Assembly: GCF_023100685.1 (NCBI RefSeq)
Contig: NZ_CP090064.1
Location: 1,922,001-1,986,000 of the forward strand
Source: Proteus vulgaris
Lineage (GTDB): Bacteria; Pseudomonadota; Gammaproteobacteria; Enterobacterales; Enterobacteriaceae
Direction: 5' to 3'
Length of the DNA: 64,000 bases
Each line of letters opens with the position of its first letter. The first letter of the stretch is position 1. Below the pieces are notes generated by a model. It searched no databases. It was not told the origin of the DNA and saw only the letters and a list, made by a program, of their open reading frames with translations. Below, in pieces: positions 1 through 64,000 of the stretch. The position numbers were made by a program, and so were the translations under genes.

Positions 1-524
1 CTGAAATGGTGACTTCTATTTCTCAACTTATAAAAGATCCCACTTGGACACCAACGGCCAATATTCGCAAAAATTATGCAGCAAAAGGAATAACATTACC
101 TGCGGTTGTTCCTGCTGGCCCTGAAAACCCTATGGGGGCTTATGCGTTAAGATTGGCTCATAGCAGGGGGGAGTACCTTATTCATGGTACTAACGCTGAT
201 TTTGGTATCGGTTTAAGAGTGAGCTCAGGCTGTATTCGTTTACGTCCAAATGATATTGAGACATTATTTAATGTAGTGCCTAAAGGAAGCCGAGTTCAGA
301 TTATCAATAAACCGATTAAATTTACTGAAACAGCAGACGGTAGACAATTTATTGAAGTTCATCAGCCACTGTCCCGCAATGAAGATGACGACCCACAAAC
401 CATGCCTTTTACATTTACGAAGCAATTTAATGCTTGGTATGAAAGTGGCAAAGTCGATAAAAATAAAGTCGATGCAGAGCTTATTCGTCGCTCGGGTATA
501 CCTATGGATGTGACTATTGATTAA
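1..524 (+). CDS. ldtE: L,D-transpeptidase LdtE (YnhG), 3' part
   Basis: The gene is cut by the left window edge, so only the C-terminal part (about 173 codons) is visible. It holds the YkuD catalytic core: HGTN followed about 13 residues later by SSGCIRLRPND, with the nucleophilic Cys in SGCIR and a conserved His upstream. Enzymes of this family act in the periplasm, making 3-3 peptidoglycan crosslinks or attaching the Braun lipoprotein to peptidoglycan. The symbol rests mainly on position: in E. coli ynhG/ldtE is directly upstream of lpp and pykF, as here, with one extra gene in between. The other paralogues (LdtA, LdtB, LdtC, LdtD) are not excluded by the fragment alone. A strong terminator follows 20 bases after the stop. 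Confidence 0.88.
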   Translation, partial: EMVTSISQLIKDPTWTPTANIRKNYAAKGITLPAVVPAGPENPMGAYALRLAHSRGEYLIHGTNADFGIGLRVSSGCIRLRPNDIETLFNVVPKGSRVQIINKPIKFTETADGRQFIEVHQPLSRNEDDDPQTMPFTFTKQFNAWYESGKVDKNKVDAELIRRSGIPMDVTID

Positions 525-543
525 ATATCTCATAAAGTTATAG

Positions 544-577
544 AAAAAAACAGATGCTTATAAGCATCTGTTTTTTT
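544..577 (+). terminator. Rho-independent terminator of ldtE
   Basis: A perfect inverted repeat, CAGATGCTTATAAGCATCTG, is preceded by seven A and followed by seven T. It lies just after the ldtE stop codon. The A-tract means it could also work on the minus strand. Confidence 0.9.
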
Positions 578-699
578 ATGAGTAGCTAATTTATATAAAA
601 ACAATTTTAAATCATAAAAAGTGTATTTTTTAACATTAAATTAACGATTATTTCCTTAATATCAAAAATATCTTTTGTTGATATAGGGAAATTGCAGTT

Positions 700-1410
700 A
701 TGAAAATTGATTCAAATAACATGGTTAGTACTTTTGAACGTGTTACTTCTAGTATTGAAAACAAATTTAGCCAGCTATCCGATTTATTAATATCAATTAA
801 AAATAGTGCCAAAACATTGTTGTTAGGTAGTGAAGAACGTAAAAAAGAAAATATAAACTGGATATGTGCAAAATTGATTAATCGTATTACCGTACCGATT
901 AATCATAAATATGACACCATAAATGAAAAAAAACTGTCGCTTGAGGCCACTATCAGTTCTCGATTTAAACAGAATTCACTGTCTGGAAATACCACTGAAC
1001 TATTTAGTTTAGTCAAGAATGAGCTTTTAAAACAACAGAATAATAGGCTATCGTTTACTGATGGTCATCCAAATAAGCAAGTCAACTTAATGTTGGCGGC
1101 ATTGTATGAAGTACATGAACAAGCTAGTGCCTTCATAAAAAACAAAATTCATCCAGGGTTGAATTTGTACTTGAAATCACAAATAGAGTGTTTAATTAAA
1201 GATAATTTTATTATTGAATATAAAACAGGAAATGAAAAGAGTACTGTAAACAATGAAAATAGTAAATTTATTGATTTTCTTAGTAATATGCATGAAAAAT
1301 ACAAAGATGAATTGAATAATCATAAAAAAGCATTGAAAGAAAAAATAGAATATAAAATTGAGGAATTCTCCAAGCTTCAAGAAAATCTAAAAGAATATAA
1401 TCTGATATAA
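700..1410 (+). CDS. Unknown helical, coiled-coil-rich protein (orphan insertion)
   Basis: I do not recognise this 236-residue protein. It has no signal peptide and no membrane segment. It is rich in Lys, Glu, Asn and Ile, with heptad-like stretches near residues 5-60 and 190-230, so it is probably a helical cytoplasmic or secreted protein. Codon use is strikingly AT-rich (AAA, AAT, ATA) compared with the flanking housekeeping genes. It is inserted between ldtE and lpp, which are adjacent in E. coli, and has its own terminator on each side, so it looks like a single-gene acquisition. A secreted effector or toxin-related helical protein is possible, but nothing in the sequence proves this. Confidence 0.7.
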   Translation: MKIDSNNMVSTFERVTSSIENKFSQLSDLLISIKNSAKTLLLGSEERKKENINWICAKLINRITVPINHKYDTINEKKLSLEATISSRFKQNSLSGNTTELFSLVKNELLKQQNNRLSFTDGHPNKQVNLMLAALYEVHEQASAFIKNKIHPGLNLYLKSQIECLIKDNFIIEYKTGNEKSTVNNENSKFIDFLSNMHEKYKDELNNHKKALKEKIEYKIEEFSKLQENLKEYNLI

Positions 1411-1412
1411 AT

Positions 1413-1440
1413 CAAAGCCCTAACTATGTTAGGGCTTTGT
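1413..1440. terminator. Hairpin between the orphan gene and lpp
   Basis: The stem AAAGCCCTAA / TTAGGGCTTT has a short loop ACTATG. It follows the orphan gene by a few bases and also lies downstream of the convergent lpp gene, so it may serve both strands. The T-tract is weak on both sides. Confidence 0.7.
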
Positions 1441-1484
1441 GATTAATGCTTACCTAAAGCTTTTGAGCTTATCGGTGAGTCAAA

Positions 1485-1724
1485 TTACTTTTTATAAGTA
1501 GTGACTTGGTTATCTAAACGTTGATTAGCACGAGCGGCTTCGTCATAAGCTGATTTAGCTTCAGCACGAGCAGATTGTACATCACTACTTAGTTGTTGAA
1601 CTTGAGAATTCAGGCTACTTACATCAGAAGAGATTTGATCTAACTGTGCATTATTACTAGAAGAACAACCTGCTAATAAGCCTGAAGCCAGAATTACCGC
1701 ACCTAGTACAAGTTTCGCTTTCAT
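1485..1724 (-). CDS. lpp: Murein (Braun) lipoprotein Lpp
   Basis: This 79-residue protein has a lipoprotein signal ending in the lipobox LLAGC (Cys20). A heptad-repeat helix follows, and the protein ends YKK, where the terminal Lys is the residue that becomes linked to peptidoglycan. The mature part is 60 residues, two more than E. coli Lpp (58), with the insertion near the N-terminus. It keeps the typical [10 protein letters not shown] block. The start is the ATG after GAGGTTGTAACT; a longer in-frame reading upstream would spoil the signal peptide. Its role is tethering the outer membrane to the cell wall. An L,D-transpeptidase of the family that makes this bond is encoded 1 kb away. Confidence 0.96.
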
Positions 1725-1989
1725 AGTTACAACCTCTATTATTAATTTGTGTAAAGGAACAAGTAGCATTTATATGAAGCCATTAATAAGTATGGCACAG
1801 ATATAAGAAAATGCTGGGTTTATTTACCATATTCTACTTACTCATTAACTGAACAATAGAAAAAATAACACCTAAAACGCAAATATTCAGTACAAAAAAT
1901 GCGTGTTATTTCACAAAAGAATTTTATTCATAAAAGTCTGATAGAAAAACATATTATCTGCTCTTTTTTATTATTGCTCATGCTTTTAT

Positions 1990-3048
1990 CTATAAATTAC
2001 CTTCTAAATTCACTTTTATGAAAATAGGTTCTGCTTCATTTTTAAATGCTTCAAGCGTAAATTTTTGGAAGTTAAGATTGTTATACCCTCTAAAAAAGAG
2101 TATTCCTCGTTCTAAATCGGTGAGCGTTGTCCACACTGAAAATTCACTTGTATGAAGCGCTTTTAACGTGTCATGGCCTAGTAATGGATCGATTGTGGAA
2201 TTTTTAGGACGATCGAAACGGTTCATGATATGTGCTAATTCAACGAGTTGTATATCAGGATCAGACACTTGGTGATAATACGTTGTATAGTAAACCGCAC
2301 GAATAAATCTATCGACAGAAGTATCGGAGCTTGGTAAAGAAGCTAAAGCAATCCCGCTATCTGGTTGTTTGACTTTAACATTTCCCAATGTGCTGGTGGA
2401 AATATTAACATTAGAAAGATGAGTGTAATTATTTAAGTTAGTAAGATGCCATGGAAATAATGGGCCATTGGTCATGCAATAAGTCGGATTATCATAAATA
2501 TGCAAACGACCATCAGAAACTTCAACAACAATACAAGCTCCAGTTTTATCGTAAAAAGCATAATGAAAAGGGCTGGGTAAATTACGTAAAAGTAATAGTT
2601 TTTGTGACCAAAAAGCCGTCTTAGGAATGGCTTGTCTTAACTCTTCAACGGTTGCATATTGTGCTAAAGCCCATTCACCGATGGCCGCAATAGGTACTGA
2701 TGTTGCGTAATCTTGCGGGGTAATATCATCGAGTTTTGAATCAGGAAGCATATTCAAGCTAAAAGAAAGGCCTTGAGCATTGACGCCCTCAAGTACGTCT
2801 TTTGTCCCTTCTAAATTAATTGGCGCTGTAATGGCAATAAAAGGGTATTTAACGGCATATTTTAGTCCTGGCGTACCGTCAGGAGCATTCTGTTGGAAAG
2901 TATGTGCTTTAGGATAATATGCAAAGATTGAAGCGGGTTTGTCTGTTGAGAATTCCATTGTTCTACCATGGTAAATACGATTTTTTTTATCTTTAATCGC
3001 GAGGGTAGTACAAGCAAAAACATTAGTATTTATTGTGTCATCAGACAT
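1990..3048 (-). CDS. Choloylglycine hydrolase / penicillin V acylase family protein
   Basis: This 352-residue protein belongs to the linear amide C-N hydrolase (Ntn-hydrolase) family, which cleaves bile-salt, penicillin V or acyl-homoserine-lactone amides. The presumed nucleophile is Cys13 (FACTT), exposed after removal of a 12-residue propeptide. Arg29 in HGRTMEF fits the conserved active-site Arg of bile salt hydrolases; the next conserved acidic position is Glu32 rather than the usual Asp. No signal peptide is seen, so it is probably cytoplasmic, unlike periplasmic Gram-negative penicillin V acylases. AAGGAT precedes the ATG. It is inserted between lpp and pykF, which are neighbours in E. 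coli. The substrate cannot be told from sequence. Confidence 0.85.
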   Translation of the reverse strand: MSDDTINTNVFACTTLAIKDKKNRIYHGRTMEFSTDKPASIFAYYPKAHTFQQNAPDGTPGLKYAVKYPFIAITAPINLEGTKDVLEGVNAQGLSFSLNMLPDSKLDDITPQDYATSVPIAAIGEWALAQYATVEELRQAIPKTAFWSQKLLLLRNLPSPFHYAFYDKTGACIVVEVSDGRLHIYDNPTYCMTNGPLFPWHLTNLNNYTHLSNVNISTSTLGNVKVKQPDSGIALASLPSSDTSVDRFIRAVYYTTYYHQVSDPDIQLVELAHIMNRFDRPKNSTIDPLLGHDTLKALHTSEFSVWTTLTDLERGILFFRGYNNLNFQKFTLEAFKNEAEPIFIKVNLEGNL

Positions 3049-3150
3049 TTTATATCCTTATTTAGCGTATATGAATAAAAGGCTTACTAAAAGGATAGAA
3101 GAAGTGGAAAAGAAAAGAGAAGAAATAAACAAAATATGGGTGAATAATAA

Positions 3151-3177
3151 AAAACGCCACTTAAAAAGTGGCGTTTT
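3151..3177. terminator. Terminator downstream of pykF
   Basis: AAAACGCCACTT / AAGTGGCGTTTT is a near-perfect stem with flanking A and T runs, sitting between the pykF stop and the promoter side of the hydrolase gene. On the minus strand it ends pykF transcription. Confidence 0.88.
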
Positions 3178-3200
3178 GTACAATAAATGTACTATGTAAA

Positions 3201-4613
3201 TTACAGAACGTGAACAGATGAAGTATTTGTTGTTCCGCTATCAACTAATGCGCCTGTTACCATAACAACGCGATCGCCTGCATGAGCTAAACCACTCGCT
3301 AATGCGGCTTCTTTACCGATACGGTAGAAGTCATCAGTAGAAGAAATTTCGTTAACTAATTGAGTTGTTACACCTTTAACCAACAGAAGTTGACGAGCAG
3401 TTTCTTCGTTGTTTGTTAAGGCTAAGATTGGTGCTGTTGGGAAATATTTACGGATAGAACGTGCTGATTTACCGCCGAAAGTAGCAACAACGATAAGTGG
3501 TGAATCTAAGTTATCAGCCATTTCAACCGCACCGCGACACACTGCTTCAGTAACACGCAGTTTTGCACCTTTTTGGCTTACTTCGAGGCGTGATTTCATG
3601 ATGCGGTCAGTACGATCACAAATCGTGGCCATGATAGTTACCGCTTCTACTGGGTATTTACCTTTCGCACTTTCACCTGACAGCATAACTGCGTCAGTAC
3701 CATCTAAGATAGCATTCGCAACGTCACCCGCTTCAGCACGAGTAGGGCGTGGATTTTTGATCATTGAATCTAACATTTGCGTTGCAGTGATAACCACTTT
3801 GCGCGCTGCGTTACATTTTTCGATCATCATCTTTTGTGCAAAGATAACTTCTTCAACTGGGATCTCAACACCTAAGTCACCACGTGCAACCATGATACCG
3901 TCAGAGGCTTCTAAAATTTCATCGAAATTATTCAAACCTTCTTGGTTCTCAATTTTTGAGATGATCATGATGTTTTCGCCACCGTGTGCTTTTAAGTGTG
4001 CACGCATTTCTTCAACATCAGAACGTTTACGAATGAATGAAGCTGCAACAAAGTCAACACCTTGTTCACAACCAAAGATAAGATCTTGTTTATCTTTTTC
4101 TGCTAATGCAGGTAAACCGATAGAAACGCCAGGTAAGTTAACGCCTTTGTTTTCACCTAAGTCACCGTTGTTTAAAACTTCACAAACGACTTCAGTATCA
4201 GTAACTTTTGTTACTTTCATACCGATAAGGCCATCATCAACTAATACAGTATTACCAACGGTTAAATCTTTTGCGAAACCTTCATAAGTTACAGCTACAC
4301 ACTCTTTATTACCAACAACAGATTTGTCTGTAGTAAAAGTGAAAGTTTGGCCAGCAACTAAAGCGACATCGTTACCACCTTCTAATTTGATGGTACGAAT
4401 TTCTGGACCTTTAGTATCTAATAAAATAGCGGCTTTTTTGCCTGTTTTAGCGCAAACGTTACGCAGGTTCTTGATACGGTTGCCATGCTCTTCATAGTCA
4501 CCGTGAGAGAAGTTTAGACGCATAACATTCATGCCCGCGTCCAGTAATTGATTCAGTTTTTCTTCAGATTCGGTTTTTGGTCCGATGGTGCAAACAATTT
4601 TTGTCTTTTTCAT
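3201..4613 (-). CDS. pykF: Pyruvate kinase I
   Basis: The 470-residue protein matches the usual length of PykF. It converts phosphoenolpyruvate and ADP to pyruvate and ATP, the last step of glycolysis. Visible family motifs are MRLNFSHG near the N-terminus, [11 protein letters not shown] (substrate and potassium site), the active-site region ISKIENQEG with the catalytic Lys, and [11 protein letters not shown]. The C-terminal allosteric domain is complete, ending TNTSSVHVL. The start ATG begins [18 protein letters not shown]. The long upstream region carries a Cra-like operator, in line with the known Cra repression of pykF in E. coli. Confidence 0.98.
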
Positions 4614-5066
4614 GGCAGTCTATTTAATGGTTGTATTGTAATGGATGAATAAGGATTAATGTCGCTATTTTTAATCAACTGTGCGAAACAGAATATGTAA
4701 ACTCATCTCTAATGGATAAGTTGCGCAACATGTTAATGATCCAGCAACATCATAAAAAACTTGTCACTATTTTGTATCAAAGGTTGGTAGACATCTTACA
4801 TTATAGTCTATCACGATTCATTTGTTCTGTTTTCTAAAGATGCCCGTAAATCAATACGCTGAAACCTTTCAACAAAATTATGTTTCGTATTATAGAGGTT
4901 AATTTCTATGAAGAAAATCGAAAAAAGGTAAATTTAAGTGATGTGATCAAAATACGGTGCTGATTGCTTGTTTTTTAAACGTTTTGTTGCGCAATAAATT
5001 TTTGCAAGCCAAATTAATTATTTTGTAGGGTAGGTAAGATGAGTAAAAATCAGAAAAAAAGAGAAA
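4614..5066. other. Long pykF upstream region
   Basis: No convincing gene is present. The region holds the Cra-like operator and the presumed pykF promoter with a long leader. The AT-rich part next to the tRNA genes has a T-rich run on the minus strand where tRNA transcription may end. Confidence 0.5.
4858..4873. promoter_or_regulatory. Candidate Cra (FruR) operator upstream of pykF
   Basis: GCTGAAACCTTTCAAC contains the dyad TGAAA-CC-TTTCA and fits the Cra operator pattern (GCTGAATCGATTCAGC-like). It lies about 245 bases upstream of the pykF start. In E. coli Cra represses pykF. Binding here is inferred from the motif. Confidence 0.6.
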
Positions 5067-5143
5067 TGGTGCGTCCAAGTGGACTCGAACCACCGACCCC
5101 CACCATGTCAAGGTGGTGCTCTAACCAACTGAGCTATGGACGC
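5067..5143 (-). tRNA. valW: tRNA-Val (GAC), copy 1
   Basis: The 77-base gene reads, on the minus strand, an acceptor stem GCGTCCA/TGGACGC, an encoded CCA end and an anticodon arm CCACC-TTGACAT-GGTGG with anticodon GAC, read as valine codons GUC/GUU. It has the TTCGAGTCC T-loop. E. coli has the same tandem pair (valV, valW) close to mdtK; which copy is called which is arbitrary here. Confidence 0.96.
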
Positions 5144-5172
5144 ACTGTATTGAGATGTTGTTGAAAAATAAA

Positions 5173-5249
5173 TGGTGCGTCCAAGTGGACTCGAACCACC
5201 GACCCCCACCATGTCAAGGTGGTGCTCTAACCAACTGAGCTATGGACGC
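5173..5249 (-). tRNA. valV: tRNA-Val (GAC), copy 2
   Basis: This gene is identical in sequence to the other tRNA-Val (GAC) copy, 29 bases away, and includes an encoded CCA end. The two are probably co-transcribed, with this copy first. The order matches the valVW pair beside mdtK in E. coli. Confidence 0.96.
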
Positions 5250-5303
5250 ATTATCTATTCTGGGTAACAACGGGAACGAATATTAACGAGATGATCTGAT
5301 TCT

Positions 5304-5382
5304 GGCAAGAGGAAAAACACAAATTTATACTCAACTGCTCGTATTTAAAGCTATTTGTTGATATTTGTGTCATTCTCTTGCC
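5304..5382. repeat. Long imperfect inverted repeat between tRNA-Val and mdtK
   Basis: The arms GGCAAGAG...ACACAAAT and ATTTGTGT...CTCTTGCC are separated by about 38 bases and could fold into a bipartite hairpin of about 80 bases. No T-run follows on either strand, so it is not a classical terminator. It could be the mdtK 3' end structure or a small repeat element. Confidence 0.5.
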
Positions 5383-5398
5383 AAATTAACCTTTTTGT

Positions 5399-6772
5399 TT
5401 AACGCTCTGAGCGTAATAACACCACTTCATCAGATTGACGCTGGATCCACCAAATACGAGAACCCATCATAATCGCTGATGCGGTTAAACCAAGAATAAA
5501 GCCAATCCAGAAACCGGCAGGGCCCATCGCTTCAACAAAATAATCAGTACGCCCTAAGATATAACCTGAAGGCAGACCAATGACCCAGTAGGCAATAAAA
5601 GTAATAAAGAAGATAGAACGCGTATCTTTATACCCACGTAACACACCTGAGCCAATAACTTGTACTGAATCTGATAACTGGTAAAGGGCAGCGAATAACA
5701 TTAGATGAGAGGCTAATGTCACAACTTCAATATTATCGTTATACATTAAGGCAATTTTTTCTCTAAAGATAATAGAGAAAACGGCGGTACAGCTTGCCAG
5801 TATTAAACCAACTGCAAGGGCTGTAATCGCTGAAATACGAGCCTGTTCTGTAGAACGTTGCCCCAAGTTATAACCCACACGGATAGTTGCTGCTATACCC
5901 AATGATAGAGGGAACATAAACATCAATGAGCTAAAATTCAGTGCAATTTGATGGCTTGCCACTGCAGTAACGCCCAAAGGTGATACTAATAATGCAACAA
6001 CGGCGAAAAGTGTTACTTCAAAGAATAATGCCAAGCCAACAGGTAGGCCTAAAAAAGTAATACGTTTTATAGTGTGGAATTGCGGAGGCACTAACCGTTT
6101 TACTGGCATTACATCTCGCTGTGTTGGTGCTCTACGCACGTAATAACGCATCATCAAGAACATTGCCCAGAAAACAGAGGCAGTTGCAACACCACAACCT
6201 ATCCCCCCTAATTGTGGCGCACCAAATTTACCGTAAATAAAGGCGTAGTTAACAGGGATGTTAATTAATAAACCAATAAAACCAATGATCATACCGGGTT
6301 TCGTTTTGGATAACCCTTCACATTGACTTCGCAAAACTTGATAATAAAGACAGCCAGGAGCACCCCACATAATGGCGTGGATAAAGCCAATAGCTTTTTC
6401 CGCCAATTCAGGTTCAATATCATGCTGTGCTTCAATAATAAATCGGCTGTTATAAAGTATAGCTATAACCATGATTGATAAGAACGTCGCGAGCCAAAAA
6501 CCTTGCTGTGTACGATCCGCAATATGTTTTCGTTGTCCTGAGCCATTTAATTGTGCAACGATTGGCGTCAATGCCATTAATATGCCTTGACCCAGTAAAA
6601 TCGTTGGTAACCAAATAGACGTGCCTACTGCCACTGCGGACATTTCTGTCGCATTTACAGCACCCGCCATAACAGTATCAACCACACCCATTGCCGTTTG
6701 GGAAAATTGCGCGATGATAACGGGGATACCTAAAGCAAGTAAGCTACGCGCTTCTTTTATGTACTTCTGCAC
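5399..6772 (-). CDS. mdtK: Multidrug efflux MATE transporter MdtK (NorM)
   Basis: With the chosen GTG start ([17 protein letters not shown]) the protein has 457 residues, the same as E. coli MdtK. AAAGG precedes this codon by about eight bases. A longer reading frame continues upstream, but that extension has no similarity that I recognise. MATE transporters are 12-helix inner-membrane pumps that use sodium or proton gradients to export cationic drugs such as norfloxacin. Conserved blocks include [32 protein letters not shown] and [12 protein letters not shown]. It is divergent from ribC, exactly as in E. coli. Confidence 0.95.
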
Positions 6773-7085
6773 GCATACACCTTTATTTATTATAAGAAAA
6801 AGGAAGGAAAGGAAGAGAACAAACGCCGTATTGTTAAAATGGCGTAAAGAGATCCTCAAGAAGGCATATTCTAATGATAAAAGTTTAATTAGCAACGAAA
6901 GATGCTTAGCTTTTTAAACACAGGATTTTGATAATTTATTAAGTGTTTTTACGTTATATTTAACGGCAATTTTCAGCAAGGAATAAATACGATAATTGTT
7001 CCTTTGTATTAATAAGAGCTATGTTATTCTAACTAGCATAAGCCTAAATTGAGTTTACCAGTTTATCTACCCAAGGAGATGTAAG
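6773..7085. promoter_or_regulatory. Divergent mdtK/ribC promoter region
   Basis: No gene is seen. The interval must hold the divergent promoters. An AT-rich part with TATGTTATTCT lies about 60 bases upstream of ribC. No FMN riboswitch was recognised here. Confidence 0.45.
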
Positions 7086-7742
7086 ATGTTTACAGGTATT
7101 GTTCAGGGAAAAGGGCGAGTTATTGCTATAGAAGATAAAGGCGATTTTCGTACCCATATCATTGAATTACCGAAAGAGTTAGTCGGTAACTTAGAAACAG
7201 GAGCCTCTGTTGCAAATAATGGTTGCTGTTTAACGGTTACAAAAATCGAAGGTACGCACATTAGCTTTGATTTAGTGAAAGAGACGTTACGCCTCACTAA
7301 CCTTGGTGAATTAAACGTGGGCTCTGAAGTTAATATTGAACGCGCAGCTAAATATGGTGATGAAATAGGCGGGCATGTGATGTCTGGCCATATTGTCACA
7401 ACCGCCGAAGTTGCCAAAATTATTACTTCAGAAAACAATTTACAAATTTGGTTTCGCATCTTCGATAAATCGTTGATGAAATATATTTTGCATAAAGGCT
7501 TTATCGGTATTGATGGTATTAGTCTGACTATTGGTGATGTGGTTAATAACCGATTCTGTGTTCATCTTATTCCAGAAACACGAGATAGAACGACACTCGG
7601 TCGTAAACGCCTTGGCGATAAAGTGAATATTGAACTTGATCCTCAAACTCAAGCGATTGTGGATACAGTTGAACGTGTTATGGCACAGCAAGTACAGCAA
7701 CAAGCTTTATTAGCAGCACAGCAAAGTGAAAACGAAGAGTAA
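7086..7742 (+). CDS. ribC: Riboflavin synthase alpha subunit
   Basis: The 218-residue enzyme dismutates two 6,7-dimethyl-8-ribityllumazine molecules to riboflavin, the last step of the pathway. It shows the family start MFTGIVQGKG and two lumazine-binding repeats (about 1-96 and 97-195), each with conserved G-x-S/N-V-A-N-GCCLT or GIDG-S-LT features. The C-terminal tail is Gln/Ala-rich. CAAGGAG sits upstream of the ATG with good spacing. The gene is named ribC in E. coli and ribE in many annotations. It is flanked by mdtK and cfa as in E. coli. Confidence 0.97.
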   Translation: MFTGIVQGKGRVIAIEDKGDFRTHIIELPKELVGNLETGASVANNGCCLTVTKIEGTHISFDLVKETLRLTNLGELNVGSEVNIERAAKYGDEIGGHVMSGHIVTTAEVAKIITSENNLQIWFRIFDKSLMKYILHKGFIGIDGISLTIGDVVNNRFCVHLIPETRDRTTLGRKRLGDKVNIELDPQTQAIVDTVERVMAQQVQQQALLAAQQSENEE

Positions 7743-7794
7743 TAATAACATTATGACTTATTAGCTTTATTACTTTTAAAGCCAGATTAAAAAG

Positions 7795-7826
7795 AAAGCC
7801 AGTCTATTGATTAAACTGGCTTTTTT
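7795..7826. terminator. Shared terminator of ribC and cfa
   Basis: AAAGCCAGT / ACTGGCTTT with a 12-base loop and a following TTTTTT run ends ribC. It lies between the convergent genes ribC and cfa and has an A-rich left flank, so it may act on both strands. Confidence 0.9.
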
Positions 7827-7840
7827 GTTTTTAATAAAAA

Positions 7841-8995
7841 TTAACGTGGAATTTGTAAACCACCAATTTGCCCTTTAGGGCTTAACATGATTTGCCATAA
7901 TTGAATATCTCTGGCTCTAAATGCACCAGCACAGGCATTTAGATAATAGCTAAACATGCGTTTAAAGCGCGGTGTGTAATTTGATTCAATCTCTGGCCAA
8001 CAGGTTAAAAAGCGCTGATACCATGCCATCAGTGTTTTATCATAATCAGCACCAAAGTTGTGCCAATCTTCCATTACAAACTTACCATCTATGGCATGTG
8101 CAATTTTTTGAATTGACGGCAAGCAACCATTAGGAAATATATATTTACTTATCCAGCTATCTACATTCACTTTATCGCGATTAGATCCAATGGTATGCAG
8201 TAAAAACAGACCGTCTTCTTTTAAGTTACGGCGAACTACTTTAAAGTAGGTTGCATAATTTTTAGGGCCAACATGCTCAAACATCCCAACAGAAACGATG
8301 CGATCAAATTGTTCATGTAAATCGCGATAATCTTCTAAAATAATATTAACATCAAGTCCTTGGCATCGTGCCTGTGCCAATTTCTGCTGTTCAACAGAAA
8401 TGGTGACACCTGTGACAGAAACACCAAAATGTTTTGCTGCGTAAGCGGCAAGCCCACCCCAACCACAACCGATATCTAATAAAGTCATTCCGGGTTTTAA
8501 ATCTAGCTTCCGGCAAATAAGATCTAATTTGTGTTCTTGAGCTTGTGCTAAGTTATCTGCATTTTTCCAATAGCCACAGGAATATTGCATATTAGGATCA
8601 AGCATAGATGTAAATAAATCATTACCAAGATCGTAATGCTCTTTACCAACCATCCATGCACGTTTTTGTGTTTGTAGATTAAAAAGACGGGCCGTTGCAA
8701 TTTTGAAAATATCACGTAGGTTTTGCGGAAGCTTATTTTCAAGGCCTGCACGCAATACTTTATGAAAGAATATATCAAGTCGCTCACAATCCCACCAACC
8801 GTCCATATAGCTTTCACCGAGACCTAATGAGCCTTGTTGCAATACTCTTTTATAAAAATTTTGATTGTGAACCTGAATATCATAAGGTTCAGAGCCATTT
8901 ACTCGAATATCTGCATGAGTTAATAGTTCTATAGCGATCCTTTTATAAGGATCATTAGAGGTCTTTCGGCCTTCTTCTACACAAGATGTACTCAT
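7841..8995 (-). CDS. cfa: Cyclopropane-fatty-acyl-phospholipid synthase
   Basis: The 384-residue enzyme (E. coli 382) transfers a methylene group from S-adenosylmethionine to the double bond of unsaturated phospholipid acyl chains in the inner membrane, typically in stationary phase. The SAM-binding motif I is LLDIGCGWGGLA near residue 175. Other family blocks are LGLGESYMDGWWDCE, QYSCGYW and VGMFEHVGPKNY, with the bicarbonate/active-site region after it. It ends GGLQIPR. The start MSTSCVEEGRK is the first in-frame ATG; a good Shine-Dalgarno GGAGAG lies upstream. It is followed downstream by a shared hairpin. Confidence 0.97.
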   Translation of the reverse strand: MSTSCVEEGRKTSNDPYKRIAIELLTHADIRVNGSEPYDIQVHNQNFYKRVLQQGSLGLGESYMDGWWDCERLDIFFHKVLRAGLENKLPQNLRDIFKIATARLFNLQTQKRAWMVGKEHYDLGNDLFTSMLDPNMQYSCGYWKNADNLAQAQEHKLDLICRKLDLKPGMTLLDIGCGWGGLAAYAAKHFGVSVTGVTISVEQQKLAQARCQGLDVNIILEDYRDLHEQFDRIVSVGMFEHVGPKNYATYFKVVRRNLKEDGLFLLHTIGSNRDKVNVDSWISKYIFPNGCLPSIQKIAHAIDGKFVMEDWHNFGADYDKTLMAWYQRFLTCWPEIESNYTPRFKRMFSYYLNACAGAFRARDIQLWQIMLSPKGQIGGLQIPR

Positions 8996-9301
8996 ATACT
9001 CTCCGGCGTAAACTAAGCGGGTTTTGAGACATAAAGCTAAAAAAGGACGTGTACAGATTGACAGTATTAAAATGGTATTGTGTTCAATATGGATTGAACG
9101 AATAGAATTAATAAGACAACTAATCTGACATAATCAGCTAATAATCTGTTTAATGCCTCAAAATCCGAAAGAAAAATAAATAAAACGCCACTACAGCGTA
9201 TAGATAAGTATAGAGACGTAGATTATTTTTCTCTAGAAAAGAAAAAGGCCATTTTTTATAAAATGGCCTTTTTAAGAATATTCCTAAAAGGAGAGGTGCG
9301 G
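8996..9301. other. cfa upstream region
   Basis: No gene is recognised. The stretch holds the cfa leader and promoter, and the terminator of the upstream minus-strand gene punC at its right end. Confidence 0.5.
9242..9273. terminator. Terminator after punC
   Basis: AAAAAGGCCATTTT / AAAATGGCCTTTTT is a strong stem with A and T flanks, located just downstream of the minus-strand punC stop. Confidence 0.9.
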
Positions 9302-10519
9302 TTATTCTGCTGTTTGAACTGTGTGTTTGCTAACGGATTTATTACGCTGAATAAAGTAGCCAACCGCCATTGGGATCGCTGTTAACGCCATAATTGCTGT
9401 GGTGTTAATAAGCGGTTGTTGGCTGATAAATGCAGACACGATAAAACTTGCTAAACTACAAAGACCCAGTTGTAGTGCATTTTGTAATGCGGCTGCTTTA
9501 CCACTGATTTCAGGATAAGCCGATAAAGCATTAGATACAGCGATTGGATAAGAAGCACCATTCATTGCAGCCATAATACAGAACGGAATTAAGATCGTGG
9601 TTAATGTTGGCTCAGTAAATTTAGCAACAAGGTATAATGCAGTCATACTAACAGCATAGCCAATTAACAGCAGTGGTAATAATGCTTTACCCGTCATTTT
9701 TGACAGTAAAATACGACAACCATAGCCACCGACCATAAAGGCAATAGTTTGTGGAATATAGCTTAAACCGATATCCTGTGGTGAGTAACCCATCTTCTCA
9801 AGAATAATAGGTGAACCTGCTAACCAAGCAAAGAAACCTGCACTACAAGAAGCGTAAACTAATACGTTACCTGTATAGAGAGGGGATTTCAGTAATGTCA
9901 TAAATGACGCAGTAGATTGGTTTGCATCGGAGACTGATTTTTGTTTAATATTTTTCAGCATTAATGTTGGTAACATTAAAACAAGTGTTACTGCCATTAA
10001 TAGCATAAAAATCATACGCCAGCCGCCGTGATTTAATAGTGATGCACCAATTAAAGGGGCGAGTGCAGGTGATAATGCAACCAGTGGCATAATTAAAGCA
10101 AAAACGTGTTGAGCGCGAGATTCATCGAAGCGATCAATAACTAATGCTTGCCAAATAACAGCCGCAGAGCAGACACCAAAAGCTTGTAAGAAGCGCATCG
10201 CAAGTAAACCCGTTGCACTTTCAACCCACAACATACCAAGGCAGCCTAAAGAGAAAAGGCTTAATCCAATAAGAAGAATAGGTTTACGACCAACTTTGTC
10301 AGAAAGTGGTCCCCAAAGTAACTGAGCAACAGCAAAACCAAATAAAAAGATACTTAAGCTATTACTGATAGCGCTTTCGCTGATAGCAAGTTCACGCTGC
10401 ATCATACCGAATGCAGGCAAGTACATATCAATTGCTAAGTAACCCAGCATACTCAAACCTGCTAGGTACACCATGAAGCTCATAGGTGTTTTTGATTGTG
10501 TGGACGTTTTAGTATTCAT
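9302..10519 (-). CDS. punC: MFS purine nucleoside exporter/importer PunC (YdhC)
   Basis: The 405-residue protein is a 12-helix major facilitator of the Bcr/CflA drug-resistance subfamily. It has the MFS signature GPLSDKVGRKPILL in the loop after helix 2 and typical MFLMYLAGLSMLGYLAIDMYLP-like first helix. In E. coli ydhC was renamed punC as a purine-nucleoside (adenosine) transporter controlled by PunR. Here it is divergent from the same LysR gene with a 118-base gap and next to purR, so the assignment is strong by synteny. Substrate is inferred from the E. coli work. Confidence 0.92.
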   Translation of the reverse strand: MNTKTSTQSKTPMSFMVYLAGLSMLGYLAIDMYLPAFGMMQRELAISESAISNSLSIFLFGFAVAQLLWGPLSDKVGRKPILLIGLSLFSLGCLGMLWVESATGLLAMRFLQAFGVCSAAVIWQALVIDRFDESRAQHVFALIMPLVALSPALAPLIGASLLNHGGWRMIFMLLMAVTLVLMLPTLMLKNIKQKSVSDANQSTASFMTLLKSPLYTGNVLVYASCSAGFFAWLAGSPIILEKMGYSPQDIGLSYIPQTIAFMVGGYGCRILLSKMTGKALLPLLLIGYAVSMTALYLVAKFTEPTLTTILIPFCIMAAMNGASYPIAVSNALSAYPEISGKAAALQNALQLGLCSLASFIVSAFISQQPLINTTAIMALTAIPMAVGYFIQRNKSVSKHTVQTAE

Positions 10520-10637
10520 TTTATTTTCTATGCTATGTGATGTAGAACATTTTATGTATTGTAACTAAGACTTATTTTACTTGTGAAACGGGAATATTTG
10601 GTTAATGCTGTGAAAAATTTTCAAAGGAATAAACTCT

Positions 10638-11540
10638 ATGTGGTCAGAATACTCTTTAGAAGTTGTCGATGCAGTCGCAAGAACAGGAAGTTTTAGCTCC
10701 GCTGCTCAAGAATTGCACAGAGTGCCCTCCGCCGTTAGTTATACTGTTCGGCAATTAGAGGAATGGCTCGCCGTTCCTTTATTTGAGCGCCGTCACCGTG
10801 ATGTAGAATTAACCGATGCGGGTAAAATTTTCATCAAAGAAGCGCGATCTGTTATCAAAAAAATGAATGACACTCGACACCTATGTCAACAGGTTTCCAA
10901 TGGGTGGCGTGGTCAATTTAGTATAGCAGTTGATGGCATTGTTAAACCCGAAAGAACACAACAACTTATTCTCGATTTTTATCGCCATTTTCCTGATATT
11001 GAGTTGTATGTCTACCCAGAAGTGTTTAATGGGGTGTGGGACTCCTTAGTTAATGGTCGTGTTGATTTAGCCATTGGTGCAACAAGAGCGTCACCGATTG
11101 GTGAACGTTATAGTTTCAGGGATATGGGTTTTATGCCTTGGCGCTGTGTTTGTCATGTTGATCACCCATTAGCTAAAGCAGAACATCCATTAACCGATGA
11201 TGAAATGCGACCTTATCCTAGCTTATGTTTAGAGGATACATCACGTAGTTTACCAAAGCGTGACACTTGGGCGTTAAATAACCAACGTAGAATGGTTGTA
11301 CCAACATGGGATATGGGGCTTGAGTGTTTGTTGGCAGGATTATGTGTAGGAATGGTACCTTGGCATCGTGCTGAGCCATTGATAGCCCAAGGAAAGCTAG
11401 TTACTTTAAAACTTGCACAGCCATTGCCAGACAGTCCATGCTGTCTGACGTGGGTTGATAAAAGTGAATCGCCTGCTTTAACGTGGTTGTTAGATTATCT
11501 TGGAAATAGCCAAACCTTAAATGAGGAATGGCTTCGCTAG
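10638..11540 (+). CDS. punR: LysR-type regulator PunR (YdhB)
   Basis: The 300-residue protein has an N-terminal winged helix-turn-helix (about 1-60, with GSFSSAAQELHRVPSAVSYT) and a C-terminal substrate-binding domain (from about 90). In E. coli PunR activates punC in response to adenosine. The gene is divergent from punC, the classical LysR arrangement, so operator sites are expected in the 118-base gap. AAAGGAATAAACTCT precedes the ATG. It converges with purR. Confidence 0.94.
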   Translation: MWSEYSLEVVDAVARTGSFSSAAQELHRVPSAVSYTVRQLEEWLAVPLFERRHRDVELTDAGKIFIKEARSVIKKMNDTRHLCQQVSNGWRGQFSIAVDGIVKPERTQQLILDFYRHFPDIELYVYPEVFNGVWDSLVNGRVDLAIGATRASPIGERYSFRDMGFMPWRCVCHVDHPLAKAEHPLTDDEMRPYPSLCLEDTSRSLPKRDTWALNNQRRMVVPTWDMGLECLLAGLCVGMVPWHRAEPLIAQGKLVTLKLAQPLPDSPCCLTWVDKSESPALTWLLDYLGNSQTLNEEWLR

Positions 11541-11562
11541 ACATCAGATAACTGAATAGGAA

Positions 11563-12588
11563 TTAGCGACGATAGTCGATAAAAGGACCATCAGCAACTG
11601 AACGACGCTCAACCAATCGAGGGTGTACTTCGATTGTTTGGGCATCTTCACGTTTGTTAACGATGCGATCAAGCAACATTGATAAGGCCATTTGACCTAA
11701 ACGTTCTTTGGGCTGGTGGACTGTGGTTAGTGCAGGGGTAAAATAACGTGCATTACGAATATTGTCATAACCTACGATTGAAATATCAAAAGGAACACGT
11801 AAACCTAGCTCATCTGCAGCACAGATTGCACCCATTGCCATCACATCACCGCCACAAAAAACTGCAGTAGGGCGTTGTTTTTGATTTAGCATTTGATACA
11901 TCGCTTTATAACCTGACTCAGGTTCAAAGTCACCTTGTACAATCCACTCATCTTTTACTGTGATTTTGGCTTCTTCCATGGCTTTTAGAAAGCCTTGTAG
12001 ACGACCACCACCGGTGTTGCGCTCTAATGGTCCAGGAATAATACCGATATCACGATGACCTCGTTCGATAAGATAACGGCCAGCGATATAACCACCATGA
12101 AAAGCGTTATCGATAATAGTATCTGTAAAGTCGCCACGGGCCTTACCCCAATCCATGACAACCATGGGAATATTACGATAGCCTTCCAAAAGAGTCAGAA
12201 GATGATCGGGATATTCAGAACACATCACTAATAACCCATCAACGCGTTTTTGTGCCAGCATCGCTAAATAGGCTTTTTGTTTATCAAGATTATTATGTGA
12301 ATTACATAAAATCAGTGTATAGCCTTTGCTATAACAACTGTTTTCAACTGCTTCAATCACTTCAGCAAAGTAAGGAGCTTCACTGGACGTGGCTAACAGG
12401 CCAATAGATTTGGTGTGATTGACTTTCAAACTACGCGCAACGGCACTAGGCGAATAATTTAATTCTTTTATAGCGGCCCAAACTGCTGCCCGTGTGTTCT
12501 CAGCAACAAAACGTGTTTTGTTGATCACATGAGAAACAGTCGTGGTTGATACGCCTGCGCGTTTTGCCACGTCTTTTATTGTTGCCAT
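11563..12588 (-). CDS. purR: Purine repressor PurR
   Basis: The 341-residue LacI-family protein matches E. coli PurR in length. The N-terminal helix-turn-helix is [20 protein letters not shown] and the hinge helix lies near residues 48-56. The C-terminal periplasmic-binding-protein-like domain binds hypoxanthine or guanine as corepressor. PurR represses purine synthesis genes and many others. I did not find a clear PUR box (ACGCAAACGT-like) in the 270 bases upstream. Its neighbours, punR on one side and cydH/sodB on the other, match E. coli. Confidence 0.97.
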
Positions 12589-12856
12589 GGTGTGGAAAAC
12601 TCCTGACCTTCATTGGTCTCTTTTATCTAATTTTGTGGTTTAACTGCCAGTATAGTCATACATAGGGCAAACACTGGCAATAATTTAGCGATTAGCTATG
12701 AATTTTGTATGATCTAGCTCAAAAGTGAAAGTATTAATCAATGTTATAAATTGTGCACTGGTCGCTATTTTAGCAAATTTTGATATGTGATAATAATTAA
12801 CCATGACAAGGTTATGGTTAATAACGTGTATTATAATCATATTGAGGGAGATATAG

Positions 12857-12940
12857 ATGGATACGGATCTGAAATTTGGTTTGAGCACAGCAGTAGCAGC
12901 GCTTGTTATGATTGTTTTATTTTCAACTATGTTGTTCTAA
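12857..12940 (+). CDS. cydH: CydH (YnhF) small subunit of cytochrome bd-I oxidase
   Basis: A 27-residue membrane micropeptide, MDTDLKFGLSTAVAALVMIV followed by LFSTMLF. Its start resembles E. coli YnhF/CydH (MSTDLKFSL...), which is one transmembrane helix of the bd-I oxidase where it blocks an oxygen entry path. Like the E. coli gene it lies between purR and sodB and points away from purR. GAGGGAG precedes the ATG by six or seven bases, and a strong terminator follows about 60 bases after the stop. It is too short for routine gene calling. Divergence in the C-terminal half leaves a small doubt. Confidence 0.85.
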   Translation: MDTDLKFGLSTAVAALVMIVLFSTMLF

Positions 12941-12999
12941 TCACTGCTTTATAAAATATCCGATCAATTGTAATAATAAATTATCGAATATCTGAATAT

Positions 13000-13024
13000 A
13001 ACAAAGGGCTCAAGGCCCTTTGTT
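13000..13024. terminator. Terminator between cydH and sodB
   Basis: AACAAAGGGC and GCCCTTTGTT form a perfect stem around a short loop (CAAG region). It lies between convergent cydH and sodB and probably serves both. Confidence 0.85.
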
Positions 13025-13077
13025 ATTATGTCACCAAAAATGAATCACAATCATTCACTTTTGATCACTAAGTTCAA

Positions 13078-13656
13078 TTAAGCTAGGTTAGCTTCAACAA
13101 ATGACCAGTTAACCAGTGCCCAGAACTCTTCTAAATATTTAACGCGGGCATTACGGTAGTCGATGTAGTAAGCGTGTTCCCATACATCCACAGTTAACAG
13201 AGGTTTGTCTGCACCTGAAACTGGCGTTGCCGCATTAGAGGTGTTAACAATGGCAACTGAACCGTCAGCTTTTTTAACTAACCAAGTCCAACCAGAACCG
13301 AAGTTTTTAGCGGCTGCATCATTAAATTGCTTTTTAAACTCTTCAAAAGAGCCAAATGCTTTGTTGATAGCATCAGCAATTTTACCTGTTGGTGCGCCAC
13401 CTGCATTTGGTGCTAAACAGTTCCAGTAGAAAGTGTGGTTCCATACTTGAGCCGCGTTATTGAAGATGCCACCATCAGTAGATTTAATGATTTCTTCTAA
13501 AGATTTGCTTTCTAAATCAGTACCTTTAACCAGATTGTTTAAGTTGGTTACATAGGTTTGGTGATGTTTACCATAGTGGAATTCTAATGTTTCTTTAGAG
13601 ATATGTGGCTCAAGAGCATCTAACGCATAAGGTAATTTTGGTAATTCGAAAGACAT
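13078..13656 (-). CDS. sodB: Iron superoxide dismutase
   Basis: The 192-residue protein (E. coli 193) dismutates superoxide to oxygen and peroxide in the cytoplasm. The start is [15 protein letters not shown] after AAAGGAGTACGCA; an upstream in-frame extension is leader sequence. Metal ligands appear in [12 protein letters not shown] (His), WNHTFYWN (His) and [13 protein letters not shown] (Asp and His). The block [13 protein letters not shown] fits the Fe type. The start region contains GCAATGTC, an exact complement of the RyhB core found at 35.4 kb. In E. coli sodB is repressed by RyhB when iron is scarce and by FnrS without oxygen. Confidence 0.97.
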
Positions 13657-13659
13657 TGC
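13652..13659 (-). promoter_or_regulatory. Predicted RyhB pairing site over the sodB start codon
   Basis: The mRNA reads GCAAUGUC across the start codon, perfectly complementary to GACAUUGC in the RyhB core encoded at 35442-35449. The same positions are used in the characterised E. coli RyhB-sodB duplex. Pairing in this organism is inferred. Confidence 0.7.
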
Positions 13660-14032
13660 GTACTCCTTTATACTATCTATTTCGGGTTTTGTGCCTGAAA
13701 TCATTTCATCTAAATTGATAAAATGAGGCAAATGAATCACTAATTTGTTGCTATTTTGCTAATTATTTTAACAAAAACCTGCTGAAATAACAGCTAAATA
13801 TATTTTATCTATAGTTATAAGCCATATAGATTAGTAATACTCATAAGAGTATATCCCTCTTGCTTACACGTAAAGTAGCAAAATCGCATTTATAATGAGA
13901 TAGGTAAAAATAAAAAAATAACAATTTAATGCTGTTACGATAGCTTAATGAATCAATTAACATTGTGTGGTTCAGGAGAAGTAGTTACAGCTCATATAGG
14001 GTAATGAACTTGTTTCTAAAGGAATATACAAT
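13657..14032. other. Region between sodB and the accessory cassette
   Basis: No convincing gene. It contains the sodB leader and promoter and the upstream region of the first accessory gene. A short 18-codon frame starting near 13949 has no ribosome binding site and is not called. Confidence 0.5.
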
Positions 14033-14557
14033 ATGAAAAAGCTATTTATAGCTATTGGCATGATAGTATTTTTATCTGGTTTTGGTTTTAAAAGTAATGA
14101 ACCTTTGAAATTAGATTTTGGAAGATCAATTGATGATATTCCTTTTATAAAAAATGGCGTGTGTGAAACAGAGGAAGATATTGTCACTTGTTTTTTTAAT
14201 AATGAGCCTCCGTTTGAGAAAGACTCTGATAGAAATGCATTAAAATTTTATAAAGGTAAATTAATTGGCGTAGAGCTATCCTATTTTGGTGGCGATGACA
14301 TTGATTCGGTCTGTGATCTTTTAGCTCAGAAAATGAAAAATATTTATCCTTTAGTTAAAGATAAAAAAGCATTGTTAACAGAGGTAAATAACTGTAAGGA
14401 GTTAGAGGTAATCGAATATGAGTCATTAAGTGAGAATAAAATATTTGTATTTTCTGATATAAAGAGTATTGAGGCTAAAGAAGGGGATATAGAAATAATG
14501 TATTCACATAAGCCTTATTATTTATACATTTATCGTCGTAGCGATATTGTAGATTAA
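14033..14557 (+). CDS. Unknown secreted protein
   Basis: I do not recognise this 174-residue protein. It has a basic start and hydrophobic segment (MKKLFIAIGMIVFLSGFGFK) that fits a signal peptide without a lipobox, so it is probably periplasmic. The rest is acidic, with four Cys (positions about 44, 53, 94 and 122) that could form disulfides. TAAAGGAATATACA precedes the ATG. It is the first of three same-strand genes of low GC inserted between sodB and grxD, separated from the next by 29 bases, so the two are probably co-transcribed. Confidence 0.75.
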   Translation: MKKLFIAIGMIVFLSGFGFKSNEPLKLDFGRSIDDIPFIKNGVCETEEDIVTCFFNNEPPFEKDSDRNALKFYKGKLIGVELSYFGGDDIDSVCDLLAQKMKNIYPLVKDKKALLTEVNNCKELEVIEYESLSENKIFVFSDIKSIEAKEGDIEIMYSHKPYYLYIYRRSDIVD

Positions 14558-14586
14558 ATTTACGCAAATAGAGTGTAGGAGTTAAA

Positions 14587-14946
14587 ATGAGTTATAATAT
14601 TGCATTATTTGATTTTCCTATTCCGGATGATTTTGAAAAAGCGTGTGAATACTTCGAAAAATATGAAGATGAAGATATTCAAGAATTAAGCCCATCAATG
14701 TTGCGTTTTTATCAAGAAATTTCTTATTTATATCCATGCCTTTGCGAATTACCTGATGATGAAATAGATGATAGTGTGTGGTGTGATGGGCCTTTAATTA
14801 ATAACTTTATGACCAAAATCCCAGTTATTGGTTTTGTTTACTCTAAAGTAGATGAAACTCTTCCTGTGGTTATTAAATTAGCAAATAAAATAGGAATTTC
14901 AGTCCTTGATTGGCAGCAAGGAACGGTATTTAATGCTAAACAATAA
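14587..14946 (+). CDS. Unknown small acidic cytoplasmic protein
   Basis: This 119-residue acidic protein has no signal or membrane segment. The layout MSYNIALFDFPIPDD ... YPCLCELPDDEIDDS-W-DGPLI ... GFVYSKVDETLPVVIKLA ... VLDWQQGTVF recalls a widespread family of short uncharacterised proteins with the same ends, found in many proteobacteria. I know no function for it. TAGGAGTTAAA precedes the ATG. It may be a partner or an immunity protein for another gene, but there is no direct evidence. Confidence 0.75.
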   Translation: MSYNIALFDFPIPDDFEKACEYFEKYEDEDIQELSPSMLRFYQEISYLYPCLCELPDDEIDDSVWCDGPLINNFMTKIPVIGFVYSKVDETLPVVIKLANKIGISVLDWQQGTVFNAKQ

Positions 14947-15025
14947 AATGATATTTGAGATGGTATAAGGGTTGATTTAAATTCTCCGATAATAGTTTAA
15001 ATTTTTTCAATGGAGTGATAAAAGC

Positions 15026-15529
15026 ATGCATGGAAGTATAATTTTTAAGTATTTTTCTATAAAAAATTTAGTTCAGAGTCTATTTTTGCTTATTTTTTGT
15101 GGTGTGCTAAATGGCTGTAGCATGTTCTATGGTATTGCATGCAGTACCAGTATTTTATTTACACCGTCAGAATCACAAGAAAAAATCTATATGCCAGAAG
15201 CTGTTGTTAATCAAAATTATGATCAACAGATTGAAATTGGGGTATTTTCTGGTTTAGCTCCATATTATATTGTGGAAAGTCCTGAATGGGTTACTGTGAC
15301 ATTAATGATCAAAAATAAAGATGGGGAGTGGCTTTCTCTTATTACAGATGAAGATTGGCAAAAGCATGTCATGCATCAAGACGAGCGTCCTATCATTTTT
15401 GCTCATTTACAAGGAACAGCACCTAAAAGTGGCAATGTACGGATAAAAATAAAAGCCACAGTAGGGCGTACTATGTGTGGTACAACGGATCCTGTTTTTG
15501 CTTTACAAGTCAAAGTGAGAAAAGAATAA
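15026..15529 (+). CDS. Unknown lipoprotein
   Basis: The 167-residue protein has an N-terminal hydrophobic segment with the lipobox LNGC (Cys31), so it is probably a membrane-anchored lipoprotein. The mature part is rich in beta-strand-forming residues (VTVTLMIKNKDGEW, GNVRIKIKATVG) and could be an immunoglobulin-like fold. Several further Cys are present (SMFYGIACST, TMCGTTD). I do not recognise the family. TGGAGTGATAAAAGC precedes the ATG. It is the last gene of a three-gene low-GC group and is followed by a terminator. Confidence 0.75.
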   Translation: MHGSIIFKYFSIKNLVQSLFLLIFCGVLNGCSMFYGIACSTSILFTPSESQEKIYMPEAVVNQNYDQQIEIGVFSGLAPYYIVESPEWVTVTLMIKNKDGEWLSLITDEDWQKHVMHQDERPIIFAHLQGTAPKSGNVRIKIKATVGRTMCGTTDPVFALQVKVRKE

Positions 15530-15624
15530 GCTATCCGTGATACTTAAATATATTTGTTTTAATTAGGTGAAGATTACCTAATGAGATTCGTTCATTTTAT
15601 TTTATCTATAAATACCCTAACTTA

Positions 15625-15660
15625 CTAAAATCTAACATTATTAGAAATGTTAGATTTTAG
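15625..15660. terminator. Bidirectional terminator
   Basis: CTAAAATCTAACATT and AATGTTAGATTTTAG form a long perfect stem with a short loop (ATTAGA region). It separates the convergent lipoprotein gene and the TauE-type transporter gene. Confidence 0.9.
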
Positions 15661-15714
15661 TATTGCTTGTTTTTATAGAATAATTTAACGGAATATGATT
15701 TTCAGAACAGGCGC

Positions 15715-16533
15715 TTATCCTGTAATAAGCGTATACATCATTTTCACTACGACTAAGAATAGGAATAATGCAAATATTTGACGAACTCTAGGAATTGGTA
15801 GGCGATAAGCAACTTTAACACCGATAGGTGCGAAGAGTATGCTAGTTATGCTTATTCCGATAAAGGCAGGTAAATAGATAAAACCCAAGTAATAATCATC
15901 AATATTTGTTTGATTCCAACCGTAGACAATACCCATGATTGTGCCGATAGAAGCAATGATGACACCAATCATTGAAGAGGTTGCAATACATTTACGTGTA
16001 TTAAATCCCCAATGACTTAAAAGAGGGATAGTAATAGTGCCACCAGCAATGCCGATAAAGCTGGATATAAAACCAATTAAAGAGCCACCACTTGTTAAGG
16101 CAGGTTTTGAAACAACAGGATCTTTTACGTTTTCAATGCGTTCCGCTTCTTTCTTTTTAGTTAATAAACCATAGATGGTATATACCATGAAAATACAGAA
16201 CACGATTTGCAATATCGTGTTTGACATTTTTTGTACTAGAAATGTTCCCACAAGCATACCAATGATAGTGCCAATGGATAATAAAGGAAATTGTTGCCAT
16301 AAAATGGCTTTATGCTTGTTATGGGAATACGCCGAAGATGCAGTGGAAAATATAATAACAGAGAATGAGGTAGATAAGGCTATCTTCATCACCATATCTG
16401 TTGGGATGGCTTGCTGGCTGACCACATACATGACCACTGGAACAATGATTGCACCGCCGCCAATACCAAGTAATCCAGCAAAAAAGCCAGTGATACATCC
16501 CACTAAAAGAAACAGTAAAATCATGTCCATCAT
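15715..16533 (-). CDS. TauE/SafE (DUF81) family membrane transporter
   Basis: The 272-residue protein has about eight transmembrane helices in two related halves, with the family pattern GxxAGLLGIGGGAIIVP near residue 20 and GFISSFIGIAGGTITIP near residue 152. Family members are thought to export sulfite, sulfonates or organosulfur compounds; the substrate here is unknown. Two adjacent ATG codons start the frame. The gene is on its own, upstream of an AT-rich gene-less region. Confidence 0.88.
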   Translation of the reverse strand: MMDMILLFLLVGCITGFFAGLLGIGGGAIIVPVVMYVVSQQAIPTDMVMKIALSTSFSVIIFSTASSAYSHNKHKAILWQQFPLLSIGTIIGMLVGTFLVQKMSNTILQIVFCIFMVYTIYGLLTKKKEAERIENVKDPVVSKPALTSGGSLIGFISSFIGIAGGTITIPLLSHWGFNTRKCIATSSMIGVIIASIGTIMGIVYGWNQTNIDDYYLGFIYLPAFIGISITSILFAPIGVKVAYRLPIPRVRQIFALFLFLVVVKMMYTLITG

Positions 16534-17077
16534 TAATACTCATCAGGGTTTATAACAAACTCATTTATATACATTATATCCTTTTAAGAAGGTAGCGTTT
16601 TATCTTAATGTATAGATTATGAAATTTAATGTGTTGATATTGATATGAAAATTGTTATTTCTTTTCTTGCTATTTTTTTAATATGAAAGAATATATAGCT
16701 AAATATAATTCAAATAAAGAAATAAATTAAATATTTAATCTTGGATTTTATAATAAATTATATTTTTAAACTATAAGCTAAAAATAATTATATTAATTTT
16801 ATAGGGATAATAAATCGGAATATGACTAGCTTGTTTTTATTTATTTATGGAAGCCTAGGGTGGCAAGATTTTTCTTATTTAAAATAAGATAACGAAAAGT
16901 TATAGTGCTATTTTTTCATGTTCTATACTTTTAGATCAAAATATTAAGCTATTTAGAAAGAGTCATACATTTATCCATAATGTTGGCGAGGGCGTTGTTT
17001 TATTTAATTAAAATAGATTTTTATCTTAGTGGATTTATATTTTATCTATTTTTTTTTGACTTTATAAAGGAATTTGT
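16534..17077. other. AT-rich intergenic region, no gene recognised
   Basis: More than 500 bases with very low GC. The only small frame of note is a 13-codon hydrophobic peptide near 16645 (MKIVISFLAIFLI), which resembles the start of a signal peptide and may be a gene remnant. No terminator, tRNA or known small RNA was recognised. Confidence 0.5.
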
Positions 17078-17542
17078 ATGAAGAAGACGGTGTTATTACT
17101 ATCTATAATCACATTATTATCAGGGTGTAAAATAAATGAAGCTATTCGTTCAGTTAATAGTGCTGTGAACCAAATAGTTCCATCGATGGAATCGACAGTA
17201 ACTGAAGCGACTTATGCAGAAATATGTAAGGACTTTAGTGATAATGAGATAGCAGCTAAGAAAAAATGGAGAGGAAAGTGGGTTATTTTTGAAGGAAGAG
17301 TGACCACTATTGCAAGTTTGGAAGAAGTAGTCAGATATGACCTCTATAAACCAACACCACCTAAAGTCATTGCTATTTCATTTAATAATAAAGCTAGTGC
17401 TTCATATACTTTAAAACCAAGTGAAGAAGAAAATGTTCTTAAAATTAAGAAAGGACAAACTGCAAAAATAAAAGGTGAAATAACTGATATTGCTAATACT
17501 CTGGGTTGCTTGATCCTTTTAGACAACGGAACCATACAATAA
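17078..17542 (+). CDS. OB-fold (tRNA_anti-like) lipoprotein
   Basis: The 154-residue protein has a lipoprotein signal MKKTVLLLSIITLLSGC (Cys17). The mature part matches the layout of the tRNA_anti-like OB-fold family: an N-terminal helix with NEIAAKKKWRGKWVIFEGRVTTI, then IKKGQTAKIKGEITDI and GCLILLDNGTI. The function of such lipoproteins is not known. TATAAAGGAATTTGT precedes the ATG. It stands alone in an AT-rich stretch before grxD. The domain call is by pattern recognition. Confidence 0.78.
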   Translation: MKKTVLLLSIITLLSGCKINEAIRSVNSAVNQIVPSMESTVTEATYAEICKDFSDNEIAAKKKWRGKWVIFEGRVTTIASLEEVVRYDLYKPTPPKVIAISFNNKASASYTLKPSEEENVLKIKKGQTAKIKGEITDIANTLGCLILLDNGTIQ

Positions 17543-17895
17543 TAATTCATATAATTAAGCTAATCGATTCGAGCACTGAGAGTTTTCTCAATCGAAATGT
17601 TCTCAGCCTCTTAATTGAGGCTTTTTATTTTATTCGTATTTTAGCTCGTAAATGTGTTGGTAGTAGGTAGTGAAATAATGAGATAAAACACACTCATAAA
17701 CATCTGTAACGTATTGATTTATTTTCTATGCATCATCGTGCACTTTCTCGTCAATAGTATTGCGATTTAACACCAACCTATTGTTTTATATTGATAACTA
17801 AACTTATATAGAGCTTTCCAATATAAAGTGGTATTCTTCTTTCATGTTTTCCCCTATAAAGCATATTGAATATAAAAGGCTGTAAGGACTTACAA
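17543..17895. other. grxD upstream region
   Basis: The region contains the lipoprotein terminator and the grxD promoter region. No gene was recognised in the rest. Confidence 0.5.
17604..17631 (+). terminator. Terminator after the OB-fold lipoprotein
   Basis: AGCCTC / GAGGCT with loop TTAATT is followed by TTTTTATTTTATT, located about 60 bases after the stop. Confidence 0.8.
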
Positions 17896-18234
17896 ATGAC
17901 GACTATTGAAAAAATTGAACGCCAGATCAATGAAAACCCAATTATTTTATACATGAAAGGTTCACCAAAATTACCAAGTTGCGGTTTTTCTGCTCAGGCA
18001 GTTCAAGCTATCTCTGCTTGTGGTGAGCGTTTTGCGTATGTTGATATCCTGCAAAACCCAGATATTCGTGCAGAATTACCAAAATATGCACACTGGCCAA
18101 CTTTCCCACAATTATGGGTAGATGGTGAATTAGTCGGTGGATGTGACATCATTCTAGAAATGTATCAGCGCGGTGAATTACAGAAGTTACTAAAAGAGAC
18201 TGCTGATAAATATCGTGGTGAAGAAGAAGCCTAA
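17896..18234 (+). CDS. grxD: Monothiol glutaredoxin GrxD (Grx4)
   Basis: The 112-residue protein carries the monothiol CGFS motif (LPSCGFSAQ, Cys about 30) and the glutathione-binding TFPQLWV and GGCDI blocks. Grx4 proteins bind a glutathione-ligated [2Fe-2S] cluster as dimers and act in iron-sulfur delivery and iron sensing, often with BolA. The start MTTIEKIERQ follows AAGGACTTACAA. In E. coli grxD also lies in this area between rnt and sodB; the intervening lhr and mepH genes are absent here. Confidence 0.97.
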   Translation: MTTIEKIERQINENPIILYMKGSPKLPSCGFSAQAVQAISACGERFAYVDILQNPDIRAELPKYAHWPTFPQLWVDGELVGGCDIILEMYQRGELQKLLKETADKYRGEEEA

Positions 18235-18300
18235 TTATTATTTTTTCTTTTAACAGATTGATATTAAAAGAAATAAAAATAAATTAAGTATTCAATAAGA

Positions 18301-18332
18301 AAAGCCAGTTCAGTGATGAACTGGCTTTTTTC
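18301..18332. terminator. Shared terminator of grxD and rnt
   Basis: AAAAGCCAGTTCA / TGAACTGGCTTTTTT is a strong stem with T-run. It lies between convergent grxD and rnt. Confidence 0.92.
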
Positions 18333-18366
18333 TGTTATTCATATTGTTATCATTGAAATAATAGAA

Positions 18367-19005
18367 TTAAGGTGTTGGTAATGGCCATCCACCGAGCTTT
18401 TTCCAGCGATTAACTAACTCACAAAAAAGTAATGATGTGCGATTCGTATCATATAACGCACCATGAGCGAGTTTGCTATCAAAAGGTATTCCTGCAGTGA
18501 TACAGGCTTTAGCTAAAATAGTTTGCCCCAAAACTAATCCACTTAACGCCGCTGTATCAAAGGTGGCAAAAGGATGAAAAGGGTTTCGTTTTAACCCTGT
18601 TCGTTCAGCCGCAGCCATGACAAAGCTATGATCGAAATTTGCATTGTGCGCTACAATGATAGCGCGGTTACAATCAGCATCCTTCATTCCTTTGCGTACC
18701 ATTTTAAAAATTGCATGCAAGGCTTCATATTCACTGACTGCGCCACGAAGTGGGTTTGTTGGGTCAATGCCTGTAAATTCTAAGGCAGCAGGTTCTAGAT
18801 TAGCACCTTCAAAGGGATCAACATGAAAATGTAGCGTATTATCAGGTTTTAACCAACCTTGTTCATCCATTTTTAATGTAATGGCTGCAATTTCAAGTAA
18901 ACCATCTGTTTTTGCATTAAATCCACCTGTCTCAACATCAATAACAACAGGGTAGTAACCTCGAAAACGGTTACAAAGCTTATTGGGATTATTTATTTCA
19001 GGCAT
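18367..19005 (-). CDS. rnt: Ribonuclease T
   Basis: The 212-residue DEDD-type 3'-5' exonuclease trims tRNA and other stable RNA 3' ends. Exo motif I is [11 protein letters not shown] near residue 20, motif [16 protein letters not shown] with the Asp, and motif III the [13 protein letters not shown] region with His and Asp. The start is taken at the ATG that gives MPEINNP, as the codon just before it is TTG. The gene lies downstream of gloA on the same strand with about 95 bases between, as in E. coli, where gloA and rnt are paired. Confidence 0.96.
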
Positions 19006-19019
19006 CAAATTGTACTTAT

Positions 19020-19088
19020 CCGATAAAAATAAAATATCGGAAATTAATAATAAGCAAGGCCAGAAAGATAAATAGATTATCTTTCTGG
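19020..19088. repeat. Two intercistronic stem-loops between gloA and rnt
   Basis: CCGATA / TATCGG and CCAGAAAGATA / TATCTTTCTGG are neighbouring inverted repeats between the two minus-strand genes. They have no T-run and may protect or process the gloA-rnt message. Confidence 0.5.
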
Positions 19089-19100
19089 TTTAAATAAAAA

Positions 19101-19508
19101 TCAGTTACCTAGTGCGTGACTTGCACTTTTATTTTCGATGAGTTCGATTTTGTACCCATCAGGATCTTCAACAAAAGCAATAATAGTTGAGCCTCCTTTA
19201 ACTGGGCCTGCGTCACGGGTAACATTACCGCCAGCTTGACGAATAGCTTCACAGGTTGCTGCAACATCATCAACACCCAGCGCAACATGGCCAAAAGCCG
19301 TTCCCATTTCATAGCTGTTTACACCCCAGTTATAGGTTAACTCAATAACCGCACCGGTGCTCTCATCACCATAGCCAACAAAAGCTAACGAGTATTTATA
19401 TTCCTCATTCTCGCTAGTGCGTAGAAGTTGCATACCTAATACTTTGGTATAAAAATCGATAGAACGTTGTAAATCGCCTACACGAATCATGGTATGAAGT
19501 ACTCGCAT
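19101..19508 (-). CDS. gloA: Lactoylglutathione lyase (glyoxalase I)
   Basis: The 135-residue enzyme isomerises the methylglyoxal-glutathione hemithioacetal to S-lactoylglutathione. It matches E. coli GloA in length, with the metal ligands expected at His5 (MRVLHTM), Glu56 (VIELTYN), His74 (GHVALGVDD) and Glu122 (YKIELIE). It is the nickel-type class of glyoxalase I. AGAGGTTTATATG precedes the start. It is followed by rnt on the same strand, as in E. coli. Confidence 0.97.
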
Positions 19509-19675
19509 ATAAACCTCTCGTGTTTTTTAATGTTAAACCTTACAGATAAACTGATGGCGCAGTACTATAGCGCGTTAGAGCCCTAAAGTTCAATTTTACT
19601 ACACCCTTAACAGTTCAATCAGTGCATTGTGCAGATAATCTCTCCATTAACTATACTCTATAGTAACAAACAACA

Positions 19676-19683
19676 GGGGGGGG
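19676..19683 (+). promoter_or_regulatory. Poly-G tract forming the ydhL ribosome binding site
   Basis: An uninterrupted G8 run lies 8 bases before the ydhL ATG in a genome of low GC. Such runs can change in length by slippage; whether this one does is not known. Confidence 0.5.
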
Positions 19684-19690
19684 AAATCAA

Positions 19691-19930
19691 ATGCAAGATC
19701 AATTAGAATTTTTTGATATTCCTAGCCCTTGTATTGGACGTTGTGAAATGAATGCTCAAGGTTACTGCATGGGATGCTATCGTAATCGGCAAGAACGATT
19801 TAATTGGTCAACAATGAGCACACAAGATAAAAGAAATGTATTACGCCTTTGTCAGCAGCGTTATTTAAGATCATTTAAAAAAGGAGGGGCGACAATAGAA
19901 AAAGAAAATGAACAACTTAATTTATTTTAA
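19691..19930 (+). CDS. ydhL: DUF1289 protein YdhL
   Basis: The 79-residue protein has the DUF1289 cysteine pattern SPCIGRCEMNAQGYCMGCYR, which probably binds an Fe-S cluster or zinc, and the WSTMSTQDKRNVL helix typical of the family. E. coli YdhL lies in the same region near gloA and nemR. The Shine-Dalgarno region is unusual: a run of eight G (19676-19683) followed by AAATCAAATG, so its length could affect translation. Function is unknown. Confidence 0.9.
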   Translation: MQDQLEFFDIPSPCIGRCEMNAQGYCMGCYRNRQERFNWSTMSTQDKRNVLRLCQQRYLRSFKKGGATIEKENEQLNLF

Positions 19931-20383
19931 ATGTTCCACTTATTTTTTAATCTTGAAAAATAAATGAAGTATTGTTTTAATTCATTTTTGTTATTTATTA
20001 TAGTTAGTTGGTTTATTATTTTTTCTTTATTAATATAATTATATCTATTAAAAATATTTCTAATGACTATTTATTTGTAATTGCATGATAACAAAAATAT
20101 TTTTCTTTACGGGGGGGTAAATCGTGAAATAATGATTGTTATTATGTAAAAAAATATAGATTAGTTTTTATAACAAGGTTATTCTTTATGAACTTTCGTT
20201 GTCAGAAAGAAAATAAATTAATCAAGTATTGAAAATAATTACTTATCTAATAAATAGGAATATAATTATATTAGTTATTAAAGGTAAATATTTTAATTAA
20301 AAAGAATAGGTAAATGTTGTATTAAAAATGAATATCTAAACTTTGCAATAAGTTGACTGAAAATACTAATTAAGGAGAGATAA
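19931..20383. other. slyA upstream region, AT-rich
   Basis: About 450 bases without a convincing gene. It contains a G7 run near 20111 and the presumed slyA promoter. A 24-codon hydrophobic frame near 19965 has no ribosome binding site and is not called. Confidence 0.5.
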
Positions 20384-20812
20384 GTGGAATCAACATTAGG
20401 AGCAGATTTGGCGCGTTTAGTTCGATTATGGCGTGCTTTAATTGATCATCGTCTCAAACCATTAAAATTAACTCAAACCCATTGGATCACTTTGTATAAT
20501 ATTAGCCAATTACCACCAGAGCAGTCACAAATTCAATTGGCTAAAGCTATAGGTATAGAGCAACCATCTTTAGTAAGAACACTAGATCAACTGGAAGAAA
20601 AAAAACTGATATGTAGACATACATGTGCAAATGATCGTAGAGCAAAACGTATAAAATTAACAAACGAATCTGAACCTTTTATTAATGAAGTCTATGCAGT
20701 TATAGAACAAACAAGACGAGAGATATTGGGTGATATTCGACGAGATGAGATTGAAACGTTAATTGGTATTATTCAAAAGTTGGAAAAAAATATAAATAGA
20801 CTAAATAGCTAA
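20384..20812 (+). CDS. slyA: MarR-family regulator SlyA
   Basis: The 142-residue protein has the winged-helix MarR fold. It starts with GTG ([21 protein letters not shown]) after AAGGAGAGATAA and holds the recognition region [20 protein letters not shown] and the wing [12 protein letters not shown]. SlyA dimers counter H-NS silencing and control envelope and virulence genes in enterobacteria. The opposite-strand slyB and then anmK follow, as in E. coli. Confidence 0.96.
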
Positions 20813-20943
20813 TAATTTCAAAATCAATATATAATCTATTTAAATAAAGATTAATTACTATTGTGATAATAATTATTACGTGAGGGTAATAAATAGGTAG
20901 GTTATATATTTAATCTCTCTTTAAATTTATTATTATAGATCAT

Positions 20944-20977
20944 AAAAAAACAGGCAACATTAAGTTGCCTGTTTTTT
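20944..20977. terminator. Shared terminator of slyA and slyB
   Basis: AAAAAAACAGGCAAC / GTTGCCTGTTTTTT around loop ATTAA is a strong stem. It lies between convergent slyA and slyB. Confidence 0.93.
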
Positions 20978-20986
20978 ATCCATGAA

Positions 20987-21454
20987 TTATCGAGGAGATA
21001 CAGTTAAATTATTTCCATTACCAATAACAGCAACACGTTGACCTTGGCTATAAACAGTATTATCTGCTTTTTGAACGATTGCCACAGTTTTACCGCTATC
21101 TAGACGAACTTCAATTTGAACACCTTTGGTAGTATTTAATGCACCTTGTGCTTGTTGTCCAGCCATACCACCTGCGATTGCACCAGCTGCTGTTGCAAGG
21201 TTACGGCCTGTGCCACCACCAATTGTGTTACCTAACATTCCGCCAAGAACAGCACCACCAATGGCACCTAAGATATTCTCATCACTGCCTGCCTGAATAT
21301 TAACCGCACGAACAGAAACAATCGTACCATAAGTAATATTTTGCGCTTGTTTAGCTTGGCTTGCTGTGTAAGTGTCGCCCGATAATGAACTTGTGTTCAC
21401 ACAACCAGTAAGAACGGTCATCGTAAAAAGACCAATAAGTAAATGCTTAAACAT
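20987..21454 (-). CDS. slyB: Outer-membrane lipoprotein SlyB
   Basis: The 155-residue protein (same length as E. coli) has the lipobox LTGC (Cys17) and a glycine-zipper segment NILGAIGGAVLGGMLGNTIG / GRNLATAAGAIAGGMAG, followed by a beta domain ending VTVSPR. The start is the ATG of MFKHLLIGLF after AGGAGTAACT; the upstream extension is leader. SlyB protects outer-membrane integrity and is a PhoPQ target in enterobacteria. It converges on slyA and is divergent from anmK. Confidence 0.96.
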   Translation of the reverse strand: MFKHLLIGLFTMTVLTGCVNTSSLSGDTYTASQAKQAQNITYGTIVSVRAVNIQAGSDENILGAIGGAVLGGMLGNTIGGGTGRNLATAAGAIAGGMAGQQAQGALNTTKGVQIEVRLDSGKTVAIVQKADNTVYSQGQRVAVIGNGNNLTVSPR

Positions 21455-21675
21455 AGTTACTCCTAAAGAAAACCTGAGGTACATTGTTCAGGTTATACCA
21501 ATGTTGTCTAGTATCAGTTATAGACTATTTTTTACTTATGTCGACACTGATTTTAATAATATATAGCTTACTATATAGTAAAGGCCGATAGTAAAAACAG
21601 AAGAGATTTCTGAAAAAAGAGAATATAACATTATATGTTAAAAATTTGCATCATCTTGATTATAAGGAAAAGAAC

Positions 21676-22788
21676 ATGAGAGCAGGGCGATACATTGGCG
21701 TGATGTCTGGCACAAGCTTAGATGGTGTTGATGTTGTATTAGCTGCAATCAATAATAAGTTCGTTGCACAACAAGAAACTCATTTTTTACCTTATCCACA
21801 ACTTCTACGTCAACGTATTTTAGCTGTTTGCCAAGGACAACCCACTACTCTACATGAGCTAGGCTTATTAGACGCACAATTAGGAGAGCTATATGCTCAA
21901 GCAATTATAGAGTTACTGGCAAAAGTAAAACTGAGTGCAAGCGATATTACGGCGATAGGGTGCCATGGACAAACGGTCTGGCATGAACCTGAAAGTGATA
22001 TGCCATTTACTATGCAAATCGGTGACAACAATCGTGTGGCTGCATTGACAGGGATCACCACTGTCGGTGATTTCCGTCGTCGTGATATTGCATATGGTGG
22101 ACAAGGCGCGCCTTTAGTGCCTGCTTTTCACCTTGCAGTATTAGGGCATTCTATCGAGAGACGTATTATTTTAAATATTGGGGGTATTGCCAATATTTCA
22201 TTATTATTGCCTGGTGTTGCAGTAAAAGGCTATGACACTGGCCCTGGCAATATGTTGTTAGATAGCTGGAACTGGATACACAACCAAACGCCTTATGATG
22301 ATAATGGGCAATGGGCAGCAACTGGAAAAGTAAATGCTGCATTATTAAAAGATATGCTGTCTGATCCTTATTTTTCTCGTTCAGCACCTAAAAGTACCGG
22401 GCGAGAATATTTTAATACGCAATGGTTAAACTATCACTTAGCAAGAGTACCTAATGTTTTCCCTGAAGATGTACAAGCCACTTTAGTTGAATTAACCGCT
22501 ATCAGTATTGTGCAACAAATACAATTAAGCGGGGGATGTGAACGTCTTTTAGTCTGTGGTGGAGGTGCTAGAAATGGGCAAATTATGCATCGTTTGGCCT
22601 CATTATTACCAGGCACAGAAGTAGCACCTACAGATAAATATGGTTTAAGTGGTGATGATATGGAAGCGCTTGCATTTGCTTGGCTCGCAGCTAGAACTAT
22701 TGCCAATGAATCAGGAAATTTACCTTCTGTCACAGGGGCATCAAGAGAAACCGTTTTAGGGGCGATTTACCCTACAAATCCTCGTTAA
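21676..22788 (+). CDS. anmK: Anhydro-N-acetylmuramic acid kinase
   Basis: The 370-residue enzyme phosphorylates and cleaves 1,6-anhydro-MurNAc to MurNAc-6-phosphate in cell wall recycling. It opens [21 protein letters not shown], with the phosphate-binding SGTSLDG loop, and has the sugar-kinase blocks GHDGQTVWH-like near 100, [15 protein letters not shown], and CGGGARN near 300. The start follows AAGGAAAAGAAC. It is divergent from slyB, as in E. coli, and 45 bases upstream of pdxH, so the two may be co-transcribed. Confidence 0.97.
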
Positions 22789-22833
22789 GCGTGATATGCT
22801 GAATGCAGTTTCTCAAAAGAGAGAGAATGAAAA

Positions 22834-23487
22834 ATGACAGATCTTGATTTTATTGATGTTGCTGATTTACGCCGTGAATATATGAAAGGTGGATTACGAC
22901 GTCATGAACTAACTGAACAGCCATTGGTATTGTTTGAGAAATGGCTAAAACAAGCTTGTGAAGCGCGTTTAAGCGATCCTACAGCAATGTGTGTTGCAAC
23001 TGTTGATGAAAATGGACAACCTTACCAGCGTATCGTGTTATTAAAGCACTTTGACGAACATGGATTAGTTTTTTACACCAACTTGGGCAGTCGTAAAGCG
23101 AGTCATTTAGAGCATAACCAAAGAGTGAGTTTGTTATTTCCTTGGTATCCCTTAGAAAGACAAGTCTGTTTTTTAGGGAAGGCAGAAAAACTTTCGCCTA
23201 TTGAAGTTTTAAAATACTTCCACAGTCGCCCTAAAGATAGTCAAATTGCGGCTTGGGCTTCTCAACAGTCTTCTCGCATTTCTGCAAGAGGCGTGTTGGA
23301 AAGTAAGTTTATGGAATTAAAACAGAAATTCCAAAATGGAGAAGTCCCATTACCGAGTTTCTGGGGTGGATATCGTGTGACATTTGAATCTGTTGAATTT
23401 TGGCAAGGACGAGAAAATCGTCTACACGATCGCTTTATTTACCAAAAATCACCACAAGGATGGGATATTGAGCGATTAGCACCTTAA
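22834..23487 (+). CDS. pdxH: Pyridoxine/pyridoxamine 5'-phosphate oxidase
   Basis: The 217-residue FMN enzyme makes pyridoxal phosphate from PNP or PMP. It shows the family blocks [55 protein letters not shown] and the C-terminal substrate-binding [26 protein letters not shown] precedes the ATG. Together with pdxY one gene further on, it puts two PLP salvage enzymes on both sides of tyrS. The same order, pdxH-tyrS-pdxY-gst, occurs in E. coli. Confidence 0.97.
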
Positions 23488-23617
23488 TGGTGCTAATAAA
23501 TTTGTCTCAAAAAGTCTTTTTCTACTGGTACTTAACGTAGTGGCGCTTTATGCTATACCACTTGTGTTTCACTTATATTTTAAATAGACAAAAAACAATA
23601 AACCGATGGAGTCATTG

Positions 23618-24892
23618 ATGTCTAGCAAGAACCTAATCACACAATTGCAGGAGCGTGGGCTAATCGCTCAGGTCACGGATGAGGCAGCTTTAGTAGAGCG
23701 TTTGGAGCAAGGTCCTATCGCTCTCTATTGTGGCTTCGATCCTACCGCTGATAGCCTGCACTTGGGGCATTTGGTTCCTTTGCTGTGTTTAAAACGATTC
23801 CAACTAGCCGGGCATAAGCCTGTGGCGTTGGTGGGTGGTGCAACGGGTCTGATTGGTGATCCTAGTTTTAAAGCCACCGAGCGCAAACTGAATACCCAAG
23901 ATACTGTTCACGAATGGGTAGAAAAAATTCGTAAACAAGTGTCACCTTTCTTAGATTTCGACAGTGGTGAAAACAGTGCGGAATTAGCAAACAACTATGA
24001 CTGGTTTGGTCAAATGGATGTGCTGACATTCCTGCGTGATATCGGTAAACACTTCTCTGTGAACCAAATGATCAACAAAGAAGCGGTTAAACAGCGTTTA
24101 AACCGTGACGATGTGGGTATCTCTTTTACTGAATTCGCCTATAACCTATTACAAGCTTATGACTTCGCGTCATTAAATACGCATTTAGGTGTTGAATTAC
24201 AAATCGGTGGCTCTGATCAGTGGGGTAATATCACTTCAGGTATCGATTTAACCCGCCGTTTCAATCAGAAACAAGTATTTGGTATGACTGTACCATTAAT
24301 TACTAAATCTGACGGAACTAAATTCGGTAAGACAGAAGGTGGTGCGGTTTGGTTAGATCCTAAGAAAACAAGCCCATACAAATTCTATCAGTTCTGGATC
24401 AATACAGCAGATGCTGACGTTTATCGCTTCTTAAAATTCTTCACCTTTATGAGCATTGAAGAAATTAATGCACTTGAAGAAGAAGATAAAAATAGCGGTC
24501 AAGCGCCTCGTGCTCAACGTGTATTAGCAGAACTAGTTACGGGTTTAGTTCACGGTGAAGAGGGATTAGTCGCTGCTAAACGTATTACAGAAAGCTTATT
24601 CTCTGGTGCAATTGCAGACTTAACACAAGCTGATCTTGAACAATTAGCACAAGACGGTATGCCGACAATTGAATTAGAAAAAGGCAGTGATTTGCAACAA
24701 GCGCTGGTTAACGCAGAATTAGTTCCTTCTCGTGGTCAGGCTCGTACAATGATTGGCTCTAACGCTGTTTCAATTAACGGTGAAAAACAAGACAATCCTG
24801 AATACGTCTTTGAAGAAAAAGATTTCTTATTTGGTCATTATTCTATTTTACGTCGCGGTAAAAAACACTACTGCCTTGTTATCTGGAAATAA
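23618..24892 (+). CDS. tyrS: Tyrosyl-tRNA synthetase
   Basis: The 424-residue class I synthetase matches E. coli TyrS in length. It has the HIGH-type motif LHLGH in [14 protein letters not shown], the KMSKS-type motif KFGKT, and the C-terminal S4 RNA-binding domain from about residue 355. The start is the ATG of [10 protein letters not shown] after GGAGTCATTG; an in-frame start four codons earlier is less likely. It attaches tyrosine to tRNA-Tyr. A terminator follows immediately. Confidence 0.98.
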
Positions 24893-24900
24893 TTGACAGT

Positions 24901-24930
24901 AAAGGGCAGCCGGTGAGTTGCCCTTTTTCT
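24901..24930 (+). terminator. tyrS terminator
   Basis: AAAGGGCA / TGCCCTTT with loop GCCGGTGAGT is followed by TTTTTCTT, a few bases after the tyrS stop. Confidence 0.88.
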
Positions 24931-25013
24931 TAATAACAATAAATAACGTATATACCTCGCCTATGATGATAAAGCTTGGGTGTTGTGTGTATTCACAATA
25001 ATCGGTTTATGTC

Positions 25014-25883
25014 ATGAAAAATATACTCTCTATTCAATCTCATGTTGTTTTCGGTCACGCGGGTAACAGTGCTTCTGAGTTTCCAATGCGTCGGATGGGT
25101 GTGAACGTTTGGCCTTTAAATACAGTGCAATTTTCAAACCACACACAGTACCCAGAAAAATGGACTGGATGTGTTATGTCAGCAGAACATATTACAGAAA
25201 TTGTTGATGGTATTGCCGCAATCGGCAAGCTCTCACAATGTGATGCTGTACTAAGTGGTTATTTGGGATCGGCTGAACAAGGTTTGCGTATTGTTGATAT
25301 CGTTAAAAAAGTAAAACAAGCCAATCCTAACGCATGGTATTTTTGTGATCCTGTGATGGGGCATCCTGAAAAAGGTTGTATTGTCCCTCCTGCAGTTTCA
25401 GGTGTGCTGTGTGAAGAAGCTTTACCAATTAGCGATATTATTGCCCCTAATCTTTTAGAGCTTGAAACATTAAGTGGTGGTAAAGCACTTCACAACGTTG
25501 ATGAGTGCGTAAACGCTGCTCGTGAATTGTGTAAACAAGGCCCTAAGATTGTATTAGTAAAACACTTATCACGTGCTGGATATCGCCATGATCGCTTTGA
25601 AATGCTGTTAGTAACCGCAGAACATAGTTGGCATGTTAGTCGCCCATTAGTTGATTTTGGTGAGCGTCAACCCGTGGGAGTCGGTGATTTAACCAGTGGT
25701 TTAATGCTGGTGGATTTACTCAAAGGGGTTGAGTTACAAACTGCATTAGAACACGTTGCCGCGGCAGTTTATGAAGTGATGCTCAAAACGAAAGAAATGA
25801 ATGAGTACGAATTGCAACTCGTTGCTGCACAAGATCAAATGGTGCATCCAACACATAGATTCTGCGCAACACAGATAGATTAA
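25014..25883 (+). CDS. pdxY: Pyridoxal kinase PdxY
   Basis: The 289-residue ribokinase-family enzyme phosphorylates pyridoxal for PLP salvage. Visible blocks are [20 protein letters not shown] at the start, CDPVMGH near 114, [11 protein letters not shown] and the catalytic GVGDLTSG (anion hole and Asp). E. coli PdxY has 287 residues. It sits downstream of tyrS, as in E. coli. The Shine-Dalgarno is weak, but the N-terminus fixes the start. Confidence 0.96.
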
Positions 25884-25911
25884 TTGCAATAAAACAAATT
25901 TGATTAGAACC

Positions 25912-25942
25912 AGAACGGAGGCTTAATAGTTTCCGTTTTTTT
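25912..25942 (+). terminator. pdxY terminator
   Basis: AACGGA / TCCGTT with the loop GGCTTAATAGTT and a following T-run, about 30 bases after the pdxY stop. Confidence 0.8.
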
Positions 25943-25978
25943 AGGAGCCAGTTGTAAGATATCAATGGATTATACGTA

Positions 25979-26470
25979 TTATAAGCCGTCTATCTCATCT
26001 TCACTCATTAGATTATTGATAAAAACATCAAATGAAGGAGCTAAATAGAGTTGAGCATTTTTATGGTTTTCTTCAAGAGTTAGTTCATCATTAAAGAGAT
26101 CTATCGCATAAAATAGCACACTATTATCATCTTGATTAATGCAGAAAAAATTCCCACCCCAATCAATAGCAAAGGGGATGATGTTTTGAGGAATAACTTT
26201 TTTTTCAATCATATAATAATAACAATTATCGAGTAATGAAGTACTACTATCTAAAGTTAAGTTACAGTGTTTTATGGATTTAAACTTTGCAATTTCAAGA
26301 GGTTCAATATCATTATTGATATAATACCAACTCTTTAAAGGGACTCCTCCATTAAATTGTAGGTAATGTTCAACAAAATCATTAGAAAATTTATATTTTA
26401 AATTATTCTCCAATTGTTCTATTTCAAACAAAGAAATGTTTTTTTCGCAGTGTTCGAAATTATTATTCAT
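25979..26470 (-). CDS. SMI1/KNR4 (SUKH) family immunity-like protein
   Basis: The 163-residue protein has the SUKH layout: an N-terminal helix IEQLENNLKYKFSNDFVEHYLQFNGG, which ends in the conserved NGG, and a later IIPFAIDWGGNFFCINQ block. Bacterial SUKH proteins are mostly immunity proteins against contact-dependent or T6SS nuclease toxins; some are orphans. It follows another unknown gene by 21 bases on the same strand, so the two form a pair. No toxin gene is visible nearby. AAAGGAAATAAA precedes the ATG. The pair interrupts the pdxY-gst order of E. coli. Confidence 0.82.
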   Translation of the reverse strand: MNNNFEHCEKNISLFEIEQLENNLKYKFSNDFVEHYLQFNGGVPLKSWYYINNDIEPLEIAKFKSIKHCNLTLDSSTSLLDNCYYYMIEKKVIPQNIIPFAIDWGGNFFCINQDDNSVLFYAIDLFNDELTLEENHKNAQLYLAPSFDVFINNLMSEDEIDGL

Positions 26471-26491
26471 TTTATTTCCTTTATTTTTATA

Positions 26492-26950
26492 TTAACTTTC
26501 TTTTTTTAGTAAGTTTTCTATATTTTGAAAATCAATAGCATAATCATTAAGAACAATACCTTTAAAGGTTACTAACTTATTAAAAAATCCTTGAGCATGT
26601 AATGCCATTGTTTTTATAAGCAGGTGTTTATTAATAAACGATTTTCTTGAACTGTTAGCATTGATGGTAATGAGCACGTTTTCATTGATAGGCTGAAATT
26701 TTATTTCAATAGGCTGGTCAGGAAAGTTGGTTTTAAACTCTTGATTTTCATTTATTTTAACTAAACCTTCGACTAGATAGCTCCATAGTTGGTCAACATA
26801 ATCCCACATGCTTATATCGATTATTTTAGTATTATAAATAGATAATTCTATGGCACCTTCAATATAGAAAGTATCTTTTAATAAACCATTATAGTCATTG
26901 ATATTAATAAAATTATCTCTTATTTTTAAGTAAGTCGAAACGTTAATCAT
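26492..26950 (-). CDS. Unknown protein paired with the SUKH gene
   Basis: I do not recognise this 152-residue protein. It has no signal peptide or membrane helix. The centre WDYVDQLWSYLVEGLVKINE and the following FPDQPIEIKF strand, with AT-rich codons, look like the small immunity-type proteins found near polymorphic toxins, but this is only inference. It is the first gene of a two-gene minus-strand unit with the SUKH gene. GGATATTACATG precedes the ATG. Immunity modules often occur as such clusters without their toxin. Confidence 0.72.
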   Translation of the reverse strand: MINVSTYLKIRDNFININDYNGLLKDTFYIEGAIELSIYNTKIIDISMWDYVDQLWSYLVEGLVKINENQEFKTNFPDQPIEIKFQPINENVLITINANSSRKSFINKHLLIKTMALHAQGFFNKLVTFKGIVLNDYAIDFQNIENLLKKES

Positions 26951-27060
26951 GTAATATCCTATTAGCCTAGTAAAGTCATTTCCCTGAGTACTTTTTAGAT
27001 ACAGATATGAAAGTGTATTACTTTAGATAACCACATTTATTGTCTGTGCATTTAAAAGAG

Positions 27061-27095
27061 AATAGCTCAAGTAATTATATGTCACTTGAGCTATT
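27061..27095 (-). terminator. gst terminator (minus strand)
   Basis: AATAGCTCAAGT / ACTTGAGCTATT with an 11-base loop, directly downstream of the minus-strand gst stop and followed on that strand by TCTCTTTT. Confidence 0.8.
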
Positions 27096-27118
27096 TAAAT
27101 TAAAAAATAGAAAAGAGA

Positions 27119-27790
<672 letters not shown>

Positions 27791-27928
27791 TCATTAACAT
27801 AAGATAATAAGGCGTTCTAAGAAATTAGCAAACTCAAATGATGCGAATGAAAAAGGCTTTTGTAAATCTGTGAACAAGACAGATAATTGATGAAATTATA
27901 AGAAAATAAGTATTCTTTATATTAATTA

Positions 27929-28630
27929 TCATTCTTCAAATGAAGGTAGGAAAGAAATATCAAGGTAATAAATCTTGGGATTTCTCTTATCAACATAGAC
28001 TGTAACCAGTTCTTTATTAATATAAGGAGTGGGATCAAAAAATATATAACCACTTTTATAACGAATTAAACGATTATTTAATGTGTCATGATAATCTGCA
28101 ATGATTTGATAAGGAGAACGGTGATTAATTCGAATATTATTATTAATAATGACCTCAGATATTTTTACATTAATAGGCATACCATCACGTTTCAATCGTT
28201 GATTTCTATTGGCTTTTCTTCTTATAAAATACAGAGGGATAAGTCCCGTTGAGGCAAATACCAAGCCAAAAATACCTAATATAGTGCCTGCACCATATAA
28301 GCCTAAAAAGTTGTTAATTGTCGCTCTTTGAGGATCATTTTGAAGATAAATAACACTAATGTTTTCACCAAGATGAAAACGAGGTGGGTTACTTCCTTCT
28401 AGTGAGCGAAAAGTAATTTTTCTATTATCATTAGTAGTAAATTGAATAATAGGGTGATAAACATTTCTCTCATTAGAGGATTGACTCATACTTTGATCAA
28501 TAACAATACCCGTTGTTTCTATGCCATTTCTTACTAAATGTAATTCTGATTTAATAACAAATAAAGCAACGATAAAAATAATCACGCCGATAATGGCAAA
28601 AATATAAAACAGAAATTTAAATTTCTTCAT
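27929..28630 (-). CDS. DUF3592 membrane protein
   Basis: The 233-residue protein has an N-terminal helix (about 5-27, FLFYIFAIIGVIIFIVALFV) and a second helix near 112-135 followed by RRKANRNQ. Each helix is next to a DUF3592-like beta domain: GIETTGIVIDQS...YHPIIQFTTNDNRKITF and PINVKISEVII...PYQIIADY. It is probably an inner-membrane protein with a duplicated DUF3592 module. The function is unknown. It is flanked by gst and fabI and is absent from this order in E. coli. The upstream end is a 200-base gene-poor stretch. Confidence 0.8.
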   Translation of the reverse strand: MKKFKFLFYIFAIIGVIIFIVALFVIKSELHLVRNGIETTGIVIDQSMSQSSNERNVYHPIIQFTTNDNRKITFRSLEGSNPPRFHLGENISVIYLQNDPQRATINNFLGLYGAGTILGIFGLVFASTGLIPLYFIRRKANRNQRLKRDGMPINVKISEVIINNNIRINHRSPYQIIADYHDTLNNRLIRYKSGYIFFDPTPYINKELVTVYVDKRNPKIYYLDISFLPSFEE

Positions 28631-28852
28631 ACATTAAATCCTTTTATTAATATGTGATTATTTTATCTGTAATAAGTGAGAAGATTATAGGAATTAACTA
28701 AAAAACAAAAGTTATATTTATCTAAAAAGTAATTACTCTAAATATGAAGTTCAAAAAGAGTGAAAACAAGATGAAATATGGATGTTTATCAACAAAAGAG
28801 CCAAATAATTAAACATAGAAAAAGCTTAAAAAAATCTAACAGGGAGGATGAA

Positions 28853-28933
28853 ATGAATATACGCAGGAATGTTATTCTCACAAAAAAGCCAGCCTTAATG
28901 ATTTTAGGCTGGCTTTTGTTATTTAGGCAATAG
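28853..28933 (+). CDS. Possible 26-residue small membrane protein
   Basis: The frame MNIRRNVILTKKPALMILGW continues LLLFRQ. It is basic at the N-terminus and has a hydrophobic stretch, and AGGGAGGATGAA gives a good ribosome binding site. It overlaps the hairpin that serves as fabI terminator, so the hydrophobic codons may only mirror the stem. No known homologue comes to mind. It may be a coincidence. Confidence 0.3.
   Translation: MNIRRNVILTKKPALMILGWLLLFRQ
28882..28917. terminator. fabI terminator
   Basis: AAAAAAGCCAGCCT / AGGCTGGCTTTT is a strong stem, directly downstream of the minus-strand fabI stop; the A-run gives the T-run on that strand. It could also act on the plus strand. Confidence 0.88.
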
Positions 28934-28935
28934 AG

Positions 28936-29724
28936 TTATTTTAGTTCTAATTCATTCATTGCTGCAATGCTAAAGCCACCATCAACGTGGATGATTTCGC
29001 CAGTAATACCACCTGATAAGTCAGAGCATAAGAATGCTGCTGTATTACCTACATCTTCGGTTGTTACAGTGCGACGCAGAGGGGTTACTGATTCGCAATG
29101 GCTTAACATTTTACGGAAGTCTTTGATACCAGACGCCGCTAATGTACGGATTGGGCCAGCAGAGATACCGTTAACACGAATACCTTCAGGACCCATGGCG
29201 TTTGCCATGTAACGTACGTTAGCTTCTAAAGACGCTTTAGCCAGACCCATGACGTTATAATTAGGGATTGCACGTTCAGCACCTAAATAAGTCAGAGTTA
29301 ATAGAGCAGAGTTTGGATTTAGCATTTCACGGCTTGCTTTTGCCATCGCAACAAAGCTGTATGCGCTAATATCGTGAGCAATTTTAAAACCTTCACGAGT
29401 AACAGCGTTAACATAGTCACCATCTAGTTGGTCAGCAGGTGCAAAACCGATAGAGTGAACAAAACCATCGTATTTTGGCCAAACTTTTGCAAGTTCTGCA
29501 TACATGGTATCGATGCTTTCGTCTTTTGACACATCACACTCTAATACGATATTTGAGTCTAATGATGCTGCAAATTCTTCAACGCGTGGTTTCAGTTTTT
29601 CATTTTGGTAAGTAAATGCAAGTTCTGCACCTTGGTCACGCATAGCTTTGGCAATACCATAAGCAATTGATAATTTACTAGCAACACCAGTAATAAGAAT
29701 GCGTTTGCCGGTCATAAAGCCCAT
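28936..29724 (-). CDS. fabI: Enoyl-[acyl-carrier-protein] reductase (NADH)
   Basis: The 262-residue short-chain-dehydrogenase-like enzyme performs the last reduction in each round of fatty acid elongation and is the triclosan target. The cofactor region is [20 protein letters not shown], and the active site has Tyr146 or so and the Tyr-(x)6-Lys pair in YNVMGLAK. The N-terminus [10 protein letters not shown] and length match E. coli FabI. AAGGATACAGCT precedes the ATG. It lies next to sapF on the same strand, as in E. coli. Confidence 0.98.
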
Positions 29725-29853
29725 AGCTGTATCCTTGTTTTTTCGTAAATCGCGATAATAACATCATTCACAGTTTTATTTATCTGTTGGGTTATCACGC
29801 TTATTGTTAATAAACGTGGCTGATTCTACCACGACATTTGTAAATTTGTTTAA

Positions 29854-29885
29854 TTTCCCTAGCACCTCCGAGGAGTTAAGGGAAA
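29854..29885. repeat. Imperfect inverted repeat upstream of fabI
   Basis: TTTCCCT and AGGGAAA flank an inner CCTC-CGAGG stem. It lies between sapF and fabI on the minus strand, without a T-run. It may be a transcription terminator of sap, an attenuator or a regulator site for fabI. Confidence 0.4.
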
Positions 29886-29931
29886 AGGGCGAAATAATGT
29901 GCAATTAACATTAGGCCTATATTGTTTACAC

Positions 29932-30741
29932 TTAAGTTAAATCTTGACGCCAAGCTTCGGCTGTTAAGGCTTCACCAAAATGGCTTGCAACCAATCTTCG
30001 TGTGACTTCATGTAAAGGTGAAGCAAGGACTTCAGCTGTATTACCGCGTTCAACAACTTCACCATTATCCATCACAATAATCTTATCGCTAATATGTTTA
30101 GTCATACCTAAGTTTTGTGTTACATAAATATAGGCAATATCATGAGTTTCTTGCAGTTCTAACATCAAATTTATAATTTGTGATCGTAAGGACATATCCA
30201 ATGATGCGATAGCCTCGTCAGCAATAATTACTTGAGGTTGTAAAATTAATGCTCTTGCAAGCGCAATACGTTGGCGCTGACCTGATGCAAACATATGGGG
30301 ATAATAGTTGGCATGTTCAGGCAAAAGGCCCACTTGGCGTAATGTCTGATAAATGCGCTTTTCACGTTCAATAGCACTCAGATCCGTATTAAGACGCAAA
30401 GGAATATCTAATGTTTGACCAATACGTTGGCGCGGATTTAATGAGTTAGTGGGATCTTGGAATATCATTCTAATGCGTTGGCTACGATAAGGATAATCAC
30501 CGAAATGGAGTTGATGCCCATTAATAAAAATATCCCCGCCGGTAGGCTCAGTTACACCTGATAACATTCTTGCTAATGTAGATTTTCCTGAACCATTAGC
30601 ACCAATAATGGCTAAGGTTTGTTTTGGCTCAAGTGTAAAACTAACTGGTTTTACAGCTTCTAATTGTTGACGCCGGAATAATCCAGTGCGATAGCGAAAG
30701 GTTTTTGAAAGATTCTTTACCTCAAGCAGTTTATCGAACAT
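29932..30741 (-). CDS. sapF: Peptide/polyamine ABC transporter ATPase SapF
   Basis: The 269-residue ATPase has Walker [10 protein letters not shown] near 48, the ABC signature in the degenerate form ASGQRQR, Walker [13 protein letters not shown] and the switch His replaced by Gln (YVTQNLG), as in E. coli SapF. It is the last gene of sapABCDF and overlaps sapD by 11 bases. The start [15 protein letters not shown] is placed by comparison with E. coli; upstream codons are in frame but lie in sapD. Sap proteins import antimicrobial peptides in Haemophilus and Salmonella and export putrescine in E. coli. Confidence 0.96.
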
Positions 30742-31732
30742 CAGTTGGCTCCACATTTAACGGGAAATGACAAGCCACGGCATGGTTTTTAAATAAACGT
30801 AACCGAGGGGCTTCAATACACTGGCGTTGTGCATATGGGCAACGTGGGCCTAAACGACAACCTACGGGTAGATGTTCAAGCGAAGGGATTGCTCCAGGCA
30901 ATGTATTTAAACGGCTCTTATGTGCCAATGAGTTGGTAAAATCAGGAATAGAGCGTATCAATGCTTGAGTATAAGGATGATAAGGTGTTACTAATAGTTC
31001 ATCGGGAGAGGCAGTTTCAACCATTTGACCACAATACATCACTGTAATTTTATTCGCCAATTTACTCATCCATTGCAAATCATGGCTAATCAAAAGAATT
31101 GTCATATTATTATTTTGATTAAGTCGAGTAAGTAAACGAAATATTTGTGTTTGTGTTGCGGGTTCCATTGCGTTAGTCGGTTCATCCGCAATCAACAATC
31201 GAGGCTGATTAGCAATGGCGATAGCTATCATCACTTTTTGGCATTCACCTTCTGTTAATTCATAAGGGTAACTGCGCATAATATCTTTGTGATCTTTAAT
31301 ACCTACACGGTGCAATAATTCAATTGCACGGCGTTTTCGCCAATGAAAGCGTTGCCACCAATGGCCTTTAAATGTCCAACCTGGGATAGCTTGTATCAAC
31401 TGCTGTTCAATTTTTGTCGCAGGATCAAGACAAGATTGTGGCTCTTGGAAAATCATTGAAATATTATGACCAATGACACGACGTCGCGCTCTTGGGGATA
31501 ATTTAAGTAAATCAATATCATCAAATCGGAAACGATCAGCAGTTACGTTGATATTATCTTTAGTGACGCCACAAATGGCTTTTGCAATTAAGCTTTTACC
31601 TGATCCTGATTCGCCGACAAGCCCCCTGACTTCACCTTCATTTAAGGTAATAGAAACACGATCGACGGCTTTAACTGGCCCATCAGGCGTCATAAATTCA
31701 ATGGTTAAATTGCGTATATCTAATAAAGGCAT
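30731..31732 (-). CDS. sapD: Peptide/polyamine ABC transporter ATPase SapD
   Basis: The 333-residue ATPase (E. coli 330) has Walker [10 protein letters not shown] near 40, signature LTEGECQ and Walker [13 protein letters not shown]. The C-terminal oligopeptide-transporter extension holds [14 protein letters not shown] with cysteines typical of the Opp/Dpp ATPase family. It starts in the sapC stop codon (one-base overlap) and overlaps sapF by 11 bases, showing tight translational coupling. In E. coli SapD also affects potassium uptake by Trk. Confidence 0.96.
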
Positions 31733-32625
31733 TATTCAACTCCCTCATTTATTGCACGCTGTAAACCATCTCCTAATAGGTTCACCAATAAAACGCTGAT
31801 CATGATTGTGGCGCCTGGAATTAAGACAGTCCATGGGGCGACATAAATTAACTCAAGTGAATCGCCCAGCATGGCACCCCATTCAGGAGAAGGAAGCTGA
31901 GCGCCTAAATTGAGGAAACCCAATGCGGTAATATCAAGAATAGCGATTGAAAAAGCACGCGTTAATTCAGAGACCAATACAGGGGTAATATTAGGTAATA
32001 CGGTATACCATAAAATGGAAATATTCGATGCGCCATCAAGTCGAGAAGCAATGACATACTCTTTGTTTAATTCATCATTGACCGCAGAATAGATCATTCT
32101 GACTAAGCGAGGTAACAATGCTAGCCAAATCGCTATCATGGCATGACCAAGGCTTGTTCCCACAAAAGCTACAACAATAATGGCCAGAAGTAGTGATGGA
32201 ATTGATAATAAGGTATCTAATATATGGTTAAGAATGGCGGATTTTAAACCATGAGTCATCCCCGCAAAACAACCAATAATTAACCCCATTAATGTCGCAG
32301 CAAAAGTGACAATAAATGCACCACCAAAGGTCATACTTGTCCCAATTAAAATTCGACTAAAAACATCTCTGCCTAAGTCATCTGTACCAAAAAAGTAAGA
32401 AACGTTCCCGTTTTGATACCAAGATGGTGGCGTTAATTGATGTCCGAAAAACTGTTGATCAAGAGCATAAGGCGCAATATAAGGGCCAATTACACTCAAT
32501 ACTAAGAGAAAAAGAACACCATAAAACCCTACCATTGAGATAACGTCTTTAGAAAAACATTGCCAAATCACCGCTACGGGTGTTGGTGTTTTTTTCTCTT
32601 TATAAAATTGGCTATCTAAAGGCAT
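31732..32625 (-). CDS. sapC: Peptide/polyamine ABC transporter permease SapC
   Basis: The 297-residue protein is a Dpp/Opp-type permease with about six transmembrane helices and the N-terminal extracytoplasmic part before [16 protein letters not shown]. It has the BPD_transp loop [23 protein letters not shown], which touches the ATPases. It overlaps sapB by 14 bases and sapD by 1 base. The first in-frame ATG gives [12 protein letters not shown], similar to E. coli SapC. Confidence 0.96.
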
Positions 32626-33577
32626 ATCCCACCTTGTGTTTCATTGGATTACTCATAGCGCCGACAATATCTGATAAGACGTTAACAACAATGACCATTG
32701 AACCTACTAACATCACTCCTGCGGAAATCGCAGAGTAATCTTGTTGGCGGATTGCTGTGACTAACCAGCGGCCGAGTCCCGGCCAATTAAATACAATTTC
32801 TGTCACCATGGTAAGTGTAAGCATGGTGGAGAACTGTAAGCCTAATTTAGGGATGATAGGGGGTAAAGCATTATGAAGAATATGGCGACGAATAATTGTA
32901 AAACGTGAGAGACCTCGAGTTGCGGCTGCCTTCACGTAGTTCTCTGACATAATTTCTTCCGTACTATTGCGCATTAATCGAATAACTTCTGTTGTGGGTG
33001 CAATAGCAAGTGTTGTTACAGGTAAAATCAGATGTTGTAATACATTAATAATCATTTGCTGGCGATAAGGTGAATTAGATAACCAAGCATCAACTAATGC
33101 AATACCTGTAATAGGCTGTAAGTTATAAAGTAAATCAATACGACCAGAAACAGGAAGCCAACCCAGTTTTAGTGAGAAGAAAAGTGTTAATAACAAGGCA
33201 AGTCCAAAAACAGGCACAGAAAAACCTAAGAGCGCAAAGTTACTGATAATAATATCAGCAGATTTATTACGCCAAACACCAGCAATGATCCCAGCAGGAA
33301 TACCCACAATTAAGGCAAAAAGAAAAGCTAAGGTGCAAAGTTCCATTGTTGCTGGCAATGCCTCAATTAATTGCGCTTTAATGGGTTCTCCATTAATAGA
33401 AGAAATACCAAAATCAAAATGAGTCATATTGTGAGCATAGAAAAAGTAGGCATCTATTAGTGATGCACCACTTAATGGACCATTTGGCGTGTAATAGCTC
33501 AGGCTAAAGCTCACCAGTGACAAAAAGAACAGTGTCACAAGTAATAAAAGCAATCGACGTATTGAATAAATAATCAT
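32612..33577 (-). CDS. sapB: Peptide/polyamine ABC transporter permease SapB
   Basis: The 321-residue permease has about six helices and the coupling loop [32 protein letters not shown]. It pairs with SapC as the membrane channel. The gap to sapA is 3 bases, and the gene overlaps sapC by 14 bases, so the five genes form one operon transcribed leftward. The length equals E. coli SapB. Confidence 0.96.
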
Positions 33578-33580
33578 AGA

Positions 33581-35266
33581 TTATTTTATAGCCTCTTTCT
33601 TGTGATTTTGTTCATCCACTTCTGCTTCTCGATAAACACCAGCAAAAGACGCATTACCGAAAGTACTTAATAGTAATCCTTTAATATCATAGCGATATGC
33701 TTGCATACGTAAAGAATTAGCTAAAGGCAATACAGGTAGTTCTTGAGCGAGAATATCTTGTGCTTGATGATAATAATCCATTCTTGAAGCAAGTTGCTGA
33801 CTATAAAGCGCTTTTTTTAAAATATCATCAAAACTCGGTAGGCACCAATGACTAAGGTTAGTTTGTGAACTAATAGCTGCACAACTAAAGAGAGGACGGA
33901 AAAAACTATCAGGATCGTTACTGTCTGTTGACCAGCCAGATAATGTCATATCATGAGTCCTATCCATCATACTGGTTTCTTGATATCGCCCTTCAATTGG
34001 GCGAATATTCATTTGAATGCCTACTTGAGCTAAGTCTGCCTGAATGAGCTCAGCCATTTTCAATGGGCTTGGGTTGTAAGATTGTGATGCGCTGGGTACC
34101 CAAAGGTTCAATTTAAGCCCATCAAGCCCTAGCTCTTTTAGTATTTGTTTCGATTTCTCAGGATTGTACTCTGTGATTTTTGCACGATTATCATAAGCCC
34201 AAGATGCACGAGGAAGTACCGATGCGGCTGTTTCAGCAGTACCATAATAAATCGATTCCATTAAACGTTCATTATTTATGGCATAAGCAATAGCTTGGCG
34301 AACTTTAAGATCATTGAGTGGAGGCTTACTAGTATTAAAGGCTAAATAAGCGATATTCATACCTGAGCGCAATGTTAATCTTAACCGAGGATCATCACGT
34401 AAAACTTTTAATTGGCTAGCCGCAGGATAGGCTAAAACATCACATTCGCCTGTTAATAGTTTAGATATACGGCCTGTACCTCCAGCTCCCATATCAATAA
34501 CAACTTGTTGCATTTTAGGCTGACCTTTCCAATAGTCGTTATTTCTAAATAAACGAACAAATTGTCCCGGTTGATATTCATCTAGAAAGAAAGGGCCCGT
34601 ACCTACTGGTTTCCAATCAAGTTGTGTCTGGTTGCCCGATTTCTCTAAGCTTTGTGCATATTCAGCGGAAAGAATAGGGGCGTAATGTGTTGCTAAATGC
34701 CATAAAAAAGAGGCATCAGGCTCTTTTAAACTAAATTCGACTGTGTATTGACCCAACTTTTTAACTGATTGGATATTGTCGGCAAAACTTAAGCTATCAA
34801 AATAGGGATATTTTCCACCATTGACTTGATTATAAGGATTTTGTGGGTTGATCATCCGTTCAAAACTAAAAATCACATCATCTGCTGTGAGTTTTCGTGT
34901 AGGTGTAAACCATGATGTTTGTTGAAACGAGATATTTTTACGCAAATAAAAGCGGTATGTTGCGCCATTATCTAGCGATTCCCAACGAGCGGCTATTTCA
35001 GGAATAAGACGATAAGTGTAAGGGTCAACATCTAAAAGACGATCATAAAGTTGCGCGGCAAGGGGATCGATGATTAATCCACTACTTGATAATTGTGGAT
35101 TAAAGGTATTCACACTGCCATCAACACAATAAACAAAGCCATTTTGATTAATTGGAGTTGGCTCTTGTTTTATCGATAGCGCTTGTGTTTTTGGTGCTAC
35201 ATCTGCGATACAAGTTGCACTTGTTAAGCTAACTAGCAGAGTACCAATAAGTAAAATAGGGCGCAT
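33581..35266 (-). CDS. sapA: Periplasmic peptide-binding protein SapA
   Basis: The 561-residue protein is a class-C (SBP_bac_5) solute-binding protein with the signal peptide MRPILLIGTLLVSLTSATCIA and the family signature GPFFLDEYQPGQFVRLFRN. It presents peptides to the SapBC channel; in other species it binds antimicrobial peptides and haem. Its N-terminal linker KTQALSIKQEPTPINQNG makes it slightly longer than E. coli SapA (547). The start gives the clean signal peptide; an upstream in-frame TTG start would add about 20 residues. The promoter faces the ryhB gene in the 295-base gap to pspF. Confidence 0.93.
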   Translation of the reverse strand: MRPILLIGTLLVSLTSATCIADVAPKTQALSIKQEPTPINQNGFVYCVDGSVNTFNPQLSSSGLIIDPLAAQLYDRLLDVDPYTYRLIPEIAARWESLDNGATYRFYLRKNISFQQTSWFTPTRKLTADDVIFSFERMINPQNPYNQVNGGKYPYFDSLSFADNIQSVKKLGQYTVEFSLKEPDASFLWHLATHYAPILSAEYAQSLEKSGNQTQLDWKPVGTGPFFLDEYQPGQFVRLFRNNDYWKGQPKMQQVVIDMGAGGTGRISKLLTGECDVLAYPAASQLKVLRDDPRLRLTLRSGMNIAYLAFNTSKPPLNDLKVRQAIAYAINNERLMESIYYGTAETAASVLPRASWAYDNRAKITEYNPEKSKQILKELGLDGLKLNLWVPSASQSYNPSPLKMAELIQADLAQVGIQMNIRPIEGRYQETSMMDRTHDMTLSGWSTDSNDPDSFFRPLFSCAAISSQTNLSHWCLPSFDDILKKALYSQQLASRMDYYHQAQDILAQELPVLPLANSLRMQAYRYDIKGLLLSTFGNASFAGVYREAEVDEQNHKKEAIK

Positions 35267-35381
35267 AATAATGTCTTTTAGAGAAACGATTTTGCTATTG
35301 TAACTTAAAAAACTTTCTATCCCCAAATAGTCAAAAAAACAAAGTGAGAAAAATTCTCAACAAAAAGCTTTACAAATGCTA

Positions 35382-35398
35382 ATGATAAAGATTATCAT
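35382..35398. promoter_or_regulatory. Fur box at the ryhB promoter
   Basis: ATGATAA-AGA-TTATCAT is a perfect dyad of Fur-box type, covering the -10 region (TATCAT) of the presumed ryhB promoter, whose -35 element is TTTACA at 35369. It could also affect sapA, which starts 116 bases to the left on the other strand. Confidence 0.72.
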
Positions 35399-35404
35399 CC
35401 GTAT

Positions 35405-35504
35405 TGTCCTTCAGCGGTAAGAGGTTTTCCGCAGAAGGCACGACATTGCTCACATTGCTTCCAGTATTTTTTTACTAGCCAGCTCGGGTGCTGGCTTTTT
35501 TTTT
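35405..35504 (+). ncRNA. ryhB: RyhB iron-regulatory small RNA
   Basis: I recognise RyhB by its core GCACGACATTGCTCACATTG (35438-35457) continuing CTTCCAGTATT, which is identical to E. coli RyhB as I recall it. It has a 5' stem CCTTCAGCGG / CCGCAGAAGG and a terminator AGCCAGCTCGGGTGCTGGCT followed by a T9 run. The stem sequence differs from E. coli while the pairing is kept. A Fur box overlaps the promoter. In E. coli RyhB lies at a different place (between yhhX and yhhY) and represses iron-using genes such as sodB with Hfq. Exact 5' end is inferred from the promoter spacing. Confidence 0.9.
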
Positions 35505-35560
35505 GCCTCTTTTTTAAAAACACTCCCCCTGTAAAATAAAAATGATTATTAATCATTGTG

Positions 35561-36559
35561 TTATGTTGTTGTTTGGTGCTTTTTAATCAATCCTCTAAAT
35601 TGATCGTAGCTTAATTTCAGTTTTTCAGCAGCTTCTTTTTGATTATATAAACTCTCTTTCAACGCATTGCTCACTAATATTTTTTCCATTTCATTTTGCC
35701 ATTGTCGCAAATCAAGAGGTAAATCAGGTGGTGAAAAAGACGAAATCTTTTTTTCTAATGGTGATTGTTTCGATATCGGTGTTTGCAAGCCTGCAAAAGG
35801 ATTAATAATAATATTGTCTAATTCTCTATCGCTGGTTCCGTGGCGATAAACCGAACGCTCCACAACATTTTTTAGCTCACGAATATTACCAGGCCATGAA
35901 TAGTCTAAAAGAATTTGGCATGCGTTATCACTAAAACCAGGAAAAAAAGGTAATCCCAATTCTTGGCACATTGAAATCGCGAAGTTTTCAGCAAGTAACA
36001 TAATATCAGCTCGGCGTTCCCTTAGCGGGGGTAATCGGATGACATCAAAAGCTAATCTATCCAGTAAATCCGCGCGAAATTTACCTTCTTCAGCCATTGC
36101 AGGTAAATCTGCATTTGTAGCACAGATAAGCCTAACATCCACATGCAAAGATTGACTGCCACCAACACGCTCTAAATGACCATATTCAATAACTCGTAAT
36201 AATTTTTCTTGTACAAGCATTGGTGCTGTTGCCAGTTCATCAAGAAAAAGAGAGCCACCATCAGCACGTTCAAAACGCCCTTGATGACGATTTTTAGCAC
36301 CAGTGAAAGCACCAGCTTCATGACCAAAAAGTTCAGAATCGAGCAAGTTATCATTAAGCGCAGAGCAGTTGATAGAAATAAAAGGGCCTTGCCACCAAGG
36401 CGCAAGGTAGTGTAATCGATGAGCGATTAACTCTTTACCTGTACCTCGTTCACCAATAATTAATACTGGCTTTTTTAATTGAGCAAGTGCTGATGTTTGT
36501 TCTAAAACATCAATAAATTGACTATCAACACCGATTATTGTCTCTAAATTCTCATTCAT
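35561..36559 (-). CDS. pspF: Sigma-54 enhancer-binding protein PspF
   Basis: The 332-residue protein has the AAA+ domain from residue 1 (no receiver domain), with Walker A GERGTGKE, the sigma-54 contact loop GAFTGA and Walker B GGSLFLDE. The C-terminal helix-turn-helix is ESLYNQKEAAEKLKLSYDQFRGL. It activates pspA with RNA polymerase-sigma54 and is held inactive by PspA. It is divergent from pspA, with upstream activator dyads and a sigma-54 promoter in the gap. E. coli PspF has 325 residues. Confidence 0.97.
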   Translation of the reverse strand: MNENLETIIGVDSQFIDVLEQTSALAQLKKPVLIIGERGTGKELIAHRLHYLAPWWQGPFISINCSALNDNLLDSELFGHEAGAFTGAKNRHQGRFERADGGSLFLDELATAPMLVQEKLLRVIEYGHLERVGGSQSLHVDVRLICATNADLPAMAEEGKFRADLLDRLAFDVIRLPPLRERRADIMLLAENFAISMCQELGLPFFPGFSDNACQILLDYSWPGNIRELKNVVERSVYRHGTSDRELDNIIINPFAGLQTPISKQSPLEKKISSFSPPDLPLDLRQWQNEMEKILVSNALKESLYNQKEAAEKLKLSYDQFRGLIKKHQTTT

Positions 36560-36605
36560 TGGTTAAATTCACCATAGTAAGGTATTTTTTACCAGCTTAT
36601 CAGGT

Positions 36606-36624
36606 GTTCGAAAAATAGGCGAAC
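36606..36624. promoter_or_regulatory. Candidate PspF upstream activator site
   Basis: The dyad GTTCG-AAAAATAGG-CGAAC lies 45-65 bases upstream of the sigma-54 promoter of pspA. The position fits the PspF enhancer region, but the exact site is inferred. Confidence 0.45.
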
Positions 36625-36668
36625 AATATAAATTAACTATTATTAATAGGTTAGGTGAACTTTAAAAG

Positions 36669-36685
36669 TTGGCACGTTAATTGTA
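36669..36685 (+). promoter_or_regulatory. Sigma-54 promoter of pspA
   Basis: TTGGCACGTTAATTGTA has the -24 GG and -12 element of sigma-54 promoters (consensus TGGCACG-N4-TTGCA/T). The E. coli pspA promoter is nearly identical, including the TTGTA variant. It is about 95 bases before the pspA start. Confidence 0.85.
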
Positions 36686-36777
36686 TTAACTAAAGTAAGC
36701 CGGGCGTTATGATTAGATGACGCCATTTAATGAAATATTTAACATTACTAATTAGCATAGCTATTAAGGATGACATC

Positions 36778-37446
36778 ATGGGTATATTTTCACGTTTTGC
36801 TGACATTATTAATGCCAATATCGCTTCTTTATTAGATAAAGCGGAAGATCCTGAAAAAATGATCCGCCTAATGATCCAAGAAATGGAAGATATGTTAGTT
36901 GAGATACGTACAACATCTGCACGTACTTTAGCTGAAAAGAAAGGATTAGAGCGTCGTATTGAACAAGCGGAAAAACAGATTAAAGATTGGCAAGATAAAG
37001 CTGAACTAGCTCTGATTAAAGACAAAGAAGATTTAGCGCGTGCAGCATTAATTGAAAAACAACGTGTTGCTTCAGTTAATGATACGCTAAAACATGAGTT
37101 GATTATCATTGATGAAACCTTGACTCGTTTGAAAGGTGAAATCAGTGAATTAGAAAATAAATTGACAGAAACTCGAGCTAAACAACAGTCTTTAGTTGTT
37201 CGCCATCAAGCAGCAAATTCATCTCGTCAAGTTCGTCGTCAATTAGACAGCGGTAAAATGGATGCAGCAATGGCGCGTTTTGAACAATTTGAGCGCCGTA
37301 TTGATCATATGGAAGGTGAAGCACAAAGCTACGGGTTAGGTAAAGAGAAATCATTAGACCAACAGTTTGCTGAATTAAAAGCTGATGATGAAATTAGCGC
37401 GCAATTAGCGGCATTAAAAGCTAAAATCAATATCAATAAAGAGTAA
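36778..37446 (+). CDS. pspA: Phage shock protein A
   Basis: The 222-residue protein (same as E. coli) is a coiled-coil ESCRT-III-like protein. It begins [20 protein letters not shown], the amphipathic helix that binds damaged membrane, and then has long helices from 25 to 215. It inhibits PspF in unstressed cells and coats the inner membrane under stress. The start is the ATG after AAGGATGACATC, with an in-frame upstream reading that does not fit the conserved N-terminus. It is first in pspABC. Confidence 0.97.
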
Positions 37447-37482
37447 CAGCAAGCGTAATAACCATCTTATAAAGGATATGTA

Positions 37483-37713
37483 ATGGGCTATATATTTCTG
37501 GGAATACCACTGACCATTTTTATTTTATTTGTTCTCCCTATCTGGCTGTGGTTGCATTACAGCAATCAGAAAGGTGGAGGGAATGTTCAGTTAACCCAAC
37601 AAGAAATGCAGCGACTGAGCGCGCTGGTGGATAAGGCTCAGCAAATGCAGGAACGCATTAAGACGCTAGAACAAATACTTGATGCAGAACATCCTAACTG
37701 GAGGCAATCATAA
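37483..37713 (+). CDS. pspB: Phage shock protein B
   Basis: The 76-residue inner-membrane protein has one N-terminal helix (about 5-25) and a cytoplasmic coiled coil (QEMQRLSALVDKAQQMQERIKTLEQIL). It works with PspC to release PspF from PspA. AAAGGATATGTA precedes the ATG. Its stop overlaps the pspC start by one base. Confidence 0.96.
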   Translation: MGYIFLGIPLTIFILFVLPIWLWLHYSNQKGGGNVQLTQQEMQRLSALVDKAQQMQERIKTLEQILDAEHPNWRQS

Positions 37714-38069
37714 TGACGGTACAAAGCAAACAATTGTATCGCTTGCCACAAGAGGGCGTGATCCGTGGCGTATGCGCAGGCCTTGCCCATTATTTTAATA
37801 TTCCTGTTTTACTTGTCAGGGTTATTGCGGTGATTGCACTCTTTGCTGGATTTTTTGGCTTAACGATTGTTGCTTATCTTGTTTTGAGTTTCTTTATGGA
37901 GCCTGCGCCTGCTAATTATCAACAAGGTGATGAGCAACAGGAGAGTTTAAAAGAAATTTTAAGCGGTGTTGATAATCAATTAATGCAAGGTGAAAAACGT
38001 TTACAGCAAATGGAACGATATATTACTTCTTCCAGCTATCAGTTAAATAAACGCTTTCGCGATCTGTAA
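37713..38069 (+). CDS. pspC: Phage shock protein C
   Basis: The 118-residue protein has the PspC domain: VIRGVCAGLAHYFNIPVLLVRVIAVIALF, then a transmembrane helix (about 37-60), and a C-terminal leucine-zipper-like region. PspC senses membrane stress and binds PspA with PspB. The start follows GGAGGCAATCATA and overlaps pspB by one base. A weak hairpin follows, separating it from pspD. Confidence 0.96.
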   Translation: MTVQSKQLYRLPQEGVIRGVCAGLAHYFNIPVLLVRVIAVIALFAGFFGLTIVAYLVLSFFMEPAPANYQQGDEQQESLKEILSGVDNQLMQGEKRLQQMERYITSSSYQLNKRFRDL

Positions 38070-38091
38070 TATTTTCACCATTTAATCCGAT

Positions 38092-38117
38092 AAGACGCTC
38101 CGATTTAGGAGCGTCTT
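38092..38117 (+). terminator. Hairpin after pspC
   Basis: AAGACGCTCC / GGAGCGTCTT with loop GATTTA. The T-tract is short (TTTCG), so it may be a partial terminator or processing stem between pspABC and pspD-ycjXF. Confidence 0.6.
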
Positions 38118-38186
38118 TCGTTAAGTCGGTCTATTTTCTACTAAATGTATTATAAATGAGCAAAATTCCTGATTGAGGAGAGTGCT

Positions 38187-38441
38187 GTGAATATCAATCA
38201 AGCTTATATCTCGCTAAAAACAAATAAACTCACCTACTTTGCCAAAAAAGGGTTAACATTTGGGTTAATGTTATTGACTTTATTTGGGCCGGCCGCAATA
38301 ACTGGCAGTATAATAAAACGCGTAAGTAGCAAACCGTTACGTTGGTTGGTTCTATTGATAGCAGAGCCTGTTATTAAAGCAGGTTTAAATAAGCTATCGC
38401 GTCAAATGTCTTGGGAGAAACATGAAACGCCTACAAAATGA
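38187..38441 (+). CDS. pspD: Phage shock protein D
   Basis: The 84-residue protein starts with GTG (MNINQAYISL) after GGAGAGTGCT. It has a hydrophobic stretch KKGLTFGLMLLTLFGPAAITGS and a second amphipathic region KPLRWLVLLIAEPVIKAGLNKL. PspD is a peripheral inner-membrane protein of the psp regulon with no known activity. Its end overlaps the ycjX start by 20 bases, so the three genes pspD-ycjX-ycjF form a tight unit. E. coli pspE and the ycjM-W cluster, which lie between psp and ycjX in E. coli, are absent. Confidence 0.92.
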   Translation: MNINQAYISLKTNKLTYFAKKGLTFGLMLLTLFGPAAITGSIIKRVSSKPLRWLVLLIAEPVIKAGLNKLSRQMSWEKHETPTK

Positions 38442-39816
38442 ACTTACAGCTTTTATTAATCGTGGTGTTGATAGGCACCTTCGCTTAGCGGTAACTGGAT
38501 TAAGCCGAAGTGGTAAAACGGCATTTATTACTTCTTTAGTTAATCAACTTATTAATGTGCATACTGGTGCGCGTTTACCGTTATTTTCAGCGGCACGAGA
38601 TAAGCAACTATTGGGTGTAAAACGTATTCCTCAGCATAATTTAAATATCCCCCGATTTACTTATGACGAAGGAATGGAATCGCTTTATCACACACCTCCA
38701 AGTTGGCCGGTTCCAACCAAAGGAGTGAGTGAAATTCGTTTACAATTACGTTATCGCTCAAATGAGTCATTAACACGTTTTATCAAAGAAACATCTTCGC
38801 TTTATTTAGAGATTGTGGATTACCCTGGCGAATGGTTATTAGATTTACCGATGCTTGAGCAAGATTATTTTGAATGGTCAGAGCAAATGAATAAGGTAAA
38901 TCGCCAAAGAAGATTGCCAGAACAAAATTGGCAAACACAACTTAAAAAATGCGATCCCTTTGCACCTGCTGATGAAACATTATTAGCGGATATTGCCTCT
39001 GCTTACACTGACTATTTATTAGCATGTAAAAAAGAAGGGCTTCATTTTATTCAACCGGGGCGTTTTGTTTTACCTGGTGAATTAGCCGGTGCGCCTGTTT
39101 TGCAGTTTTTTCCTTGGCCTGATTTACAACAGCATGATATTGCCAAATTAAAGAATGCTGATAAACGGACTAATATTGGCATGCTAAAGCAACGGTATGA
39201 ATATTATGGCCAGCATGTGGTAAAAGGTTTTTATCGAGATCATTTCCAAGGATTTGATAGACAAATTGTTTTAGTGGATTGCCTACAACCTTTAAATCAA
39301 GGTGCTGATGTTTTTAATGATATGCGCCAAGCATTAACACAATTAATGCGCAGTTTTCATTATGGAAAAAGAACCTTACTTAGACGCTTATTTTCACCTT
39401 GCATTGATAAGTTATTATTTGCAGCGACTAAAGCTGATCATATTACAGTTGATCAGCACGAAAATTTAGTTTCATTGCTTCAACAACTTATTCAAGATGC
39501 TAAACAAAATGCTATTTTTGAAGGGATCAGCATTGATTGTATGGGGCTTGCCTCTATAGCTGCAACTGAAAGTGGCATTGTGGATCACCATGGTGAAAAA
39601 ATTCCAGCATTAAAAGGTTTTCGTTTAAGTGATAACAAACCTTTGGTGTATTTCCCTGGTGAAGTTCCTAAACGATTGCCTGAAAAAGAATTTTGGGAAA
39701 AACAAGGGTTTAGTTTCGAATCTTTTAGACCACAACAAATATCAAGAGATAGCGCAGTTCCTCATATTCGCATGGATAGTGCAATGGAATTCTTGTTAGG
39801 GGATAAATTAAAATGA
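38422..39816 (+). CDS. ycjX: YcjX, DUF463 GTPase-like protein
   Basis: The 464-residue protein has a P-loop [12 protein letters not shown] near residue 25 and the [11 protein letters not shown] block typical of DUF463. It is a predicted nucleotide-binding protein of the psp regulon. The start overlaps pspD and lies in the GAAACATGAAACG context. It overlaps ycjF by four bases (ATGA). The function is unknown, but in E. coli it is induced with psp. Confidence 0.95.
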
Positions 39817-40856
39817 ATGAGCCATTAAAATCACGAATTGATTTTAAAGAGCCCATACTTCAAGATGAAGTAAGCTTAAAAAAAGGTATTGATTTTCAGG
39901 AAAATGAAGCATTTTTACCTATTGATCCTCAAGTAGATGAAGAAAACGAAGGGCAGTTAGAAGGTGATATCCAATCTATTTTAAAACCTAAAAAAAGTGT
40001 ATGGAAACGCTTAATCACAGTTGCAAGTACTATTTTAGGGATTAGTGTTATCGCTCAAACAGGGCAATGGATTTATGAGTCTTGGATAAACTCTGATTGG
40101 ATTGCATTAGGTGCAGCAAGTGCGGGGGGATTAATTGTTATTGCAGGAATTGGCTCTGTAATAACAGAATGGCGTCGTATTTATCGCTTACGTCAAAGAG
40201 CAAATGAAAGAGATAGAGCAAAAGAATTACTTTATAGTCATGCGATGGGTAATGGTCGACCTTTTTGTGAGAAATTGGCTAAACAAGCGGGTATTCATTC
40301 ACAACATCCTGCACTAATTCGTTGGCAGAGTGCATTACATGATACGCATAATGACAAGGAAGTATTAGAGCTTTATAGTCAATTAGTTCAACCTATTTTA
40401 GATAAACAAGCGAGAGCTGAAATTAGTCGCTCTGCTGCAGAATCAACATTAATGATAGCAGTAAGTCCGCTAGCGATGGTCGATATGGCTTTTATTGGTT
40501 GGCGTAACATTCGTTTAATTAATCGTATCGCTGAAATTTATGGTATAGAGCTAGGGTACTATAGTCGCTTAAAATTATTTCGCCTTGTATTAGTCAATAT
40601 TGCATTTGCAGGGGCTACTGAACTAGTAAGAGAAGTCGGGATGGATTGGCTTTCTCAAGATCTCGCCGCACGACTATCAACACGAGCAGCTCAAGGAATT
40701 GGCGCTGGTTTATTAACGGCACGTTTAGGGCTCAAGGCAATGGAATTATGTCGACCGCTGCCTTGGATCGATGATAATAAACCTAAGTTGGGTGATTTTA
40801 GAAAAGAGCTTATAGGAAAATTAAAAAATACAATTAGTGGCAAGAAAAAAGAATAA
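39813..40856 (+). CDS. ycjF: YcjF, DUF697 membrane protein
   Basis: The 347-residue protein has an acidic N-terminal cytoplasmic part, two helices near residues 66-88 and 97-117 and a C-terminal DUF697 domain with [27 protein letters not shown]. It is an inner-membrane protein translated with ycjX by an ATGA overlap. The function is unknown; in E. coli it belongs to the psp response set. A strong terminator follows. Confidence 0.94.
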
Positions 40857-40888
40857 AATAAAATTCCTAATGTTGAGTTATTTTAAAT

Positions 40889-40922
40889 AAAAAACCGTAG
40901 AGTTATTTCTACGGTTTTTTTG
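40889..40922 (+). terminator. ycjF terminator
   Basis: AAAAACCGTAGA / TCTACGGTTTTTTT with loop GTTATT, about 35 bases after the ycjF stop. Confidence 0.92.
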
Positions 40923-41393
40923 TATAAAAATTTAGCAAAAAATAGTTTGTATAAAATCATGCAAGTGGCTTAGGTGTCGATATTTTATATCTAAACAAAT
41001 AAATTCATACTATAAAGTACTATCTATATTTTATTTATTATAGTGTAATTATTTCAAATGAAATTAGATAAATAAAATATCTTTAAAAAGAGTAAAAACA
41101 TCCAAAAAGAAAAGAGGTTATAACCCATTGTTTTTATTTGAAAATACATGCATCTCTAGTTAAAAACTCGTAATTTCTATAAAAATATTCCCTTTTTGAT
41201 AGAAAATAGTATTGAGTTTAGTGTGATAAATGGCGTTAAATATCACGGTAAGAAGTTTACCACAGAAATATTATCTCAATATATTTGTAAAATTTACTTT
41301 GTAGATAAATTTCTATTAAAAAATAGAGATGGTTTTTTATTTATAAAAAATAGGAAAAGAGTTAACAAATAATACTTTTAATCAGGTTGAAAA
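40923..41393. other. AT-rich gap between ycjF and the next gene
   Basis: No gene was recognised in 470 bases. It probably contains the promoter of the downstream orphan gene. Confidence 0.5.
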
Positions 41394-41813
41394 ATGAAAG
41401 AAATACAGATGTCAGTAATAAAAAAACTCTCGAAGAAAAGACGCCAACTTTATCTTAGCTCTGCTCTTAATGTTTCAAATATTGATAAACAATTGAGTAT
41501 TTTGATCCCTATTCTTAGTGAAACAATTGATGAAATTAAAAAAAAGCAGTATCAAAAACAATCTAAACCATTTCAAATAAAAGAAACATCAGAATTTTTT
41601 GAATATCTGAGAGAGACAGATAAAAAAGAACAGGCAATCAGTGCTCTAGAGTATCTTCTTTTTTGTTTTGATAATGGCTGTAAAACCATTAAGAAAGTAA
41701 TACGCCGGGAATTAGGCCCCTTAATAAAAGATATCGAATATCTTATTGATTTTGAGCTGAAAAAAATAATAAAAAACTCTTCATTTTCATTATTTGATTT
41801 TTTTAAAGCATAA
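41394..41813 (+). CDS. Unknown small helical protein
   Basis: I do not recognise this 139-residue protein. It is Lys-rich, helical by composition, and lacks a signal peptide. It is AT-rich in codon use, like the orphan at 0.7-1.4 kb, and sits alone between ycjF and tyrR, which are neighbours in E. coli. AGGTTGAAAA precedes the first ATG; the next in-frame ATG, five codons on (MSVIKKLSKK), is an alternative start. A function cannot be assigned. Confidence 0.6.
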   Translation: MKEIQMSVIKKLSKKRRQLYLSSALNVSNIDKQLSILIPILSETIDEIKKKQYQKQSKPFQIKETSEFFEYLRETDKKEQAISALEYLLFCFDNGCKTIKKVIRRELGPLIKDIEYLIDFELKKIIKNSSFSLFDFFKA

Positions 41814-41967
41814 ATAATTCAGGTATTAAAATCAAAATACAAGCTTATCTGTGTAAAAATAAATGCTAGTGGTGTCAACTTTTGCTGACAAGGCTCTTTA
41901 TTTGGTTGATATTTATGTATAATATCTAGAATAAGTTCAGGGTCACTCAGTATTAAGAAGGTTTATA

Positions 41968-43533
41968 ATGCGTTTAGAGATCACTTGTGAAGATCGCATC
42001 GGGTTAACCCGTGAATTATTGGATCTACTAGTATTAAAAAATATTGACTTACGTGGAATTGAAATATTTCCAATAGGTCTTATCTACCTGAATTTTTCAC
42101 AGATTGATTTTGATATATTTCAACCGCTAATGGCGGAAATACGGCGAATAAATGGTGTTATTGATGTGCGGACAGTTGCATTTATGCCATCAGAACAAGA
42201 GCATCGAGCCATGTGGACACTGCTTGAATCTGTGCCAGTTCCGGTTTTTTCTATTAATATTAAAGGCCAAATAAAATTACAAAATCCGGCAACTCGCCAA
42301 CTGTTTGAATTGGATGCTAACGATAATAGTGAAAAATCATTCAATCAACTAATCCCTAATTTTAATATTCATCGTTGGTTAGAACAAAAAGATCCTTCTG
42401 CTGAAATTATTCCAATCAATTTAAAAAAACAAAATTTTGATATGGAAATAGTACCAATAAAACTTGCAGATGATAACCAATCTAACCATTGTGTTGGTGC
42501 GCTTATTTTATTGAAATATCGAGATGTTGTTCACGATCATTCAAAATTAATTGTCAGTGATAATCATGAATTTGAGAAAATTATTGCTGTTAGTTCTCAA
42601 ATGAAACAACTTGTTGAACGTGCAAAAAAAATGGCAAAAATGGATGCGCCACTGTTATTGGTAGGTGATACCGGTACAGGAAAAGATTTATTTGCTAAAG
42701 CCTGTCATTTCCTTAGTTCCCGTGCTAGAAATCCTTTTTTGGGACTCAATTGTGCTTCAATGCCTGATGATGTCGTAGAAAGTGAGTTATTTGGTTATGC
42801 GGCAGGGGCTTACCCTAATGCTGTTGAAGGAAAAAAAGGCTTCTTCGAGCAGGCCGACAGAGGAACCGTTTTACTTGATGAAATTGGCGAAATGTCTCCT
42901 CAAATGCAAATTAAGCTTCTACGCTTTTTAAATGACGGGACATTTCGTCGTGTAGGTGAGGAGCACGAGGTTAATGTCAATGTTCGCATTATTTGTGCAA
43001 CGCAGAAAAATTTGTGGGAACTGGTACAAAAAGGGTTGTTTAGAGAAGATCTTTATTATCGCCTGAATGTATTAACGTTAACTCTACCTCCGTTGCGAGA
43101 AAGAAAAGCCGATATTATGCCGTTAGCGATGCATTTTATTAACCAATATTGCATTGAGCAGCAAGCAACTAAACCTGTAATATCACCGGAGTTATCAGTT
43201 TATTTAACACAGTATGGTTGGCCTGGTAATGTTCGCCAATTAAGAAATACTGTTTATCAAGCAATGGCGCAATTAGTAGGAAACACTCTGCGAATTCAGG
43301 ATATTACTTTACCTGAGCATACAGATGAAACTCTATTTGATGTGGATTTATTAGAAGGCTCATTAGATGAAATGACAAAACGCTTTGAGGCTTCAATTTT
43401 AACGCGCTTATATCGTGATTATCCAAGCACTCGGAAACTTGCAAAACGTTTAGGTATTTCTCATACAGCGATTGCCAATAAACTGAGAGAATATAATTTA
43501 ACAAATAAAAAGACCGAAAAGTCTGAAGGTTAA
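41968..43533 (+). CDS. tyrR: Aromatic amino acid regulator TyrR
   Basis: The 521-residue protein (E. coli 513) has an N-terminal ACT domain (MRLEITCEDRIGLTREL), a PAS domain (about 80-190), an AAA+ domain with Walker A GDTGTGKD near 230 and a C-terminal helix-turn-helix KLAKRLGISHTAIANKLREY. It has GAYPNA instead of GAFTGA, as TyrR proteins do, so it works with sigma-70 RNA polymerase rather than sigma-54. It controls aromatic amino acid synthesis and uptake in response to tyrosine, phenylalanine and tryptophan. Convergent with tpx, as in E. coli. Confidence 0.97.
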   Translation: MRLEITCEDRIGLTRELLDLLVLKNIDLRGIEIFPIGLIYLNFSQIDFDIFQPLMAEIRRINGVIDVRTVAFMPSEQEHRAMWTLLESVPVPVFSINIKGQIKLQNPATRQLFELDANDNSEKSFNQLIPNFNIHRWLEQKDPSAEIIPINLKKQNFDMEIVPIKLADDNQSNHCVGALILLKYRDVVHDHSKLIVSDNHEFEKIIAVSSQMKQLVERAKKMAKMDAPLLLVGDTGTGKDLFAKACHFLSSRARNPFLGLNCASMPDDVVESELFGYAAGAYPNAVEGKKGFFEQADRGTVLLDEIGEMSPQMQIKLLRFLNDGTFRRVGEEHEVNVNVRIICATQKNLWELVQKGLFREDLYYRLNVLTLTLPPLRERKADIMPLAMHFINQYCIEQQATKPVISPELSVYLTQYGWPGNVRQLRNTVYQAMAQLVGNTLRIQDITLPEHTDETLFDVDLLEGSLDEMTKRFEASILTRLYRDYPSTRKLAKRLGISHTAIANKLREYNLTNKKTEKSEG

Positions 43534-43556
43534 TTTGGTTGTAGGATTTTCTGCAT

Positions 43557-43590
43557 AAAAAAGACGAGCGTAATGCTCGTCTTTTTTTTT
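43557..43590. terminator. Shared terminator of tyrR and tpx
   Basis: AAAAAGACGAGC / GCTCGTCTTTTTTTT around GTAAT is strong and bidirectional between the convergent genes. Confidence 0.93.
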
Positions 43591-43600
43591 ATAATGAATA

Positions 43601-44104
43601 TTATTTTAGTGCATTTAATGCATTATCATAATTTGGTTCAGTTGTGATTTCATCAACTAACTGGGTGTAGAGAACAGTATTGTTTTCATCTAACACAATC
43701 ACTGCGCGGCTAGTTAAGCCTGCTAATGGGCCTGATGTAATTGCAACACCGTAATTTTCTTTGAATTCAGCACCGCGCATTGTAGATAATGTTACAACAT
43801 TATCTAAACCTTCAGCGCCACAGAAACGCGCTTGGGCAAAAGGTAAGTCAGCTGAAATACATAAAACAACCGTGTTATTTAGTTCATTTGCAACTTTATT
43901 AAATTGACGAACACTCGCAGCACAAACTCCAGTATCTACGCTTGGGAAAATGTTTAGAACTTTACGTTTACCTGCAAAGCTTGTTAAAGAGATGTCATTA
44001 AGATCTTTACCTACGAGAGAGAAATCAGCAGCTTTTTGACCTACTGTTGGGAATTTACCAGCCAGAGTCACTGCATTTCCTTGTAAAGTAACTTGATGTG
44101 CCAT
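43601..44104 (-). CDS. tpx: Thiol peroxidase Tpx
   Basis: The 167-residue peroxiredoxin has the peroxidatic Cys in [15 protein letters not shown] (about Cys61) and the resolving Cys in ARFCGAEG (about 95). It reduces alkyl peroxides with thioredoxin in the periplasm or cytoplasm. The start [16 protein letters not shown] follows GGAGAACAACA. It is convergent with tyrR and divergent from mppA. The E. coli genes between tpx and mppA (ycjG to ycjZ) are missing. Confidence 0.97.
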
Positions 44105-44328
44105 TGTTGTTCTCCTTTATTAGTTGTCAGACTAATTGTTATTAATACTAAATTATTAACGAAAAATCTTGTTAATGCTTAACCATTATTAAAATTTGCC
44201 ACTGTTTGCATAGTGACCATGAAAAACATAAAAATTTATAAAATATTTGTAATCAGTGATTGTGCCTTTTTATCAGGCTCTTATAATTATGCAGTTCATT
44301 CTCATACAGATTACAGGACGAAACAGAC

Positions 44329-45948
44329 ATGCGCAAAATATTCGTCATCTCATGTGCACTTGTCGTTCAAGGATTACTCGTATCGCAGGTAAATGCGGCG
44401 GTAGTGCCAGCAGGAACGATACTCGATAAAAAACAAGAAGTGGTTAGACATTTAAAAGATGAACCAGCGTCACTTGATCCTATTAATGCCGTGGGGTTAA
44501 CTGAAGCTCAGGTGCAACGTGATTTATTTGAAGGATTGACGATAGAAGATGAACATGGACGAGCTATTCCAGGTGTCGCTCAGAGTTGGCGTACTGAAGA
44601 TAATCGTGTATGGATCTTTACTTTGCGTGATAATGCGAAATGGTCTAATGGAGAAAAAGTCACTGCAACTGATTTCGTTTACAGTTGGCAACGATTAGTT
44701 GATCCTAAAAATCTTTCTCCTTTTGCATGGTATGCTTCGCTCGCTTCTATTGAAAATGCTCAAAAAATTATTGATGGAAAATTAAAACCAAGCTCATTGG
44801 GTGTAGAAGCAATAGATGAAAAAACGTTAAAGGTGACGTTAGAGCGACCTGTTTCTTATTTTCCAAGTTTGACAACGAATTTTTCTTTATATCCAGTTCC
44901 TCGCCATAGCATTGAAAAATATGGTGCTGGTTGGATCAAAGTTGGTAATTTGGTTGGAAATGGTGCTTTTGTTTTAACAAATAGAGTGGTTAATGAAAAA
45001 ATTGTATTAACACCTAATCCTTATTATTGGGATCATAAAAATACAGTATTAACAAAAGTCACGTTTGTACCGATAAACCATGAATCACATGCAACTAAAC
45101 GCTATTTAGCAGGTGATATCGATATAACAGAGTCATTTCCTAAAAATTTATACCACAAACTAATGAAAGATATTCCTAATGAGGTTTATATACCCGATCA
45201 ATTAGGAACATATTATTATGCTTTTAATACTCAATCAGGGCCAACAAAAGATATTCGTGTACGTAAAGCATTGGCAATGGCAATAGACAGAAAAATCATT
45301 ACCGATAAAGTGTTAGGCACAGGTGAAAAGCCAGCAAATCGTTTTACACCAGATGTTACGGCTAATTTTACCCCTGAATCAACTATTTATGATGAATATA
45401 ATCAAGATGAATTAGATAGCCAAGCCAAGATATTGTTAGCGGCAGCGGGATATGGGCCTCATAATCCATTAAAATTATCATTGTTATACAATAATTCGGA
45501 AAATCATCAGAAAATTGCCATTGCAGTCGCTTCTATGTGGAAGAAAAAGCTAGGGGTTAAAGTTGAGCTACGTAATCAAGAATGGAAAACGTATATAGAC
45601 AGCCGAAACTCAGGGGATTTTGATGTGATAAGAGCATCATGGGTGGGTGATTATAATGAACCTTCTACTTTCTTAAGTTTATTAGGCTCTAAACATGCGG
45701 GTAATATACCTAAGTATCAAAATAAGCAATATGATGAAATTTTGACATTGTCAGGTATGGCGATTGATGCAAATGAAAGAAATAGTCTATATAACCGAGC
45801 AGAACAAATTATCGCAGAGGATGCACCAATAGCACCTATTTATCAATATACTAATGGGCGATTGATAAAACCTTGGTTGAAGGGTTATCCTATTGAGAAT
45901 CCTGAAGATGTCGCTTATAGCCATACACTTTATATATTACAGCATTAA
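44329..45948 (+). CDS. mppA: Periplasmic murein peptide-binding protein MppA
   Basis: The 539-residue OppA-like binding protein (E. coli MppA 537) has the signal peptide MRKIFVISCALVVQGLLVSQ ending NAA. Blocks such as QELVRHxKDEPASLDP, LGTYYYAFNTQ, NHQKIAIAVASMWKKKLGV and YQYTNGRLIKPWLKGYP agree with MppA rather than OppA. It binds the murein tripeptide for import by OppBCDF. The start follows GGACGAAACAGAC. A terminator follows at 46.03 kb. Confidence 0.95.
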   Translation: MRKIFVISCALVVQGLLVSQVNAAVVPAGTILDKKQEVVRHLKDEPASLDPINAVGLTEAQVQRDLFEGLTIEDEHGRAIPGVAQSWRTEDNRVWIFTLRDNAKWSNGEKVTATDFVYSWQRLVDPKNLSPFAWYASLASIENAQKIIDGKLKPSSLGVEAIDEKTLKVTLERPVSYFPSLTTNFSLYPVPRHSIEKYGAGWIKVGNLVGNGAFVLTNRVVNEKIVLTPNPYYWDHKNTVLTKVTFVPINHESHATKRYLAGDIDITESFPKNLYHKLMKDIPNEVYIPDQLGTYYYAFNTQSGPTKDIRVRKALAMAIDRKIITDKVLGTGEKPANRFTPDVTANFTPESTIYDEYNQDELDSQAKILLAAAGYGPHNPLKLSLLYNNSENHQKIAIAVASMWKKKLGVKVELRNQEWKTYIDSRNSGDFDVIRASWVGDYNEPSTFLSLLGSKHAGNIPKYQNKQYDEILTLSGMAIDANERNSLYNRAEQIIAEDAPIAPIYQYTNGRLIKPWLKGYPIENPEDVAYSHTLYILQH

Positions 45949-46024
45949 GATAGTAATGAATAGATTACTTGAAAATAGCCATCAGTGAACTCTGGCTGCG
46001 TAAAAGAATAAGAGAAAATAGATA

Positions 46025-46064
46025 ATGCCTCAAAGTTAATACCCTTGCTTTGAGGTATTTTTTT
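46025..46064 (+). terminator. mppA terminator
   Basis: ATGCCTCAAAG / CTTTGAGGTAT with a 12-base loop and a following TTTTTTTATT. Confidence 0.88.
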
Positions 46065-46154
46065 ATTAAAAAATAAATAAAAAGCTAAACAGTTATCGTT
46101 TCAGTTTTAATCTTGAATAAATAGAGGAGTGTATAAAATAAGAGGGCATATAAA

Positions 46155-46181
46155 TAAAAAAGAACCCCTTTAAAAAGGGGC
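46155..46181 (-). terminator. Minus-strand terminator-like hairpin A
   Basis: On the minus strand the stem CCCCTTT / AAAGGGG is followed by TTCTTTTTTATTT. No annotated minus-strand gene ends immediately upstream, so it may end a small RNA. Confidence 0.65.
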
Positions 46182-46293
46182 GTAGCAAAATAAAGCAGGT
46201 TAATTTATTGTCTGGATATAAATTATATTTTTAATGCCCTATTTGCACGCTTTTTATTGTATCGAACTGTTACAGCAATTAATAATATATGTA

Positions 46294-46331
46294 TAAAAAA
46301 AGTCCCTCTGTTATAAAAACAGAAGGAGACT
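46294..46331 (-). terminator. Minus-strand terminator-like hairpin B
   Basis: On the minus strand the stem AGTCTCCTTCTGTT / AACAGAGGGACT is followed by TTTTTTTATAC. It lies 230 bases after the Ail-like gene and may end its message. Confidence 0.6.
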
Positions 46332-46563
46332 CAAAAGGAATAAACATTGCAGAAGAGATGTTAATACATTTTTGCTACTTTGTTTTGACTAATTGTGCAA
46401 TGTGTTCGATGTTAAATATTATATTTCATATTATTTATAGGTATAACTCCTTAGAGACAATAAAAATTGATGAGTTTATTGTTATATTTAAGCCTTTTAT
46501 AGGTAAAACCACCTCTTAGCAATCTATAAATTGTTAAATTAAATTATAGTTTATAAGGGGGGG

Positions 46564-47124
46564 TTAAAAGCGATAACCTAAAGATAATTGTATGCTATTT
46601 AATTCAATATGGCGTTTATTTGCAGTGGTATCGGAATAAAGATAACCAAAGTTAATTGCGACCTCTTTTATGGGGTTATAATCGATGCCTATTTGACCAA
46701 TAACACTTGTTGTATCCACTCTATGCGTGTCTGTAGTATTTATTTCAGGGTGAAATTTATCTTCTTGATACTTTAATTTATTGGGCCCCATTTGGGCATA
46801 AACAGAAAACTTAGGCGTTATTCTATAAGTAGGGCCGATTAATAGAGCTGTGGTTTTAGTTTTATATTGTTTTATTGATGGAGTGATAAAACGAGGATCT
46901 TTAAAGGGTTCTTTATAATTTGAATTTAAATAGAGTAGAGAAATTAATAAACCCCAAGCATTTTCTGTTTCATAACGATAATTGATTATAGGGCCTTTGG
47001 CGGTATCTCCTTTTAGTTTTCCGTAAATATAGCCACTATAGACAGTATGTGATTCATTGTAAGCATATAATGCAGAAGAGTAAGGTAAAATTAAGCTAAT
47101 TAAAATAAGTATTAATTTATTCAT
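46564..47124 (-). CDS. Ail/OmpX-like outer-membrane beta-barrel protein
   Basis: The 186-residue protein has a signal peptide (MNKLILILISLILPYSSALYA) and alternating strands ending in the C-terminal Phe (LSLGYRF), the signature of eight-stranded Ail/OmpX barrels. Ail-type proteins bind host molecules and confer serum resistance in Yersinia. It resembles the two tandem genes near 55 kb in layout but is clearly diverged. A G7 run (read as C7) lies just after the stop. It is flanked by mppA and a DUF4377 gene; in E. coli no such gene is present here. Confidence 0.82.
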   Translation of the reverse strand: MNKLILILISLILPYSSALYAYNESHTVYSGYIYGKLKGDTAKGPIINYRYETENAWGLLISLLYLNSNYKEPFKDPRFITPSIKQYKTKTTALLIGPTYRITPKFSVYAQMGPNKLKYQEDKFHPEINTTDTHRVDTTSVIGQIGIDYNPIKEVAINFGYLYSDTTANKRHIELNSIQLSLGYRF

Positions 47125-47383
47125 TATAGAGGTTCTATGTTGATGTGAAGAGCTCTATTTTTAGTAAATTCAAACACAATTTCAATGTTAATTGATTGAA
47201 ATTACTCTTAAAAAAAATTAGCAGACTTATCTTTAATACATAATAAAAAATGAGATCACATAAATAGCTTATTAATAAGTTTTATTAATTTGTTAATAAG
47301 AAACTATCAGAAGAATAATATCAATAGATAAATGACTCACAATAGCGAATACGGTCTATTGTGAGTTTAAATTAAGTAAAAAA

Positions 47384-47725
47384 TTATTTTTTATCGACAA
47401 TTTCTACCAGTGTATATTTTACGCTAGGTGCATCAGCTGGTGGATTAGGAATATCTGTAACATTTACTTTTAATGTGTATTCAGTACCTGCTTTATATTC
47501 AAAACCTTCAATGTTCTGATAGAAAAGGGACCATTCGCCTGAAGGGAGCTCTTTCACCTTCATGCATTTCATTGGTGCAACACCGACACAATCATAAAGT
47601 TGTGAATCGACTAGAAGTGTTTTTGTTATATCAGAAGTAGAGGCAGTATTAGCACTTTCAGTCGATGTTGCATCATTGCATCCAGCTAAAAGCAAAAATA
47701 AAGGAATAGCGAGAAATTTTTTCAT
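47384..47725 (-). CDS. DUF4377 lipoprotein
   Basis: The 113-residue protein has the lipoprotein signal MKKFLAIPLFLLLAGC (Cys16) and a DUF4377 domain in the mature part, with LYDCVGVAPMKCMKVKE, WSLFYQNIEGFEYKAGTEYTLKV and PNPPADAPSVKYTLVEI. The domain often occurs with META/HslJ-like proteins. The function is unknown. The start was placed at the lipoprotein ATG; the upstream extension is leader. It is divergent from zntB. Confidence 0.82.
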   Translation of the reverse strand: MKKFLAIPLFLLLAGCNDATSTESANTASTSDITKTLLVDSQLYDCVGVAPMKCMKVKELPSGEWSLFYQNIEGFEYKAGTEYTLKVNVTDIPNPPADAPSVKYTLVEIVDKK

Positions 47726-48072
47726 ATTGATGACCTTATTTTTAGGTTGCAATAAATGTATAAGATAATATTTAGTATACACTAGGGATCTAATTATTAT
47801 AAATTACAGTAGATAAAATTTTTCCTATAAATAAAGTAAGTTACCTATAGATATTTCTAGTATTAATATACTAACGTAATTATCCGAATTGGATTTAGTG
47901 TAATAATCCTAAAGTGGAGAATATAAATAGAAGTTTTAGATTAATTATACAAAAATAGTGTTGATATACAGTGAGCTAGAAAAAAGTATAAAATAAAACA
48001 TTGAAAAATAATTAGATAAAGAGACGATAAATTAATCTATTGCGACTAAAGCAAGCGTACGGAGGAAACTAA
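47726..48072. other. zntB upstream region
   Basis: About 350 AT-rich bases without a recognised gene. It holds the divergent promoters of the DUF4377 gene and zntB. Confidence 0.5.
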
Positions 48073-49056
48073 ATGAAAACAATTAATGACTCTATTTTGC
48101 AAGATTCAGATGCAATTTACACCGCGCAACTTGATGGTCATGGTGGAGTAATAGAAATAACAGCAGATACAATCGCTACAAACGATAATCCTTATTGGAT
48201 ACATTTGGACTATCGTAAGCCACAAAGTGCGAAATGGATAGAGGAAACAGAAGCACTTCCACCTATTGCCAAAGATGTATTATTAGCAGAGAACATCAGA
48301 CCAAAAGCACAAAGGATTGGTGAAGGTGTCGTCATCAATTTGCAAACAATTAATAATAATCCTAATGATAGACCTGATGAACTAGTCGCATTCAGAATTT
48401 ATATTAACAGCCAAACAATTGTTTCGAGTCGTCATCGTCGAGTTAATTCAGTGGATTCTGTTATTCATACCTTAGAGTTAGGCAGTGGACCTGAAAGCAG
48501 TGGTGATTGGCTTATAACTATGGCAGATGCTGTTACTGATGAAATAGGTGAATTTGTTGAAACTTTGCATGACCAATTAATTGAACTCGAAGATATGATC
48601 CTTGATCAACAAATACCAGCAAGAGGTGAACTCGCATTATTAAGAAAACAGTTAATAGTTTTACGTCGCTACATGGCTCCGCAACGAGATGTATTTTCTA
48701 GGCTTTCTATCGAAAAATTACCATGGATGAGTGATAGTGATAGAGTCACAATGCTCGAAATATCAGAAAGACTTTCTCGACGTTTAGAGGATTTGGACAG
48801 TAGTATTTCTCGTACAGCGGTGATCGCTGATGAAATAACATCAATGATGGCAGATGCGATGAATAGACGTACTTACACTATGTCATTAATGGCGATGTTA
48901 TTTTTACCAACGACATTTCTAACAGGGCTATTTGGTGTCAATTTAGGCGGAATTCCTGGAAATGAATTCCCTTATGGTTTTGCCATTTTTTGTTTATCTC
49001 TCTTTGTTTTGATTGTGATTGTTACTTGGTGGTTAAAGCGTAGTAGATGGTTGTAA
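48073..49056 (+). CDS. zntB: Zinc transporter ZntB (CorA family)
   Basis: The 327-residue protein (same as E. coli) is a CorA-type pentameric channel. It has a large N-terminal cytoplasmic domain and two C-terminal transmembrane helices, with the GVN motif (FLTGLFGVNLGG) near residue 282. It moves zinc, coupled to protons. The ATG follows ACGGAGGAAACTAA. The next element downstream is the FnrS small RNA gene, as in E. coli; E. coli dbpA between FnrS and ttcA is absent. Confidence 0.96.
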   Translation: MKTINDSILQDSDAIYTAQLDGHGGVIEITADTIATNDNPYWIHLDYRKPQSAKWIEETEALPPIAKDVLLAENIRPKAQRIGEGVVINLQTINNNPNDRPDELVAFRIYINSQTIVSSRHRRVNSVDSVIHTLELGSGPESSGDWLITMADAVTDEIGEFVETLHDQLIELEDMILDQQIPARGELALLRKQLIVLRRYMAPQRDVFSRLSIEKLPWMSDSDRVTMLEISERLSRRLEDLDSSISRTAVIADEITSMMADAMNRRTYTMSLMAMLFLPTTFLTGLFGVNLGGIPGNEFPYGFAIFCLSLFVLIVIVTWWLKRSRWL

Positions 49057-49113
49057 AAATTCAGCAAATTAATCGTAACTAAATGGATTTAAAAAAGAAT
49101 TCTCTAACCCTGT

Positions 49114-49127
49114 TTGAGATATATCAA
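49114..49127 (+). promoter_or_regulatory. FNR box of the fnrS promoter
   Basis: TTGAG-ATAT-ATCAA matches the FNR consensus TTGAT-N4-ATCAA with one mismatch. Its centre is about 42 bases before the presumed +1, as in class II FNR promoters. A -10 element TATAAC follows at 49153. Confidence 0.8.
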
Positions 49128-49162
49128 TTTTTTAAAATAGAACATCTGGCATTATAACTCTC

Positions 49163-49288
49163 GCAGGTGAATACAACGTTGAGCGATGAACGTTGTGCTC
49201 CATAATTGTAGTTTTTCTCATATTGAGTTCTTAATACAGAATAATTGACCATTATTACACCGATGTTTATTAACATCGGTTTTTTTTT
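49163..49288 (+). ncRNA. fnrS: FnrS anaerobic small RNA
   Basis: The transcript begins GCAGGTGAATACAACGTT and forms a stem ACAACGTT / AACGTTGT with loop GAGCGATG. In E. coli the first stem pair differs by a compensating change (GC versus AU here), which supports the RNA fold. It ends with the terminator CCGATGTTTATTAACATCGG plus T9. In E. coli FnrS lies at the same place downstream of zntB and is made without oxygen under FNR, repressing sodA, sodB and others. The unpaired middle part differs from E. coli. The call is by memory of the E. coli sequence. Confidence 0.9.
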
Positions 49289-49321
49289 GCTCAAATTTAT
49301 TATTGGTGATTATTTGGTCAT

Positions 49322-49356
49322 AAAAGTCCTAAGCCTTGAAAACAAGACTTAGGATT
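49322..49356 (-). terminator. ttcA terminator (minus strand)
   Basis: On the minus strand TCCTAAGTCTTG / CAAGGCTTAGGA is followed by CTTTTATG. It lies just downstream of the ttcA stop. Confidence 0.75.
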
Positions 49357-49369
49357 AGGATATCGTGTT

Positions 49370-50293
49370 TTATTTCACTTCAATAATATCGAGTTTATTT
49401 TGGCTAAAGTCGGGACGTTCATCATCTTCTTCTTGGAACATCACGGGTACGGTTGGAATATCATCTTTATCAAAAGCTAAATCGCCACCATTAATGACTT
49501 CATCCCCATGTTTGATATTAGCAAAATCAAATAATTGAGTATCACATAAGTGTGATGGAACAATATTCTGTGTTGCTCTAAACATAGTTTCAATACGTCC
49601 AGGGTAACGCTTATCCCAATCTCTTAGCATCTCTTTAATAACTTGACGTTGTAGATTAGGCTGTGAACCACAAAGATTACACGGGATAATTGGGAACTGT
49701 TTTGCTTGTGCAAAACGCTCAATATCTTTTTCACGAGCATAAGCAAGAGGGCGAATAACGATTTGTTTACCATCATCACTCATTAATTTAGGTGGCATAC
49801 CTTTAAGTTTTCCACCATAAAACATATTTAAGAATAATGTTTCTAAAATATCATCACGATGATGTCCTAGCGCAATCTTAGTAGCACCCAACTCTGTCGC
49901 TGTACGATACAAAATACCACGACGTAAACGAGAGCATAAAGAGCAGGTTGTTTTACCTTCAGGAATAATATCTTTGACAATTCCATAGGTATTTTCTTCA
50001 ACAATTCTATATTCCACACCGAGCTCATTTAAATACTCTGGTAAAATATGCTCAGGAAATCCAGGTTGTTTTTGGTCTAAATTCACGGCAATAAGTGAAA
50101 AATTAATTGGCGCACTTTTTTGCAGATTCATTAAGATAGAAAGTAGAGTGTAACTATCTTTACCACCAGAAAGGCAGACCATGATTTTATCGCCATCTTC
50201 TATCATATTAAAGTCAGCGATAGCTTGCCCAACATCGCGGCGTAAGCGTTTTTGTAGTTTGTTGAAATTATACTGTTCTTTTGGAATGCTCAT
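49370..50293 (-). CDS. ttcA: tRNA 2-thiocytidine synthetase TtcA
   Basis: The 307-residue enzyme thiolates C32 of tRNA using an Fe-S cluster. It has the PP-loop CLSGGKDSY near residue 44 and two CxxC motifs, CSLCSR near 120 and CNLCG near 208. The region [29 protein letters not shown] agrees with E. coli (311). The start is uncertain: an upstream in-frame TTG (VSKLQNNQQ...) would give 323 residues, and neither has a strong Shine-Dalgarno. In E. coli ttcA is the Rac prophage attachment site; no prophage is seen here. Confidence 0.95.
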
Positions 50294-50547
50294 TTTTACG
50301 GTTCTATATCGTTGCTGATTATTCTGTAACTTGCTAACCAAGGCTTTGTTTTCTATCTCGAACGTTGAATGATTTAAAAGCTATATAAATCAATAAAATG
50401 TTTTATAACTCATTTGATGAGTGGTTTGGAAAACAAAGTTATTTATGGCAAGAAAATGGATAAGTCGCTAATGATAGCAGATGGCAGGGTAGTTTCGATA
50501 TAGATAACTACAGTTAAGCGATTTCAAGGTAGTAAAAAGTAAGAAGT

Positions 50548-50577
50548 AATAGCCTTATAGAAATGGATAAGGCTATT
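50548..50577 (-). terminator. Hairpin after the ferredoxin gene
   Basis: AATAGCCTTA / TAAGGCTATT with a 10-base loop, just downstream of the minus-strand hydN-like gene. The T-run is weak. Confidence 0.6.
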
Positions 50578-50583
50578 GTAATT

Positions 50584-51141
50584 TTAAATAGATATTCCCT
50601 GTATATTAAGATCTTCGCGTAAAATCGAGTTTTTTCTACGTTCAGCAGTCAATTGTGTTAGATCGTTATCAGAGACTAAAATTAAGGCGTCTTGAGGACA
50701 ATATTCAACACAGGCAGGCCCTTGTTCTCTATGATTACATAAATCACATTTGATGATATCAACTTGGAAATGTTGGCCAAGATCTAAAAATGAAGTTGGG
50801 GAGGTGTTGTTTTTTTTCTCAAGCTCAATGGCGCCAAAAGGGCAAGCTAAAAGACAGGCTCTACATCCAATACAATTTTCAGGGTGTGTTTCAACAAAGT
50901 TTTCACCACGTACTAATGCTTGTGTTTGGCAAGCTTGTGCACAAGGTGCATCTTCACATTGATGGCAAACAGAAGCAGTAAACTGATGCATTAATTTAAT
51001 AATATGTATTCTAGGATGAAAATTCTTTTTATTGAGAAAATCATTTCCATCTTTTTCTGATGTGTGACCGACTGAACAAACGACTTCGCACGTCTTACAG
51101 CCAATACATTTTTTAGAATCAATAACAATTTGGCTATTCAT
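50584..51141 (-). CDS. hydN: HydN-like 4Fe-4S ferredoxin
   Basis: The 185-residue protein has four 4Fe-4S cysteine sets: CIGCKTCEVVC, CHQCEDAPCAQAC, CIGCRACLLAC and CDLCNHREQGPACVEYC. This layout matches E. coli HydN, an electron carrier associated with formate dehydrogenase H, and related proteins such as AegA and YsaA. It probably passes electrons in anaerobic metabolism. No oxidoreductase is encoded beside it, so the partner is unknown. Start MNSQIVIDSKKCIGC follows AGGTATTGAG. Confidence 0.82.
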   Translation of the reverse strand: MNSQIVIDSKKCIGCKTCEVVCSVGHTSEKDGNDFLNKKNFHPRIHIIKLMHQFTASVCHQCEDAPCAQACQTQALVRGENFVETHPENCIGCRACLLACPFGAIELEKKNNTSPTSFLDLGQHFQVDIIKCDLCNHREQGPACVEYCPQDALILVSDNDLTQLTAERRKNSILREDLNIQGISI

Positions 51142-51350
51142 CTCAATACCTATCTATAAGGATATGTATTTTATGATATATCGATAATGGGAGTGTTTTA
51201 ATAATATTAATCAAATTTATATTAAATAAATGAGGTTAAATAATAATAAAATAAAAATAGCCTTTAAAACTAAAATAGAATGAGAATGAATATTATTTAA
51301 TAAAATAATAGGAGTAGAATTTTACAAATATACGTAAATAATCGTATATT

Positions 51351-51381
51351 AAAAAATGGCAATCTTATTCTGATTGCCATC
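51351..51381 (-). terminator. leuE terminator (minus strand)
   Basis: On the minus strand ATGGCAATC / GATTGCCAT with loop AGAATAA is followed by TTTTTT. It lies 27 bases after the leuE stop. Confidence 0.88.
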
Positions 51382-51407
51382 TCTTTAATAAGGATTGTTA
51401 TTAAAAA

Positions 51408-52049
51408 TCAGGATGATAATGTTGCTAGTTTAGTCGCGAATCCCATAAAGAAAAGCCCAATAACACCATTGCCTAATTTTGCAATATTTTTACGTGAGCC
51501 AAAGAAGCGGGCAAGGGCTACACCACCAAATATTAGAAAAGAGAGATAAATAAAGCTAAACGCTTCAAGCATGGAAGCAAGAATTAAATAAGATAATCCA
51601 GTATGTGCATAATTAAAATCTATAAACTGAACAAAAAATGAAATATAAAATAGAATCGCTTTAGGATTGGTCATGCTTAATGTAAGCGCTTTTCTGAAAA
51701 CGTGTTTCTGTACTGTCGTTGTTTGTTCTGAATATACTTTTTTGGAGAAAAAAGTTGCATGGATAATCTTTATTCCTAAATAAAGGAGGTAAAAAGCACC
51801 TAAAAAACGGACAATAGTAAAGAGTACAGGAGAGGCTTTTATAACAGATGCGACACCAATAAAGGCGAGAAAAATTAAAATAGCATCACCTAAAAAGACA
51901 CCGAATGCAGCACGATAGCCATCCCTGACGCCCCCTGATGCGCTTGTTTTTAGCACATAAAGTGTATTAGGGCCAGGAACCAGGATAATAAAAAACATGC
52001 CTGCAAGGTATGTCCAGATATTGAGTACACCAAATTGTTCAAGCCACAC
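51408..52049 (-). CDS. leuE: Leucine efflux protein LeuE (LysE/RhtB family)
   Basis: The 213-residue protein has about six transmembrane helices of the LysE family, with the LVPGPNTLYVLK motif near residue 28. Blocks such as NPKAILFYISFFVQFID and FLGAFYLLYLG agree with E. coli LeuE (212 residues). The start is placed at GTG (WLEQFGVLNIWTYL follows) with GGGGG five or six bases upstream; an in-frame TTG four codons earlier is less likely. LeuE exports leucine and related amino acids. A terminator follows on this strand. Confidence 0.92.
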   Translation of the reverse strand: MWLEQFGVLNIWTYLAGMFFIILVPGPNTLYVLKTSASGGVRDGYRAAFGVFLGDAILIFLAFIGVASVIKASPVLFTIVRFLGAFYLLYLGIKIIHATFFSKKVYSEQTTTVQKHVFRKALTLSMTNPKAILFYISFFVQFIDFNYAHTGLSYLILASMLEAFSFIYLSFLIFGGVALARFFGSRKNIAKLGNGVIGLFFMGFATKLATLSS

Positions 52050-52154
52050 GTTAACCCCCAAAATCTTACTTTCTCTGTATTACTTAATGAATGGTTATTA
52101 TATAAAGAGAATCAGTATTATTTAAACGTATATTTTTATCGATATTGAGAATAA

Positions 52155-52256
52155 ATGTTTGATATTTACTGCCTACTGTGTGAGAAACAGACCTTTTTTA
52201 TTGTTTCAAAACAGGTTGCTGCATCGTTTTGTTTTTTATGCATTGCGTCTTGCTAA
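52155..52256 (+). CDS. Possible 33-residue Cys-rich micropeptide
   Basis: The frame MFDIYCLLCEKQTFF... has two CxxC pairs (CLLC and CFLC) and ends in Cys. The ribosome binding site is weak (GAGAATAA). It lies upstream of the nucleotidyltransferase gene and could be a leader peptide. It may be chance in AT-rich DNA. Confidence 0.2.
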   Translation: MFDIYCLLCEKQTFFIVSKQVAASFCFLCIASC

Positions 52257-52304
52257 GAAAGAGTTAGGGTTTAATTATATATAGATTTTCCATAAAGGTA
52301 AGCT

Positions 52305-53096
52305 ATGACAATTTCTCAAGTAGGTAAAATAAAGTTACCTTCCACAAAGTGTTTTCAATCATCATTTCAATCTGTTATTACTGATGTCACTGAGCAACTT
52401 TCTCAATTGTTAAAAGAAAGGTTACATAGCATATATGTTTATGGCAGTGTGGCCAATGGATGCGCAACAGAGGGAATATCAGACTTAGATATTTGCTTAA
52501 TTTTAAATCATGAAATAAACGAAAGCGAAATTCACCTGTTAGATAATGCAAGAGCAATATTAGAAAAACAACACTCTATTGTCAGCAAAATTGATTTCGA
52601 TATTGGTGTTTTAAGCGAGGTATTGGCGCCTAACAATTTATACAGTTGGGGCTATTGGTTAAAACATCACTGTCGTTGTATTTTTGGTGATGATTTAACT
52701 CAATATTTTTTACCATTCTCACCATCAAGAAAAATTGCCTTGGCAATAAATGGTGATTTTGTACAAGTTATAGATAGCTATATTAAACAGATAGATGAAA
52801 GGCAGTTGGCTATTGAAAAACATCACTTACAAAGGGCAATAGCGCGTAAACTTATTCGCTCAACAAATATTTTACGTAGTGAAAAAGATGAATATTGGCC
52901 TGAAATACTAGAAGACTTTGTAAAAATAGTAGAAGCAAATTATCCAGATCAACAAAAAAGTATTAATTATCTTTTATCTAAAAGCATAAACCCAATCGAT
53001 GATATAAATGTGTTTATACAAAAAGCAAAGCTATTTACTCATTGGTTAGAAGTCGAGTGTTTAAAGAAAGATAAAGAGGATAGCCTGAAAAACTAA
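52305..53096 (+). CDS. Nucleotidyltransferase-domain protein (aminoglycoside-adenylyltransferase-like)
   Basis: The 263-residue protein has the polymerase-beta nucleotidyltransferase motif YGSVANGCATEGISDLDICL near residue 48, including the GS and DLD catalytic residues. A helical C-terminal part follows (from about 150). This layout is shared with ANT(3'')-type antibiotic adenylyltransferases and many chromosomal proteins of unknown substrate. The C-terminal domain does not look like AadA, so resistance cannot be claimed. AAAGGTAAGCT precedes the ATG. It opens an accessory stretch of small unlinked genes. Confidence 0.8.
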   Translation: MTISQVGKIKLPSTKCFQSSFQSVITDVTEQLSQLLKERLHSIYVYGSVANGCATEGISDLDICLILNHEINESEIHLLDNARAILEKQHSIVSKIDFDIGVLSEVLAPNNLYSWGYWLKHHCRCIFGDDLTQYFLPFSPSRKIALAINGDFVQVIDSYIKQIDERQLAIEKHHLQRAIARKLIRSTNILRSEKDEYWPEILEDFVKIVEANYPDQQKSINYLLSKSINPIDDINVFIQKAKLFTHWLEVECLKKDKEDSLKN

Positions 53097-53227
53097 GGCG
53101 GTTTTTATTCTTTTAAAGAAGCATTTTTCTTTTGTAAAAAGTCTAGATCTCTTAAGTCAACTAGACTATATTTGGCTGTGTTTTTATACAGCATCTTGTG
53201 TTATTCAATTACGGTAAGGAAAATGTG

Positions 53228-53524
53228 ATGTTAAAAGTGATTGCTGAAGATTTTATTAAAACAGAAGCGATAGAAATTGTTTTACCTCTTTATCGTGAGC
53301 TTGTTGAAGCGACTAAAAAAGAGCCTCTTTGTATTAGCTATAATTTATATGTTGATGAAAAAGATCCAGGCCACTTTGTCTTTGTTGAACAATGGCCAGA
53401 TCATGCTGCGCTTGATACACATTGTGCTAGTGAACATTTTCAGCGGCTAGTTCCGATGATCAATGCATATAAAAAAGCTGAGCCTAAATTTTTGCTTATG
53501 GCAGATGCTTTTGATGAAAATTAA
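53228..53524 (+). CDS. Antibiotic biosynthesis monooxygenase (ABM) family protein
   Basis: The 98-residue protein has the ABM/ferredoxin-like fold pattern MLKVIAEDFIKTEAIEIVLPLYRELVEATKKEPLC with FVFVEQWPDHAALDTHCASEHFQRL. It resembles YgiN-like quinol monooxygenases. Substrate is unknown. The start is the ATG after AAGGAAAATGTG; an upstream in-frame ATG is less well placed. Confidence 0.85.
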   Translation: MLKVIAEDFIKTEAIEIVLPLYRELVEATKKEPLCISYNLYVDEKDPGHFVFVEQWPDHAALDTHCASEHFQRLVPMINAYKKAEPKFLLMADAFDEN

Positions 53525-53587
53525 AAGTAATAAACCTTGTCTCAATTATAGTGAATACACTAAATTTTAAGAAATAAAACAAGAGAG

Positions 53588-53911
53588 ATGATGATGTTAG
53601 CGAAATATATATCTCAAATTGTAAACCAAGAAGATAATTATCAAATTTTAAGTACTCAGAAACTTTGGGATAACTTAGCAGAAATAACCAGAGCAACTCA
53701 TAGCTGGTTATTTCCTGATGGTGTCATCTTGAAATGCACAGAAGAGATAGAAACAGAGTTCTATGATAATGACGCTCAATGTCCCGAACATTGGATCACT
53801 TGGGAAATTGTAGAATCGAATAACAAAATTATCTCTCCTTGTCGGAAAGAATTTTTTAATTTATGTCAGCAAAGTTTTTGGTTAAAAATGCAACTTGCTA
53901 ATAATATATAA
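53588..53911 (+). CDS. Unknown small protein
   Basis: I do not recognise this 107-residue protein (105 if the third ATG is used). It has no signal peptide. Trp and Cys are common (SWLFPDGVILKC, QCPEHWITWE, CRKEFFNLCQQSFW). It follows the ABM gene by 63 bases on the same strand. AAGAGAG precedes the ATG run. Confidence 0.65.
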   Translation: MMMLAKYISQIVNQEDNYQILSTQKLWDNLAEITRATHSWLFPDGVILKCTEEIETEFYDNDAQCPEHWITWEIVESNNKIISPCRKEFFNLCQQSFWLKMQLANNI

Positions 53912-53980
53912 ACATAAAATAAACTTTACTCTAGGCCTGTTTTATCTCTAGATTAATATACATTTCTATTGAGTTCATAT

Positions 53981-54580
53981 ATGGAAAATTTAAAGAGTAA
54001 TCAAGAATATTTAGATAGAACTTTTACTAAACTTGATATTAATGAATTGGCACTTAGCAATGTTATTTTTGAGGAATGTGAATTTCACCAGTGTAATTTT
54101 TTATCTGCTGAGCTATTGCATTGCAAGTTTGTACATTGCTTATTTGAACAATGTAATTTAAGTTTAGCTAATTTTCCTAATACTCGATTTTCTAATACTG
54201 AATTTGTTGAATGTAAACTTGTTGGTATTGATTGGACAAAAGCGCATTGGCCAAAATTCGATCTTTATTCTCAACTCAGTTTTAAAAATAGCATTTTAAG
54301 CGGATGTAACTTTTTTGGATTAAAACTGAGCGAATCTATTTTTGAAGAGTGTAGATTACATGATGTGGATTTTAGAAATGCGGAGCTTCAAAGATCACTT
54401 ATGGTTGGTTCTGATTTTTCTAATAGTTTGTTTATGCAAACAAATTTAGAAGGGGTTGATTTTACTCATTCGCATTCTTTTGATATTGATATTCGGCAAA
54501 ATAAAATGACGAAAGCAATTTTTTCTAAAATAGAAGCACTCGATTTACTTAAATATCTTGATATTAAATTGATCGATTAA
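53981..54580 (+). CDS. Pentapeptide-repeat protein (Qnr/McbG-like fold)
   Basis: The 199-residue protein consists of pentapeptide repeats such as NVIFEECEFHQCNFLSAELL, FEQCNLSLANFPNTRFSNTEF and CRLHDVDFRNAELQ, interrupted by DWTKAHWPKFD near residue 88. Such right-handed beta-helix proteins mimic DNA. Relatives include the gyrase-protecting Qnr and microcin B17 immunity McbG, which are of similar length. Whether this one protects topoisomerase is not known. The start is the ATG; a TTG a few codons upstream is less likely. Confidence 0.85.
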   Translation: MENLKSNQEYLDRTFTKLDINELALSNVIFEECEFHQCNFLSAELLHCKFVHCLFEQCNLSLANFPNTRFSNTEFVECKLVGIDWTKAHWPKFDLYSQLSFKNSILSGCNFFGLKLSESIFEECRLHDVDFRNAELQRSLMVGSDFSNSLFMQTNLEGVDFTHSHSFDIDIRQNKMTKAIFSKIEALDLLKYLDIKLID

Positions 54581-55019
54581 TCACCATGGAGAGTTAAGTG
54601 ATATTTAATTTGAGGTTACTTCGTAGCATAAATATTTAAATTATTTAAAATAAAAGCCATATTGTATTAATAATAAAATATATTTACTTTAGTTGGCAGT
54701 TAAGTTTTTTACTTTTAATAAATAATAAAATATTAATAATAGATGGAAAATAAAAAATCTAATTAAAATTTAAAATAAGTTTTTTTATAATTTATAGACT
54801 TAATATTCCCTTAATAATAGAGAAAAATAAGGTAAGTTTGTTGTTGAGACAGATGGTCTTTTAATTATCAATTTAACCATAATAATTTCTTTATAAAAAT
54901 AAATTAATAACGTATTATTTATAAATAAAATTTATTGAGTATTAAACTCAATTTAATAAGAGAGCTAAATTCTAGTTTAGTTCCTTTTTTCTATCCTTTG
55001 TTTTATATAGAGAATAAAA
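54581..55019. other. AT-rich region upstream of the tandem Ail-like genes
   Basis: About 440 bases with no gene. It probably carries the promoter of the first Ail-like gene. Confidence 0.5.
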
Positions 55020-55556
55020 ATGAATCGTAATTTATTTCTATCCACTTCGTTGTTAGCTATTTCTACACTTTCTTTTAATGTACAAGCCGCGTTAGATAAT
55101 ACTTTATCATTAGGTTATGCTCAAAGTTCAATTAAATTGAATGATGATAAAATAGATGATAATCCTAAAGGGGTTAACTTTAAGTATAACCATGAATTTG
55201 ATAATGAGTGGGGGGTTATTGGATCACTGACGTATACAAAATTAACCTATAATTATTATAGTCGTTGGGGAAAAATTGGTTCAAGTGAAATTGACTATGT
55301 TTCATTAACGGCTGGCCCTAGTTATCGTTTTAATGACTATTTTAGTGCATATGGTTTAATTGGTCTTGGTCACGTTAGTCAAGAAGATAAATATTATTAT
55401 GTTAATGATACATACAGCAAAACGTCCATGGCTTATGGATTAGGTTTGCAAATTAATCCAATCCCAAACGTAGCAATTGATGCATCTTATGAATATTCAA
55501 AATTTGATAATGCAAAATTCGGTACTTGGGTATTAGGTGTCGGTTATCGTTTCTAA
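55020..55556 (+). CDS. Ail/OmpX-like outer-membrane protein, tandem copy 1
   Basis: The 178-residue protein has a signal peptide MNRNLFLSTSLLAISTLSFN ending VQA and alternating beta strands with the final GVGYRF. It matches the eight-stranded Ail/Lom/OmpX family (conserved GPSYRFNDYFSAYGLIG and DASYEYSKF). It is a tandem paralogue of the next gene; large parts are alike (LGYAQS, PKG, GPSYRF, IGTW). It may be an adhesin or serum-resistance factor, inferred from the family. Confidence 0.9.
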   Translation: MNRNLFLSTSLLAISTLSFNVQAALDNTLSLGYAQSSIKLNDDKIDDNPKGVNFKYNHEFDNEWGVIGSLTYTKLTYNYYSRWGKIGSSEIDYVSLTAGPSYRFNDYFSAYGLIGLGHVSQEDKYYYVNDTYSKTSMAYGLGLQINPIPNVAIDASYEYSKFDNAKFGTWVLGVGYRF

Positions 55557-55887
55557 TATTAAGCTGATAAATAATATTTTTAAAAGGTCACATTATGTGG
55601 CCTTTTAAAAATCACATCATAAAATTAGAATTAACATTCCATTTAACACTTTATTCTAAATTTAAATACTTTTCATTTGTTTCTATTTCAGTTTAAATAT
55701 CATTTTTTGTCTATTTGTTAAAATATAATATTTATTATTAATTTATAAATAACAATATATTTATTTTCTTCAATTTTTTATTTATTATTTAAGTGTGAAT
55801 TTCACTTTATAACACTAAATTAATTTTAATGCTAATTATATTTTGGTGTTTTATTTTATTGTAGAATTTAATTTATCGGGAAATATA
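55557..55887. other. Gap between the tandem Ail-like genes
   Basis: It contains the copy 1 hairpin and an AT-rich stretch, probably the promoter of copy 2. Confidence 0.5.
55582..55608 (+). terminator. Hairpin after Ail-like copy 1
   Basis: AAAAGGTCACA / TGTGGCCTTTT, a strong stem but with only AAAA after it, so it may also protect the message 3' end. Confidence 0.65.
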
Positions 55888-56427
55888 ATGAAATATAAAT
55901 TATTTATTTCAATGATTATGATTGTTTTGTCAACACTATCTTTTAGTACATCGGCAACATTGAAAAATACATTTTCTTTAGGTTATGCACAAAGTCAATT
56001 AAAAATGGATAGTAATAATGTAACTGATACGCCTAAAGGTATTAATGTTAAATATAATTATAAATTAATGAATGATTGGGGCATGTTTGGCTCATTTACA
56101 TATAATAAAGAAAAGTATTCTTTTGATATTAATGATAGTAAAGGGAATATAAATTATAATTATTACTTATTCTCTATAGGCCCAAGTTATCGTTTTAATG
56201 AATATATAAATTTATATGGTTTGATTGGTATTAGCTCAATTAACATGAAATTAAACTGTGAAAATAACTCTGGTAATATTCATTTCAATAAGATATCAAA
56301 TAGTTATGGTGCGGGCTTACAATATAACCCGGTTGCAAAACTTGCTATTGATGCATCTTACGAATACTCAAAGTTAAATAATATCGAATTTGGTACATGG
56401 GTGATCGGGCTTGGTTATCGATTCTAA
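55888..56427 (+). CDS. Ail/OmpX-like outer-membrane protein, tandem copy 2
   Basis: The 179-residue protein has a signal peptide from MKYKLFISMIMIVLSTLSF and the same barrel pattern as copy 1 (NTFSLGYAQSQLKMD, GPSYRFNEYINLYGLIG, DASYEYSKL, IGLGYRF). The start is the ATG after CGGGAAATATA; the frame continues upstream without a good site. It appears to be a diverged duplicate. Confidence 0.88.
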   Translation: MKYKLFISMIMIVLSTLSFSTSATLKNTFSLGYAQSQLKMDSNNVTDTPKGINVKYNYKLMNDWGMFGSFTYNKEKYSFDINDSKGNINYNYYLFSIGPSYRFNEYINLYGLIGISSINMKLNCENNSGNIHFNKISNSYGAGLQYNPVAKLAIDASYEYSKLNNIEFGTWVIGLGYRF

Positions 56428-56474
56428 TTTTATTACGGTTAATTATAAAAAATAGATAAATTTTCTTTTTGATA

Positions 56475-56503
56475 AAAAGGGTTGGTAATATGTTTATCAA
56501 CCT
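56475..56503 (+). terminator. Weak hairpin after Ail-like copy 2
   Basis: AAAGGGTTG and CAACCTTT pair with one bulge and a 12-base loop. TATTTG follows, a weak T-tract. Confidence 0.45.
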
Positions 56504-56622
56504 TTATTTGAAAAATATAAGTTCATCGCTATAACTTAACATACACAAAAATTATAATTTTTAATTATTCTTATTCAGATATAATAAATCATATTAAAAA
56601 ATAATTTTTATTAGGAAATTAT

Positions 56623-57078
56623 ATGTTAACTATAATAAAAGCAGAACCTTCACACTATGATGAAATGATTACAGTTTGGGAGTCATCGGTTAGAGCTACG
56701 CATGCATTTCTATCTGAAAATATTATTTTCTCGCTTAAAAAAAATATTGTAGAAAAGTATTTTCCTATGCTTAATACCTATATTGCGATAGACAATAATA
56801 ATGTTATTCATGGGATCTTGGGTGTGGCAGAAAATAAATTAGAAATGCTCTTTGTTGATGCAAATTCTAGAGGGAATGGTTGTGGTAAATTGCTTACAAC
56901 TTTTGCGATAAATACATTGCATATTGATGAGTTAGATGTAAACGAGCAAAATCCTCAAGCAATTGGTTTTTATCTTTATATTGGATTTGAGCAAGTAGGG
57001 CGCTCTGAAGTAGATGGGCAAGGAAATCCTTTTCCATTATTGCATTTAAGATTAAATAAAAGTAAGTATAAATACTGA
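56623..57078 (+). CDS. GNAT N-acetyltransferase, YjaB-like
   Basis: The 151-residue GNAT protein resembles E. coli YjaB: MLTIIKAEPSHYDEMITVWESSVRATHAFLS, LEMLFVDANSRGNGCGKLL with the acetyl-CoA loop (R-G-x-G-x-G-K), and LDVNEQNPQAIGFYLYIGFEQVGRSEVDGQGNPFPLLHL. The substrate is unknown; YjaB acetylates peptidyl lysine. AGGAAATTAT precedes the ATG. Confidence 0.88.
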   Translation: MLTIIKAEPSHYDEMITVWESSVRATHAFLSENIIFSLKKNIVEKYFPMLNTYIAIDNNNVIHGILGVAENKLEMLFVDANSRGNGCGKLLTTFAINTLHIDELDVNEQNPQAIGFYLYIGFEQVGRSEVDGQGNPFPLLHLRLNKSKYKY

Positions 57079-57244
57079 GAAAAATATTAAAGATATAAAA
57101 TAGAAGAGACAGTGAAAATTATTATTATTTATCTTATATAAATAATAATTATCCACTTAAATTTGATTTATATCGTAATAACACTCATGATTTAATGAAA
57201 TAATTTTTTCATAAATTAATAAATAATATAATAGTGGAATTATT

Positions 57245-57526
57245 ATGAAAAAAAATTTAGTGATTATTTTATCTTTATTCACCCTATCGGCTTGCTCTGA
57301 GTCACAAGAAAATAGAGTTATTGAATATTGCATGGATACATTGAATATTTATAGCACAGTAACAAACGAGCAGTGTCTGTGTTTTTATAATGAAGCGCGT
57401 GATAAATTTTCTTCAACTGAAATTGATAGAATGATCAAATCACCACCAATAAAACAAGATAGTACGCTCACAAGAGAAGGTACAATGTTTTTAACTATTG
57501 CTCATTCATCAAAATGCTTTGAGTGA
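57245..57526 (+). CDS. Unknown small lipoprotein
   Basis: The 93-residue protein has the lipoprotein signal MKKNLVIILSLFTLSAC (Cys17). The mature part has four further Cys (CMDTLN, CLCFYN, KCFE). I do not recognise a family. AGTGGAATTATT precedes the ATG; the Shine-Dalgarno is weak. It is an isolated gene in AT-rich DNA. Confidence 0.65.
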   Translation: MKKNLVIILSLFTLSACSESQENRVIEYCMDTLNIYSTVTNEQCLCFYNEARDKFSSTEIDRMIKSPPIKQDSTLTREGTMFLTIAHSSKCFE

Positions 57527-57565
57527 ATTACCCATATCAAAGGTAAAAATAGGTGAAAGGTACTA

Positions 57566-57595
57566 ATTGCTTATGCTTATATTGCTTATGCTTAT
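57566..57595. repeat. Tandem 15-base repeat
   Basis: ATTGCTTATGCTTAT occurs twice in a row. It lies between two converging small genes and has no known function. Confidence 0.7.
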
Positions 57596-57623
57596 ATAGT
57601 GTTTTTCATTTTCTATACCATTA

Positions 57624-57821
57624 TTACCAAAGATATTGCATAAAGGGTAAATAAGCAAAAACTAAAGCGATGAACATAAACAAAAGACGAAATAATATTT
57701 TTTGTGTTTTTATTGTGGCATAGAGCATGACGATAATAACTGCTACGCAGATATACCAGTAAAATGCTCCAAAGAAAGCTAAGGCAAAAATAGCATCAAT
57801 AATAAAGTGACTATCACTCAT
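57624..57821 (-). CDS. Possible 65-residue membrane protein
   Basis: The frame MSDSHFIIDAIFALAFFGAFYWYI... encodes two hydrophobic segments (about 8-34 and 43-62) separated by TIKTQK, consistent with a small inner-membrane protein. GAGAGAAATAA precedes the ATG. It lies just after the terminator of yciU on the same strand, so it would need read-through or its own promoter. No homologue is recognised. Confidence 0.5.
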   Translation of the reverse strand: MSDSHFIIDAIFALAFFGAFYWYICVAVIIVMLYATIKTQKILFRLLFMFIALVFAYLPFMQYLW

Positions 57822-57838
57822 TTATTTCTCTCTGACAT

Positions 57839-57870
57839 AAAAAATCACCTACTAAAACATAAGCAGGTGA
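57839..57870 (-). terminator. yciU terminator (minus strand)
   Basis: On the minus strand TCACCTGCTTA / TAGTAGGTGA is followed by TTTTTTATG, about 55 bases after the yciU stop. Confidence 0.85.
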
Positions 57871-57925
57871 AGATAAAGGTAATTATCAGGTGCGCAGTAA
57901 AACCGCGTTCTTCAGGGGGCGGATA

Positions 57926-58249
57926 TCAAGATTTCCAAATAATATGGAACATAGGCTGTAATGGATCGCGACTAATTAGGACACGACCAAAAATATCATC
58001 AATATCGGAATCGTCATCAGGTGCAAGACCAATAATCACTTCGCTAAAGCGAGCAGGTGTAACAGGAAGGCCGACAATAAACTGCCAATCATTACCTAAT
58101 GGAACCACTTCAGCTGCGCCTCTTTCTTCAAATTGCAGGTTAAATAGTAATTGATCTGCAACATCCAAATTATCGACTGCTTGAGCTAAAAATAAATCAT
58201 AAGCTTGTTCTAGCGCTTCATCTTCACTAATTAAGGTTGGTTCATTCAT
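57926..58249 (-). CDS. yciU: UPF0263 protein YciU
   Basis: The 107-residue acidic protein matches E. coli YciU in pattern: LISEDEALEQAYDLFLAQAVDNLDVADQLLFNLQFEERG near the start and VIGLAPDDDSDIDDIFGRVLISRD near the end. It is a small DNA-mimic-like protein of unknown role. It lies downstream of clsA on the same strand, the same neighbour pair as in E. coli. Confidence 0.93.
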   Translation of the reverse strand: MNEPTLISEDEALEQAYDLFLAQAVDNLDVADQLLFNLQFEERGAAEVVPLGNDWQFIVGLPVTPARFSEVIIGLAPDDDSDIDDIFGRVLISRDPLQPMFHIIWKS

Positions 58250-58337
58250 GGTAATGCCTGTTTATTATTCCAATAATTATCGCGTTGTTTGTATGATATT
58301 TTTGCTCATTTAGCAAAATATATTGTTACCATTCTGA

Positions 58338-59798
58338 TTATAACAGAGGGCTAAAGAAATAGCAGATACGCTCTAATACACGATTTAAAAATGGTCGTTT
58401 TTCCCATTCATCCATGGTTAATTCTGTAGAGCGGGCAATATAATCATACTGAACAATGCTTAAATCACTTCCAAAACCTTCATCATCAATAACAACGGTA
58501 ATTTCAAAATTTAACCACAAACTACGCATATCAAGATTTACTGAACCTACCATACTGAGTTGCCCATCAACCATGACGCTTTTGGTATGTAATAAGCCAT
58601 CTTCAAACTGAAAGACTTTCACACCTGCTTCAAGCATTTCTGTAAAAAATGCACGACTTGCCCAACGCACAAGAAAAGAGTCATTACTACGAGGCACTAT
58701 AATACTTACCTCAACACCACGCATTGCTGCGGTTGAGATGGCATGTGCAAGATCGTCACTAGGTACAAAATAAGGTGTTGTGAGTACTAATTCTTTTCTT
58801 GCAGAATAAATAGCTGTGATTAAGGATTGTTGAATAAGCTCATCAGGAAATCCTGGGCCTGATGCGATAACCTGTGTTGTGTGACCACTTTCTTGTTCAC
58901 AAGGCATGATATTATCATCAGGCGGTGGTGGTAAGTGACGTTCTCCGGTTTCCATTTCCCAATCAAAGGCATAAATCATCCCTAAAGTGGTTGAAACAGG
59001 GCCTTCCATTCTTACCATAATATCAATCCATTGACCGACGCCTGAATCTTGTTTGAAATAACGAGGATCAACCATATTCATACTTCCTGTGTAGGAAATA
59101 TAGTTATCAATTAAGACGATTTTTCGATGCTGGCGCAAATCCATACGGCGCAAGAAAAAACGGAATAAATTAACATGCAATGATTCGACAAACTCAATAC
59201 CTGCCGCCCTCATCACATCAGGGCCTTTAGTTCGAAAGAAATTCCAACTACCAGCTGAGTCAACCATGATCCTACATTTTACGCCACGTTTAGCCGCTCT
59301 AATTAATGCCTCGGTGACTTCATCAACTAAACCACCTGATTGCCAAATATAAAAGACCATTTCAATGTTGTCGCGTGCATTGTTAATATCACGTGTAATC
59401 GAATTGAGAGAATCTTCACAGGTTGTTAAAAGTTCAATTTTGTTACCTTTAACCCCTTTAATGCCCTGGCGTTTAGCCGTTAATTGGAAAAGAGGCGTTG
59501 CAACATCACTCGTACTTGTCGCAAAGATATGCTTGCATTTTCTTAAGTCTTCAAGCCATGCAACAACAGAAGGCCACATTTGTTTAGCATGCTCAACGCG
59601 TCGTTTACCAAGATGTAATTCACCAAAGGCAAAATAAGCGATAACCCCAACTAGTGGCAGGATATAAATGATTAATAACCATGTCATGGTTGATGTGACA
59701 GGTCGTCGGTGCATTAGGACACGAAATGTGACCCCCGCAATTAATAGCCAATAGAAGAAAAAGGTTAGCCAACTTAATACAGTATAAAATGTTGTCAT
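58338..59798 (-). CDS. clsA: Cardiolipin synthase A
   Basis: The 486-residue protein equals E. coli ClsA in length. It has two N-terminal transmembrane helices and two phospholipase-D HKD motifs, [18 protein letters not shown] and [18 protein letters not shown]. It condenses two phosphatidylglycerol molecules to cardiolipin in the inner membrane. The start is the [13 protein letters not shown]; the in-frame extension upstream is not conserved. It is divergent from yciY, as in E. coli. Confidence 0.97.
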
Positions 59799-60103
59799 AG
59801 TAGAGCTATTTTCCGTTGAAAATGAATTGCATGAATGAGCAAAAGGCAATTTACTAAAAATAGTTCATTATTTTTGTTATTTGCCGAATGTTGTTATTAA
59901 ATCAGGATTATTATCTCTGTCAAATCTCTTTATTGAGAGATAAGCATTAAATAAGCGATAAGATACAACCCATTATTTATTTTTTCTTTGTGAGAAATGC
60001 TCAAAGAATGGATGAAATTCAAGCAAATTATAAATCGCCCCTTGGATCACAAAATGAACGTCTTATAATACACCACTTATTCGAAAAAATAGGTGCTGAT
60101 AGC
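59799..60103. other. clsA/yciY divergent region
   Basis: No gene; presumed divergent promoters. The reading frame upstream of yciY is open but has no conserved start. Confidence 0.5.
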
Positions 60104-60286
60104 ATGAGACACAGTAGGAATGAAGTTGCACGTTGGCGAATGATGAGACAGGTATTACGTAAACGTCGTCGATGGTTAGAAGGGCAATCTCGTCGTAATT
60201 TCCGAATTTATAAACTGCGTAAACTTGATACTTCTAAAAAACATAGAGCGCTTTTGTTTGTTCAACACATAGAATGGAACTCATAA
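60104..60286 (+). CDS. yciY: Small basic protein YciY
   Basis: The 60-residue protein is very basic: MRHSRNEVARWRMMRQVLRK, then RRRWLEGQSRRNFRIYKLRK. E. coli YciY (57 residues) has the same order, MKRSRTEVGRWRMQRQ and RWLEGQSRRNMRI. AGGTG lies nine bases before the ATG. It probably binds nucleic acid or is a small ribosome-associated protein; the function is unknown. It lies beside clsA as in E. coli. Confidence 0.87.
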   Translation: MRHSRNEVARWRMMRQVLRKRRRWLEGQSRRNFRIYKLRKLDTSKKHRALLFVQHIEWNS

Positions 60287-60330
60287 TTCCACTTTTTAAC
60301 ACTTTATATCAATCATTTTGCTAAACGTTA

Positions 60331-60359
60331 TTGAATATGATTGCTATTTGCATTTAAAC
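60331..60359 (+). promoter_or_regulatory. Presumed tonB promoter
   Basis: TTGAAT, a 17-base spacer and TTAAAC lie 40 bases before the tonB ATG. The segment GATTGCTATTTGCATTTAAA recalls the E. coli tonB promoter, which is Fur-regulated. A clear Fur dyad is not visible. Confidence 0.4.
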
Positions 60360-60399
60360 TAGGGGCATTATTTTTTCTTTAGGTGAAATAAGATCAGTT

Positions 60400-61119
60400 A
60401 TGCGTTGGAAGCTTTGGGTATTCATATCACTCTGTCTGCATGCCTCACTTGTTGCGGCAGCGATGTTGTATGTTGTAGAAGATAAGCCAGTTACACCTGA
60501 GCCTATCTCTATACAAATGTTAGCATTTGCTGCAGATGAGCCTGCTGGCGAACCAGAACCTGTGGTTGAAGAAGTCACACCTCCAGAGCCTGAACCGGTT
60601 GTCGAGCCTGAACCCGAACCAGAGCCTGAGCCTATTCCAGATGTGAAGCCTGTTATCGAAAAACCAATAGAGAAAAAACCAGAACCAAAACCGAAACCTA
60701 AGCCAAAACCAGTGGACAAACCCAAACCGCCTGTTGAGCGACCACAACCTTTAGTTGTTAATAAAGGTAATGATCTCAAAAATCTTAACCCGACGGCAAA
60801 GCCAAGTGATAAAGGTGACGAAAAACCAGTTGCAGTGGCAAGTAGCGGTGAAGGCAAAGTACCTAATGCAGTACGTCAAGGTTTACCTGAATATCCACCA
60901 CGAGCACGCGCTGTGGGGATGGAAGGTTCAATTAAAGTTCGTTTTGATGTTGATGCTGATGGAAGAGTTGATAATGTAGAAATTATTTCAGCTGATCCTA
61001 AAAATGTGTTTGAGCGCGAAGTAAAAAGAGCGATGCGCCAATGGCGTTATGAAAAAATTCCTTATAAAGGAAAAGTGGTTCTGATTGAGTTCAAAATGAC
61101 AGGAATATCAGCAAGCTAA
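60400..61119 (+). CDS. tonB: Energy transducer TonB
   Basis: The 239-residue protein has an N-terminal anchor helix (LWVFISLCLHASLVAAAMLYVV), a long Pro-rich spacer with Glu-Pro repeats (about 50-85) and Lys-Pro repeats (90-115), and the C-terminal TonB domain (PEYPPRARAVGMEGSIKVRFDV, MRQWRYE). With ExbB and ExbD it powers outer-membrane siderophore and vitamin B12 receptors. The start is the ATG of MRWKLWV. A terminator follows and yciA is convergent, as in E. coli. Confidence 0.97.
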   Translation: MRWKLWVFISLCLHASLVAAAMLYVVEDKPVTPEPISIQMLAFAADEPAGEPEPVVEEVTPPEPEPVVEPEPEPEPEPIPDVKPVIEKPIEKKPEPKPKPKPKPVDKPKPPVERPQPLVVNKGNDLKNLNPTAKPSDKGDEKPVAVASSGEGKVPNAVRQGLPEYPPRARAVGMEGSIKVRFDVDADGRVDNVEIISADPKNVFEREVKRAMRQWRYEKIPYKGKVVLIEFKMTGISAS

Positions 61120-61175
61120 TTTTTATAAAATTAGTGGTTAAACAAAGTGATATCATTATTTGATACCAGATAAAT

Positions 61176-61204
61176 AAAAGGCACTTTAATAAGTGCCTTT
61201 TTAG
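61176..61204. terminator. Shared terminator of tonB and yciA
   Basis: AAAAGGCACTT / AAGTGCCTTTTT around TAAT, with a T-run, lies between the convergent genes. In E. coli the tonB terminator is bidirectional too. Confidence 0.92.
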
Positions 61205-61262
61205 TATTTAATTTTTAATGTTTTCACGCTATTCGCCGTAATCGAATTGTCGTAATAGCTTT

Positions 61263-61694
61263 TTATTCCATTGTGCTTGTTAGCGTGAAGTGCGCTTTAC
61301 CTTCAGGTAAGCGACGAGCTGAATTGTTCTCGTCAACAGCAACGTAGGTAAATACAGCCTCTGTTGCACGATAGCGTTGGCCGACAGGTTCTGTGGCGAC
61401 TTTCTTAACCCAGACTTCAATATTAACAGTAATTGAAGAGTTGCCTGTTTTTAAGCAACGTGCGTAGCAACAGACGACATCGCCAACAGCAACAGGTTTA
61501 AGAAAGGTAATGCCCGTTACGCTTACAGTAACGACACGACCTAACGCAATTTCTTTTGCTAAAATTGCACCACCAATGTCCATTTGAGACATTAACCAGC
61601 CACCGAAAATATCACCATTGGCGTTAGTATCAGCAGGCATGGCAAGGGTACGTAAAACGAGCTCACCATTAGGCAAAGATTGTTGTTCAGTCAT
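61263..61694 (-). CDS. yciA: Acyl-CoA thioesterase YciA
   Basis: The 143-residue hotdog-fold thioesterase (E. coli 132) has the family block MPADTNANGDIFGGWLMSQMD with the catalytic Asp, and VVTVSVTGITFLKPVAVGD. It hydrolyses short- and medium-chain acyl-CoA. The start is the ATG of MTEQQSLPNG; the longer upstream reading is not conserved. It is followed by the tonB terminator. Confidence 0.95.
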   Translation of the reverse strand: MTEQQSLPNGELVLRTLAMPADTNANGDIFGGWLMSQMDIGGAILAKEIALGRVVTVSVTGITFLKPVAVGDVVCCYARCLKTGNSSITVNIEVWVKKVATEPVGQRYRATEAVFTYVAVDENNSARRLPEGKAHFTLTSTME

Positions 61695-61844
61695 GGGGAA
61701 TAATGTATCTATTAATGTTGAAACCAAGGAGATATTTACTCGTTATACTTCAAGCCGTAGCGTTACTCGTAGCAACTCATTTATTTGTCGCCTAGCTGTA
61801 CTTGAGTTATTTAGAGTTCACATCTCCCAATAAAATAAAAATGA

Positions 61845-62498
61845 TTATTCAGATTTTGAATGAGCATCATGTGATGTCGGTTTAGATGCTTGTTTTGTCA
61901 TATCATCTGATAATAGGTTTTCACCATTTTGCGGGGCTTCTTCTTCAGTTTGTTCTTCTGGTAAACGATTATTCCAGATATAAACTACACTGGCGATAGT
62001 AAAGATAAAGGTCAAAATGGTTAAACCGAAGACTTTAAAATTAACCCAAGTCTCTTCTGGTAAAGAGAATGCCACGTAGATATTACCTAAGGCACAAGCA
62101 AAAAAGAAAATCACCCAAGCTATATTTACTTTTTTCCAATTAGCCGCAGGCATGGCAAGCTCTTTACCTAACATTCTTTCCATTAATGTTTTAGGTGTAA
62201 ATAGTTGCATACCAATTAATACAACGGCAAAAATGGCATATATGGCCGTGACTTTCCATTTAATAAAATCAGCCGAATGGAAGAAGATAGTTAATGAGCC
62301 AAAAATAGTGACAACAATAGCCGTAATGAGTGGTGCTTTTTCAACTTTATGGAAAATAAGCCACGTCAAGCCGACTGAAATCCACGTAGCGACAATTAAT
62401 GCACCTGAAGCGTAGAAAATATCTTGCCATTTATAGAAGATAAAAAACACTAATAGTGGAGCGAAATCAAGTAATTGCTTAAGCCAGCCATTTTTCAT
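61845..62498 (-). CDS. yciB: Inner-membrane protein YciB (IspZ family)
   Basis: The 217-residue protein has about five transmembrane helices and the family motifs DFAPLLVFFIFYKW near the start, VEKAPLITAIVV, FIKWKVTAIYAIF and ERMLGKEL. The C-terminal tail of roughly 35 residues, QTEEEAPQNGEN... is hydrophilic and makes it longer than E. coli YciB (179). YciB has a role in envelope biogenesis, possibly with the divisome. It lies upstream of yciA, as in E. coli. Confidence 0.95.
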   Translation of the reverse strand: MKNGWLKQLLDFAPLLVFFIFYKWQDIFYASGALIVATWISVGLTWLIFHKVEKAPLITAIVVTIFGSLTIFFHSADFIKWKVTAIYAIFAVVLIGMQLFTPKTLMERMLGKELAMPAANWKKVNIAWVIFFFACALGNIYVAFSLPEETWVNFKVFGLTILTFIFTIASVVYIWNNRLPEEQTEEEAPQNGENLLSDDMTKQASKPTSHDAHSKSE

Positions 62499-62806
62499 AA
62501 CAAATAGGAACCTATGGTAATTAAATTCATAAACTAGGCTATTCTAATGCAAAGCGACAGGAAATGGGTAAACAATTGCATATCTTTAATTATGAAGTGC
62601 TGATTTATATAAAAAACACGGTTTTCCTCTGAAATAACTCAATGAAAAATCAACATAATTGCATTTAGGGGGAATTAAAATTAAAGCTTGAGTTATGAAA
62701 GGGGATTTTAATATCACTCTAGTATATGATTCAGTAACTCATCAACATTATCGCTACTTTTTGATGAATGCATAGATAAAAAAGTATTTCTGATAAGAGG
62801 AAATCA
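62499..62806. other. yciB/SulP divergent region
   Basis: About 300 bases without a recognised gene, holding divergent promoters. Confidence 0.5.
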
Positions 62807-64000
62807 ATGAACGGAAAAAGAATAATAAAATGGATGCCAGGATTAGGCTTATTGTTTAATTATAAGCGTGATTATTTTGGCTATGACTTAAAAGCAGGGC
62901 TTTCTGTTGCCGCCGTTGCATTGCCAGTCGCAATTGCTTATACCGAATTATTAGGGATTAACCCAATTGTTGGATTATATGCCTGTATTTTTCCGATGAT
63001 TATTTATGCGTTATTTGGCACATCGCGGCAGTTAATTACAGGGCCTGATGCCGCAACTTGTGCTGTTATTGCTGCCGTTGTTATTCCATTATCTGCTGGT
63101 GACGAGAATGCTAGATGGCAACTTGCAATTATTATGACGGCAATGACGGGATTTTGGTGTATTTTAGCCAGCCATTTTCGGTTAGGGGCTTTTACTGATT
63201 TTCTATCTCGACCTATTTTACAAGGACTTTTAAATGGTGTCGCGATCACCATTATGGTTGGGCAAATCAGCAAAGTATTTGGTTTTGATACTTCCCCCGA
63301 TCACCTAATTGAAAAATTAATTGAAGTTCCATTTCGATTAATGGATGCGCATTTACCCACAGTGTTAATGTCTGCAATAACATTAGCACTCTTATTAGGC
63401 ATTCGTTATTTTCGTAGTCGATGGCCAGCCCCTTTAATTGCGATGGTCGTGATGACGTATTTAAGTTGGCAATTTGATTTAGCAAGCTTTGGTATTGCTA
63501 TCGTAGATAAAGATGCAGGAAATGTTGATCTGTTTTTACCTGTTGTATCTATGACGGGATTCCATCCTGGTGTCTTGAGAGAATTGTTAGTTCCATCTAT
63601 AAACTTGGCAGTTATTAGCTTCGTGAGTTTTATGATGACGGCCCGCAGTTTTGCCAGTAAGAACGGTTATGATGTCGATGCAGATCAAGAGTTAAAAGCG
63701 TTAGGTATTGCCAATATTGCGGCAGCGCTTTCTCAAGGATTTGCGGTTAGTGCGGCAAGTAGTCGTACTGCAGTCAATGACTCTGTTGGTGGGAAAACGC
63801 AGTTAGTTTCTATTATCGCAGCACTGGTTATTCTGCTAGTACTATTATTTATGACTGATTTTCTCGCCTATATTCCATTATCTTCATTAGGCATAGTCTT
63901 GATTGTTTCTTCATGGTCTTTACTAAGTATTCGTCATATTTGGTCTTATCGTAAACGTAATAAACAAGCATTTACCTTGGCATCATTCACCTTATTAGCT
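62807..64000 (+). CDS. SulP family anion transporter, 5' part
   Basis: The frame runs off the window after 398 codons. It starts MNGKRIIKWMPGLGLLFNYK after AAGAGGAAATCA. It has the SulP signature region KAGLSVAAVALPVAIAYTELLGINPIVGLYA and the FGTSRQLITGPDAATCAVIAAVV helix-3 motif, followed by several more helices. SulP proteins move sulfate, bicarbonate or dicarboxylates; E. coli DauA is a succinate carrier. A C-terminal STAS domain would be expected beyond the window. The substrate is unknown. Confidence 0.9.
   Translation, partial: MNGKRIIKWMPGLGLLFNYKRDYFGYDLKAGLSVAAVALPVAIAYTELLGINPIVGLYACIFPMIIYALFGTSRQLITGPDAATCAVIAAVVIPLSAGDENARWQLAIIMTAMTGFWCILASHFRLGAFTDFLSRPILQGLLNGVAITIMVGQISKVFGFDTSPDHLIEKLIEVPFRLMDAHLPTVLMSAITLALLLGIRYFRSRWPAPLIAMVVMTYLSWQFDLASFGIAIVDKDAGNVDLFLPVVSMTGFHPGVLRELLVPSINLAVISFVSFMMTARSFASKNGYDVDADQELKALGIANIAAALSQGFAVSAASSRTAVNDSVGGKTQLVSIIAALVILLVLLFMTDFLAYIPLSSLGIVLIVSSWSLLSIRHIWSYRKRNKQAFTLASFTLLA

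Follow-up and report, generated by a model that had tools for sequence, protein, structure and literature searches.

Positions 35369-35504 of the window (the whole 64-kb stretch of Proteus vulgaris DNA that was analysed) are, judging by their sequence, a complete and genuine plus-strand gene for RyhB, a small RNA made by bacteria when iron is scarce. We consider it very likely (probability about 0.93) that this gene, here called copy A, is an orthologous and functional RyhB that occupies one of at least three recurring sites and would act as a standard RyhB. The observations on copy A cover its sequence, predicted structure, copy number, synteny and conservation. The locus comprises the following features:

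33581..35266, minus strand: sapA (SBP_bac_5, 319 bits; E. coli K-12 sapA region 69% identical)
35345..35359, strand not assigned: second Fur-like dyad, TGAGAAAAATTCTCA, upstream of the -35
35369..35398, plus strand: sigma-70-type promoter, TTTACA-18-TATCAT
35383..35397, strand not assigned: Fur-like box TGATAAAGATTATCA over the -10 (sequence match only)
35405..35503, plus strand: RyhB small RNA (copy A), about 99 nt, with its start inferred from the -10 and its end from the terminator
35405..35442, plus strand: 5' stem-loop (predicted fold, pair counts)
35438..35464, plus strand: conserved RyhB pairing core, GCACGACATTGCTCACATTGCTTCCAG
35477..35503, plus strand: intrinsic terminator and T-run (terminator scan)
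35561..36559, minus strand: pspF (Sigma54_activat, 201 bits; E. coli K-12 pspF 69% identical)

The initial annotation had identified this RNA as RyhB, and the identification is borne out by a full-length match to RF00057 (model positions 1-67) at 35434-35503 on the plus strand, which scores 81.3 bits (E 9.6e-14) against a gathering score of 55 bits and so rules out a chance match as the origin of the RyhB call. The parts that it had described were also recovered. The core is, as claimed, identical to E. coli K-12 ryhB over 27 nt, with the 27-mer starting at 35438 matching exactly inside that gene; the promoter (TTTACA, TATCAT) has 10 of 12 matches and an 18-nt spacer; and the terminator consists of a stem of seven pairs at 35477-35496 followed by a T-run. 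The pairing drawn for the 5' stem reappears in the predicted fold of the 99-nt RNA from 35405, which is made up of the 5' stem and the terminator (-29.9 kcal/mol, z -2.48) and was equalled by 3 of 200 shuffles. Copy A thus resembles E. coli RyhB (RF00057) in its identical core, its Fur-like box over the promoter, its 5' stem and its terminator, but differs in the sequence of the 5' stem and in location, which in E. coli is between yhhX and yhhY. Covariation among 20 Proteus site-A sequences (19 distinct) may add thin, modest support for the 5' stem, modest because the structure was derived from the window sequence itself. In this set 96.1% of stem cells are paired and both sides have changed in 2 of 12 pairs (4 cells). 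For the whole structure, shuffles reached the observed values in 8/500 cases for cells paired, 1/500 for both-side-changed cells and 55/500 for both-side-changed pairs; the covariation score was reached in 17/500 and the number of further pair types in 421/500.

Copy A had been suspected to be one of several copies, and a whole-genome count with RF00057 confirmed this with four matches above the cut-off in this genome:

1957434, plus strand: copy A, the window copy, at the pspF-sapA site
4276041: copy B, between yhhW and a yhiN-type gene
G000:C1:1537818-1537888 and 1542073-1542141, minus strand: copies C and D (locus L045), about 4.2 kb apart, with RyhB-2-like 5' ends

Across 20 Proteus genomes (this one and 19 others), A and B are present in all 20, while C and D occur together in 18, each time within a single fetched stretch and about 1 to 5 kb apart; the remaining two genomes have one of C/D each. 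Two records named as P. mirabilis contain four RyhB places each. The 5' part of copies C and D is of the GAATAGTTGAG type, a motif that we take to be that of RyhB-2. By this label they are likened to Salmonella RyhB-2/RfrB, with the difference that 18 of the 20 Proteus genomes carry two such copies close together. A survey of 149 genomes of the family at E 0.001 scored 31 candidates per genome, so that its counts are lower bounds: at least 92 genomes had a RyhB match, with at least one match in 28, two in 54, three in 8 and four in 2, counts that include sub-cut-off matches (4 such third matches among the 8 three-match genomes). Both of the four-match genomes are Proteus.

A title-level search of the open-licence literature found, among the titles listed, none on several Proteus RyhB copies, and the accessible portions of PMC4114697 and PMC3852070 contained nothing on them; PMC3521468, in the portion available, records ryhB in E. 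coli and P. mirabilis and as single-copy in Morganella. According to part of a review (PMC4211561), E. coli has a single RyhB and sibling RyhBs are found as RfrA/RfrB in Salmonella and RyhB1/RyhB2 in Yersinia. The Proteus set is like these siblings in having several copies with a common core and divergent 5' ends, but differs in number, with two copies there, as far as that part of the review describes, and four plus divergent relatives in Proteus. Copies A to D, with their common core and different 5' ends and promoters, would likely have the same main targets and may be set apart by dose, stability and minor targets. Four RyhB genes with one core could make Proteus a natural system for asking why sibling small RNAs persist (dose, timing, targets).

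For Proteus, we infer Fur binding, expression, Hfq binding and targets along the lines of a standard RyhB. With iron present, Fur would occupy the -10 dyad, and probably the upstream dyad too, and block transcription. When iron is scarce, an RNA of about 99 nt would be made that ends at its own terminator, and its core would pair, together with Hfq, with mRNAs of iron-using proteins (sodB, sdhCDAB), so that these mRNAs are lowered and iron is spared. The window holds one candidate target:

13411..13656, minus strand: 5' part of a sodB-like superoxide dismutase gene (PF00081 at G000:C1:1935411-1935653), candidate RyhB target

Going by the E. coli N-terminus, we take this gene to be sodB rather than sodA. 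A stretch complementary to the RyhB core, GCAATGTC, runs across its start codon. Simple duplex energies, a crude measure, were set against 96 background starts (every ATG ORF of at least 100 aa, overlapping ones too, from the window plus two loci). The sodB-like start reached -15.2 kcal/mol with the core and ranked 17 of 96, so this measure does not set target pairing apart; the sdhC start reached -23.2 kcal/mol, a lower energy than any of the 96 background starts (best -22.3), with a pairing window a few bases off the start. The neighbouring genes were rejected as pairing partners, since the sapA, pspF, pspA and sapB starts gave -9.0 to -11.0 kcal/mol as against the value for the sodB-like start. 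Two further RNA matches were seen in the window. FnrS (listed as frnS, RF01796) matches at 49163-49284 on the plus strand with 105.7 bits, which places the FnrS and RyhB genes and the sodB-like gene at 13.6 kb, likely a shared target, within one 64-kb window. Rfam HPnc0260, a bacterial antisense RNA family, matches at 4972-5105 on the plus strand and overlaps an opposite-strand tRNA gene (5070-5143); this match is probably the antisense of the tRNA and not a real gene.

The dyad over the -10 had been described as a perfect Fur dyad. Its 6+6 symmetry is perfect, but its match to the consensus is imperfect, with one mismatch to TGATAATNATTATCA, the sequence that we took to be the Fur consensus for scoring. 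Fur-like sites with up to two mismatches number 5 in the window against 1.48 expected. The best Fur-like score before the 78 chromosomal Proteus copies is 13/14 for all 20 A copies and all 20 B copies, and for the C/D copies 13/14 in 36 and 12/14 in 2. The second dyad (one mismatch to TGAKAATNATTMTCA) lies between the ryhB promoter and sapA, and its position bears on a proposal of the initial annotation, that a Fur site is shared with the sapA promoter. Control by these Fur sites of the divergent sapA operon as well, which would couple iron to the Sap transporter, seems to us unlikely. Two Fur-like dyads do lie within the sapA-ryhB gap, a weak promoter-like sequence on the minus strand (AGGACA-17-TATCAT, 35410-35382, 9/12) overlaps the Fur box, and the 74 bp before sapA are as conserved in Proteus (0.974) as ryhB itself. 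However, promoter-like sites in the region are not in excess (2 versus 1.2, sd 1.1, in shuffles), and the symmetry of the dyad alone yields TATCAT on both strands. Moreover, the upstream dyad keeps its distance from ryhB. Of 41 site-A copies, 30 have the dyad exactly and 38 with at most two mismatches; in these 38 the gap to the ryhB -35 is 9 nt (36 copies) or 8 nt (2 copies). Of the remaining three, locus L051 has three mismatches, and the dyad was not found in L175 and L194. The same gap recurs in L110, which has pspF and a cobW-type gene but no sapA found within 3 kb, and in L116 and L160, for which neither gene, sapA or pspF, was found over that distance; a hemS-type gene lies near L116. 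Because the gap is kept and the dyad is present where sapA was not found, the upstream dyad appears to belong with ryhB, and Fur action on sapA is therefore not favoured.

Less probable still is that transcription running on from pspF into sapA produces an antisense RNA acting as a RyhB sponge. The minus-strand genes pspF and sapA do flank the plus-strand ryhB, the sole terminator-like site in a scan of 35200-35620 is on the plus strand, with no minus-strand intrinsic terminator found there between pspF and sapA, and read-through would yield an RNA complementary to RyhB; a scan of this kind is, however, blind to Rho-dependent ends.

The location of copy A had been called unusual, and the gene was supposed to have moved. 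Neither view holds, as site A is occupied in 20/20 Proteus and in other genera, has been published for Erwinia amylovora, and coexists in Proteus with an occupied E. coli-type site. Beyond Proteus, 90 loci were picked from matches, not at random and with some genomes represented twice. Among the 88 of these with the core, SapA and PspF both lie beside RyhB in 16 and one of them does in 5 (including L185, whose PspF match, at only 46%, could be to a paralogue), YhhW lies beside RyhB in 35, and 8 have a GAATAGTTGAG-type 5' part. Table 1 of PMC4070566, a source available in part, places E. amylovora ryhB (RF00057) between pspF and sapA in the orientation > < >, and reports it as seen by RNA-seq, with Northern 'Yes', and at 2.7% and 2.1% of wild-type level in an hfq mutant. 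A ryhB between pspF and sapA is therefore known in print and, going by those portions of the source, its RNA is made in E. amylovora. The E. amylovora gene, known to us by its locus description, has the same neighbours, the same opposite orientation and the same Rfam family as copy A, but its expression and Hfq dependence were measured, whereas copy A is known from sequence; Hrs15 is another RyhB of E. amylovora (PMC4070566, in part). The sapA of the window is 98% identical to that of Proteus vulgaris PR00166, and the 11 named loci that it matched are all Proteus.

It is accordingly very improbable that copy A is a newcomer beside sapA that recently left the E. coli-type site. E. coli K-12 does have its ryhB elsewhere, in a region where yhhW adjoins yhhX, and its annotation shows no RyhB between sapA and pspF, an interval that puu genes occupy in E. 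coli. Against a recent move, the E. coli-type site is still filled in 20/20 Proteus, since copy B lies beside a YhhW 74% identical to that of E. coli and is of the E. coli type for this reason, and site A is common to other genera, including its promoter and upstream dyad, and was already in print for E. amylovora. The apparent oddity is thus corrected: the sapA-pspF site occurs in several genera but not in E. coli, the species usually taken as reference. At least three RyhB sites recur in the GTDB family Enterobacteriaceae (pspF-sapA, yhhW and RyhB-2-like), and Proteus has all three. An ancestor with the A, B and C sites is likely because of the arrangements in two other genomes. In one relative (G132), copies of types A and B are joined by a third with a D-like 5' part. 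A non-Proteus genome (G176, locus L193) has two copies 10.4 kb apart (G176:C1:1727147 and 1737562), one RyhB-2-like and the other adjoining a convergent LpxL-type acyltransferase gene; Proteus copy C likewise adjoins an LpxL-type acyltransferase gene.

That copy A is a decaying, functionless duplicate is equally improbable: the same core is present in three other copies, but copy A is retained in 20/20 Proteus with conserved promoter, core and terminator beside diverged pspF-side DNA. Conservation across the 20 Proteus is 1.0 for the -35 (six invariant columns), 0.989 for the Fur box, 0.982 for the core, 0.994 for the terminator and 0.942 for the upstream dyad, with 32 of 34 columns invariant at 35471-35504; it is 0.88 for sapA coding sequence, 0.761 for pspF coding sequence and 0.532 for the 56-bp flank on the pspF side.

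RyhB-like sequences were also seen in other settings. Two order-level relatives (L128 in G036 and L123 in G047) each have a pair of RyhB-like cores, spaced about 370 and 180 bp, in a tandem arrangement that resembles the one reported for Pseudomonas PrrF (PMC4211561, in part). A RyhB-like sequence lies near a Fiu siderophore receptor gene on a Klebsiella plasmid (L278, NZ_CP076548.1), and a conjugative Vibrio plasmid (L279, NZ_AP025513.1) has a 36-nt RyhB-like match between traD and traI.

The four-copy Proteus set and a divergent prophage-side relative are the points that we consider worth keeping, and the relative is the most novel lead. Two Proteus genomes gave a weak extra RyhB match (31.7 and 33.9 bits, below 55), and a search with the divergent RNA located it in the present genome:

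G000:C1:1763626-1763754, minus strand: divergent RyhB-family RNA (locus L202)

This RNA scores 30.1 bits against the RF00057 cut-off of 55, and it is called a relative and not a member because it falls below that cut-off though matching copy D. As a query it found matches in 16 of 20 Proteus genomes; the type is counted in 15, because the only match in G001 is that genome's own copy D (E 3.4e-5), and G016 also matches its own copy D (1.3e-4). The other Proteus loci with the divergent RNA are L198-L201, L203-L212 and L214-L217, and the viral contigs are L221-L255; matches are partial or shortened in L212, L216, L217, L218 and L220, and the core is changed in L210. In the altered core, GACATGACTTACATTGCTTC, the changes lie in the half that would pair with the sodB start and the second half is preserved, and this exact core is present in 35 IMG/VR viral contigs. 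By simple duplex energy, the altered core gives -12.6 kcal/mol with the sodB-like start, as against -15.2 for the canonical core, and -18.4 kcal/mol with the sdhC start. The exact core is found in 49 of 50 divergent loci, and all 49 have a Fur-like box of 13-14 of 14, compared with mostly 7-10 in random 65-nt windows of Proteus loci, a background that contains real sites. The divergent RNA probably derives from copy D, a descent supported by a CTCCTAGCG stretch common to the terminators of the two.

The divergent RNA lies mostly next to phage lysis genes. In Proteus phage vB_BPM-V3, a 140-aa ORF lies between the lysis genes and the antitermination gene Q. This ORF is found upstream of the RNA and on the opposite strand in 31 of the 35 viral contigs (25 of them at about 0.2 kb, the other 6 at 1.8 to 3.4 kb); L243 shows just the lysis genes, and none of six phage genes was found in L236, L242 and L246. 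In the 14 Proteus loci searched for phage genes, the ORF is present in 10, L204 has only a weak 26-residue lysozyme match, and none of the six genes was found in L203, L207 and L208. The RNA thus seems to occupy the interval between Q and the lysis genes, where phages carry cargo genes, with gene Q itself not found in the fetched stretches around it. The 140-aa ORF had no Pfam family at E 0.001. It was rejected as a target, as it gave -17.7 kcal/mol with the altered core and 7 of 96 background starts were better. Nor did a host gene start match the altered core exactly: the 12-mer GTAAGTCATGTC occurs without mismatch once in the genome, inside the RNA gene itself, and with one mismatch at seven further places in the genome. 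Complete phages carrying the RNA were likewise discarded, since the five phage records that matched did so only at query positions 1-119, upstream of the RNA.

A tentative reading, to which we give slightly less than even odds, is that Lambda-type Proteus prophages captured host copy D and keep it as Fur-controlled cargo beside the lysis genes that acts in iron starvation. The captured gene would lie back-to-back with the lysis genes under Fur control, and in an iron-starved lysogen the phage RNA could divert the host's iron-sparing response to other targets or, alternatively, compete for Hfq and mRNAs with the host's own four RyhBs. If true, a phage would take over part of the host iron response through RNA. 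The prophage small RNA svsR, described in the accessible part of PMC12803456, is different from this RyhB relative. Nine viral contigs (L256-L264) have, by comparison, a canonical RyhB core and a RyhB-2-like 5' part, and in eight of the nine no more than about 330 nt separate the core from the end of the stretch, the pattern that insertion of prophages next to the RNA gene would give.
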